Part shown: positions 1-37,001 of the stretch, piece after piece
Layout of the letters: the number at the start of each line of letters is the position of its first letter
How positions within the stretch are numbered: the first letter of the stretch is position 1
Source of the DNA: a virus
DNA: 37,001 nt
IMG/VR virus record: IMGVR_UViG_3300021357_000006
Coordinates: 1 to 37,001 of that record
Reading direction: 5' to 3' (one strand)
Translations under genes and position numbers: made by a program
Notes under the pieces: generated by a model
Seen by the model: the letters and a program-made list of their open reading frames with translations, nothing else
What the model was told of the DNA's origin: nothing
Database searches by the model: none

Positions 1-463
1 CCCTTACCCCCCATACCATCTCCTCCTCCACCGTCCTCTTCGCCTCCTCCGCCTTCACTGCTTCTCTATTAGAGCCATCTAGCCATGCGTCCGCCCACAG
101 GGTCCACTTTGCGTCTTGAAATACTTCTTTAGCACAGAGTATAGCAAAACATATTCGTTGCTCTAGTGTAATCTCAGGTGGTGGTATTTGGCGGATAGTA
201 GTCATTGTCTTATAGCCAACCTTCAGCCCTCTGTCGTCCAAGCACTCTCCAACCCCTTCCGCTTCCCACAACTGAGGTTCAGTAAATACAGCGTGGATAG
301 TATTTAATAATACTGCCAGAAGTGGATGGCTATATGCATGTATCCAGCTATCTGTACAAAGCCCTTGGTCGAGGCCAATGGCAGTATGGGTAACATTCTC
401 TCCCCATACTGTACCACCATAAGTCTCGCTGTTCTTATCGGTGAGTTTATACACTCTTGCCAT
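1..463 (-). CDS. Phage accessory protein of the DUF7666-like type, 3' end outside the window
   Basis: The gene runs off the left edge, so only the first 154 residues are seen. The protein begins MARVYKLTDK and carries phrases I recognise from a common phage family: WGENVTHTAIG, LCTDSWIHAYSHPLLAVLLN, LKVGYKTMTTI and EQRICFAILCA. Members usually end in a long alanine-rich repeat; here the visible end (REAVKAEEAKRTVEEE) is turning into such a low-complexity tail. The function of the family is unknown to me. The start ATG at 463-461 has a GGAGGGG ribosome binding site and lies inside the end of the upstream gene (17-base overlap), which suggests translational coupling. Confidence is high that it is real, moderate for the family name. 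Confidence 0.8.
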   Translation of the reverse strand, partial: MARVYKLTDKNSETYGGTVWGENVTHTAIGLDQGLCTDSWIHAYSHPLLAVLLNTIHAVFTEPQLWEAEGVGECLDDRGLKVGYKTMTTIRQIPPPEITLEQRICFAILCAKEVFQDAKWTLWADAWLDGSNREAVKAEEAKRTVEEEMVWGVR

Positions 464-617
464 AATCCCCTCCCTCAATTTTTACCAGTAAAGCCTCCGT
501 AATAATTCTCGCAACCTCCTCCACACCTAATACCTCACTATAAAGCACAGGAAAAACAAGGGTTTTCTTTGGTAGTTTAGTATCCCATAAATCAGGAGTT
601 ATTTCAATAATCAACAT
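447..617 (-). CDS. Small hypothetical protein, 56 aa
   Basis: A 56-residue reading frame beginning MLIIEITPDLWDTKLPKKTL and ending GGDYGKSV. It fills the gap between two other leftward genes: it starts two bases after the stop of the upstream gene and its last 17 bases overlap the start of the downstream gene. The tight packing and protein-like composition support it. The predicted secondary structure would be a short beta strand followed by an amphipathic helix (EVARIITEALLVKI). No domain is recognised. Confidence 0.6.
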   Translation of the reverse strand: MLIIEITPDLWDTKLPKKTLVFPVLYSEVLGVEEVARIITEALLVKIEGGDYGKSV

Positions 618-618
618 C

Positions 619-930
619 TTACCACCATCCCTTATCCCAGCCGACGGTTAACACCATTATACAATCCACCTCCCGTTGTGTAAATACTTGATTTATCAAC
701 TTATGCCCGACAACAGAACTCTCCGACCAGTAATTACCTTCTTTACTTTCTACCAACTCCTTGAAAAACACAGGTAGTTCGATAGGCGTATATCTAATCA
801 TCCAAGGAAGTTTTACCGCCTTTGCCTTTTTCCGATCAGGTGGAGCACTTGGGCAATCAAACTCAGCAGGACAGTTATCCCCATAACCTATGCAGCATCC
901 CTCCTCTTCTGGACTAGGAAGCATTACCAT
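619..930 (-). CDS. Hypothetical protein with N-terminal cysteine cluster, 103 aa
   Basis: The protein has four cysteines near its start (EEGCCIGYGDNCPAEFDC), a basic linker (DRKKAKAVK), then a compact domain with FFKELVESKEGNYW and ending VGWDKGWW. The N-terminal cysteines could bind a metal or form disulfides; this is inference. The start is uncertain: ATG codons at 930 and 924 are both possible, and neither has a well-placed ribosome binding site (AAAGGA is about 13 bases from the first). It overlaps the end of the upstream ribbon-helix-helix gene by 17 bases. I do not recognise a family. Confidence 0.65.
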   Translation of the reverse strand: MVMLPSPEEEGCCIGYGDNCPAEFDCPSAPPDRKKAKAVKLPWMIRYTPIELPVFFKELVESKEGNYWSESSVVGHKLINQVFTQREVDCIMVLTVGWDKGWW

Positions 931-1486
931 AGGTTTCTACCATTCCTTTTAACAGCTTAGAATACCCTTCAACCCTCTCCCGGATGAAAACCCAAGAAGG
1001 ATCCTCTAAAAGTGTCCTGATCCATATCCTCCTTACCCATTCTTCTGGATCATTCTCAACTTCAGCCAAAAAAATATCCAAACGCTCAACAGCCCATTCT
1101 AAATCTCCTTCCAAATTTATTGCTTCCATTAACCCCTTACACAGAGAATTTATTCCTTCTCTTGCTACAACCTGCACGTGCCGCCTCGTTGTCTCCTGCA
1201 AAATCTGTTGCTCGTGAACAAATCTTTCAGAAGCCGCAACTCTCGCTTCAGGCTCCCCTATTTTTTTACTTAACTCATAAACTGCTCTTGAAACTATAGT
1301 ACGGATAAACTCAGAGATACTAGGGAAGGCTCCATAAATTGGAGAACGGTTAGAATTCACCAACTCATCAATTAAAGCCCAGATTTTTTCTGGGAGTCGA
1401 ACTGACCGAGGCTTCATCTCCTCGTCTTTTGGTTTTGGGACGGGCCTCACCCAATCTTCAGCCTCAAATTTGTCAAAACTCTTCAT
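914..1486 (-). CDS. Ribbon-helix-helix domain protein
   Basis: A 190-residue protein. Residues about 24-75 read as a ribbon-helix-helix (Arc/MetJ-like) DNA-binding unit: a basic beta strand (KPRSVRLPEKIWALIDEL) followed by helices ending in SISEFIRTIVSRAVYELSKK. The rest, residues 80-190, is helical with WVRRIWIRTLLEDPSW near the end and may be an oligomerisation or effector part. Proteins of this type usually bind DNA as dimers and regulate their own operon or partition DNA. The ATG overlaps the upstream stop (ATGA), so it is translationally coupled. The target site is unknown; the repeat arrays at 10.2-10.9 kb and the dyad at 3039-3161 are candidates, by inference only. Confidence 0.75.
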   Translation of the reverse strand: MKSFDKFEAEDWVRPVPKPKDEEMKPRSVRLPEKIWALIDELVNSNRSPIYGAFPSISEFIRTIVSRAVYELSKKIGEPEARVAASERFVHEQQILQETTRRHVQVVAREGINSLCKGLMEAINLEGDLEWAVERLDIFLAEVENDPEEWVRRIWIRTLLEDPSWVFIRERVEGYSKLLKGMVETYGNAS

Positions 1487-1716
1487 CTTTCTATTCTACT
1501 TTCCTCAAGTTGTTTATCTTGAAATGGACGCCATTCGGGTAGATGCCCAACGTGGTAGTATCCGCACCATTTACACAAATAAGAATTTACAGGCCAAGAA
1601 CTATTTGAGGAATAAATTTGGGCCTGGATTTCGGCAACGTTAGCCTCCTCAAAAGGATATTTCCCTTCATGTTGGCGGCGATATAGCTTTCTATACCTTC
1701 CCATCTCAACCCCCAT
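1483..1716 (-). CDS. Zinc-binding microprotein (CxxC-x3-HxxH type), 77 aa
   Basis: Residues about 48-58 read CKWCGYYHVGH, which gives a CxxC pair followed by two histidines, a compact zinc-knuckle pattern seen in many small phage proteins. The N-terminus is basic (GRYRKLYRRQ). An internal ATG at 1704 has a GGGGGT-like site five bases upstream and could be the true start; the ATG at 1716 has no clear site. The gene's stop overlaps the next gene's start by four bases. Its function is not known; a nucleic-acid adaptor is plausible. Confidence 0.7.
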   Translation of the reverse strand: MGVEMGRYRKLYRRQHEGKYPFEEANVAEIQAQIYSSNSSWPVNSYLCKWCGYYHVGHLPEWRPFQDKQLEESRIER

Positions 1717-1734
1717 TCTACCATAAACAACTGT

Positions 1735-2268
1735 TTAATGTATACTGTTCATCAAGTCTGGTTGTGCTACGGTAGCCCCCTGGTAGTGAGAATTAAGACC
1801 TTTACTACCATAAACTCTAGTTGAGGGACTGGACAGTAGGTCAAATCTCAACTGAGCTATTCCCATCAGAGCATACAACGGTATAGGCACAGTTGATATA
1901 TTACTAATCTCCAAAGTTAATATCCCATCCCATCCAGGGTCCACAAATCCAGCCGTACAATGTATCGCTAATCCTCTTCGACCTACGCTACTACGCCCAT
2001 GAATAGATGCTGCTATCTTATTAGACAACACTACTCTTTCAAAAACAGGTGCTAAAATAAAATCTCCTGGATAGATAAGGGTCCTAAAGACCAAATCTAC
2101 ATGACGCCATAGTAGAGACCTAAACTCTGAAACGCCATTATTTCTTAGAAAATATGTACCTAATCTGACATCTATAGATGCTGGCTGAATGGCGTTAGTC
2201 CCTAGTGGGTCTACTATAATATCCCCACTTTCTATGTATTTCATAATATCCGTATCGCTTAGAAGCAT
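1735..2268 (-). CDS. dcd: dCTP deaminase / dUTPase-superfamily enzyme
   Basis: A 177-residue protein with the hallmarks of the dCTP deaminase/dUTPase trimer fold: IQPASIDVRLG near residue 27, the substrate-binding GRSSVGRRGL near residue 91, the block CTAGFVDPGWDG, then TLEISN with the glutamate corresponding to the catalytic Glu of dCTP deaminase, and GIAQLRF. The C-terminus (SHYQGATVAQPDL) fits the lid that closes over the nucleotide. The enzyme converts dCTP to dUTP (or directly to dUMP in bifunctional forms), feeding thymidylate synthesis during phage replication. I cannot tell mono- from bifunctional forms by eye. The start has AGGAG nine bases upstream. Confidence 0.93.
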   Translation of the reverse strand: MLLSDTDIMKYIESGDIIVDPLGTNAIQPASIDVRLGTYFLRNNGVSEFRSLLWRHVDLVFRTLIYPGDFILAPVFERVVLSNKIAASIHGRSSVGRRGLAIHCTAGFVDPGWDGILTLEISNISTVPIPLYALMGIAQLRFDLLSSPSTRVYGSKGLNSHYQGATVAQPDLMNSIH

Positions 2269-2280
2269 TTCGACACTCTC

Positions 2281-2583
2281 CTATGGTAACACCGTCATCG
2301 GCGTAACTTTACATCCAGGAACGGCGCAGAATACATCAGTATGGCTTATCGAGGCGTAGTCTCTTGTCTCGTGTTCAAATACTTTTGCCTCGGAGATACT
2401 ACTAGGATGCCAATGTTGGGATGGGCTATGTATACCCCCATCTAAGCAAGTCTCGACCCTTGTTACCCACTGGTGCTCATGCTCTGAGGCTTCTGTTACA
2501 AGCACACTCTTATACCAACTCTCCAGACTACTATTGATCCTCTCCAGTTCCTCCGCCGTCATTGGTCTAGGTTCGATGTCCAT
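2281..2583 (-). CDS. Hypothetical Cys/His-rich protein, 100 aa
   Basis: The frame is open 36 bases further upstream, but the ATG at 2583 (MDIEPRPMTAEELERI) has a perfect AAGGAG six bases before it and is taken as the start. The protein has an acidic helical N-terminus and a second half rich in histidine and cysteine (HEHQW, CLDGGIHSPSQHWHP, HTDVFCAVPGC), suggesting a bound metal. No family is recognised. It lies between the heptad-repeat gene and dcd, in the same leftward unit. Confidence 0.7.
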   Translation of the reverse strand: MDIEPRPMTAEELERINSSLESWYKSVLVTEASEHEHQWVTRVETCLDGGIHSPSQHWHPSSISEAKVFEHETRDYASISHTDVFCAVPGCKVTPMTVLP

Positions 2584-2611
2584 TCGTATCTCCTTCTTGC
2601 TTTTATACAAC

Positions 2612-2986
2612 CTACACATTGTGGCCCTCAGCTACGATCTTACAACCATCGGCCACGATCCTGTCGCCCTCGTCCCAGAGCTTACGACTCTCACTCCAGA
2701 GCTTGTCGCCCTCAGCCCAGAGCTTGTCGCCCTCAGCCCTGAGCTTACTGCCCTTGGCCCGGAGCTTACTGCCATCGTCCCAGAGCTTACGACTCTTATC
2801 CAAGAGCTTGTAACCCTCGGCCCAGAGCCTATCACCCTCGTCCCGGAGCCTGTTGCCCTCATCCTTGAGTTTATCACCATTATCACGGAGCGTGTAGCCA
2901 TCATCCCAGAGCCTATCACCCTCGGTCAATAATTCTAAGCCTTTGACTATAAGTTTATTGCCCTCATCTACTTTATCTCTTCCCAT
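2612..2986 (-). CDS. Heptad-repeat protein 1 (17 units of LxxEGxK)
   Basis: Apart from the first four residues and the last one, the whole 124-residue protein is 17 seven-residue units such as LRAEGDK, LWAEGDK and LWDDGSK. The hydrophobic position alternates Leu with occasional Ile or Val, the second is often Trp or Arg, and Gly is nearly fixed at position 5. The regular heptad would give a rod or coiled-coil-like body, but the repeated Gly is unusual for a coiled coil. Two paralogues lie at 4271-4624 and 6778-7224. Codons of 11 contiguous units form 21-base DNA repeats, and 93 bases are identical to the third paralogue. AGGAGG stands six bases before the ATG. Similar repeats occur in other phages without a function I can name. 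Confidence 0.85.
   Translation of the reverse strand: MGRDKVDEGNKLIVKGLELLTEGDRLWDDGYTLRDNGDKLKDEGNRLRDEGDRLWAEGYKLLDKSRKLWDDGSKLRAKGSKLRAEGDKLWAEGDKLWSESRKLWDEGDRIVADGCKIVAEGHNV
2698..2790. repeat. 93-bp segment identical to 6912-7004
   Basis: This stretch inside heptad-repeat gene 1 matches 6912-7004 in heptad-repeat gene 3 base for base, in the same orientation and reading frame; the flanking bases differ on both sides. It is itself made of about four 21-base units. Exact identity including silent positions points to recent recombination or gene conversion between the two genes. Confidence 0.9.
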
Positions 2987-3038
2987 TCATTACCTCCTGT
3001 GGACCCACTAGAAAATGTATACCATCGGAATATGTATG

Positions 3039-3161
3039 CACGTATTCATGTTTTTCTAATCAACGTACCCCTATTATACTTATATATTATACACTTATAC
3101 TCTACTACTTATATATATAATATACATAGGGGTACGTCCCTTCAGAAAAGGTGAATACGTG
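3039..3161. repeat. Large dyad: 36-base inverted repeat around an AT-rich core
   Basis: Arms 3039-3074 and 3126-3161 are both 36 bases. The inner 12 bases (ACGTACCCCTAT and its complement) and the outer 10 (CACGTATTCA and its complement) pair perfectly; the 14 bases between match poorly. The 51-base centre is almost pure A/T with runs of TATA. A third copy of the outer motif (TGAATACGT) follows at 3160-3168. The dyad lies in the 210-base gap upstream of heptad-repeat gene 1 and holds no gene. An origin, an operator or a strongly structured terminator would fit. Confidence 0.85.
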
Positions 3162-3196
3162 AATACGTAAAGGTTTAATTAATAGTTAAGAAAGAC

Positions 3197-3436
3197 TTAA
3201 ATATTTTCTTTTTCATCTACTTGAAACAACCCTCGATTACTAACCCTTTGCTTCTCATTTGTAGGTAGACCATCCATAAACCAACAAGTTAGGTCGGTAA
3301 GTATATATTCGGCTAGTCTTGTACTCAAATCCCTACTCATCCCGTCTATAGGATCTATCTCTCCAAGATATTCCTGGACGAAACCTAGAATAGTTTCAGT
3401 AAAATCGTTTTTTAGGTTTTCAAAAGTCAAATTCAT
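3197..3436 (-). CDS. Small hypothetical acidic protein, 79 aa
   Basis: Begins MNLTFENLKNDFTETILGFV and is predicted mostly helical (SRDLSTRLAEYILTDLTCWF). It has no recognised motif. The ATG has a GGAGGAG site six bases upstream, which overlaps the end of the preceding gene, so the two are co-translated. Composition and spacing fit a real gene of this operon. Confidence 0.7.
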   Translation of the reverse strand: MNLTFENLKNDFTETILGFVQEYLGEIDPIDGMSRDLSTRLAEYILTDLTCWFMDGLPTNEKQRVSNRGLFQVDEKENI

Positions 3437-3437
3437 A

Positions 3438-3764
3438 TCATTCTCCTCCTGCTAATATCCTCTCAACCTCTCTACAGAGTTCCATACGCCGAACCTCTAT
3501 AGTGCTAGGAGAGTCATTTATATTTATAAATTCAGATAAATCCTCTAGGGTGAGGCCAAAAGACTCACATAGAGAATTGGTGATTCTTGTTGGAAGGTTA
3601 TAAACTGTGTCGTAATTCCACGCTGGGGGTCTTTTTGGTTTTAAGCCAATGCTTTGTATCATGGCCCCAATAATACACGCCTTCCCTCTATAGAAGTACC
3701 TACCTTGATACTCACAGTCGTTATTTATTATCTCGTTTAGCCGAGACGCTTGCTCAGTATTCAT
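3438..3764 (-). CDS. Hypothetical protein, 108 aa
   Basis: Begins MNTEQASRLNEIINNDCEY and contains GKACIIGAMIQSIGL, a phrase similar in shape to the CxIGA segment of small phage proteins of unknown function, followed by a helical acidic part. AGGAGG lies 12 bases before the ATG, a longer than usual spacing. Upstream, between this gene and the next, the transcript carries a run of 12 A (T12 at 3786-3797 on the + strand), which might slip or be mis-sequenced but lies outside the coding part. Confidence 0.7.
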   Translation of the reverse strand: MNTEQASRLNEIINNDCEYQGRYFYRGKACIIGAMIQSIGLKPKRPPAWNYDTVYNLPTRITNSLCESFGLTLEDLSEFININDSPSTIEVRRMELCREVERILAGGE

Positions 3765-3815
3765 TTTGGTAAAAAACCTCCTAAATTTTTTTTTTTTATT
3801 CTGTAATGGTTTTTG

Positions 3816-4034
3816 TTATAGTCTCTCCTTTAGAAATACCGTACGAAGCATCCTTCTCCTTCTTTCCTTCAACTCCCGCCTTTTAGTCTCTTGTACAACA
3901 ATTCGTTGCGCCCTCTGTCTACTGACCCCCAGGATTTTTCCTATCTGTGTATAAGTTAATCCTGCCAGCCGTAGGGCAGTAGCATTAAATTTTCTATTGA
4001 TTGGTTTGGGTCCACAAAGTATTCTAAGAGTCAA
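3816..4034 (-). CDS. Helix-turn-helix protein, sigma-70 region 4-like
   Basis: The core reads ALRLAGLTYTQIGKILGVSR followed by QRAQRIV, a clear helix-turn-helix of the sigma-70 region 4 / LuxR-like type, and ends with a very basic tail (KRRELKERRRRMLR). The start is uncertain. The frame is open back to an ATG at 4145, but that would overlap the upstream gene by 122 bases; a TTG at 4034, just inside the end of that gene, is chosen and has only a weak GGAAG before it. It probably binds DNA, perhaps as a regulator of phage genes, and may be about 72 residues long. Confidence 0.6.
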   Translation of the reverse strand: MTLRILCGPKPINRKFNATALRLAGLTYTQIGKILGVSRQRAQRIVVQETKRRELKERRRRMLRTVFLKERL

Positions 4035-4245
4035 GATGCTTCCGTACAAACTCCCATAAGAGCTTGTCCTCAGCCTCACTATACTCTCTCCATTTTTTCT
4101 CGAAATCCTGCCCTCTCTCAACCTCCTTCTCACACATCCGCTCAAGGATGCCGATGATTTTATCCCAGCAATCCTGACATCCCCTAACAGGCCACGTGTG
4201 AGAGGAACACGCTAAAGACTTGAACCAATCCCGCCGAGAGTGCAT
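4024..4245 (-). CDS. Small hypothetical protein with Cys/His cluster, 73 aa
   Basis: The start is placed at ATG 4245 (MHSRRDWFKSLACSSHTW) because GGAGG lies six bases upstream; the frame itself extends further into the neighbouring repeat gene. CSSH followed by CQDCWD may bind a metal. The C-terminal half is a charged helix (ERMCEKEVERGQDFEKKWRE). No family recognised. It overlaps the helix-turn-helix gene by a few bases if that gene starts at 4034. Confidence 0.65.
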   Translation of the reverse strand: MHSRRDWFKSLACSSHTWPVRGCQDCWDKIIGILERMCEKEVERGQDFEKKWREYSEAEDKLLWEFVRKHLDS

Positions 4246-4270
4246 ACTCTTCCTCCAAATCTGTTTATCG

Positions 4271-4624
4271 CTATGGCTCGAATATTTCTCCCGTTTCCAG
4301 GATACAAGCATTTGCGTTTTTATCGGCTCTATATTCCCATTGGAGCGTAATATTACCGTGTGCCTCTAAAATGCCCTCAATCCAGAGCTTGTCGCCCTCA
4401 TCACAGAGCTTGTGGCCTTCAATCCAGAGCCTATCGCCCTCATCCCGGAGCCTGTAGCCCTCATCCTGGAGCCTGTATCCCTCATCCTGGAGCTTGTAGC
4501 CATCGGCCCGGAGCCTGTAGCTCTCAGACAAAAGCTTATTGCCCTCGGCCCGGAGCTTTTCTCCTTCATCCCAGAGCCTAAGCCGTTTACTCCATATAAA
4601 GTGTAGGTCCATTGTACTTATCAT
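4271..4624 (-). CDS. Heptad-repeat protein 2 (10 units plus C-terminal domain)
   Basis: A 117-residue paralogue of the proteins at 2612-2986 and 6778-7224. After a 15-residue head come about ten units (LRAEGNK, LRADGYK, LQDEGYR twice, LRDEGDR, LWIEGHK and so on), then a non-repeated tail of about 33 residues with ITLQWEYRADKNANA and ending LETGEIFEP. The tail looks like a small beta module, as if the heptads were a stalk of variable length carrying a head. AGGAG stands six bases before the ATG. The underlying 21-base DNA repeats leave other frames open, but only this one has a ribosome binding site and a sensible protein. Confidence 0.83.
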   Translation of the reverse strand: MISTMDLHFIWSKRLRLWDEGEKLRAEGNKLLSESYRLRADGYKLQDEGYRLQDEGYRLRDEGDRLWIEGHKLCDEGDKLWIEGILEAHGNITLQWEYRADKNANACILETGEIFEP

Positions 4625-4633
4625 GTTTATCTC

Positions 4634-5110
4634 CTATTTTGGAATTTTACTAATCTTCACCCAGCGTTTAATCCAGTCAACAGCCTTCTCTACTCTGTTA
4701 CTCCCATCAATCTCTAACCATAGGTGCTCATTATCGTCCCCAGGCCCCTCCTTTACAGTCCGTCTGTAAAACCTTGTAGCTTGTAGGCCGCCTCTAAGCA
4801 CGGTTGTATTCACATATATATGCAGACGGATTATACTCGGTGAGTTATCAACAGTTTTAAGAGAAGGATACAACCCTGCTGCAATTCCTAAATGGCAGTT
4901 TCCTTGAAATCCAGGTAGGGAGTCTACTACCCAGGCCCCGCCGCTTCTCCTATCTGAGTTAAAGCGAATCTCAATATCTCGCTTAGTAAACTCTTCAATT
5001 TTTTGAGCAGCGTCCATAACAAGATCATCAAGTTCGTTTGTACAACCATTATAGCCGCCACCAATTACAAAACCGTGAATTGCAACGCCACTAGAACGAG
5101 TTATCACCAC
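4634..5110 (-). CDS. Hypothetical protein, 158 aa
   Basis: The frame opens at a TTG at 5128, but that codon lies before the AAGGAGG (5125-5119); a GTG at 5110, eight bases after the site, is the better start (a second GTG follows at 5107). The protein reads VITRSSGVAIHGFVIGGGYN near the start, ends in a basic helix (VDWIKRWVKISKIPK) and has a central mixed alpha/beta part. I recognise no domain. Tight placement in the leftward operon supports it. Confidence 0.7.
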   Translation of the reverse strand: MVITRSSGVAIHGFVIGGGYNGCTNELDDLVMDAAQKIEEFTKRDIEIRFNSDRRSGGAWVVDSLPGFQGNCHLGIAAGLYPSLKTVDNSPSIIRLHIYVNTTVLRGGLQATRFYRRTVKEGPGDDNEHLWLEIDGSNRVEKAVDWIKRWVKISKIPK

Positions 5111-5154
5111 AGAAAAGCCCTCCTTCAATAACTTACTAGATTCTTTCCAGTAGT

Positions 5155-5355
5155 TTAGGTTAGATTAAAATGCTTTGATAGCTTTACCCACAAATCTACT
5201 CTCTCCTCTTCAGTAGCTCTAAACCAAACTCCCGTTTCGGAACCATTGTAAGGGTCAATACCGTCTACCTTATATCCCCTGAATTCCAGAGCCTCTACCA
5301 AGTCGTATGGGTCCTCTTGACAGATGTGTATCACCTGTAGGCCTTCTGTTAGCAT
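5155..5355 (-). CDS. Small hypothetical protein, 66 aa
   Basis: Begins MLTEGLQVIHICQEDPYDLV and contains FRGYKVDGIDPYNGSETGVW. The pattern strand-helix-strand suggests a compact alpha/beta fold. GGAGG lies five bases before the ATG. No family recognised. Confidence 0.65.
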   Translation of the reverse strand: MLTEGLQVIHICQEDPYDLVEALEFRGYKVDGIDPYNGSETGVWFRATEEERVDLWVKLSKHFNLT

Positions 5356-5410
5356 CCTTTCCTCCTTAACTATTTATCTTCTTGAAAGGTCTATTATTGT
5401 AGACAATCAG

Positions 5411-5611
5411 TTAAAACGACAGGCATTTCTGGCATATAAAATAGCCTTGTTCCTGCCTGATGTAGCCTTCGGCTTCAGCGTTTTGTTTAGCCCCATCTAA
5501 TGTGCAGTCTGTACATGCAGCTTCCCCGCAGTTCCAGCACTCCACAAAGTACAGCCCCGTTTCAATATGATACTGGACATAAATATCGTCTCTACTTGCC
5601 CTCGATGTCAT
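5411..5611 (-). CDS. Zinc-ribbon microprotein with three CxxC motifs, 66 aa
   Basis: Three cysteine pairs are visible: CWNC (about 25-28), CTDC (about 33-36) and CQKC near the C-terminus (about 60-63). The first and last could close one zinc ribbon around the middle helix. Such microproteins often bind nucleic acid or adapt host proteins; the role here is unknown. The start overlaps the stop of the upstream gene by one base (TAATG), and a GGAA-type site lies upstream. Confidence 0.72.
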   Translation of the reverse strand: MTSRASRDDIYVQYHIETGLYFVECWNCGEAACTDCTLDGAKQNAEAEGYIRQEQGYFICQKCLSF

Positions 5612-5757
5612 TACTTATCTTCCTGAAGATGGCTAAAGTGTTCTTTCATTTCTCCCCTCTTCATAGGTAACCCAAGACTTTGGAGTAGTATTTTACTCGT
5701 AATCTCGTCAGACTTTTCTGCCGGGTTTTGGGTTGCAAGAGCTTCTTGAGTCGTCAT
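5611..5757 (-). CDS. Small hypothetical protein, 48 aa
   Basis: Reads MTTQEALATQNPAEKSDEIT at the start and ends KEHFSHLQEDK. It is predicted helical and hydrophilic. GGAGG lies seven bases before the ATG, and both ends overlap the neighbours by one base (TAATG at each junction), a strong sign of a true gene although it is short. No family recognised. Confidence 0.68.
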   Translation of the reverse strand: MTTQEALATQNPAEKSDEITSKILLQSLGLPMKRGEMKEHFSHLQEDK

Positions 5758-5933
5758 TATTCGGCCTCCTGTCTTGTGGCGTTAATCGCCTCGGAGAGTA
5801 TACCTCCCCAAGGACCACTATTCTCTTCATCGTAAATCCCCAGCCGAATGATGGTTGTCCCCATAGGCGCATCATGTTCGAGAAGCCAACTACTGATCCT
5901 ATTAACCCAGTCCTCATCTACGGTCTTATTCAT
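5757..5933 (-). CDS. Small hypothetical acidic protein, 58 aa
   Basis: Begins MNKTVDEDWVNRISSWLLEH and ends SEAINATRQEAE. The composition is protein-like and acidic. It joins the next gene by a TAATG overlap, and an AAAGGA site lies seven bases before the ATG. An overlapping frame at 5708-5917 is longer but has no ribosome binding site and would overlap both true genes, so this frame is chosen. A 14-base-pair hairpin sits just upstream (5963-6036). Confidence 0.68.
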   Translation of the reverse strand: MNKTVDEDWVNRISSWLLEHDAPMGTTIIRLGIYDEENSGPWGGILSEAINATRQEAE

Positions 5934-5962
5934 ATCATTATCCTTTCCACTTATACCTTCTC

Positions 5963-6036
5963 TGATAGCCTGGGATGGTAGGTTCTTCCAGGCTCTGGTA
6001 GCTACTCAGCTCCTTCCCCTTTATCCCAGGCCATCA
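5963..6036 (-). promoter_or_regulatory. Leader hairpin, 14-base-pair stem
   Basis: In the minus-strand transcript the arms at 6036-6023 (TGATGGCCTGGGAT) and 5976-5963 (ATCCCAGGCTATCA) pair over 14 positions with a single G-U wobble. The 46-base loop holds a smaller AGCT-gagt-AGCT hairpin. The structure fills most of the 122-base gap (5934-6055), and no gene with a normal start is supported there. It lies about 30 bases before the start of the 58-residue gene. Confidence 0.75.
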
Positions 6037-6055
6037 GATGTAGTACACTAAAACC

Positions 6056-6655
6056 TTAAATATCCGGTGCTGAGCTTATCAAATCTGTTGCTTCATCTTT
6101 AGCCGCCTCCAAAGCCTCCTCCCAGGCTTGCTTCATTACTTCCCATTCCTCAAGACTACAGTCATATTCTTCCACCGCCTTTTCATAATCGAGATCATCC
6201 TCATATTCATCCCGATCAGGTTCCTCTGGCTCCTCTCCAGGCTCCTCTACCTCATCAAAATCTGCCCCCCGCAACTCATCAGCCCAAGATTCTAACTCAT
6301 CAGCTTGGTCATTAAATTGTGTTGAGAGTTCGGTCTCATGCCCAAAACCTTCCTCAATATTTGAAGACTTTTCCCTCAACTCTTCAACTATCCCATCAAA
6401 GTCATCGGCTGCGTTACAAAGGGCGTCCTTCACGTCCTCAACAACCCCTGCGTCGTCTATTTCCGCTTCGCAGGATTCTACAATAGCCAAAAAACTTGAT
6501 CTTGTAGCATTGGATTCCACTTGACTAGCGGTAGGCTGTGTCTTTGACATTTTCCTACCCTGTCGGTAAGGAGTCCAGTAATAATACTTATCTCCCTTAC
6601 TAATCCCAAACTTGGGATAATCTTTACGAGCCGTAGCCGTATGTACTTTTGGCAT
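6056..6655 (-). CDS. Conserved phage acidic protein, 199 aa
   Basis: The N-terminus MPKVHTATARKDYPKFGISK followed by GDKYYYWTPYRQGRKMSKT is characteristic of a protein I know from many tailed phages: a short basic strand-rich head and a long acidic helical body. Here the body (residues 45-199) is very acidic (EVEEPGEEPEEPDRDEYEDD) and probably forms extended helices. The function is not established. GGAAGGAG stands five to six bases before the ATG, and a structured leader (6673-6727) precedes it. Confidence 0.82.
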   Translation of the reverse strand: MPKVHTATARKDYPKFGISKGDKYYYWTPYRQGRKMSKTQPTASQVESNATRSSFLAIVESCEAEIDDAGVVEDVKDALCNAADDFDGIVEELREKSSNIEEGFGHETELSTQFNDQADELESWADELRGADFDEVEEPGEEPEEPDRDEYEDDLDYEKAVEEYDCSLEEWEVMKQAWEEALEAAKDEATDLISSAPDI

Positions 6656-6672
6656 TTTTTCTCCTTCCTTTA

Positions 6673-6727
6673 TTCTGCTGATACTCCCAAGCCTATAAAA
6701 GATTTAGGCCCAGGACTAGGAGCAGAA
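6673..6727 (-). promoter_or_regulatory. Structured RNA leader, copy 1 (two-stem hairpin)
   Basis: In the minus-strand RNA the outer stem pairs TTCTGCT with AGCAGAA (6727-6721 with 6679-6673). A six-by-six internal loop follows (CCTAGT against AGTATC), then an inner ten-pair stem CCTGGGCCTA with TAGGCTTGGG including G-U pairs. The ribosome binding site of the 199-residue gene follows within about 10 bases. Copy 2 at 8498-8548 has the same plan; see findings. Confidence 0.75.
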
Positions 6728-6777
6728 AGCCTCTAGTGTTTTATCCTTTCGGGAATACCCCAATTTGGATCCTCTAA

Positions 6778-7224
6778 TTAGCTGGTCTCCTCAAACACCA
6801 ATCTCACGCCGTCCCAGGGCAAATCTGGAACAAGGACGCCATCGGCCCGGAGCTTGTCGCCCTCAGCCCAGAGCTTGTAGCCCTCCTCTAAGAGCTTGTA
6901 GCCCTTCTCTAAGAGCTTGTCGCCCTCAGCCCAGAGCTTGTCGCCCTCAGCCCTGAGCTTACTGCCCTTGGCCCGGAGCTTACTGCCATCGTCCCAGAGC
7001 TTACTGCCATCGTCCCAGAGCTTACTGCCCTCGGCCCGGAGCTTACTGCCCTCGGCCCGGAGCTTACCGCCATCGTCCCTGAGTATGTCGACCTCATCCC
7101 AGAGCTTACTAGCCTCAGCCCTGAGCTTGCGGCCCTCGGCCAAGAGCTCGTTGCCCTCAGCCCGGAGCTTACTACCCTCGGCCCGGAGCTTGCGGCCCTC
7201 ATCCGAGTATAAGTCCTCTGTCAT
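6778..7224 (-). CDS. Heptad-repeat protein 3 (17 units plus C-terminal tail)
   Basis: A 148-residue paralogue of the proteins at 2612-2986 and 4271-4624. After MTEDLYSDEGRK come 17 units (LRAEGSK, LWDDGSK, LRAKGSK, LWAEGDK, LLEEGYK and others), broken only by LRAEASK and LWDEVDI, and then a tail VLVPDLPWDGVRLVFEETS. The near-fixed Gly at position 5 and Leu at position 1 are as in the paralogues. AGGAGG lies six to seven bases before the ATG. Units 8-13 share 93 identical bases with heptad protein 1. Function unknown; a length-variable rod is the simplest structural reading. Confidence 0.85.
   Translation of the reverse strand: MTEDLYSDEGRKLRAEGSKLRAEGNELLAEGRKLRAEASKLWDEVDILRDDGGKLRAEGSKLRAEGSKLWDDGSKLWDDGSKLRAKGSKLRAEGDKLWAEGDKLLEKGYKLLEEGYKLWAEGDKLRADGVLVPDLPWDGVRLVFEETS
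6912..7004. repeat. 93-bp segment identical to 2698-2790
   Basis: Second copy of the perfect repeat shared with heptad-repeat gene 1, in the same orientation and frame. The rest of the two genes aligns only as degenerate 21-base units. Confidence 0.9.
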
Positions 7225-7278
7225 GTCATCCCTCCTTACAACTTATGCTACTCTTTTGAACGAATTGTCTTTATGGCA

Positions 7279-7320
7279 CCCAGGGCCATACTCCCTGGGA
7301 CGGCCTGCTATTGCTAGCAG
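7279..7320. promoter_or_regulatory. Tandem hairpins upstream of heptad-repeat gene 3
   Basis: Two perfect stems: CCCAGGG (7279-7285) with CCCTGGG (7293-7299), loop of seven; and CTGCTA (7305-7310) with TAGCAG (7315-7320), loop TTGC. Both are symmetric and could form in RNA from either strand; the surrounding transcription is leftward. They follow the stop of the 27-residue gene and precede the ribosome binding site of the repeat gene by about 50 bases. Confidence 0.7.
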
Positions 7321-7321
7321 T

Positions 7322-7405
7322 TCAGCCTACAAGCCATTGGGTTGATTTGTGCGCACATCTACTCTTGTAGGACTTAAAACCGCTTTTTGCCCTGCTTGCT
7401 GTCAT
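7322..7405 (-). CDS. Basic microprotein, 27 aa
   Basis: Reads MTASRAKSGFKSYKSRCAHK and ends STQWLVG, with eight basic residues. A GAAGGAGG site lies about nine bases before the ATG, which is good support for so short a frame. It sits directly after the zinc-ribbon microprotein gene in the leftward unit. Function unknown; it may not be a stable protein. Confidence 0.45.
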   Translation of the reverse strand: MTASRAKSGFKSYKSRCAHKSTQWLVG

Positions 7406-7420
7406 TCCCCCTTCCCTCCT

Positions 7421-7537
7421 TCAGACGTGCCGTTGCCTTCCGCAACACCAGCACGTCCCGATCCTAAACAGCCGATCAGAATTCCAGCAAACTAGATGCC
7501 TCGTAGTATTCTTACATCCGCTACAAAACAGCCTCAT
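7421..7537 (-). CDS. Zinc-ribbon microprotein, 38 aa
   Basis: MRLFCSGCKNTTRHLVCW at the start and GTCWCCGRQRHV at the end give CSGC and CWCC pairs about 24 residues apart, the spacing of a minimal zinc ribbon. GGAGG stands five bases before the ATG. The many basic residues suggest nucleic-acid contact. Its short length makes it easy to miss in automatic annotation. Confidence 0.65.
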   Translation of the reverse strand: MRLFCSGCKNTTRHLVCWNSDRLFRIGTCWCCGRQRHV

Positions 7538-7549
7538 TATCTCCTCCCA

Positions 7550-7909
7550 CTAACTTAATACAGAAAGGGCCGCCTTAACAGCCGTCCGTCCCGCTCCATT
7601 TCCGAACGGCCAAAAAGGTTTAGATATTTTATCCGTTGCTTCATTCCATATCCGAGCACGGCCCTCACTGTCTGTAACCCAAAGTCTTATGATTCCCAAA
7701 TGCTGGACAGCTAACTGATACTGCCTTGTCCCTACTCTTAGATCCGGGCCAACACAGATATAAGGCCCCTGGTACTGGTCAAAAGGCTCCACGTGCGCAT
7801 CAAGTCCACGTCTCCTTAATGCCTGGACAATCGCCTTTTGCAACACCCAGCAAGTCCCGTCTGGCTCCGTTGCTGTATAAGGGTTTATCGAATACATCTC
7901 ACCCGTCAA
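7550..7909 (-). CDS. Hypothetical protein, 119 aa, TTG start
   Basis: A TTG at 7909 has GGAGG exactly six bases upstream and is taken as the start; an ATG four codons later (7897) has only GGGTGAG-like bases. The protein reads ATEPDGTCWVLQKAIVQALR, then DQYQGPYICVG and WPFGNGAGRTAVKAALSVL. The alpha/beta pattern is compact. I do not recognise a family. Confidence 0.7.
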   Translation of the reverse strand: MTGEMYSINPYTATEPDGTCWVLQKAIVQALRRRGLDAHVEPFDQYQGPYICVGPDLRVGTRQYQLAVQHLGIIRLWVTDSEGRARIWNEATDKISKPFWPFGNGAGRTAVKAALSVLS

Positions 7910-7943
7910 TTCACACCTCCAAGTTTTCTATTAAATCTTCTCC

Positions 7944-8300
7944 TTAGTATGGACACACTGCCGTGCCAACCTCGGTATAACAAGATTTTATCCCGCCGCT
8001 AAACCCTATCCGCTGGGTATATTCCGTCAACTGCTCCTCAGTGTACAAATACAGAGGCCATCCCCTTGGGTCCCCTTGGCGGTAAACTTTGTAACCCTCA
8101 CTTTCCGCCAGTCTAGCTGCTTCCTTCTCTAGCCGGTCCATGTGGTACTCTTGTCTTAAACTTAGGCCATAGTTGCAGTAGCACTCGTCCAGCCGGCGCA
8201 AGCTCCGGGCGATGCGCTGTAAATGCCTGGCACTATTGATTCCAACTAATGGCACAAGCTCGCCAATGTTCTCCTCTCTAGCTGTTACCTTACTTATCAT
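7944..8300 (-). CDS. Conserved phage hypothetical protein (YCNYGL...QGDPRG type), 118 aa
   Basis: The start ATG at 8300 has AAGGAGG five bases upstream; the frame is open much further but only by chance. Phrases LQRIARSLRRLDECYCNYGL, RLEKEAARLAES and YRQGDPRGWPLYLY belong to a family common in tailed phages of proteobacteria and others, always small and of unknown function. The C-terminus GTAVCPY is also typical. It could be a nucleic-acid or host-protein binder; that is speculation. Confidence 0.8.
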   Translation of the reverse strand: MISKVTAREENIGELVPLVGINSARHLQRIARSLRRLDECYCNYGLSLRQEYHMDRLEKEAARLAESEGYKVYRQGDPRGWPLYLYTEEQLTEYTQRIGFSGGIKSCYTEVGTAVCPY

Positions 8301-8310
8301 TATTACCTCC

Positions 8311-8487
8311 TTATAGGACAACTGTCCTTTTCTTACTCCCCATGCCCACAGCCTCAATGATCCTGGCGATGGTATAGCCCTCACGCCTAAACTGCGCCAG
8401 AATACGGTCAAGATCATAGCTGTTGTAACCATATTGTGGCTTGCCCGCCTTCCCTCGCCGTAGTGGTGTTGCTTCGATATATGGCAT
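8311..8487 (-). CDS. Small basic protein, possible helix-turn-helix, 58 aa
   Basis: Begins MPYIEATPLRRGKAGKPQYG and ends EAVGMGSKKRTVVL. The segment LDRILAQFRREGYTIARIIE followed by AVGMGSK could form a short helix-turn-helix. AGGAGG lies eight bases before the ATG and overlaps the 3' strand of the structured RNA at 8498-8548, so folding could control its translation. The stop is followed after about ten bases by the next start. Confidence 0.62.
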   Translation of the reverse strand: MPYIEATPLRRGKAGKPQYGYNSYDLDRILAQFRREGYTIARIIEAVGMGSKKRTVVL

Positions 8488-8497
8488 TGTTGCGTCC

Positions 8498-8548
8498 TCC
8501 TACCGCTACTCCCAGGTCTAACCATTAGGCCCAGGACTAGGGGTAGGA
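8498..8548 (-). promoter_or_regulatory. Structured RNA leader, copy 2 (two-stem hairpin)
   Basis: In the minus-strand RNA, TCCTACC (8548-8542) pairs with GGTAGGA (8504-8498). Then comes the internal loop CCTAGT against AGTAGC, and the inner stem CCTGGGCCTA with TAGACCTGGG. It has the same plan and the same internal loop as copy 1 at 6673-6727, but the outer stem sequence differs and still pairs. The last bases of the outer stem are part of the AGGAGG of the 58-residue gene. A further hairpin CTAGGTG/CACCTAG lies at 8566-8589. The rest of the gap up to 8749 shows no supported gene. Confidence 0.75.
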
Positions 8549-8749
8549 TACCCCCTCTTGCCGGGCTAGGTGAGAAGCTGGGCACCTAGTACCCCCCCGC
8601 AAGTCTAAAAACCTATACGATTATTAAAGACTAGGTAGTTTTAGGACCGTCTAGCTCAGTCCGGGCACGGTTACGGTCAGCCCAACACCGGTGGTCTATG
8701 GTATCCCACAACCGCTAAGAATCTTGCTATCGCCTTTAGGGGCCTTTTC

Positions 8750-9112
8750 CTACCGCCCACCAGTCGCATCGCCCAGGCCCAGACCACTACTCGCCGCTTG
8801 TAGCCTTGCTTCGAGTGGTAGCTCCCCCTGGGTCCGCTTCCGACGTGCTAATAGGATGGTACCGTTGCCGTCCGCCTTGACTCCCTTATGAAAGATAAGG
8901 AAACTATCTGAGTTGAAATAAACACTCCTAAGTTTGATCGTGGTAGCCTTGTTATAGGCACCCCGTTCGATCCCGTACAGCTTTTCCCATGCTCTATCCG
9001 GTGTCATCGCTCGGACCCGCTTATGACGCCCGCTTGCTATCCGTCCTAATGCTGGACAGATGATAGCATGGTCTACAGGCTTGGCCGTACAGCCTTTACA
9101 CGGGTGTTCCAT
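8750..9112 (-). CDS. Hypothetical protein with N-terminal Cys cluster, 120 aa
   Basis: Begins MEHPCKGCTAKPVDHAIICP, giving CxxC plus a histidine and a third cysteine that could bind a metal. The middle (KATTIKLRSVYFNSDSFLIF) looks like beta strands and is followed by a basic helix (LARRKRTQGELPLEARLQAA). The ribosome binding site is weak (GGGAG about 12 bases away). The base composition is richer in G+C than the virion genes, like its neighbours. No family recognised. Confidence 0.62.
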   Translation of the reverse strand: MEHPCKGCTAKPVDHAIICPALGRIASGRHKRVRAMTPDRAWEKLYGIERGAYNKATTIKLRSVYFNSDSFLIFHKGVKADGNGTILLARRKRTQGELPLEARLQAASSGLGLGDATGGR

Positions 9113-9189
9113 AGCTGACTCTTACTCCCAATGACCAGTATACACCCCATGTCAATACTACAGGCGTTCTACAGTTTTATTCTCTATTG

Positions 9190-9522
9190 TTATCTTAGCC
9201 AAGGGTACGCAACATCCACCAGGACTGACCGGCGATACGGCTCCCCAGGGTGTGAGTAATAGTTTGCGCTGCGCCCGTTCATTACTCTGTCGATCCGTTC
9301 AATGATGCTGTTGTACTCGGCATCGTCCATAATGTCATCAATGGGGACACAGGTAGTTTTCTTGTTCATCCAGATACCTATTTCATCCTTATAACAGGTA
9401 GACTGGTGCTCCTGAGCCTGTTGGTAGTGGCGTACCGCCTTGTCGTGCTGGCCCTGCTGGAATAACATCCCTGCGGCCATTAGTGCCATTACCGTTGTCT
9501 GAGCTAGGATGATTTTTTTCAT
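9190..9522 (-). CDS. Small exported or membrane-anchored protein, 110 aa
   Basis: The N-terminus MKKIILAQTTVMALMAAGML is a typical signal peptide or membrane anchor: two lysines, then a hydrophobic stretch. The mature part is helical (QHDKAVRHYQQAQEHQ), has two cysteines about 15 residues apart that could form a disulfide in the periplasm or outside, and ends VLVDVAYPWLR. GGAGG stands seven bases before the ATG. It could act at the cell envelope, for example in exclusion of other phages; this is a guess. Confidence 0.68.
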   Translation of the reverse strand: MKKIILAQTTVMALMAAGMLFQQGQHDKAVRHYQQAQEHQSTCYKDEIGIWMNKKTTCVPIDDIMDDAEYNSIIERIDRVMNGRSANYYSHPGEPYRRSVLVDVAYPWLR

Positions 9523-9542
9523 TGGTCTACCTCCTGTTTATT

Positions 9543-9593
9543 CTAAGCGTTCCCGTCAAGGTCGGTATCCTGGCCCTGACTGGGAGTGCTTAG
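9543..9593 (-). promoter_or_regulatory. Leader hairpin between 9599-9832 and 9190-9522
   Basis: CTAAGC (9543-9548) pairs with GCTTAG (9588-9593), and after two mismatches TCCC with GGGA, then GTCA with TGAC and GG with CC, about 16 pairs in all. The ribosome binding site of the next leftward gene follows after AATAAAC. It could be a leader hairpin, an RNA-processing site or a weak terminator. Confidence 0.65.
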
Positions 9594-9598
9594 CTCTC

Positions 9599-9832
9599 CT
9601 AGCGTTGTGCTCTCCCATTCCACTTACCATATTCCCGGTCCCAGACTGGCTGTGACTGGTCTTCCTCACTTAATGACTGCCATCCTAGACGATAACCATG
9701 CGCATAATATTTGTTGAGATATTTCGTCTGGTACTGACTAGCATGGGCCTTTGCCCATCGAGCGTCGTGGTATCCCCAGTTGAACTGTATTCTTGGGCTA
9801 TCTAGGTCCTTCTCTACCCGTGTTAGCTTCAT
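9599..9832 (-). CDS. Conserved small phage protein, 77 aa
   Basis: Contains RIQFNWGYHDARWAKAHASQ and YYAHGYRLGW, a pattern (FNWGYHDA ... Y..GY..G) known to me from small early phage proteins without assigned function. Promoter-proximal gene of the leftward unit: the promoter at 9873-9901 starts transcription about 30 bases before the ATG. A GGGAG-type site precedes the start. Confidence 0.72.
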   Translation of the reverse strand: MKLTRVEKDLDSPRIQFNWGYHDARWAKAHASQYQTKYLNKYYAHGYRLGWQSLSEEDQSQPVWDREYGKWNGRAQR

Positions 9833-9872
9833 GTTACCTGCTCCCTTTTATCCTTATTACTTTTGTACCTTT

Positions 9873-9901
9873 AGGATACTCTCACTGGTGGGGCTTGTCA
9901 A
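9873..9901 (-). promoter_or_regulatory. Leftward promoter, sigma-70 type
   Basis: On the minus strand: TTGACA (9901-9896), 17-base spacer, TATCCT (9878-9873). The -35 box is perfect and the spacing is optimal; the -10 box matches TATAAT at four of six positions. It is placed directly before the first gene of the leftward unit. Confidence 0.8.
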
Positions 9902-10163
9902 TAGGTTTGTACCTGTTTTGCACGGCTTTTCTTTGTTTAGGTTAGGTGAGTCGGTCTGTATCAAGGTTTTTGGCAAATTTTTCCCTATAAAATCCCCTCA
10001 GAGGCCCTTTAGAAGCCCAAAATGACCCCTAAAAGCCAAAAGCCATAGTAAACTACCTTCAAGTCCAAAAATGGTTAAAATCGATTCTAAGGGCATTTAG
10101 AGGCGATTTTAGGATTTGGGGTTCTACTATAGGAATTCTGGTAGAACACCCGTCCGGGTCATA
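9902..10163. other. Gene-free control region, left part, with two small hairpins
   Basis: This is the first part of the 1.15 kb non-coding region between divergent units (9833-10988). It has A/T-rich sequence with irregular TTTAGA/CTAAAAGCC-like words and two perfect hairpins near its end: GTTCTAC (10121-10127) with GTAGAAC (10141-10147), and ACCCG (10148-10152) with CGGGT (10155-10159). No frame here has a ribosome binding site. Confidence 0.7.
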
Positions 10164-10251
10164 TTGACTTTTTTGTAATAGCACACAGCCAAATTGACAG
10201 ATTTGTAATAGCCTTGACTCTTTGGTAATAGTATTGACTTTTTTGTAATAG
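10164..10251 (+). repeat. Repeat array A: four copies of TTGAC-N6-GTAATAG
   Basis: Copies begin at 10164, 10194, 10214 and 10234, so the steps are 30, 20 and 20 bases. TTGAC and GTAATAG are exact in all four; the six bases between are T-rich. Copies 1 and 4 are identical over a longer stretch including a following GCAC. The even spacing of about two helix turns suggests a row of protein-binding sites on one face of the DNA. Confidence 0.9.
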
Positions 10252-10554
10252 CACGTATGTTCTGGCCTAGGTTGAATCAACACAGATGTTCTTTAGCACG
10301 GCAACACGGATGTTCTGGTGCATCTTCAGACAAATGTTCTTTAGAGCAGATGTTCTGTGGAACAGATGTTCTGGCCTCGGTGGAAGCTCTTCAGCACAGA
10401 TGTTCTCTTGAACGTATGTTCGGTAGAGCGGATGTTCTTCAGCACAAATGTTCTGGCCTTGTGCCCTGGTGGGGAAGCAGTAGAACTAATGTTCTTTAGG
10501 ACAGATGTTCTGGTAAGGCAGGATTAGCACGGGTGTTCTTTAGCACAAACGTTC
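10251..10554 (+). repeat. Repeat array B: 14 copies of a GMAC-RNAT-GTTC pseudopalindrome
   Basis: The ATGTTC cores (or one-base variants) begin at 10257, 10286, 10310, 10334, 10350, 10366, 10400, 10416, 10432, 10448, 10489, 10505, 10533 and 10549. Seven of the 13 steps are exactly 16 bases. The left half-site is usually GCAC, GAAC or GAGC; three copies are perfect GAAC-N4-GTTC palindromes (10360-10371, 10410-10421, 10483-10494). Between cores the sequence often reads TTTAGCAC. The pattern fits iterons or tandem operators. Confidence 0.92.
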
Positions 10555-10570
10555 TGGGTCAACTCAGCAT

Positions 10571-10768
10571 ACTTCTTTAGATAGGATAATACTTTAGACG
10601 AGAAGAGGAAACTACTTTAGACGAGAGGAGACTACTATCGAGAACCAAGAGCAAACTTCTTTAGAGAAGATCAAACTATAAGCAAGAACTAAGAGGTAAC
10701 TAGCAGAGAGAAGAAACTACTTTAGATTAGGGAGAGGGGTAAGGCGAGAGAGAGGCGGAGGACTTTAG
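10571..10768 (+). repeat. Repeat array C: degenerate ACTaCTTTAGA units in a purine-rich tract
   Basis: CTTTAG occurs at 10575, 10592, 10615, 10659, 10720 and 10763, with degenerate members (CTATCG at 10635, CTATAAG at 10676, ACTAG near 10699) that keep a step of about 20-24 bases. The + strand is strongly enriched in A and G. The period of about two helix turns resembles arrays A and D. Confidence 0.7.
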
Positions 10769-10793
10769 GAGGGAAGGTTCCCCCCCAGATATT

Positions 10794-10898
10794 TTAACAA
10801 CATTTTACCCTTCTCAATTATAACTTTCCTGATCTCCTGAAATTTATTTATAACAAAGTGCTGGCATATTTACAACACCCCACTCGATTATTTACAAC
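10794..10898 (+). repeat. Repeat array D: TWYAAC words in AT-rich DNA
   Basis: TTAACAAC (10794-10801), TATAAC (10819 and 10849) and TACAAC (10871 and 10893) occur with steps of about 22-23 or 30 bases in a stretch that is very rich in A and T. It may be an unwinding element or further binding sites upstream of the terminase promoter. The words are short, so chance cannot be excluded. Confidence 0.5.
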
Positions 10899-10943
10899 TT
10901 AACTTATAATTAGAACTGGTATACTACCTACCTTAATACTAAC

Positions 10944-10973
10944 TTGACATAATAACAAGATTATTGCTAAACT
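10944..10973 (+). promoter_or_regulatory. Rightward late promoter before terminase
   Basis: TTGACA (10944-10949), 18-base spacer, TAAACT (10968-10973). The -35 box is perfect; the -10 box is moderate. It shares the longer start AACTTGACATAA and the 18-base spacing with the promoter at 22050-22079. It lies about 15 bases before the terminase small-subunit ATG, so the leader is very short. Confidence 0.7.
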
Positions 10974-10988
10974 GAGAATAGAGGAATC

Positions 10989-11594
10989 ATGGCAAAATCA
11001 CGACCCAAGAGGCAACTATCCAAGACTTTAAGTTATAGTGGGTTGACAAAATATGAATCCTACATTGGGGATAATTTTCTACCTTTTGACCGTTTAGTTA
11101 CTGAGCTTACAACAAAATACTCGCTCGATGATAGTCAAGCAAAGTGGTTTTTGCACAGAGTTTATTTTAGAAGCGATATGGATTGCTCTGTTGCATTGGG
11201 CTTTGAGCAATCCGTTCATAGCAAATGGGTTAAAAGAAATACGAGCAGATTTGCTGAGGCTTATGAAGAGTATAGACAAAGGATGTACTCAATTGCATCT
11301 GAGTTTATGCGGGATTTATATGTGAAGGCGGTACAAAGGATTGGGGAGGCGTTAGATGCAACTAAAGTATACAATAAAGAAATAATCCCTGATTGGCAGA
11401 CAAGAATTAAAGCTGTTGAAATTGTTCTAACACATGAAAAGAAAGGCGGATATGCGGGGGTATTTGACCAAGTAGCGGCTGAATTTCAGAAGTTAGTTGC
11501 AGCTAAACGGAACGAGATTGAGGAAATTAGGGAGGCAACAAAAGGTAATGTAGATCCAAGTTTGTTTTTACTCGCTGAGAGAGCGCAGAAGTAA
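10989..11594 (+). CDS. terS: Terminase small subunit (putative)
   Basis: A 201-residue, mostly helical protein directly upstream of the large terminase subunit and overlapping it by one base, which is the usual place of the DNA-recognition subunit. Its first part is basic (MAKSRPKRQLSKT). The middle SLDDSQAKWFLHRVYFRSDM followed by DCSVALGFEQSVHSKWVKRN has the rhythm of a helix-turn-helix, and the C-terminal half is a long helix (FQKLVAAKRNEIEEIREATK). Small subunits assemble into rings that bind the packaging site; the repeat arrays 200-800 bases upstream are candidate binding sites. The assignment rests on position, size and helical content, not on a clear family match. GAGG lies four bases before the ATG. 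Confidence 0.75.
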   Translation: MAKSRPKRQLSKTLSYSGLTKYESYIGDNFLPFDRLVTELTTKYSLDDSQAKWFLHRVYFRSDMDCSVALGFEQSVHSKWVKRNTSRFAEAYEEYRQRMYSIASEFMRDLYVKAVQRIGEALDATKVYNKEIIPDWQTRIKAVEIVLTHEKKGGYAGVFDQVAAEFQKLVAAKRNEIEEIREATKGNVDPSLFLLAERAQK

Positions 11595-13027
11595 TGGCTG
11601 GGTTAAAACCTGATTATGATTTGCTAAAGTTTTGGCTTCAGAGGTCAAAAAGCTATATTATAACGGCTTACAACGAACCTATACACCAAAGATTATTGGA
11701 GGATAGGAAAAATCTTGAGGGTCCATGCCCTACTTTAGTTGTCCTCGCAGGCGGGGAGCAAAGTGGTAAGAGTACCTCTGGTGGAGAGCACGTTTATGCT
11801 GATGCTGCCTGTGCGGGGTTTATAGGTGTTAATGATCCTATTTATTGGATTGTTGGCGAAAGGTATCAAGATTGCAGGAAGGAGTTTCAGTATTTGATTG
11901 ATGAGGCCCTACAAAATGGATTTTTAACCGATGTTGATATTTCCTTTCCACAAGAAGGGCCTTGCAAGGCGGTTTTTTCCAAATTTCCTAATAAACCGAC
12001 GATAAAAACACTATCTTCTTCTGATTTTACTACTCTGGCCTCGGAAGCTCCGACTGGTATTTTAATGGTTGAGGCTGGTCGTCAGTCCTATCAATCTTTT
12101 AGAACTTTGTGGACACGAGCACATCATAAATTAGCTTGGTTTTTGGTCTCTGGGACTTTCGAAATGACCAAAGGAAGGTATTTTCCCGATTTATGGAAGG
12201 TTTGCCAGGGGGAGAATGAGTATTCTGGGGTTAGTTTATCTCTTCCGACCTATGCGAATCCGAAATTGTATGAATATGGGCCAGATGATCCTAAAGTTAA
12301 GGCAGCAAGGGCAACTTTAACTGAGGAGGAATTTGCAGAGAGGTTTTTAGGACAACCTAGACCTTCCATTGGAGTTGTTTTCCAAGAATTTAGGAGATCA
12401 ACCCATGTAAAGTTAGGGGCAGAGTATGATCCAGGGTTTCCAGTTAGACTTTGGGTTGATCCAGGATGGTATCCAGGTAGTTATTCGGTCTTATGGGTCC
12501 AAATAATAGGACAACAGATTAGGGTTTTTGATGAGGTTTATGAGAATTATTTTACAAATGAAGATATTTTAGACCTTGTTAGAAATCACCCTAGGTTTGT
12601 AAATATTGAGAGGGTTGTTATAGATGTAGCAGCAGAGACTCATGCGGGGGCTTCTACACCTGCTGTTACGGCCTGGCGTAAAGTGTTTTCCCTACACAAT
12701 ATCCCTGTAGTTAGTAGATATGTAAAGATTCAGCATGGTCTGACGAGAACCCATGATAAGCTTAGGGTTAATCCTATAGAAAAAGTACCGTATTTAATTT
12801 TTCATCCCCGGTGTGAGAATACCATTTGGGAGTTTGAAGAGGGGTATAAGTATAATGTGAGATCGAGTAGTTTTGATATACGATCAGGAAAACCGCAGGA
12901 TAGGAATAATCACTCAGCTAAGGCTGTTGCTTATGGCCTAGTGGACGCTTTTGGGTTTAATGAAGGGCCAAGGGTTCCCCTTCCACAGTCTTATAGGAGG
13001 CAAATGGCTTATGATAGGGTTAGATAG
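11594..13027 (+). CDS. terL: Terminase large subunit (packaging ATPase/nuclease)
   Basis: A 477-residue protein. The P-loop is GGEQSGKST at residues 53-61. The Walker B strand is GILMVEAG with Glu160 as probable catalytic base; the usual DE is replaced by VE. The coupling motif SGTF follows at 186-189. The C-terminal RNase H-like nuclease is marked by RLWVDPGW (Asp289), VVIDVAA (Asp344) and the late HSAKAVAYGLVDAFG (Asp451). The enzyme pumps DNA into the prohead and cuts it. It starts at the stop of the small subunit (one-base overlap), and its own stop overlaps the GTG of the next gene (TAGTG). Confidence 0.95.
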   Translation: MAGLKPDYDLLKFWLQRSKSYIITAYNEPIHQRLLEDRKNLEGPCPTLVVLAGGEQSGKSTSGGEHVYADAACAGFIGVNDPIYWIVGERYQDCRKEFQYLIDEALQNGFLTDVDISFPQEGPCKAVFSKFPNKPTIKTLSSSDFTTLASEAPTGILMVEAGRQSYQSFRTLWTRAHHKLAWFLVSGTFEMTKGRYFPDLWKVCQGENEYSGVSLSLPTYANPKLYEYGPDDPKVKAARATLTEEEFAERFLGQPRPSIGVVFQEFRRSTHVKLGAEYDPGFPVRLWVDPGWYPGSYSVLWVQIIGQQIRVFDEVYENYFTNEDILDLVRNHPRFVNIERVVIDVAAETHAGASTPAVTAWRKVFSLHNIPVVSRYVKIQHGLTRTHDKLRVNPIEKVPYLIFHPRCENTIWEFEEGYKYNVRSSSFDIRSGKPQDRNNHSAKAVAYGLVDAFGFNEGPRVPLPQSYRRQMAYDRVR

Positions 13028-13797
13028 TGGCAATAGAAAAACCTGATACTGGGACTAAAAAGAAGAGGATAAAACTTCCAGGGGGGTTGGGATTATTAGA
13101 AAATGTTCTTAATCCTATTTATGAAGCTGGACAGAATCTACGTGAGGCAGAGTCTAATCCTACGATGCAGATGCTTATGGGGTTTTTAGGACCTCCTGGT
13201 AGGATTCCACCTGTTCGGATGACTACAAGAACCGCTAAGTTTCCTGTAGCAGCCGATAGAATAGAAAAATTTTATAGAGATATTTTGTTAAAGGTAGCGG
13301 AAACAGACCCTCTAATGGCTAGAACAATCAGGAATGTTATTTTTACACCTTATGCAACACAAAGAATAGGAGCATTAGCCTATTTTCGACCAGCGGGGGA
13401 TGTAGTTGTAGGGCCTCAAGGTACATCTGTCCAGACTTTTCTACATGAGGGAATACATGGTATTGACAGGGTAGCCCTTGAAAAGCTTGCACCGAGATCG
13501 GCAAAACTCCCTACTGGGAAGTCTCTCCAAGGGCCTTTTAATTTTACGGATTTGTTTAATAGGTATATGGCAAAGCCACCAAGGTCATCTACCGTCGCTA
13601 ACCAGGAATTTGGTAGGAATTTATATGATCGTCTTTTTCGAGAGGCTAGTGTATTTCCTGTTGGTTATGCGGGACAAAGTTTAAGGCACGCTCCATTATT
13701 TGAACAGGCGGCTGTTATTGGATCCTCTGCTCAAAAGACTCCTCCGAATTGGGAGAACTATCTTAACATGCTTCGATACATTGTAGAAGGGAAATAA
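13027..13797 (+). CDS. Zincin-motif (HExxH) virion-associated protein 1
   Basis: A 256-residue protein starting at GTG, with its first base shared with the terL stop. Residues 138-148 read TFLHEGIHGID, a zinc-protease HExxH signature (His140, Glu141, His144) preceded by a hydrophobic stretch, as in zincin-like metallopeptidases. The N-terminus is basic (KKKRIKLPGG). A second HExxH protein lies at 17694-18614. Zincin-like domains are known in phage polyvalent or ejected proteins encoded near the portal; a prohead protease or an ejected peptidase are the main options. The full set of catalytic ligands cannot be confirmed by eye. Confidence 0.75.
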   Translation: MAIEKPDTGTKKKRIKLPGGLGLLENVLNPIYEAGQNLREAESNPTMQMLMGFLGPPGRIPPVRMTTRTAKFPVAADRIEKFYRDILLKVAETDPLMARTIRNVIFTPYATQRIGALAYFRPAGDVVVGPQGTSVQTFLHEGIHGIDRVALEKLAPRSAKLPTGKSLQGPFNFTDLFNRYMAKPPRSSTVANQEFGRNLYDRLFREASVFPVGYAGQSLRHAPLFEQAAVIGSSAQKTPPNWENYLNMLRYIVEGK

Positions 13798-15794
13798 TGA
13801 CTTCTCCTCTTGATCTATGGTCTCAAGCACAATTTAATAAAGATGCTATAAGGCTTTCTGATGTGGAATATGGGGAGCTAGTATCCTATATCCAAAAAAC
13901 TGCTGATGCCGATGTTCACTATTGGGAGCCACGAAATGCTCGTATGTTGGAATCTCAGCGTTTTTGGGAGATTGGCGGAAGGAAAAGATTACGGTCTGGA
14001 AATAAGGTGGTAAATGCTTTTAGCCCCGATCTCCGAGATGTAGATAAGATTCAGGAATCAGAAGATGTTGAGTTCAATGATGGGTATATAACTGTTGATA
14101 AAATAGTTTCACTTATTACCTCCGCTAATTGGGGGATGAATGTTCCTGCAAAGAATACTACTTTAGATTCCGTTGCACAGAGGATAGAGGATTTACTTAG
14201 GTGGTGTGATGAAGAGCTTAATGTTAGGTATTCTTCTGCACTAAATGGGGACTTAGGTAGGGATGAAGGACATTTTGCTGCCCTAAGAGGCTGGATATGT
14301 GGATTGATTACCCCAAATCCTGATGATCCTAGAGTCCCTTGGAGTTATCTATTAGAAGACCCACTGCTTGTTTATCCTCGGTATAGCCGAGATAAATTGA
14401 TTCGGGTTTGCCATAGATTTTCTATGACGGCTCTTGAAGCTACTGTAGAGTATCCCCAAGCATGGGAGTTTTTATCGGGAAGAAATGATGATGATGAGGT
14501 AGAAGTTACCACATATTACGATGAAAGATATGTGATGACTCTAATTGGCGGGATTTACTACGGGCCAACAAATAATCCTGATATTGGGAGTAGTAAATCG
14601 AGTGCTATTTTAAGACCGTTGGTTGCGCATGGGTATACAGATATTTATGGTATCCCCCAGAATCCTTGGATTATTTATACTCCGAGAGGAACACCAACAC
14701 GAAGGATTGAGGCAACGAGGGGATCATTAGATCGGGATGTTGTAGCATTGATCGGACTTGATGTATTACACCCTATTAAAGATATAATTGTGCTTTTAGA
14801 AAGATTGGCAAGCCAATTACATACTGAGGTTGCCAAGAGTTCTAATCCTCCTGTAGTTTGGTACGTACAACCAGGGCAAGAGCCTCGAAAACTTGATCTT
14901 GGTGCTGGTGGGACAAACTTTGCAATTTTTGGCGATGAAAAGGTGGAGCTTCTTAGCACCTCGGCAGCAAAGGCTGATTTTAGTCCTTTATGGGAGATGT
15001 ATACCGATAGACTTCAGAGAGGGTCTCTACCGACCGTTCTCTACGGTGAATCAATAGGTGCGCTTGCTGGATATGCTATTTCAATTTTAACGGATGCAGC
15101 GAAGGGGATTTTAGACCCTTTACTTCGTGGTTTGAAAATGTATCGCCAGATGAAGTACAGGAGGCTGCTAGAGATGTATGTGAATATAGGGTCTAAATTT
15201 TCGGGAGAGTTATCTATAAGAAGTCAAGATCGAGTTTCCAATAAAGTTTATACAGAGGTAGAAGCTGTAAGTGCTGAGGATATTAGAGAAAATGGGGTTT
15301 TTGTAGAAGTTACTTATGATGATCCATTACCACAGGATAAATTAAATATCCTCACTGCTGTAATTGGTGGAAAACAAGCAGGGATTTTGCCCCTACATGA
15401 TATTTATACAGACTGGTTACACGTACCAAATCCTAGAGCAACTAGACAAAGATTAGAAGATGATTGGCTGTATGAAGATCCGTTAGTTAGGAGAGAGCTT
15501 GCTTTAATCCGTGCAGAGAAGTCGGGTGATGAGGATTTGAGGGAGGCAGTTCGGAGAGTTAAAGAGCAAGAAAATTTAAGAGTTCAACAAGGGTCTCCAC
15601 AAGACCCAACAGCTAACGTTCCCCCTGAAGTTGTACCACCAAGCCTACAACCTGGTGAAATTCCTTCGCCGCCATCTAATATTAATCCTATTGAAGCGAT
15701 TTTAAGGCAGTTGGAAAATGTCTCGGCGGGAGTTAACGTGAGAAGTGGGGCAAGTCCTCCAAATCTACCCCCGGAGAATCCTTATGGTTATTAA
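13797..15794 (+). CDS. Portal protein
   Basis: A 665-residue protein in the classical position after terminase and before scaffold and capsid. Features that fit a portal are the long mixed alpha/beta body, the central helical part (DIIVLLERLASQLHTEVAKS), the segment FSPLWEMYTDRLQRGSLPTV near residues 396-415 and the following ALAGYAISILTDAAKGIL, a hydrophobic helix like the clip/stem helices, and a Pro-rich, disordered C-terminus (QDPTANVPPEVVPPSLQPGE). Portals form the dodecameric DNA channel at one capsid vertex. The assignment is by size, position and pattern; no single signature residue exists. The start overlaps the previous stop (TAATGA). Confidence 0.85.
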   Translation: MTSPLDLWSQAQFNKDAIRLSDVEYGELVSYIQKTADADVHYWEPRNARMLESQRFWEIGGRKRLRSGNKVVNAFSPDLRDVDKIQESEDVEFNDGYITVDKIVSLITSANWGMNVPAKNTTLDSVAQRIEDLLRWCDEELNVRYSSALNGDLGRDEGHFAALRGWICGLITPNPDDPRVPWSYLLEDPLLVYPRYSRDKLIRVCHRFSMTALEATVEYPQAWEFLSGRNDDDEVEVTTYYDERYVMTLIGGIYYGPTNNPDIGSSKSSAILRPLVAHGYTDIYGIPQNPWIIYTPRGTPTRRIEATRGSLDRDVVALIGLDVLHPIKDIIVLLERLASQLHTEVAKSSNPPVVWYVQPGQEPRKLDLGAGGTNFAIFGDEKVELLSTSAAKADFSPLWEMYTDRLQRGSLPTVLYGESIGALAGYAISILTDAAKGILDPLLRGLKMYRQMKYRRLLEMYVNIGSKFSGELSIRSQDRVSNKVYTEVEAVSAEDIRENGVFVEVTYDDPLPQDKLNILTAVIGGKQAGILPLHDIYTDWLHVPNPRATRQRLEDDWLYEDPLVRRELALIRAEKSGDEDLREAVRRVKEQENLRVQQGSPQDPTANVPPEVVPPSLQPGEIPSPPSNINPIEAILRQLENVSAGVNVRSGASPPNLPPENPYGY

Positions 15795-15924
15795 ATGTTT
15801 TAATTGTGGAAGTCTTTTTGTCTGGGAGCCTGGGACACCAAAGCTATGCGTGAGGTGTAGGCTCACTGCGGGAGTAGGCGCACATTTGCATTACGTTTCT
15901 TTAACAGGAAAATATAATGCCTAA
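15784..15924 (+). CDS. Zinc-ribbon microprotein, 46 aa
   Basis: Reads MVIKCFNCGSLFVWEPGTPK and then LCVRCRLTAGVG; CFNC and CVRC are 14 residues apart, a minimal zinc ribbon. It begins within the last codons of the portal gene (11-base overlap) and overlaps the next gene's start by eight bases, which is typical of phage microgenes. Function unknown. Confidence 0.7.
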   Translation: MVIKCFNCGSLFVWEPGTPKLCVRCRLTAGVGAHLHYVSLTGKYNA

Positions 15925-16012
15925 GAAGAAGGGTAAAAAGAATACCAAAATTCGGAAGGATGAACGGAAGAAGAAACGGAGTCTTCTACCCCCTAAATTT
16001 GAGAAGAAATAA
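15917..16012 (+). CDS. Very basic microprotein, 31 aa
   Basis: Reads MPKKKGKKNTKIRKDERKKK and ends RSLLPPKFEKK; about half the residues are Lys or Arg. It overlaps the neighbouring genes at both ends (eight bases and one base). Such lysine-rich peptides may bind DNA inside the capsid or be structural; not established. Support comes from packing and composition. Confidence 0.55.
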   Translation: MPKKKGKKNTKIRKDERKKKRSLLPPKFEKK

Positions 16013-16155
16013 TGCCGTTAATTAAAGGTAATAAGGGAAAGAGTAAGAGGGGGATTAAGGAGAATATCAAGAGGGAGATTGAGTCGGGGAGGCCGATAAA
16101 ACAAGCTGTAGCAATTGCATATAGCGTTGCTAGAAAACAGAAAAGGAGAAAATAA
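16012..16155 (+). CDS. Small basic protein resembling DUF6496, 47 aa
   Basis: Reads MPLIKGNKGKSKRGIKENIK, then RPIKQAVAIAYSVARKQKRR. The pattern of a basic loop plus KQAVAIA(x)xxAR is known from a family of short phage and bacterial proteins (DUF6496-like) often encoded near structural genes. The function is unknown. One-base overlaps (TAATG) connect it to both neighbours. Confidence 0.75.
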   Translation: MPLIKGNKGKSKRGIKENIKREIESGRPIKQAVAIAYSVARKQKRRK

Positions 16156-16979
16156 TGCCAGGTAGAAGTTTAGCAGAAGATTATAGTCGGGCCGTAACAA
16201 GCGGTGATGACGCAGCCTACCAAAGTGCACTAGACGCATATCGGGATCAAGAGGATGCACTAGTTGCCGCTGGTGCAACTAGAGCGGGTCCAAGAAGGGA
16301 AGGAAGAAGAGCCCCAGCAGTAGGAACATCGCCAATTAGGACAAGTGGACTTCTTGGTTCTCCTCCAAGTTTTGGAGATTTACGAGGTAGACTATCTTCA
16401 GGAAGTTTAACCCCCGAAGATATATCCACCTATTTGAACTTTGTTGGCGATGATCCACAAAGCGCAGTAAATAACCTCTTGCGGTCTAGTGGTTACAATC
16501 TATCTAATAGATTTGTCGGTAGGCTGGGGAGAAATCTTGGTCGAGGGTCAACCTTTGCGCTATTAGCCCAGGCATTAGGTGGAGATGTTCGTCCTGAAGA
16601 GGAAAGGAATAGAAGCATACTTGAATCAATTCTTGGTGGGGCGGGAACGAGTACCTATACTGATCCAAGTTACTTTACAGATATATTGGGTCGGTTGAAT
16701 TCAGCCCAGAGGCAGATTCAAGGAGGAGGGACAGGGATTCCTGACGCTGCTCGTTCAGCCTTAGAGAGTTTTTATAGTCCTGATTTTGATACCCTAACAA
16801 CAGGCGGGAGAAACCTATTTACGGCTGGAAGGTCGGCTTCTACTCCCGCAATATTTAGGCAGTTTGCTGATGAAGCTCTACGGCGACAAACGGAAAGCTG
16901 GGAAGATTTTCTAGCACCACAGAATCCTTCCTTTAATTTACTAGACTATCTAACTGGTTCCTTGGGGATACCATACTAA
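16155..16979 (+). CDS. Hypothetical virion-region protein, 274 aa
   Basis: A Gly/Ser/Arg-rich protein. The N-terminus (MPGRSLAEDYSRAVTSGDDA) is helical; the middle has linkers (GPRREGRRAPAVGTSPIRTS). The C-terminal half contains FTDILGRLNSAQRQIQGGGT and FADEALRRQTESWEDFLAPQ. I recognise no domain. Its place between portal and scaffold and its lack of enzymatic motifs suggest a minor capsid or ejected protein, which is inference. Confidence 0.65.
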   Translation: MPGRSLAEDYSRAVTSGDDAAYQSALDAYRDQEDALVAAGATRAGPRREGRRAPAVGTSPIRTSGLLGSPPSFGDLRGRLSSGSLTPEDISTYLNFVGDDPQSAVNNLLRSSGYNLSNRFVGRLGRNLGRGSTFALLAQALGGDVRPEEERNRSILESILGGAGTSTYTDPSYFTDILGRLNSAQRQIQGGGTGIPDAARSALESFYSPDFDTLTTGGRNLFTAGRSASTPAIFRQFADEALRRQTESWEDFLAPQNPSFNLLDYLTGSLGIPY

Positions 16980-17207
16980 ATGATTGAAAAAAACGGTTCT
17001 AAGCTGTATCTCACGTATAAATGGTTAGTTGGTATTCTTCTGGCAGTAATTTCTGCCTCAGTGTTTCTTAGCCTACCAGCTTTTACCAATGAATGGCAGA
17101 GTAGAGGCCAGAGGATCAATACTCTCGAAAAGCAAGGAGCAGTTACGATAGAAATTCTAACAAGAATAGAAGCTGATATTCGGGCAATAAAGGAGAGGAG
17201 GCCCTAA
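16980..17207 (+). CDS. Single-span membrane protein with coiled coil, 75 aa
   Basis: Residues about 13-34 (YKWLVGILLAVISASVFLSL) form one transmembrane helix; the rest (QRINTLEKQGAVTIEILTRI followed by EADIRAIKERR) is a charged coiled coil. The build resembles haemolysin XhlA-like and spanin-like lysis proteins, but a virion-associated membrane protein used at DNA entry is also possible given the neighbours. The start follows the previous stop without a gap. Confidence 0.7.
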   Translation: MIEKNGSKLYLTYKWLVGILLAVISASVFLSLPAFTNEWQSRGQRINTLEKQGAVTIEILTRIEADIRAIKERRP

Positions 17208-17690
17208 ATGGCAAGTTTTTTAGGGACAGATAAACGAGGGAGAGCTTTTACAGCAGATAGTTTAGGTCAATATAGAAGGCTGCAAAGACCTTTATTTGCA
17301 CCTAGAGATTCAGGGGATATTAGAACTCCGAGGATAATGGACGATGAGCCCACTGGTGGTGGTGGGGTGTTAGGGATTGATCCAGATATTGTCCGAGATA
17401 CAGTACGATCTGGTATAGAAGAAGAGCAGCCTGGCGCAATTCTTGAAAGTTTATTTGGTGGAGGGAATAGAAATTACCAAAGATTTCTACAGAATTCTCT
17501 TCTTCGGTATTTGAATCAATATTACGGAGGTCTGTACAATGATCCAAGCCTGCTGCAAAATCCTGACTACACTTTTGCGAACTTTCTGGGAGGTGTTGAT
17601 CCAAGATCAGAATTCCAGAATCTAAGCCCATTTGAGAGAGGGGAGAGACCATCTATCTTTGCGCCAAGGGTTAGGTTTATACAGAGGTAA
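17208..17690 (+). CDS. Hypothetical virion-region protein, 160 aa
   Basis: Reads MASFLGTDKRGRAFTADSLG at the start and contains GAILESLFGGGNRNYQRFLQ and NSLLRYLNQYYGGLYNDPSL. Segments of this kind (ESxxGGxxxxY, YYxxLYNDPS) echo parts of the 274-residue protein upstream (ESILGGAGTSTYTDPSYF), which may mean distant kinship between the two. A GGAGG lies before the ATG, within the previous gene. No domain recognised. Confidence 0.65.
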   Translation: MASFLGTDKRGRAFTADSLGQYRRLQRPLFAPRDSGDIRTPRIMDDEPTGGGGVLGIDPDIVRDTVRSGIEEEQPGAILESLFGGGNRNYQRFLQNSLLRYLNQYYGGLYNDPSLLQNPDYTFANFLGGVDPRSEFQNLSPFERGERPSIFAPRVRFIQR

Positions 17691-17693
17691 ATT

Positions 17694-18614
17694 ATGGCAA
17701 TTCTTGATCCAAGGAGAGATATAACAAGTCGTATGGTGATTCCTCCTATCGGGGGACCTCCAGATATTCCTATAGAAGCGGACCCAGAGATGTCCAAACT
17801 TGCCTTACAATTAACTTCTGATTTTTATCCACCATTGTGGTCGTGGTTTGAAGGTGAGGGGGTTGGTGGTTTAGGAGAGCTACGTGAGGGAGAATTTGGT
17901 AAACGCTTACCGTTATTAGCATTAGCCCATAGTGGTACAAGGCAATTTGAGCCTCTAATGGATGCATTGTGGGGACATGATTGGGGCATGCGTGGGTATA
18001 CACCTCCTACTACCCCAATTCCTAGATATGTTCCACCTAGTCCTAGTCCTAGTCCTCGTCCTCGTCCTCGTCCCCTCAACAGTATTTATATTAACCCCTC
18101 TGGTGGACTATTCCCTGCTAATCTTCTAGGAAGAAATGAATCTCCTATAGAAAGAATGAAGAAGGATATGTTGGCGTATTTTGCGCCAGAGGCGGCCTCT
18201 AGGATAAATAAAGCAAAAATAATGTATGATCCACGAGCCAATATGCTTGGGGCAGGAGGATTTGCTCCACCTGGTAGGGGTATACATTTAGCTACAGGGA
18301 AGCCTCCTCAAACGTCCACACTTAAACACGAATTTATGCATAATCTGTCCACACAAAACCCATTAGATTTTTTGAAGTTCCTCCAAACTCCGACAGTAAA
18401 ATACTATCCTTTATGGTCAAGAAATGATCCTTTACATTTACTAACGTTTCTTATGGGCTTAGGGCCGTCAGTTAATAAATCTCTACAAAAGTATCCCTCT
18501 CCGAAAGAATCAAGATATTTCGAGGATCTCCCAAGTGATATTCGGTTTATGTATGAAGGTATTCTCCCTCATAGTCCCAGTGGATATGACCCAAGTCCAC
18601 TTCTAGGTGAATAA
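17694..18614 (+). CDS. Zincin-motif (HExxH) virion-associated protein 2
   Basis: A 306-residue protein with TLKHEFMHNLS at residues 209-219 (His212, Glu213, His216), a zinc-protease signature following a region of mixed fold. A proline-rich linker with alternating Ser/Arg (PPSPSPSPRPRPRP, about 114-127) divides the protein; at DNA level it is a run of six-base repeats (18038-18073), prone to length change. It is the second HExxH protein in this operon, with 13027-13797. An ejected or capsid-internal peptidase is plausible; activity is unproven. Confidence 0.72.
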   Translation: MAILDPRRDITSRMVIPPIGGPPDIPIEADPEMSKLALQLTSDFYPPLWSWFEGEGVGGLGELREGEFGKRLPLLALAHSGTRQFEPLMDALWGHDWGMRGYTPPTTPIPRYVPPSPSPSPRPRPRPLNSIYINPSGGLFPANLLGRNESPIERMKKDMLAYFAPEAASRINKAKIMYDPRANMLGAGGFAPPGRGIHLATGKPPQTSTLKHEFMHNLSTQNPLDFLKFLQTPTVKYYPLWSRNDPLHLLTFLMGLGPSVNKSLQKYPSPKESRYFEDLPSDIRFMYEGILPHSPSGYDPSPLLGE

Positions 18615-21600
18615 TGCCTCTTAGACCATTAAGTCCTATAGATTTCATACCATCTCCTTTCCCTGCGATTCCACCGCCTCCGAATCTTCCTCCTCCAATT
18701 CCAATGGAGATAATAGTTGAGGCGATTAAGGAACAACGGATAAAAAGAGCTTTTGAAGAGCTTTTTAATCCAAATCCACAAAGGATGACTCTCCCTGCAC
18801 CTCCTGGATTTGGGGCAGGGAAAGAATTTGGAGAGTTAGCAAGAGCAGGAATTATAGGTGGTGCTGATGTAGGAGGTCAGACCAATCCTTATTCGTCGGC
18901 TCTAAATCAGCCTCCTAATTATCTCTATGCCTTAGCAAAAGAAATAATGATGAGGAAACTTGCTGCAAGTGTTCCTCGTAAAGCAAAAATACCTTATGGA
19001 TTTTCATTACCGAAGGATCAACTTCAAGAGGTTGCTTCTATCCGTCCTGAACCTACACAGGAAATCCCTAAAATTACCTCTAAACCTTTTGATTTAGACG
19101 AAGCGTTAAGGAAACGTGGTGCAACGCAGGCTTTTGAATTTGGAGAAATAAGAAGTATTGTTCCTTCCCAGAGGGTTATAGATGCAGAGATTACTACTAG
19201 AAATTCACTTAATTCTTTAGAACCTGGGGAATTAGTGCAATTAGGGCCACAAGACTTTAGGCCAATACCAAAGGAAGTATGGTTAAGGAGATTAGATTTA
19301 GCTTCAACTCAATACCAGAAAGGTGTTTTTCGAGAGGAGAATTATCTAAGGTTTTTGGACAATTTGGGAAATAAACTTCGTGGAGGGCGGATTTCTGAAG
19401 ATGTAATCCAGCCTCCTGTAGAGCCACTTCTGCCCCCTGGACAACCACCAGTAGTAGTACCACCTCCTCCTAGAAGTGAAACTTTAGGTAAACTTCGAGA
19501 TATTATTGAGAGTGAGCAAGGAAGTTTTCGACTTCCGCCGTTTGGACAGGGAGGCCCTAAGATTGAGCCTCCGCTAACAGGCGAGGTGTTTTCTCCAACA
19601 GGTGGCTTCAACATTCCACCAAAGGGGCCTCCAACTCCACAAACTGGAACTCCAAAGCCTCCACCTCCACCTTTGCCGACATCCCCCCTGTCAAGTAAAT
19701 TTCCCTCTCCCGATCTGAAAGTTCCAACATCAGCCAGTCCAGTAGACGCTCTAACTGCATTTAACCGATTCTGGTCTGGAATTACAGCAGGTTTAGACCC
19801 TGGGACTTCCTTAACACTGGGGTGGACTGCTTTATTTGATAACCCAAGTCGCTGGGGAAAATCAACCCTTATGTCCTTTGGGAGATTAGCTAGTGAGACT
19901 GCATACCAAAAGTATTTATTAGATTTGGATAAGCCGAATACAAATCTAAACGGTGGATCACTTCTACGATGGGGATTAGATCACGGTATGCCCGCACCGG
20001 GCGGTGTTCCTGAACTAGCCTCTACAGCTATAGTCGAAAAGGTTCCTGTCATTGGAAAGGGGTATGAGACCTTTCGTCGGCAAATGGAAGCCTTCCAAAC
20101 GATTCAACAGTGGGAGCATTTTCGAGCATTAACGGATAATGGAAACTTAAAAAATAATGTGGATGAAGCTGTAGAAACCGTTCGGACTATTGGTTCGACT
20201 TCTGAAGGGCCAACTATCGCAGGAAGGTCATTATCTTCATTACTCGGCCCTTTCGGTTTTGCCCCCAGATTATATGCTTCAGTTATTAACCTTCACCTAC
20301 GAGCCCTTACCTCTAATTTACCTCCCAAGGGCGGATTGCTGACTGGCCCAGGAGGTAGTGAGCGGGCCGTTATTCTAAAATTAGTAGCTTTTGCAACGGC
20401 GGCGGTTGAAGCCTCCAAACAGCTTGGCGGTAAAGGAAAGGGTTTATGGACTGATCCTCACGATCCAAATTGGATGACGATAACTGATACTTTTGGCAGT
20501 GGGGTTGATATACGTCCTTTAGGGATGTTGCACACTTGGTGGAAAGCCCTTGCTCTAGCAGCTACAGGAGATTTAGAGGCTGCTGCTACAACTATTATTA
20601 GGAGTAAAGCAGGAACAGGGCTTCGGCTGATGTATGCCCTAGCCACAGGGTATGTACCATATACAGGTGCAAAAGCAGATTTATCCAAAGAAGGAATAAA
20701 GAATATACTCCGAGATATGTTTTCCCCCTTTGGCGTACAGAGTTTGCTACAAGGGGATCCGCTTCCATTAGCAGCTTTACAGTTTTTCGGTTTTGCTGCA
20801 ATCCCAGAGAGCTATTCTGAAGCGAGAGAAAAGTATTTTATAAAAAACCGAGAGAAGTTAGAAGCGGAAGCCCCAAATAAGCTAATGGGTTGGCCTGGAC
20901 ATCCCGCCCCGAATTGGAATGAATTAACACCTAATGATAGGAATTTCCTTAATCGCCTCCCTGAGTTTGAAACCTTACGGAAAAGATTTGAAACTGATAA
21001 GGAGAGGTTAGCCCCAGATGCCTTCGGTAAGTATGACAAAGTTCGGGATGATGAATATAATAAAAGACTACTGATTGGGGAGAGGTTTAAGGCTGGGAGT
21101 TTAGATTATGAGGCGACAAAAGAGGCTTTTGATACAAGCAATGAAGAGACTTTGCGATCTCGAAAGGATTTACAAAAGTCTTCTGAATTTCAGAAGTTTG
21201 TAGAAACCAGAAAATCTCCCGTGCCAAAGGAATTCATGGATGCGCTAAATAACTATTATGCCATCTACGAAGCAAATACTGATCCACTTACAGGGAAGCT
21301 CCTTTCAGGGACTTTTGACAAAATAGAGGATTATAAAGAAGGATTAACTGAAGATCAGCGATGGTATATTGATAATAACGTAGGGATTAACAAAACCCCC
21401 ATTGAGAAGCGTTTTTCACTTATGAACAAAATGTTACGACCTTATTATGATATTTCTACAGGAGTTGCAAATACTCCCTCTGATTACCTTCCGCAAGATT
21501 ATTTAAGTGCAAATTTCCCAACTTGGCGATCTTGGAGTTATTTACAAAAACAATGGGAATCAGCAGATAGTAAATCGAAAGAGAAGTTGGAAAAATCTAC

Positions 21601-22045
21601 TGTGGTTCTTGGCGACAAAGTACATAAACCCTGGAGTGAATATCAAGAAGCAGTAAATCTAGCACGGTTACAATATAGAGCTACTAATGAAGGTCAAGAA
21701 CAGGCTTTAATGGAGTTCCAGAGGGTTGACACCTCGGTTGATGATGCACTTATTGAGGCAAAAAAGGTTGCTGAAGCAGAGACAAAGCAATATTTACACT
21801 GGCGTTCTACAAGAGATGGGGATGGTAATGCTAGTTCTCTCAATGCTGCTAATAAACAACTATGGAAATTAGAATGGGCAAAAGGATTGAAGGAAAGTCC
21901 AGATGCTCCAACGGTAACAGAGTTATATGGAGAGACCCCAAAGGTTTCAACTAAATCTTCAACTACATCTACTCCAAAGACTTCGCCCATGCCTTCTCCA
22001 AAGCCACCACCTAGTAAACCGAGAAGATCAATACCGACATTATAA
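18614..22045 (+). CDS. Giant internal/ejected virion protein (putative), 1143 aa
   Basis: The largest gene of the window. The N-terminus is proline-rich (FIPSPFPAIPPPPNLPPPIP), with a second Pro-rich part at about 270-375. A central helical and partly hydrophobic region (about 390-740) contains KLVAFATAAVEASKQLGG, RSKAGTGLRLMYALATGYVP and MFSPFGVQSLLQGDPLPLAA. The order of these phrases resembles the C-terminal module of large polyvalent, DNA-associated proteins that phages inject with their DNA. The last 400 residues are charged helices, and the end is Ser/Thr/Pro-rich. Size, position between portal and scaffold, and two zincin proteins alongside support a capsid-internal protein delivered into the cell. 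Family membership is inferred. Confidence 0.6.
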   Translation: MPLRPLSPIDFIPSPFPAIPPPPNLPPPIPMEIIVEAIKEQRIKRAFEELFNPNPQRMTLPAPPGFGAGKEFGELARAGIIGGADVGGQTNPYSSALNQPPNYLYALAKEIMMRKLAASVPRKAKIPYGFSLPKDQLQEVASIRPEPTQEIPKITSKPFDLDEALRKRGATQAFEFGEIRSIVPSQRVIDAEITTRNSLNSLEPGELVQLGPQDFRPIPKEVWLRRLDLASTQYQKGVFREENYLRFLDNLGNKLRGGRISEDVIQPPVEPLLPPGQPPVVVPPPPRSETLGKLRDIIESEQGSFRLPPFGQGGPKIEPPLTGEVFSPTGGFNIPPKGPPTPQTGTPKPPPPPLPTSPLSSKFPSPDLKVPTSASPVDALTAFNRFWSGITAGLDPGTSLTLGWTALFDNPSRWGKSTLMSFGRLASETAYQKYLLDLDKPNTNLNGGSLLRWGLDHGMPAPGGVPELASTAIVEKVPVIGKGYETFRRQMEAFQTIQQWEHFRALTDNGNLKNNVDEAVETVRTIGSTSEGPTIAGRSLSSLLGPFGFAPRLYASVINLHLRALTSNLPPKGGLLTGPGGSERAVILKLVAFATAAVEASKQLGGKGKGLWTDPHDPNWMTITDTFGSGVDIRPLGMLHTWWKALALAATGDLEAAATTIIRSKAGTGLRLMYALATGYVPYTGAKADLSKEGIKNILRDMFSPFGVQSLLQGDPLPLAALQFFGFAAIPESYSEAREKYFIKNREKLEAEAPNKLMGWPGHPAPNWNELTPNDRNFLNRLPEFETLRKRFETDKERLAPDAFGKYDKVRDDEYNKRLLIGERFKAGSLDYEATKEAFDTSNEETLRSRKDLQKSSEFQKFVETRKSPVPKEFMDALNNYYAIYEANTDPLTGKLLSGTFDKIEDYKEGLTEDQRWYIDNNVGINKTPIEKRFSLMNKMLRPYYDISTGVANTPSDYLPQDYLSANFPTWRSWSYLQKQWESADSKSKEKLEKSTVVLGDKVHKPWSEYQEAVNLARLQYRATNEGQEQALMEFQRVDTSVDDALIEAKKVAEAETKQYLHWRSTRDGDGNASSLNAANKQLWKLEWAKGLKESPDAPTVTELYGETPKVSTKSSTTSTPKTSPMPSPKPPPSKPRRSIPTL

Positions 22046-22049
22046 CAAC

Positions 22050-22079
22050 TTGACATAAGTCTAGTAAATGATGTAAGAT
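22050..22079 (+). promoter_or_regulatory. Promoter before scaffold and capsid genes
   Basis: TTGACA (22050-22055), 18-base spacer, TAAGAT (22074-22079). It sits in the 50-base gap after the giant gene, and an AGGAGG ribosome binding site follows at 22086-22091. The shared start AACTTGACATAA and the same spacing link it to 10944-10973. It would boost the most needed virion proteins. Confidence 0.72.
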
Positions 22080-22095
22080 AAAACTAGGAGGATAT

Positions 22096-22815
22096 ATGCC
22101 AGATAATGACCCCGTTATTATAACTACACCTGATGTCGAGCCCGTTCTCGACGCTCAGCCTATTGTTCCTGATGATGAGGAAAAGGTTGATTACAAAAGC
22201 TTATACACAGAGCTTAATGATAAGTGGAGTGTAGTTGAGCCTTATGTCCCTTACATCCCGCAATTTAATGAGTTTATAAGTGCGAAGCGTCAGCAAGAGG
22301 CTGATGATTTTGCAGATTTGTTATCCTCTCTCGAACCTCCACAAGAGGTCGTCCAAGGAGATAATAAAAGCGATGTAAAACCTCCAGCTATTAACCCGAC
22401 AGCTTTGAATCAGGCGAAGCAGTTCATGTCCTTGGGAGCCGCTTATCAAAAAGCCTATCCCACAATTATGGAACAGACTATGACCCTTGAAGCCATCCGA
22501 AATGCGGTTGATGTACTAGGGCGGGACAGCACTATTGCAGAAATCGAAGATATGGCTAAAGATTTTCTTAGTTTGGGTGATCCTAGACTAATGCCGAGGT
22601 ACGCCGCTCAGCTAAAGAAAATGAACCAAAACAAGATTTCAAGTGAACGATCAACATCAGGGGTAGATCGTCTACCAAAAGCCCCTGCAAAGACATACTC
22701 TCCTAATACAGTTGATTTTTTTGAACAGAAGTTATTCAAGTACAATAACGGCGATGGGGATGATCTGACTCCCGCCGAGTGGAATCAATACGCTAAACTG
22801 CGTGGTCTAATTTAA
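22096..22815 (+). CDS. Scaffolding protein (putative)
   Basis: A 239-residue acidic, largely helical protein directly upstream of the major capsid gene, the usual place of the scaffold. It begins MPDNDPVIITTPDVEPVLDA, is disordered and acidic at the start, and has a helical middle (NQAKQFMSLGAAYQKAYPTI and TLEAIRNAVDVLGRDSTIAE). The C-terminus (about 195-239) is short, with a basic patch (KMNQNKISSERS) just before it. Scaffolds bind the coat protein through basic C-terminal segments; this is consistent but not proof. Own promoter and strong ribosome binding site. Confidence 0.7.
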   Translation: MPDNDPVIITTPDVEPVLDAQPIVPDDEEKVDYKSLYTELNDKWSVVEPYVPYIPQFNEFISAKRQQEADDFADLLSSLEPPQEVVQGDNKSDVKPPAINPTALNQAKQFMSLGAAYQKAYPTIMEQTMTLEAIRNAVDVLGRDSTIAEIEDMAKDFLSLGDPRLMPRYAAQLKKMNQNKISSERSTSGVDRLPKAPAKTYSPNTVDFFEQKLFKYNNGDGDDLTPAEWNQYAKLRGLI

Positions 22816-22847
22816 CAAAAAATTATGGAGGCAAAAAGGAGCTTCAA

Positions 22848-23750
22848 TTGGCTATAATTACTACTTCAAGCCTTGATGATACTCTACCGAAGTTTATCGC
22901 TGAGGCTGCCCTTACTCTATTACAGGAAGGGTTAATGAAGCAGCGTGTTTCTGTTGTAACTCTCGGTAAAGGTTCAGGTATTACCTACAACAAACCTACC
23001 TGGTCTGCTGTTAGTGTTCTGAGCTTAACTCAGGGTGTTGATCTTGCTCAGGCTCAGAGTGTTACTGATAGTAACTTTGCTGTAACCGTTGCTGAAAAGG
23101 GCGGGCAGGTGTTCTTTACGGATTTGTCAAAGAACGCCATCCGTGAGGATATAATGCGGATGCTGGGGAAAGCCTTAGCAAATGCTTTTGTAAACTCATG
23201 GGATGTTGACCTTACGGCTGTTATGGACTCAGCCACCGTATCCCTTGGTGGGGCTACGACTACCCTCGTTATAGGCCGTCTACAGGCTGCTGCAACGAGA
23301 TTAGCTGCTGCTTCACGTCCCGTTGAGGGCCCGCTTTCCTGTGTTCTACATCCATTCTCCTACTACGCAATTGCTCAGGATTTGGCTGCCGTTTCCGTTA
23401 GCGGCCGTTGGGTGAATACCACTGGAACCCCTTCGATTGCTAGAACCTACGGCTCTAGTGTTGCAGGGCTTTCAGAGAGGATTATTGAGAATTTCTGGGT
23501 AGGTAAACTTGCTGGTGTTGATGTTTTTACTGATAGAAACATTGCTATCGCAAGCTCAGCATCAAAGGGTGGGATGTTCTCAAAGGAAGCTATTGTTGCT
23601 GTACAGTACGAATCTCCGTCAACTCGTGTTCAGAGAGATGAGTCCCTTCGTGGAGTCGAGTTGAACTATGTTGGTACTGTCGGCCAGGGTATGTATGACG
23701 GCTCATGGGCTTTTGAGCTATTTGCCGATGCCAGCACACCCTCTGTGTAA
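22848..23750 (+). CDS. Major capsid protein, HK97-type fold (putative), TTG start
   Basis: A 300-residue protein with the composition of a coat protein: N-arm with TSSLDDTLPKFIAEAALTLL, KQRVSVVTLGKGSGITYNKP, the helix REDIMRMLGKALANAFVNSW (spine-helix-like), VLHPFSYYAIAQDLA (P-domain-like), and TDRNIAIASSASKGGMFSKE near the end, a phrase typical of major capsid proteins. It follows the scaffold gene and precedes a decoration-like gene. The start is TTG at 22848 with AAGGAG six bases upstream; no in-frame ATG is near. Assignment is by pattern and position. Confidence 0.87.
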   Translation: MAIITTSSLDDTLPKFIAEAALTLLQEGLMKQRVSVVTLGKGSGITYNKPTWSAVSVLSLTQGVDLAQAQSVTDSNFAVTVAEKGGQVFFTDLSKNAIREDIMRMLGKALANAFVNSWDVDLTAVMDSATVSLGGATTTLVIGRLQAAATRLAAASRPVEGPLSCVLHPFSYYAIAQDLAAVSVSGRWVNTTGTPSIARTYGSSVAGLSERIIENFWVGKLAGVDVFTDRNIAIASSASKGGMFSKEAIVAVQYESPSTRVQRDESLRGVELNYVGTVGQGMYDGSWAFELFADASTPSV

Positions 23751-23776
23751 AATTTAACAAAAAAATAGGAGTTAAA

Positions 23777-24157
23777 ATGCCTGGAATAAGCTCTGGGCTG
23801 GACCCGAAAATTCTCGCTCTTCATAGCGATCTTTCGGCTACAACCGCTGTCCCTGTTTGTAAATTCCCATCTATTCACACTATGTTGGATGCCTTCTGGA
23901 TTTTCCAGACAGCTATGACCACCAATACTTCAACTACCCATGCACGGGTGAGAGTTATGGATGGTGCGACCACTGGGAGTGGTACTGCCAACGCTGGCCT
24001 ACGTTCGGGTACGTGGGTAGCATATACTGGGGCGACCATCGGCACTAACTATACCTTTGCAGCTAACGATTGGGCAGTGTGCAGATATAGTGAGGCTGGA
24101 ACAGTCGCTCTTGGTACTTGGGCGCAGGTGATTCACTGCGTTAATGGAAATGTCTAA
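23777..24157 (+). CDS. Capsid decoration / head-associated protein (putative)
   Basis: A 126-residue beta-rich protein after the capsid gene: STTHARVRVMDGATTGSGTA, WVAYTGATIGTNYTFAANDW, and VALGTWAQVIHCVNGNV. Small, Thr/Gly-rich and strand-rich proteins in this place are often head decoration proteins or head fibres. No specific family is recognised. AGGAG precedes the ATG, and a strong hairpin (24159-24194) follows the stop. Confidence 0.6.
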   Translation: MPGISSGLDPKILALHSDLSATTAVPVCKFPSIHTMLDAFWIFQTAMTTNTSTTHARVRVMDGATTGSGTANAGLRSGTWVAYTGATIGTNYTFAANDWAVCRYSEAGTVALGTWAQVIHCVNGNV

Positions 24158-24158
24158 A

Positions 24159-24194
24159 TAGCGGGGGAGTGGAATAAACAACTACTCCCCGCTA
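24159..24194 (+). promoter_or_regulatory. Hairpin with following A-tract, before the glycosyltransferase
   Basis: TAGCGGGGGAGT (24159-24170) pairs with ACTCCCCGCTA (24184-24194) with one unpaired G. It is followed by a run of A, not T, so it is not a standard rho-independent terminator on either strand. It may protect the upstream capsid messenger from 3' degradation or set off the GTG-start glycosyltransferase gene 20 bases later. Confidence 0.75.
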
Positions 24195-24213
24195 AAAAAA
24201 CTCTGGAGGCTCC

Positions 24214-25020
24214 GTGAAGATTCTACTAGGACTATATACTGGGGATGTTGTTCTGGAAAGTGCGCTTGCAAATGTTTTGAGTTTGCAGGCTTCCATGATT
24301 TCCAGAGGGATACAAGACCCTGTGTCTAGTTATATTCAGAGAACATCCTGTAGAGTAGATGCTAATAGAAACTATATAATGCATTATTTCCTTAACAAAA
24401 GCACGGCGGATTATTTGTTCATAATAGACCAGGATGTTAGCCATCCCGCCGATGCTCCTTATGTACTCGCCTCCCGTGATAAGCCGATCGTTTGTGGTTT
24501 ATATTTTAAGCGAAATGAGGCTGGGATCCACCATCCGATGTTTTATAAGAATATCGGGAATGGTGTAGAGGATCGCCAAGGGTATAAAATTGGAGAATTC
24601 TGTGAGGATAACTACTCACCAAATCCTTTTATACCTATTGTAGCCGAGTTTTTATCTAATTCTAAAGCTCCTCTTATTGATGATCCTTTCCTACTGGCTA
24701 AAGAGGACGGAAGTCTACCAATGACTGGAGGGATTATAGAAATAGACGCCTCTGGATTTGGATGTGTGATGATCCGCCGAGATGTGATCGAGGCAATGAG
24801 TCCTCCTTATTTAATTGATGAGCCGCATTTGAACGGCGATTTAGTTTTTTACAGAAATGCCAAGAAGTTAGGTTTCGACATCTGGGGAGATATGTCAGTC
24901 GTTTGTAGCCATAGGCAGGTAAAACCTATAGGTCTTAAAGGATTTCAGGATTTTGTGTGGAAGGAGGTTAACGATTACAATGCCTCACGATCACAAGAAA
25001 TTCATACAGAGATTTACTAA
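24214..25020 (+). CDS. Glycosyltransferase, GT-A type (GT2-like)
   Basis: A 268-residue protein with a GT-A pattern: MKILLGLYTGDVVLESALAN at the start, ADYLFIIDQDVSHP at about 65-78 where DQD is the metal/nucleotide-binding DxD motif, then PIVCGLYFKR. ASGFGCVMIRRDVIEAM and DLVFYRNAKKLGFDIW mark the acceptor side, as in phage and bacterial GT2-like proteins. GTG start, with TGGAGG upstream. It transfers a sugar from a nucleotide donor; the acceptor may be virion protein or a cell-surface glycan. First gene of a sugar-modification cassette reaching 28093. Confidence 0.82.
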   Translation: MKILLGLYTGDVVLESALANVLSLQASMISRGIQDPVSSYIQRTSCRVDANRNYIMHYFLNKSTADYLFIIDQDVSHPADAPYVLASRDKPIVCGLYFKRNEAGIHHPMFYKNIGNGVEDRQGYKIGEFCEDNYSPNPFIPIVAEFLSNSKAPLIDDPFLLAKEDGSLPMTGGIIEIDASGFGCVMIRRDVIEAMSPPYLIDEPHLNGDLVFYRNAKKLGFDIWGDMSVVCSHRQVKPIGLKGFQDFVWKEVNDYNASRSQEIHTEIY

Positions 25021-25795
25021 AGAGGATTTACTAGACTTAGAGTACACTTACGGCGGAGAAATACGGCTTCAGATCAATCACGGAGACGGGACAACCGAGT
25101 TAGTTTTACTAAATAACTTATTGGGGATAATAAGCAGATTTTCCTCAGATGCTTTGGGAAATAAGCATGGAGGCTATATGATAATCCCCAAGAAAATCTG
25201 GACACAGCTTCGGGAAGAAGCTTCAGATAGATTGGGGAGAGAAAAATTTAGGCAAACGAAAGATAAAGGTTTTGTGGGTATTTTTTCAAACTGGACTGTT
25301 TACCTTGCAGATGTTGTTCAGGTTTTTGTACGTACTGACCACAACGGCCTTTGTTGGGCTTTTGATATTGGTAGTATTCATAACCTACTCCGCCGCCCTG
25401 AAATTCTACAGCTAGTAGGAGAAGGAATGGGTTTTGATGATAAGTTTGTATTTCATCCACTTCTAGGTGGCTATGCTCCGCCCCTGGTCTTACGGGCCTG
25501 GGCCGATGATGGGTACAAACCAGCCCTGGATGCCCTTGAGATTCTACAAATTCCTGAAAAGGCTTGTGATTTAGCAAAGGGTATTGGAGTACACCCTGAC
25601 TGGTTGGCTGAACACGCAAATAATGGTTATGAACCCGCAATTTCACTACTGATAAACCCACCTGATATTGCTGATAGAAATTGGAGGATTCGTGCTCAAG
25701 AGATATTATTCCAATTAGTTAATGGTGATAAACTAGGACTTCTTCCCGAAGGGGTAGTTGAAGGAGAGTATAGTGAAGTTTCTAGTAGGCTATGA
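24980..25795 (+). CDS. Hypothetical protein of the glycosylation cassette, 271 aa
   Basis: The start is taken at ATG 24980 (MPHDHKKFIQRFTKEDLLDL); the AAGGAGG upstream is 12 bases away, and the gene overlaps the glycosyltransferase end by 41 bases. The C-terminal half contains GGYAPPLVLRAWADDGYKPA and WLAEHANNGYEPAISLLINP, a loose internal repeat (LxxWADDGYKPALDAL / LAEHANNGYEPAISLL) that looks like helical repeats. The N-terminal half (GGEIRLQINHGDGTTELVLL) is beta-rich. No family recognised. Its place between three transferases suggests a role in the same modification. Confidence 0.65.
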   Translation: MPHDHKKFIQRFTKEDLLDLEYTYGGEIRLQINHGDGTTELVLLNNLLGIISRFSSDALGNKHGGYMIIPKKIWTQLREEASDRLGREKFRQTKDKGFVGIFSNWTVYLADVVQVFVRTDHNGLCWAFDIGSIHNLLRRPEILQLVGEGMGFDDKFVFHPLLGGYAPPLVLRAWADDGYKPALDALEILQIPEKACDLAKGIGVHPDWLAEHANNGYEPAISLLINPPDIADRNWRIRAQEILFQLVNGDKLGLLPEGVVEGEYSEVSSRL

Positions 25796-26657
25796 CCACC
25801 ACCCTGTCTCAGTTGCTCGTATGTATGTTAGAGCAATGAGAAGATTGGGGATTGAAGTGCTTACTATTGGCCCCAGGTGGAAGGGTAGATATTCTCATCC
25901 TGAATACGACGATATTCCTGATATTGAGATTCCAAGAGGCTCACCTGTTTGGCGGACAAATTTTCTTACAGATGTTTCCCAAGTAGATCAGGTATGGAGT
26001 TTTGATAATAAATTTCGACTCAGAGGGAAGCTTGGAGATGGGCCCGCAGTGATATACTGCACAGACCCCCATGTAGTTGATGCAAAGTTTTACTTACGAG
26101 AATATGATTACAAATTCTCGGCACAGAAAATACCTGGGACATCTTGGATCCCACTTGCCTACGACTCCGATCTACACCCTTGTTTTAATAATATAAATAA
26201 TCTAAGTCGGCCAATAGATGTATGTTTTATTGGGATGACGGGGGCAGGGTATGAGAACCGCCGTGCAGGGCTGAAATGTTTAGATAATCTGGGACTAGAG
26301 AGTTTTATAGCATCGGGGCTAGTTTTTGACGATTATTCCCGTCCATATAATAAATCAAAAATTGCCTATAATTGGTCTAGTTCTTTTGATATACCAATGA
26401 GGCTTTTTGAAGGAATGGCAATGGGGTGTTGTGTAGTAACTAATAGAATCCCATTTTTAGATGAATTGGGTTTTGTTGAGGGCACACACTATCTGGGGTT
26501 TTCAAATATCGGTGAACTAGAAAAAGTAGTCCTAGAGGCTTTGAATAGTGGTCGTTGGCAAGAGGTGGCTAAAAAGGGTAATCTTGCCGTCCAAGAGCAC
26601 TCCTATCCTAATAGAGTCATAAAAATGCTCGAAAGGATTGACTACAAAAAAATTTAA
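25773..26657 (+). CDS. Glycosyltransferase, GT-B type (CgeB/Glyco_trans_1_2-like)
   Basis: The start is GTG at 25773 (MKFLVGYDHHPVSVARMYVR), with AAGGAG six bases upstream; an earlier TTG at 25758 would lie before the site. The 294-residue protein has IDVCFIGMTGAGYENRRAGL and the C-terminal donor-binding pattern YNWSSSFDIPMRLFEGMAMG followed by CCVVTNRIPFLDELGF. These match the CgeB/Glyco_trans_1_2 group of GT-B enzymes. It overlaps the previous gene by 23 bases. The sugar and acceptor are unknown. Confidence 0.83.
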   Translation: MKFLVGYDHHPVSVARMYVRAMRRLGIEVLTIGPRWKGRYSHPEYDDIPDIEIPRGSPVWRTNFLTDVSQVDQVWSFDNKFRLRGKLGDGPAVIYCTDPHVVDAKFYLREYDYKFSAQKIPGTSWIPLAYDSDLHPCFNNINNLSRPIDVCFIGMTGAGYENRRAGLKCLDNLGLESFIASGLVFDDYSRPYNKSKIAYNWSSSFDIPMRLFEGMAMGCCVVTNRIPFLDELGFVEGTHYLGFSNIGELEKVVLEALNSGRWQEVAKKGNLAVQEHSYPNRVIKMLERIDYKKI

Positions 26658-26674
26658 TCAACTATGGAGGCAAT

Positions 26675-28093
26675 ATGAAAGTAAATATAGTTGAGATGTA
26701 TCATTCAGAGGCCATGCTAAGGATAGTTCGCCCCCTAGTGGAATATAGGCCAGGATGGGTTGATTTAACCATTAGCGAAATCCCCGATCCTGATGCAGAT
26801 GTTAATATACACATTCCTTGGCATATTCTCGTGGATTCTCCTAAGAATAATCTCGATATTATACTATTCACCCATGTAAACCCAGGAGTGGAGGGAAAAT
26901 TGAAATTAGCAGCAGCAAAAGCTGATCATATTTTTGCTATGTCAAAGCACGGTATTCATACCCTTCGTCAGAATGGGATTCAAAATTCAGTTAGTATAAT
27001 CACTCCAGATGTAGAGGGATATATCCCCAGGAAGATAAAAGTGGGGATAGTTGGGACGGAGCAACCCAATGGCCGTAAACGCTCTTGGTTGCTTGCTGAG
27101 CTTGCCTGGAACTATAATCTTGATCCCTTTCATTTTGTAATACTTGGGAAAAACTGGGACGGTGTAATTCCTTATGTCTCAAATTTAGGTGTTAGCGTAG
27201 AAAATATTAAATCAGTAGACTCAAATTATAACTTCTATCATGGCATTGACCTATTGCTATGCACGGGATTTGTTGAAGGTGGTCCTCTGCCACTAATTGA
27301 AGCTCTTGCTTGTGGTGTTCCTGTGTTATCCCCACCGTATGGCTACGCACTAGACTATCTTCCTCCAGAGAGTATTTATAACTCGATTGAGGAGCTATCC
27401 ATGTGTTTGAAAGAATTTGTTTCTCCAGTTATGGAGCGGAGAAATCGAGTACAGCATTTAACCAAACAAGTTTATGCAGGGCAAGTTTACGAAGTATTGC
27501 GTAATATTTGTAAAAATGCAATAGTTTGCCGATATGATAACATTCCTGCAATTATACGAGAAATTAAAGCAACAAAATTACTAGAAGTTGGTACTGGCAC
27601 TTGTGAACGTGCTGAAGTGATGATTACGGCTGCGCTGGAAAATGGTACTGATATTATTTACAGGGGTTACGATTATTTTCGTCCACTCAGCCCTTTTGAA
27701 ATAACCTCAGAGTTCTCGAAACAGCCTATGAGTATTGGTGAAGCTGCTAAGAGATTATTACCCTATGATGCTGAGGTTATCTTAGTTGAGGGGGATACTA
27801 AAGAGACAATTCCCAATACTCCCGACACAAATACTTATGATTTTATTTATATAGATGGCGGCCATTCCTGGGAGACTATCGAATCCGATTGGGAAAACCT
27901 TCAAAGATTAGCTCACGATAACACTGTGTTTGTGCTTGATGATTACTACCCAGAGATTGACCGTCCAGTTGGGTGTCAAAAATTAGTCGATTCCCTTGAT
28001 CGCAACATCTGGTCAGTAGAATTTCTCGAACCTCTCGAAACTTGGGGAGAGTTGAAAATCCAAATGGTTAGGGTCCAAAAATGCCTTATATAA
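26675..28093 (+). CDS. Bifunctional glycosyltransferase (GT4-like) - methyltransferase
   Basis: A 472-residue fusion. Residues about 1-270 are a compact GT-B transferase: ITPDVEGYIPRKIKVGIVG, then GFVEGGPLPLIEALACGVPV with the family's EGGPLPLIEA donor motif. Residues about 290-472 are a class I methyltransferase: KLLEVGTGTCERAEVMITAA (motif I), VILVEGDTKETIP, and YDFIYIDGGHSWETIESDWE, as in Methyltransf_24-type sugar or small-molecule methylases. The enzyme may add a sugar and then methylate it. TGGAGG stands before the ATG. The fusion is in frame without a break. Confidence 0.85.
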   Translation: MKVNIVEMYHSEAMLRIVRPLVEYRPGWVDLTISEIPDPDADVNIHIPWHILVDSPKNNLDIILFTHVNPGVEGKLKLAAAKADHIFAMSKHGIHTLRQNGIQNSVSIITPDVEGYIPRKIKVGIVGTEQPNGRKRSWLLAELAWNYNLDPFHFVILGKNWDGVIPYVSNLGVSVENIKSVDSNYNFYHGIDLLLCTGFVEGGPLPLIEALACGVPVLSPPYGYALDYLPPESIYNSIEELSMCLKEFVSPVMERRNRVQHLTKQVYAGQVYEVLRNICKNAIVCRYDNIPAIIREIKATKLLEVGTGTCERAEVMITAALENGTDIIYRGYDYFRPLSPFEITSEFSKQPMSIGEAAKRLLPYDAEVILVEGDTKETIPNTPDTNTYDFIYIDGGHSWETIESDWENLQRLAHDNTVFVLDDYYPEIDRPVGCQKLVDSLDRNIWSVEFLEPLETWGELKIQMVRVQKCLI

Positions 28094-28506
28094 ACATTCT
28101 TCCTCCTGGGACACTAATTCTTCCTACCCACGTTGTCGAAAGTATACAACGAAAACGGTTAGAGGAAATTAAGCAGATGGTCAAGGAGGAGAAATTGGCT
28201 AATGATCCAGGCTACCAATATGAGCAGGAGAGGGCCAAGAAGGACACAAAACCTATTACTGTTATGGATAGCTCGGATCGTAATAGGCCAGTAATCGTGG
28301 TTGGCGGCGGCGAGTATTATGAGGATTTGAAGGATAAGGCCAAAAGATTAAAAGAAAAACCCGATCCAAAATTGGATCCTGATAGAAAGTGGAAAGCTGA
28401 TCCAAAAAGGGATGTTGGGGAGGCATTGGATAGGTACTACAGGGGAAAGCGTGGAACAGCAGTATTTCATTTTCCTAATAATCCATTAACTAAGAAGGAC
28501 GGATAA
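28081..28506 (+). CDS. Hypothetical protein with C-terminal FHFP motif, 141 aa
   Basis: Begins MPYINILPPGTLILPTHVVE, has a long charged helix (RKRLEEIKQMVKEEKLANDP), and ends with GTAVFHFPNNPLTKKDG. The N-terminal ILPTHV and the C-terminal VFHFPxNPL are shared with the 75-residue protein at 29261-29488, so the two are paralogues with a different middle. The function is unknown. It overlaps the methyltransferase gene by 13 bases. Confidence 0.68.
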   Translation: MPYINILPPGTLILPTHVVESIQRKRLEEIKQMVKEEKLANDPGYQYEQERAKKDTKPITVMDSSDRNRPVIVVGGGEYYEDLKDKAKRLKEKPDPKLDPDRKWKADPKRDVGEALDRYYRGKRGTAVFHFPNNPLTKKDG

Positions 28507-28519
28507 GGAGGACAAATCT

Positions 28520-29260
28520 ATGGTTAATAAAAATATAGATGCAGAGGGGTGGGAAACCCTAGATGATGAAGGCACGGTTATCGAAATTGCAAATGTTGAG
28601 CACTTTGCGGCCGAGAGGGCAAATCTTAAAATACCCTGGCCTGAAGGCGCACAGGGATTAGGTGGAGGTTATAGAGCTAAAGCCTTTACAACTACTGATG
28701 AGATAGTAGTAATGTATGGGCCAAAGGAATTTAATCAAGGAGCAGTCCCAAGTAATATCCCTAGATCACAAATGTCAGTGTTTTTAGGTAGAGGGTTTAC
28801 AATTCGGCCTACGCAGAAGGCTATAGAAGCTAAATTTCCTTGTAATACAATTATGGAAGATGGTAGTCTATGCCCCTGGATCGCTTCAAGTGAGCTTTAT
28901 CGTTTTGCCCATATTAGGGGCTACCATCAGATGATCGCTGATATTGTTATCCCAGATTTTGCCCAGCGTCGCCTACGTGGTGAAATGGTTGTTTCAACGG
29001 ATACTAGAGAAGGAGAAGTTGCTGTATTACGGGAGCAGGTTGCTGCGCTAACAAAACTTGTTGTTGAGAATACTATGAGTAATAAAAAGAAAAAGACTAA
29101 TATCCTACGAAATGATGTTGGGCTTACAATAACTATTCCACATACCTATGAGTGTACTACCAAAGGTAGGCTAGGGAATTATGATCTTAATTGTGAACGG
29201 TGTGTTTTACTTCAGGAGCGGGCTCGTAAACTGGCTGCTGAAGTAGATACGAATACTTAA
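28520..29260 (+). CDS. Zinc-finger-containing hypothetical protein, 246 aa
   Basis: Near residues 108-136 the protein reads FPCNTIMEDGSLCPWIASSE and then LYRFAHIRGYH, a C-x7-C ... H-x4-H arrangement like a C2H2 zinc finger. A second Cys set (YECTTKGRLG ... LNCERC) lies near the C-terminus. A helix REGEVAVLREQVAALTKLVV between them is a likely coiled coil. Zinc fingers plus coiled coil suggest a structural or scaffolding role in the virion or DNA binding. GGAGG precedes the ATG. Confidence 0.68.
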   Translation: MVNKNIDAEGWETLDDEGTVIEIANVEHFAAERANLKIPWPEGAQGLGGGYRAKAFTTTDEIVVMYGPKEFNQGAVPSNIPRSQMSVFLGRGFTIRPTQKAIEAKFPCNTIMEDGSLCPWIASSELYRFAHIRGYHQMIADIVIPDFAQRRLRGEMVVSTDTREGEVAVLREQVAALTKLVVENTMSNKKKKTNILRNDVGLTITIPHTYECTTKGRLGNYDLNCERCVLLQERARKLAAEVDTNT

Positions 29261-29488
29261 ATGCCTTCTTTCATTTTACCAAAACACATTGCAGAGGCTA
29301 GACGGCGGGCTCTCGAAAATGGTGAATCTCCGCCACGAATAACGACTATTATTGGTGCTAATGGGATCAAAAACTTCTGGACAGAGGTTGGACGAAACGG
29401 CTCACTTGAGGGTTTAGATAAGCATAAAAATCTACAGAAGGGTTTTCGTGTGTTTCATTTCCCTCGAAATCCCTTAGCAAAGGAATAA
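29261..29488 (+). CDS. Small protein with C-terminal FHFP motif, 75 aa
   Basis: Begins MPSFILPKHIAEARRRALEN and ends GFRVFHFPRNPLAKE. Both ends resemble those of the 141-residue protein at 28081-28506 (ILPxHxxE and VFHFPxNPLxK). The start follows the previous stop directly. Function unknown; the conserved ends may be assembly or packaging signals of a virion part, as inference. Confidence 0.68.
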   Translation: MPSFILPKHIAEARRRALENGESPPRITTIIGANGIKNFWTEVGRNGSLEGLDKHKNLQKGFRVFHFPRNPLAKE

Positions 29489-29491
29489 ATT

Positions 29492-29806
29492 ATGGGAATA
29501 CCGCCTATTCAAAAATTTACTACACTACTTCGATCTCTAATTCTTGGGCGGGATACAGCCACGAATCAACCTGTTGTTAGAGTCTACGGAGAACGCATAG
29601 GTGAGCTTTTTCACAGGGAAGAAGTAATTGGACGAACTGAAGATGGTCTTCCAGTTCACCTTCGTCTGGATCAGGAAGGAAAGGTTATTCTTTCACCTGC
29701 ATCAATCACTTATATTGATGATACTCGGATTTTGGATTTATTGAAAAATATAGATCAAAAACTTGGCGAGATGCTCGCCCACTTAGAAGAGATAAATAGC
29801 AACTAA
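29492..29806 (+). CDS. Hypothetical protein, 104 aa
   Basis: A mixed protein: helix at the start (PPIQKFTTLLRSLILGRD), beta part (QPVVRVYGERIGELFHREEV), and a C-terminal amphipathic helix (RILDLLKNIDQKLGEMLAHL). No domain is recognised. It sits between the FHFP paralogue and a hairpin before a structural gene. Confidence 0.62.
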   Translation: MGIPPIQKFTTLLRSLILGRDTATNQPVVRVYGERIGELFHREEVIGRTEDGLPVHLRLDQEGKVILSPASITYIDDTRILDLLKNIDQKLGEMLAHLEEINSN

Positions 29807-29808
29807 AA

Positions 29809-29830
29809 TTCCTGGTGGTATATCCAGGAA
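29809..29830 (+). promoter_or_regulatory. Hairpin with following A-tract before the 207-residue structural gene
   Basis: TTCCTGG (29809-29815) pairs with CCAGGAA (29824-29830), loop of eight. An A-run and GGAG follow and lead to the ATG at 29844. It has the same arrangement (hairpin, A-tract, ribosome binding site) as 24159-24194. Confidence 0.7.
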
Positions 29831-29843
29831 AAAAAGGAGAGAA

Positions 29844-30467
29844 ATGGATCAAAAAGGTACAGTTGGACCCCTCGGCGCAAAGGTCAGGGGATCCTCTCAG
29901 GATTTTTCCCTCTCTCGTTATGGGGAGCTAGTCGGCCCTATGTGGAGAGAGGCTACCCTTGCGGGTAGAGTATTTGGCGGGGAGACTGCTGCTGCTGGTG
30001 TTGCCCCTGGGACTGCTTTGGGAACTACAGGGCCTTTTACTCTTGCTAATCCCGCAGGCAGTGGGGTAGCATTGGTTGTAATCCAGGGGTCTTATGGATA
30101 TGTCTCTGGAACTCTAGGCGCAGGTGTTATTGTCTGGGCTGCTAATGTGAACCCCGTTGCTGCTGCTGTAACTGGGACAGCAATCACCGTAAATAATATG
30201 TTACTCGGTGGGGCTAGAGCCGACGGCCAGGGGCTTGCTTTTACAACCTCAACCCTTCCTGTTGCTCCTGTTGGGATTCGCCCAGCATTTAATTTGGATG
30301 CTTCCTTGGCAACTACGGCTGGTATTGGCCTAAAAGCCCTTGTTGACTACGTGGACGGAGCAATCTGTATCGCCCCAGGCGGCGCACTAACCCTACAGGG
30401 TATAGCTGCTGCCGGGACTACCCCACTTGTTATTGAAGGATCACTCTGGGAAGAGGTAAGTTTATAA
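29844..30467 (+). CDS. Virion structural protein (putative), 207 aa
   Basis: A Gly/Ala/Thr-rich beta protein: GTVGPLGAKVRGSSQDFSLS, LVGPMWREATLAGRVFGGET, and repeated strand-like segments (GSGVALVVIQGSYGYVSGTL). The composition (many small residues, few charges) is typical of capsid decoration or tail structural proteins expressed in many copies. The strong leader hairpin and ribosome binding site fit high expression. The exact role is not identified. Confidence 0.68.
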   Translation: MDQKGTVGPLGAKVRGSSQDFSLSRYGELVGPMWREATLAGRVFGGETAAAGVAPGTALGTTGPFTLANPAGSGVALVVIQGSYGYVSGTLGAGVIVWAANVNPVAAAVTGTAITVNNMLLGGARADGQGLAFTTSTLPVAPVGIRPAFNLDASLATTAGIGLKALVDYVDGAICIAPGGALTLQGIAAAGTTPLVIEGSLWEEVSL

Positions 30468-30880
30468 TGGCAACGTGTACCTACTGTGGTGAGTCAACTG
30501 TTGACTATGTCGAATATGCTCGTGGTAATGTGTTCTGTTCCCCTGAACATCGTATTTACAACGAGAAAAAGGATAATGTTTACGATAACAGAGGTGATAC
30601 TAGGACTACAGAGGAGAGAAACTGTGCTTCGGGAGAATCCAATGCAGGATACATCTGGAAGCCCACAGGAGATTATACAGCTTTTTCCCCTGGTAATTGT
30701 GCATACTGTAACACAAAACCTAGTAGCTACGTAGAACACTTTCAGGGGAAAGTTTACTGTAGTTCAGCCCATCGTAAATACCACCAGATTAAACTAGGGC
30801 TTGTAACAGGAACACTAAAAACGCAGGAAAAGAATAGTCATTCGAGTGGCTCCCACAGTGGGTATAACTACCATAACTAG
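30467..30880 (+). CDS. Tandem zinc-ribbon protein (duplicated CxxC...CSxxH domain)
   Basis: Two similar units are visible in 137 residues: CTYCGESTVDYVEY with FCSPEHRIYNE (about 3-33), and CAYCNTKPSSYVEHF with YCSSAHRKYHQ (about 81-111). Each has CxYC, an aromatic hinge, and CSxxHRxY, a TRASH/MYM-like zinc knuckle. It is likely an internal gene duplication. Between them is a Gly/Asn-rich linker. It overlaps the structural gene by one base (TAATG). Such proteins often mediate protein contacts; the function is unknown. Confidence 0.72.
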   Translation: MATCTYCGESTVDYVEYARGNVFCSPEHRIYNEKKDNVYDNRGDTRTTEERNCASGESNAGYIWKPTGDYTAFSPGNCAYCNTKPSSYVEHFQGKVYCSSAHRKYHQIKLGLVTGTLKTQEKNSHSSGSHSGYNYHN

Positions 30881-30889
30881 GAGAAAATT

Positions 30890-31369
30890 ATGGCTCTAAA
30901 AGTAAAAACTCCTGTTACAGTAGGCGGAAGAACTTTCCAAACACCCTGGATTACTCCTGCTATAAGCACCACGCCTGCTTATACAGCAAAGGACGCTATG
31001 GGGACCCCCTTCACAGTGGACTTTGGGTGTACGAGTGGGATTATACAAACAATTCTTCTAACCGATATGGACCTAGAAGATGATGAGATTGATGTGCTGT
31101 TTTTCCGATCTGGAATAACACAGTCTGCTGACAATGCTGTATTTGATCTAACAGATAGTGAAAAAAGGTTATTTATCGGCGCAAAGAAGATTGCTGCCTC
31201 TGATTATTTTGATCTCAGTGATAACGCTGTTGCCTGTGTCCCTAATGTTGGCATTGCTTTTGCAGATTTAATAGATCAGAGGGTTACAGTCCAGCTAGTT
31301 AATCGTGGTGCAGGGACTTATGCTGCTGTTGATGATTTACAAATATCCTTTGTAGTTTTACAGGATTAG
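30890..31369 (+). CDS. Virion structural protein (putative), 159 aa
   Basis: A beta-rich protein: MALKVKTPVTVGGRTFQTPW, TVDFGCTSGIIQTILLTDMD, and QISFVVLQD at the end. It is acidic in the middle (DLEDDEIDVLFFR). The size and composition fit small tail or decoration proteins. AGGAG stands before the ATG. No family is recognised. Confidence 0.62.
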   Translation: MALKVKTPVTVGGRTFQTPWITPAISTTPAYTAKDAMGTPFTVDFGCTSGIIQTILLTDMDLEDDEIDVLFFRSGITQSADNAVFDLTDSEKRLFIGAKKIAASDYFDLSDNAVACVPNVGIAFADLIDQRVTVQLVNRGAGTYAAVDDLQISFVVLQD

Positions 31370-31372
31370 TAT

Positions 31373-32092
31373 ATGAGTGGATTGGTCGTAGCACGTAGAG
31401 CTTTGCTCTATCCTACTTTAGACCTTGAAAGGTATCTAAAGAGTTTTAAGTCTCTCGAAACACTTTATACCTTCCGAGAAACTCAAGGGTTAGTTGCTTT
31501 TGATAAGGGCCGAGCACGGCTGGATGGAACAATCACAGGGGCCACTATTGCCACCTTCAAAGGTGGTAAAATGGGTTATTCTTTTGACGGCGTTAATGAT
31601 GATGTGTCTAACTCAAAGGCTGCCTTCGACTATACTGCTGTTACAGATTTTACAATGATGTGTTTGTTTAATCTAACCGATGCACTAACCTTTGGAACTC
31701 TAACAGCAATACAGACTGGGGACGCAGCGGTAAACGCCTACTTTTACCATAACAGCGCAGAGTTAGCATGGAGAATTGATAAAACAGGGAATTTAGTAAG
31801 ACGACAAACAACTAACACACTAAGCCTCGTTGCGGATACCTGGTATCTTGGAACGCTAACCAAAGTTGGAAACGATGATGTTACGGTGTACCTAAACAAA
31901 ACAGTAAATACAAGTCGTACCGATCACGTTTTAGATGACGGTGGGCAAGCTGCTTCCGCTACAAGGGTTGGAGTTAATAGAAGTGCTGTAGTCCAATCTT
32001 TTGGTAAGGGTGTGATAGCTTTAGCAGCCTTCTTTTCTGACGATCTAACTTCGAGTGATATATCTCGTGCGGTAGACCTTGCAAGGGTTTAA
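31373..32092 (+). CDS. LamG/concanavalin A-like domain protein
   Basis: Residues about 45-239 form a LamG-like jelly roll: GKMGYSFDGVNDDVSNSK, VTDFTMMCLFNLTDALTFGT, then ADTWYLGTLTKVGNDDVTVY, LNKTVNTSRTDHVLDDGG and a final FGKGVIALAAFFSDDLTSSD. This fold usually binds carbohydrate or acts as a virion surface module. The N-terminal 40 residues (RALLYPTLDLERYLKSFKSL) are helical and could attach it to the virion. A receptor-binding or tail-spike accessory role is plausible. Confidence 0.82.
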   Translation: MSGLVVARRALLYPTLDLERYLKSFKSLETLYTFRETQGLVAFDKGRARLDGTITGATIATFKGGKMGYSFDGVNDDVSNSKAAFDYTAVTDFTMMCLFNLTDALTFGTLTAIQTGDAAVNAYFYHNSAELAWRIDKTGNLVRRQTTNTLSLVADTWYLGTLTKVGNDDVTVYLNKTVNTSRTDHVLDDGGQAASATRVGVNRSAVVQSFGKGVIALAAFFSDDLTSSDISRAVDLARV

Positions 32093-32095
32093 TTT

Positions 32096-32395
32096 ATGTC
32101 AAATCAATACTGGTTAGTAAATATCTTAGCCCTGACAGAATCTCGATTCCGTAATTTTACAACCCGTCGTGATCTCCAATGGGAGTCTGCCCATCGTAAT
32201 ATCCACTATCGTCTCAGTAACGACAGAACAAAAGCAATTATTCAAGCAGATTTTCCCCCTAGTATTTTAGCCATACTTGCCACACAGCCTTGGGCAACAT
32301 ACCTTGGGGAGTATAAAGACGGTACTGCAAGCCCAGGGGTTTTTGAATATATGGCTGCCAATCCAAATAATTGGGGGAAAGTTCGAGAAGTATAA
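32096..32395 (+). CDS. Hypothetical protein, 99 aa
   Basis: Reads MSNQYWLVNILALTESRFRN and RTKAIIQADFPPSILAILAT; ends YMAANPNNWGKVREV. It is a mixed alpha/beta protein of a size seen among small tail-region proteins. No domain recognised. The start is about four bases after the LamG gene stop. Confidence 0.6.
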   Translation: MSNQYWLVNILALTESRFRNFTTRRDLQWESAHRNIHYRLSNDRTKAIIQADFPPSILAILATQPWATYLGEYKDGTASPGVFEYMAANPNNWGKVREV

Positions 32396-32411
32396 ATAGG
32401 AGTTTTAGCCA

Positions 32412-32501
32412 ATTGTCAAAGGAAAGAAATTTCCCTACACTCCAAAAGGGATAGCTGCTGCTAAAGCTCTAAGTAAAACAACGAGTAAAAAAAGAGGCTA
32501 A
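32412..32501 (+). CDS. Basic microprotein KGKKFPYTPKG type, with a probable ATT start
   Basis: The 29 codons from 32412 read IVKGKKFPYTPKGIAAAKAL and SKTTSKKRG. This is nearly the pattern of a family of tiny phage proteins (GKKFPYTxxGxxAAKxxAKK), so the frame is trusted although it has no ATG, GTG or TTG. An AGGAG lies nine bases before the ATT. The TTG one base on reads a different frame that stops after 13 residues. It follows the 99-residue gene in the operon. Confidence 0.6.
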   Translation: MVKGKKFPYTPKGIAAAKALSKTTSKKRG

Positions 32502-32503
32502 AT

Positions 32504-32710
32504 ATGCCAATAAGACCAGGTAGAATCCCAACATTAGGGCGTGGAAAGGTTGCTCCACCAAGACCCCCACGAGCACCAATACCCATACCACGACCACGTA
32601 GACCAGCACCGCCAGTACCACAGCCACCTCCAGATGAAGGCGGGGAGTCTGGTGAGCATATAATTGGTGGGCGACGCCCACGTAGAGCAAAAACCCGTAG
32701 GCTTCTTTAA
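32504..32710 (+). CDS. Proline/arginine-rich small protein 1, 68 aa
   Basis: Reads MPIRPGRIPTLGRGKVAPPR and PPRAPIPIPRPRRPAPPVPQ, with a basic tail RRPRRAKTRRLL. The protein is disordered, rich in Pro and Arg. Its beginning MPIRPGxIPxxGxxK is shared with the protein at 32743-33021. The start follows the microprotein stop after two bases. Function unknown; arginine-rich tails may bind DNA. Confidence 0.6.
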   Translation: MPIRPGRIPTLGRGKVAPPRPPRAPIPIPRPRRPAPPVPQPPPDEGGESGEHIIGGRRPRRAKTRRLL

Positions 32711-32742
32711 GTAGATATTAAGTAATAATTCAGGAGAATCAA

Positions 32743-33021
32743 TTGCCAATAAGACCCGGTCCAATACCACCCATTGGGAAAAATAAGAAAAACCCATCTC
32801 CACCGAGACCACGAGCACCGATACCGAGACCACATCCCCCAGGACCTACCCGCTCAGGGCCTATAGGATCTGCTGGCCCAGATCGTGGAGCAGACGCCGC
32901 CGAGGAGATTGGGCGTCGATACCTACCTCTTGCTGTGCGTCCTGGAACGGGGGTTACAGCAGGGACGGTGTCGAGGATGATGCACAAGGTACGTGGAAGG
33001 CGTCGTTCCTCAGCACCATAA
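32743..33021 (+). CDS. Proline/arginine-rich small protein 2, TTG start, 92 aa
   Basis: The start is TTG at 32743 with AGGAG six bases upstream. The protein reads MPIRPGPIPPIGKNKKNPSP and RPRAPIPRPHPPGPTRSGPI, with a folded-looking end AAEEIGRRYLPLAVRPGTGV followed by a basic HKVRGRRRSS. It is a paralogue of the 68-residue protein just upstream by its N-terminus and Pro/Arg style. Function unknown. Confidence 0.62.
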   Translation: MPIRPGPIPPIGKNKKNPSPPRPRAPIPRPHPPGPTRSGPIGSAGPDRGADAAEEIGRRYLPLAVRPGTGVTAGTVSRMMHKVRGRRRSSAP

Positions 33022-33073
33022 AATATTAAAATGTATAATTACCAGAGAAGTCTAAGCGATACTAAACTTATTT

Positions 33074-33161
33074 TCCGCAGAAAGTAAGCGGATGAAAACT
33101 TACCCCCTCCATCCGTATCCTGGGGAGGATGTAGAGATTGCCTCCTCTCTTATCCTCCCCA
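33074..33161 (+). promoter_or_regulatory. Structured leader before the adaptor gene
   Basis: TCCGC (33074-33078) pairs with GCGGA (33088-33092), and TGGGGAGGAT (33121-33130) with ATCCTCCCCA (33152-33161) over ten pairs. The 171-base gap 33022-33192 holds these hairpins and no well-supported gene. An A-rich stretch leads to the ATG at 33193. Confidence 0.65.
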
Positions 33162-33192
33162 AAGACTTATAGAAGCATAAAAAGAGAAAAAA

Positions 33193-34527
33193 ATGGCAGC
33201 ACCAACAATTAGCCGAACTTTACTTCAATTACGGCAACGTATATCCCGCCGAATAAGTGATCTTGAAGAGGGTACTGCTTCTGGTGGGACGACAACGACT
33301 ATGACCGAGACAGGTGATCCCAGTAGCAAACCCGCAGGTTATTATGCTGGGGCTGAAGTAAGCATAATCACTGGAACAGGATCAGTTCAGAGTCGTATTG
33401 CAACAGCATCCACAACCGCTGGCGGTACAGTAACAATCACCGTCCCAACGTGGACAGCCCCCGATAGCGCAAGCACTTATGAAATACACAAACTCGCTGG
33501 CAGAGGGTTTTACAAAGCCGATTATGACGGGGCTATCAACTCGGCTATAGACGCCTTAGCAGATGTTTATTTTACCGATACAGATTCAGTACCTTTCGGC
33601 GTCGAAAGGGTAGGTACACCTGCCGATACCTATGGTGTCCCCCGCCACGAATACCCTATGCCCACTGGGTTTAACTACCTCTATGCAATTGATTACTTAG
33701 ATAGTGCTCCCAGTGTCTCCTCTCCTATGTCCTATTTCGATACTTATAGAAACATGGGAGATGTAGCTGCCAGAACACGTCTCTGGCAAGGGTTCCAGGT
33801 TGACCAAGCGGGATGGTATGAGTGGTTCTCCCTGGCATTAAATCTAGTCGGAACTATAACTGATAACCTAATTTTAGACGTAATGACTGATTCGTCAGGA
33901 GTGCCTAGCGGGACAACTGTTACAGATGGTACTTCGGATACTCTAACAGGGTCAACTCTTGACGAGAGACTTAAGTATGTTGTATTTCGATTCAACCCCC
34001 CAATTTATCTAGCTGCCAATACACAATATCACATGGTATTAAGGAGAAGTGCAGCCGTAAGCGCAACAAACTACTTCCGTTGGGCGGAAGACACAGGAAA
34101 TACTTATGGTGATGGCACAGCAGGAACAGGGGATGCTTCCAATGTTTATACTGCTGTTAGTGGATCCGATTTTAGCTTTGCAATTTTTCCAGCATCAACA
34201 AAATGGGTTGAATTACCTCCCTCTGGATGGGGCTATCGGCGTGTTGGTGGAGATTTCATCCTCCTAAAAATCCTTCCCTACGATGGGACACCTATAAGAT
34301 TAAGAGGATTAGCTGCCATAGCTGAAGTTTCAGTCGAAACAACGGCTATCCCTGTTCGTGCGGATTGGGTTGAGGCTTATGCTCTTGCAGAATTATTGAG
34401 CGGCCATGCTGGAAAAACTTTATCAGATAACTATGCCCAGGCTGCTCGAATTTGGGCCGAGAATGTTTTACATCGGCCCCGTCCTTATAGAATCCTCCCT
34501 CCAAATTCTGTGAAGATTTATGCCTAA
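33193..34527 (+). CDS. Head-tail adaptor-like protein with inserted beta-sandwich domain (putative)
   Basis: A 444-residue protein. The N-terminal part (LRQRISRRISDLEEGTASGG followed by a Thr-rich stretch; then YYAGAEVSIITGTGSVQSRI and WTAPDSASTYEIHKL) has the shape of adaptor/connector proteins of podoviruses. The C-terminal helix (WVEAYALAELLSGHAGKTLS ... ARIWAENVL) would return to the adaptor fold. Residues about 197-333 look like an inserted beta-sandwich: FQVDQAGWYEWFSLALNL, NLILDVMTDSSGVPSGTTVT, YVVFRFNPPIYLAANTQYHM, a type common in phage tail and surface proteins. Assignment is by pattern; it could instead be a tail structural protein. Confidence 0.6.
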   Translation: MAAPTISRTLLQLRQRISRRISDLEEGTASGGTTTTMTETGDPSSKPAGYYAGAEVSIITGTGSVQSRIATASTTAGGTVTITVPTWTAPDSASTYEIHKLAGRGFYKADYDGAINSAIDALADVYFTDTDSVPFGVERVGTPADTYGVPRHEYPMPTGFNYLYAIDYLDSAPSVSSPMSYFDTYRNMGDVAARTRLWQGFQVDQAGWYEWFSLALNLVGTITDNLILDVMTDSSGVPSGTTVTDGTSDTLTGSTLDERLKYVVFRFNPPIYLAANTQYHMVLRRSAAVSATNYFRWAEDTGNTYGDGTAGTGDASNVYTAVSGSDFSFAIFPASTKWVELPPSGWGYRRVGGDFILLKILPYDGTPIRLRGLAAIAEVSVETTAIPVRADWVEAYALAELLSGHAGKTLSDNYAQAARIWAENVLHRPRPYRILPPNSVKIYA

Positions 34528-35165
34528 TGGGAATCTTTTGGGACAAATTAGGGGGATGGTGGGTAAGGGGGTCATTTGCCAGCACGGTCCTTGACGGTGC
34601 AATATGGGCCTATAATTCTGCAAGTAAATATTGGGAGATAAGGCTTAAAAATTTCTTTGTTGCTACAGCTTCAGCAACAGTAACAAATACAACTACAGAG
34701 ACTTCGATTGTCGGGACAGGCTTAGGTAATCAGACACTCCCAGCAGATTTTTTTGTTGCAGGAAAAACGATTCGTGTAAGGGTAATGGGGGTCTACGGAA
34801 CACAAGCTGTTCCTATTAGTTTAAGAATCAGAGTTAACTTAACTAATTCAAGTGATGTTGTTGTAACAGTTCTCGATACGGCTGCCCAGGTTCCTAGTGG
34901 CAGTCTTTCTAACAGGCTTTTTGATGTAGAAGGTTTGATAGTTTGTCGAACAACAGGGGCTACTGGAACAGTATTTGCACAAGGACATTTCCTTCATGCG
35001 GTCTCGGTTACCGATTTTGTTGATTGGGATATGGAAAATTCAGCAGTATCAACAATTGATACAACACTAACCCAGAAAGTTAATGTTACGGCGCAATGGG
35101 CAGTGGGAGTAGCCGCAAGTGATACAATTACGGGATCAGTGGTAATCTTTGAGGCGTTAAACTAA
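34527..35165 (+). CDS. Tail-fibre-like structural protein (putative), 212 aa
   Basis: Begins MGIFWDKLGGWWVRGSFAST; the rest is a Thr/Val-rich beta protein with TATVTNTTTETSIVG-like repeats of strands and FVAGKTIRVRVMGVYGTQAV, similar in style to the C-terminal domain of the fibre encoded next. It overlaps the adaptor gene by one base (TAATG). It is likely a fibre tip or accessory fibre; receptor binding is possible. Confidence 0.62.
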   Translation: MGIFWDKLGGWWVRGSFASTVLDGAIWAYNSASKYWEIRLKNFFVATASATVTNTTTETSIVGTGLGNQTLPADFFVAGKTIRVRVMGVYGTQAVPISLRIRVNLTNSSDVVVTVLDTAAQVPSGSLSNRLFDVEGLIVCRTTGATGTVFAQGHFLHAVSVTDFVDWDMENSAVSTIDTTLTQKVNVTAQWAVGVAASDTITGSVVIFEALN

Positions 35166-35168
35166 ATT

Positions 35169-36710
35169 ATGGCCTTTACAGTTATTAGTTTCAGCCCCGA
35201 AATGGGCAGTATGCACAGAAGATATTACCACTGTGATATTGACTCAGATCGAAATTCAATTCCTACAGGATTATTAACTCCTGGGGATTGTGCTTATGTT
35301 CAATCAACAAATACTGAATGGTTTGTGAACGCAAGCTTAATCTGGAAATCACGAGTGCTGTCCCATAGTGATCTCACAGGGATCGGGGCTACCGATCATC
35401 ATTCTAATGTCAACGACCACGCCCAGAGCCATACTCACGCTTCCCATACAGGTATAGGAGCCAGCGACCATCACTCTAATGTTAACGACCACGCTCAACT
35501 CCATGCTTCAGCACATACAGCAGGTGGTGGCGATATTCCTAACGTCCTTGACCCGTCCAGTGAGCTTCGTGCGCCACGCAAAACCGACCCCGTAACTCCG
35601 AGCGTCGGGGAGATATGGGTCAACCTTGCAGATGTCAAGGTTCGTGATAACCAGGCGATACCTGCTACTCAGACTTTGGAGAGGCAAGCTAACAAGGGTG
35701 TGGCGAATGGCTATGCCAGCCTGGATGCTGGCGGGACCGTTCCTGATGCTCAGATTACTGCTGGGATTACTAGGGACTCTGAGCATGGAGGATTCTCCCC
35801 TCTAGGACACCATGACCTCATCACGTTGGCCGTAGATGCTGATATATTGCTGGGGATTACAGGTCAACAGCTTACGCTTGATACACAGTTAGCCAACGTT
35901 ATTTTAGCCGGGCCAGCTTCAGGAGTGGCGGCGGATCCCACCTTCCGTGCCCTGGTGGACGCAGACATACCTGCGGCGATCACCAGAGATAGTGAACATG
36001 GTGGGTTCACCCCACTGGGTCATCACACTGCTTTTGTTCAAGCCGATCACGACGTATTGCCAAACCCGCACCATGCTCAGGTTCACACTCTAAGTGGAGC
36101 AGATCATACAGGTCAACTAGTCGAGGCCCAAACGCCACTCACTACCAAGGGCGCTCTCTTAGTAAGCGATGGTATAACTCTCCAGCGGGTAGCTGTCGGG
36201 GCAGACACCCAGGTGCTCACAGCAGACTCCACCCTTGCTAACGGGGTCAAGTGGGCAGCAGGCGGTGGCGGTGGGGGAGCTTGGACAACTAAGATCAAGA
36301 CTGCCGACCAGACCAATAATACTGCTACCCTCGTGGATGATACAGTCCTACAATTCAACACGGTAGCAAACACTCAGTACACGATAAGACTCCTATTTTT
36401 TGGCCTTACTAATGCAACCGCCGACATGAAATATCGCCTGGTACATACAGGCACAACTACAAGAGTACGGCGAAGGATCAGGCGGACATCAACTACAGAT
36501 ATTGCCCAAATCTTTGAATTAAAGACTGCCTTTGATGCTGCCGATGTGGTACTGTCGACCACCGGGCTAAATCCGAATTTCTCTGAGGAGATTATTCTAC
36601 AGGTAGGAGCTACTGGGGGTGTGTTCAAAGTCCAATGGGCGCAGGTTATACTCAATGCCGGGCCGACCTCGTGCTTGGAAGGCTCCTACTTGGAGCAGGC
36701 AACAGCATGA
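35169..36710 (+). CDS. Tail fibre protein
   Basis: A 513-residue protein. Residues about 65-125 are His-rich collar repeats (GIGATDHHSNVNDHAQ, then GIGASDHHSNVNDHAQ), as in metal-binding fibres. Two further copies of a unit ITRDSEHGGFxPLGHH lie at about 195 and 274, and HLLSGAD-like HTLSGADHTGQLVEAQTPLT marks the later shaft. The C-terminal 150 residues (WTTKIKTADQTNNTATLVDD and VQWAQVILNAG) form a beta tip domain. It binds the host receptor. From about 35500 on, G+C content is higher than in the upstream genes. Confidence 0.85.
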   Translation: MAFTVISFSPEMGSMHRRYYHCDIDSDRNSIPTGLLTPGDCAYVQSTNTEWFVNASLIWKSRVLSHSDLTGIGATDHHSNVNDHAQSHTHASHTGIGASDHHSNVNDHAQLHASAHTAGGGDIPNVLDPSSELRAPRKTDPVTPSVGEIWVNLADVKVRDNQAIPATQTLERQANKGVANGYASLDAGGTVPDAQITAGITRDSEHGGFSPLGHHDLITLAVDADILLGITGQQLTLDTQLANVILAGPASGVAADPTFRALVDADIPAAITRDSEHGGFTPLGHHTAFVQADHDVLPNPHHAQVHTLSGADHTGQLVEAQTPLTTKGALLVSDGITLQRVAVGADTQVLTADSTLANGVKWAAGGGGGGAWTTKIKTADQTNNTATLVDDTVLQFNTVANTQYTIRLLFFGLTNATADMKYRLVHTGTTTRVRRRIRRTSTTDIAQIFELKTAFDAADVVLSTTGLNPNFSEEIILQVGATGGVFKVQWAQVILNAGPTSCLEGSYLEQATA

Positions 36711-36784
36711 TGAACCACTTCGCCGGTACTATCATCATCAACGGAGAGAGGTATGGGTACTGCAACACCAAACAACTGGGGTAA
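36707..36784 (+). CDS. Possible microprotein, 25 aa
   Basis: Begins at an ATGATG overlapping the fibre stop (ATGA) and reads MMNHFAGTIIINGERYGYCN and TKQLG. Coupled start and protein-like composition speak for it; the short length and a distant GGAG (about 11 bases) speak against. It overlaps the start of the next frame. Confidence 0.3.
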   Translation: MMNHFAGTIIINGERYGYCNTKQLG

Positions 36785-36935
36785 TTTTGTAGCGACATCA
36801 ACGAGTTATCCGCCGCTCTGTGAATCTTGCAATGGAGGACATTGGCCCACGACCATTGATTGCCAAAGGTGGATGATTGATGTAAGCGGGAATCTTATAC
36901 GTAGTAGTGAGGAGTATCCACTGCCTCGTCAGTGA
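36753..36935 (+). CDS. Small hypothetical protein with CxxC, 60 aa
   Basis: Reads MGTATPNNWGNFVATSTSYP and PLCESCNGGHWPTTIDCQRW. CESC plus a histidine and a third Cys could bind zinc. GGAG stands six bases before the ATG. It lies after the fibre gene. Function unknown. The remaining bases to the right edge hold no supported gene. Confidence 0.55.
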   Translation: MGTATPNNWGNFVATSTSYPPLCESCNGGHWPTTIDCQRWMIDVSGNLIRSSEEYPLPRQ

Positions 36936-37001
36936 TGGAACTTATCAATCGGAAGTCGCTCAGCTATTACCTGTAAAGTCGGATTATCCCTTGAAAGGTA
37001 A

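Follow-up and report, generated by a model that had tools for sequence, protein, structure and literature searches.

The window analyzed here, i.e., the whole 37,001-base IMG/VR record IMGVR_UViG_3300021357_000006 of an uncultured phage (classed linear), raises the question of which protein reads a dense series of pseudopalindromic sites in front of a terminase operon, and what such a series would do for the phage. An earlier note on this DNA had reported 14 sites in 304 bases (10251-10554, + strand), with seven of the 13 steps between them measuring 16 bases. Coordinates, site number and steps were all recomputed and are correct, the successive sites being 29, 24, 24, 16, 16, 34, 16, 16, 16, 41, 16, 28 and 16 bases apart, and the three perfect GAAC-N4-GTTC palindromes were found again at 10360, 10410 and 10483. 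The core that the note had quoted, GMACRNATGTTC, needs loosening, with five of the 14 sites matching it exactly, eight carrying one mismatch and one carrying two. The right half (GTTC) is invariant in all 14 sites; the left half varies (GCAC, GAAC, GAGC, GGAC, ACAC or AGAC), the GCAC type being predominant. When the sites were aligned, conservation extended beyond the quoted core to T/C-A-G before it and T after it, giving a 16-bp unit, TAGMAC-RNAT-GTTCTR, that has the same orientation throughout and forms runs of abutting units. As the box is itself 16 bp long, the 16-base beat reflects boxes set end to end, and diverged spacer copies are found where the steps differ from 16 (24, 28, 29, 34 and 41 bases). 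The array is real: sites with at most one mismatch to GMACRNATGTTC number 13 on the + strand of the whole window, all inside the 304 bases, and the maximum per 304 b under an order-2 Markov null was one (window composition) or two (composition of the local kilobase). A 15th, weak and degenerate box lies at 10143-10156 in the opposite orientation (- strand), reading TAGAACACCCGTCC on the + strand.

The array occupies a divergent intergenic region of 1156 b between the first ORF of the leftward arm (9599-9832, - strand) and a putative terminase small subunit gene (terS; 10989-11594, + strand, 201 aa), which overlaps by one base the start of the terminase large subunit gene (terL; 11594-13027, + strand), whose product matches PHROG terminases. 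The distance from the array is 435 b to the putative terS and 1039 b to terL. TerS was assigned by position and weak similarity: no family match was obtained, a profile of the relatives' TerS also missed it, the best similarity to a relative's TerS had E=0.009, and a single-sequence structure model was all-helical, its confidence (pLDDT 51) being too low to support a fold search. Five promoter-like sites were counted in the region, compared with 2.7 by chance. The two best are consensus matches only, TTGACA-17-TATCCT (9873-9901, - strand; ~40 b ahead of the leftward operon's first gene) and TTGACA-18-TAAACT with an extended -10 (10944-10973, + strand; 16 b before the putative terS start), and lie ~350-390 b from the array, which leaves the controlled promoter uncertain. 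Overlap with box 1 was seen only for a weak site (TTGACT-16-TATGTT, 10234-10261, + strand; 9/12), which has its second hexamer inside the box.

Two further kinds of tandem repeat flank the array on the + strand, namely four copies of TATTGACTTTTTTGTAATAGCAC (10162-10254), of which the last three follow at 20-base steps and the last overlaps box 1, and, downstream, a purine-rich tract with five copies of AGAGGAAACTACTTTAGA (10581-10726). Tandem matches of the former, a TTGAC repeat, were found nowhere else in IMG/VR. Three kinds of tandem repeat in one intergenic region, together with a cumulative GC skew minimum near 10 kb, could be read as an iteron-type replication origin or a partition site, as the earlier note had considered. 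However, the skew turns where the coding strand switches and thus says little about an origin, a scan of ten left-arm and terminase proteins recognized no replication initiator (in a record that may be incomplete), and the intergenic region has no DnaA box. Typical iterons are in helical phase; the 16-bp step of the array is out of phase. Iteron origins such as lambda ori resemble the array in having multiple direct repeats in a control region, but the array differs in this out-of-phase step, in palindromic units of a host-repressor type and in the lack of a recognized initiator gene. An origin or partition site is therefore without support from any specific feature and appears very unlikely.

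In Gram-positive bacteria the LexA motif is GAAC-N4-GTTC (PMC3323433), and with three boxes perfect and most others one base off, the array has the palindrome of a LexA operator. A search of 84,980 species genomes for the TerL family returned three contigs, all Chloroflexota MAGs (one labeled Dehalococcoidia), so that the host probably belongs to the Chloroflexota, an assignment resting on TerLs that are 30-32% identical. Within the class containing a TerL-bearing MAG, regions up to 300 b upstream of lexA and recA were searched for boxes with at most one mismatch. A box was found at 21 of 36 lexA loci vs 0 of 36 in the control (Fisher p=1e-8), the other 15 lexA loci having none, and at six of 30 recA loci vs one of 30, a difference that is not significant (p=0.10). 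In two recA promoters the boxes are TAGAACAAATGTGCTA and CAGAACAGATGTGCTA, which read on the opposite strand as the GCAC-type box of the array. The earlier note's equation of the core with the Gram-positive LexA box was thus upheld in the presumed host group, where the same box, GCAC variant included, occurs in lexA and some recA promoters. These operators resemble the array in the GAAC-N4-GTTC sequence and A/T flanks, but number one to three per lexA or recA locus examined, compared with 14 plus one weak box in the window. That tandem boxes might be widespread in host genomes was considered and rejected (2/393).

Neither exact 8-mer patterns from the TerL and putative major capsid protein sequences nor a comparison of DNA and portal protein with 50,697 phage records brought up a close relative of the window phage. 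A first IMG/VR pattern (two sites 16 bases apart) matched 33 loci, most of them by chance, and the view that all were chance matches proved wrong, as about a dozen carry additional boxes in intergenic DNA (e.g., TAGCACATATGTTCTA). A stricter tandem pattern, GNACNNNNGTTCTNNAGNACNNNNGTTCT, was scanned against 2.9 million IMG/VR viral contigs with the reversed pattern as control. Abutting tandem boxes were present at 32 loci vs seven for the reversed pattern, six of those seven being in coding DNA, and the 32 loci are mostly intergenic clusters of two to eight boxes. Conservation in relatives had been set beforehand as the point on which a functional reading could fail, and tandem 16-bp boxes do recur upstream of terminases in many phage lineages. 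The remark that 14 boxes are far more than a promoter needs also stands against these smaller clusters.

With an iterated TerL profile, a terminase was recognized downstream of the cluster in most of the 32 loci. For about ten TerL lineages, the window plus some nine others, no more than 2.8 kb separates TerL from a cluster upstream of it, the distances running from 70 to 2744 b: 70 b in L158, about 0.5 kb in L163/L165, 575 b in L178, 814 b in L187, 872 b in L204, 985 b in L161/L192, 999 b in L188, 1039 b in the window, about 1055 b in L162/L172/L177, 1290 b in L203, 1991 b in L168, 2047 b in L087, 2279 b in L026 and 2744 b in L020. A few further loci have the cluster 3.5-4.8 kb upstream, and in L159/L190 TerL is far off on the contig. 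The cluster is on the upstream side of TerL in every locus with both within 5 kb. The association (p=3e-7; 10 of 20 lineages at an assumed 7% each) is indicative only, because the profile was trained partly on these box loci and the fetched stretches were centered on the boxes. A gap of 17-70 b separates the boxes from the first terminase-operon gene in L158, L163/L165 and L187. Boxes ending shortly before a gene are in the usual position of an operator. Recurrent arrays in the same place in many unrelated phages suggest that late genes are timed with host LexA.

A steady position upstream of terS/terL in about ten lineages would also be expected of a packaging (pac/cos) site bound by the putative TerS encoded 435 b downstream, another function proposed in the earlier note. 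A site required by TerS should follow TerS, and the box does not, which disfavors this reading. The motif is independent of TerS type and adjoins unrelated TerS and TerL proteins. In L026, one of the loci from the first pattern that carry additional boxes, TerS and TerL follow three boxes, and the TerL is ~32% identical to that of the window. When an alignment of the window and L026 TerLs was used as query, 392 IMG/VR relatives were obtained and 80 kept. One TerS family is common to 77 TerL relatives, yet among the 66 with at least 1 kb upstream a plausible box within 2.5 kb upstream occurred in just two, L060 (CAGAACGGATGTTCGG) and L087, a frequency no higher than the chance level seen downstream; the array is thus not conserved with its cognate TerS/TerL family and is missing from nearly all relatives that keep the TerS. 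Moreover, L028 has tandem boxes upstream of an early operon encoding a Sak4-like protein and an exonuclease, and identity with the host LexA box would be a coincidence. Taken together, a packaging function is highly improbable. A noncoding element, TACCCGTGACAGAATTTTTCCCTTAAAA, was considered as an alternative packaging site upstream of TerL and set aside, with strict matches in only three of 83 relatives. A shared noncoding element near TACCCGTGACAGAATTTTTCCCTTAAAA lies ~0.95 kb upstream of TerL in some relatives (L096, L109, L118, L087 and L162/L177), and the window (9976-9996) and L028 have CCTATAAAATCCCCT in common.

The boxes might instead be operators for a phage-encoded repressor or activator, e.g., the HTH (3816-4034) or RHH (914-1486) protein of the window. 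The boxes of L159 have an HTH_3 repressor gene beside them, and the late promoter of the Bacillus tectivirus GIL01 contains a palindrome specific to gp6, a truncated LexA homolog that binds there (PMC6182141). The sites also have a polarity: the degenerate half lies away from terS in 11 boxes of the window and toward it in none, and away from the terminase in nine of 11 informative arrays across loci. A symmetric LexA dimer does not need such polarity, which counts against LexA as the ligand, and a phage repressor could use a site of this kind, given the gene beside the L159 boxes. Conversely, the same 16-bp box occurs beside unrelated terminases and in front of host SOS genes (lexA, recA), which a host factor fits better than a phage factor, and no regulator common to the array-bearing phages was found. 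The LexA DNA-binding domain (PF01726) was absent from all 33 array-bearing records, including the window (these records may be fragments), and from 30 TerL-relative records, two of which are in common with the array-bearing set. As none of the 33 encodes this domain, host LexA is the likely ligand of the arrays, and operators for a phage regulator are an unlikely reading.

Overall, LexA is the best supported of the options raised by the earlier note, and we favor, with a probability of roughly 0.6, a reading in which the array is a set of LexA operators in a divergent control region that gates phage genes by the SOS response. On one side of this control region are the leftward genes, presumably early ones, and on the other is the rightward terminase and structural operon. 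Spaced by 16 bp (about 1.5 turns), neighboring dimers of host LexA would sit on opposite faces of the DNA and coat ~300 bp of it, keeping lytic and above all late transcription low until RecA-driven cleavage of LexA, brought about by DNA damage or by phage replication, released the repression. The controlled promoter could be one at box 1, where LexA would form a roadblock, or control could act at a distance.

LexA control of phage late genes is, to our knowledge, known in detail from one small tectivirus, GIL01. There, host LexA, together with gp7, represses the late promoter P3 through tandem LexA boxes, and gp6 subsequently activates P3 (PMC6182141); P1 has one good and one poor LexA box (PMC4551915). 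The window phage resembles GIL01 in having late genes behind tandem boxes of the GAAC-N4-GTTC class, one of them a poor match, and LexA boxes of this type stand upstream of terS/terL in the other lineages as well; host LexA represses in GIL01 and is the proposed repressor here. In contrast, GIL01 has two or three boxes per promoter and the help of gp7 and gp6, whereas the window has 14 boxes before a tailed-phage terminase, is known from sequence alone, and shares with the other array-bearing records the lack of a recognized gp6-like LexA domain.

The number of boxes may reflect stronger repression, a spread of tandem duplications, or titration of LexA. Under the last of these, which the earlier note had raised as a decoy, the extra boxes would act mainly as a sponge for LexA and a copy-number timer: replicating phage genomes with 14 boxes each would exhaust the LexA pool and free the late promoter and host SOS genes without DNA damage. 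The array is about twice the size of the next largest cluster (eight boxes) and is not centered on a clear promoter; furthermore, the records have no phage LexA, and a tyrosine integrase was unrecognized in most of those bearing arrays. However, two to eight boxes suffice in other phages, several of them right at the start of a gene like ordinary operators, and we regard titration as the main role of the extra boxes as improbable. A broader proposal, that rows of host LexA boxes were set at the terminase operon repeatedly by phages of uncultured, probably Chloroflexota, hosts, and that the window's array is a LexA-titrating copy-number timer working with or without DNA damage, is similarly improbable. 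No integrase was recognized in the window phage, which is therefore not evidently temperate, a point against the SOS-gating reading.

Should LexA bind these arrays, the same strategy would recur in tailed phages whose terminases are unrelated and most of which lack a recognized integrase. Virion production in unculturable bacteria would then be tied to the SOS state of the host, and 16-bp boxes abutting one another ahead of terS would provide a searchable signature. The 14-box array would also be a natural test of whether box number sets the strength of repression or titrates the repressor.

Several minor observations were made alongside. L183 (13507-14034), L123 (1408-1734) and L122, of which L123 is contig C200 of a TerL-bearing Chloroflexota MAG, encode proteins that have a LexA DNA-binding domain but not the length for a peptidase domain, on what appears to be a mobile element; in L122 and L123 a GCAC-type LexA box lies ~120 b upstream of the short gene. 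The layout resembles that of GIL01 gp6. Two LexA-domain frames of a Chloroflexota MAG contig were considered as analogs of phage gp6 and rejected, the contig having the look of a mobile element and not of a phage (ORFs judged by eye). In the left arm, three ORFs on the - strand (2612-2986, 4271-4624 and 6778-7224) encode heptad repeats, e.g., LRAEGDKLWAEG, with a 21-base period in the DNA, and long open frames are also present on the opposite strand. Glycosyltransferase-like genes occupy 24214-28093 in the structural arm, where 24214-25020 matches PHROG glycosyltransferases.
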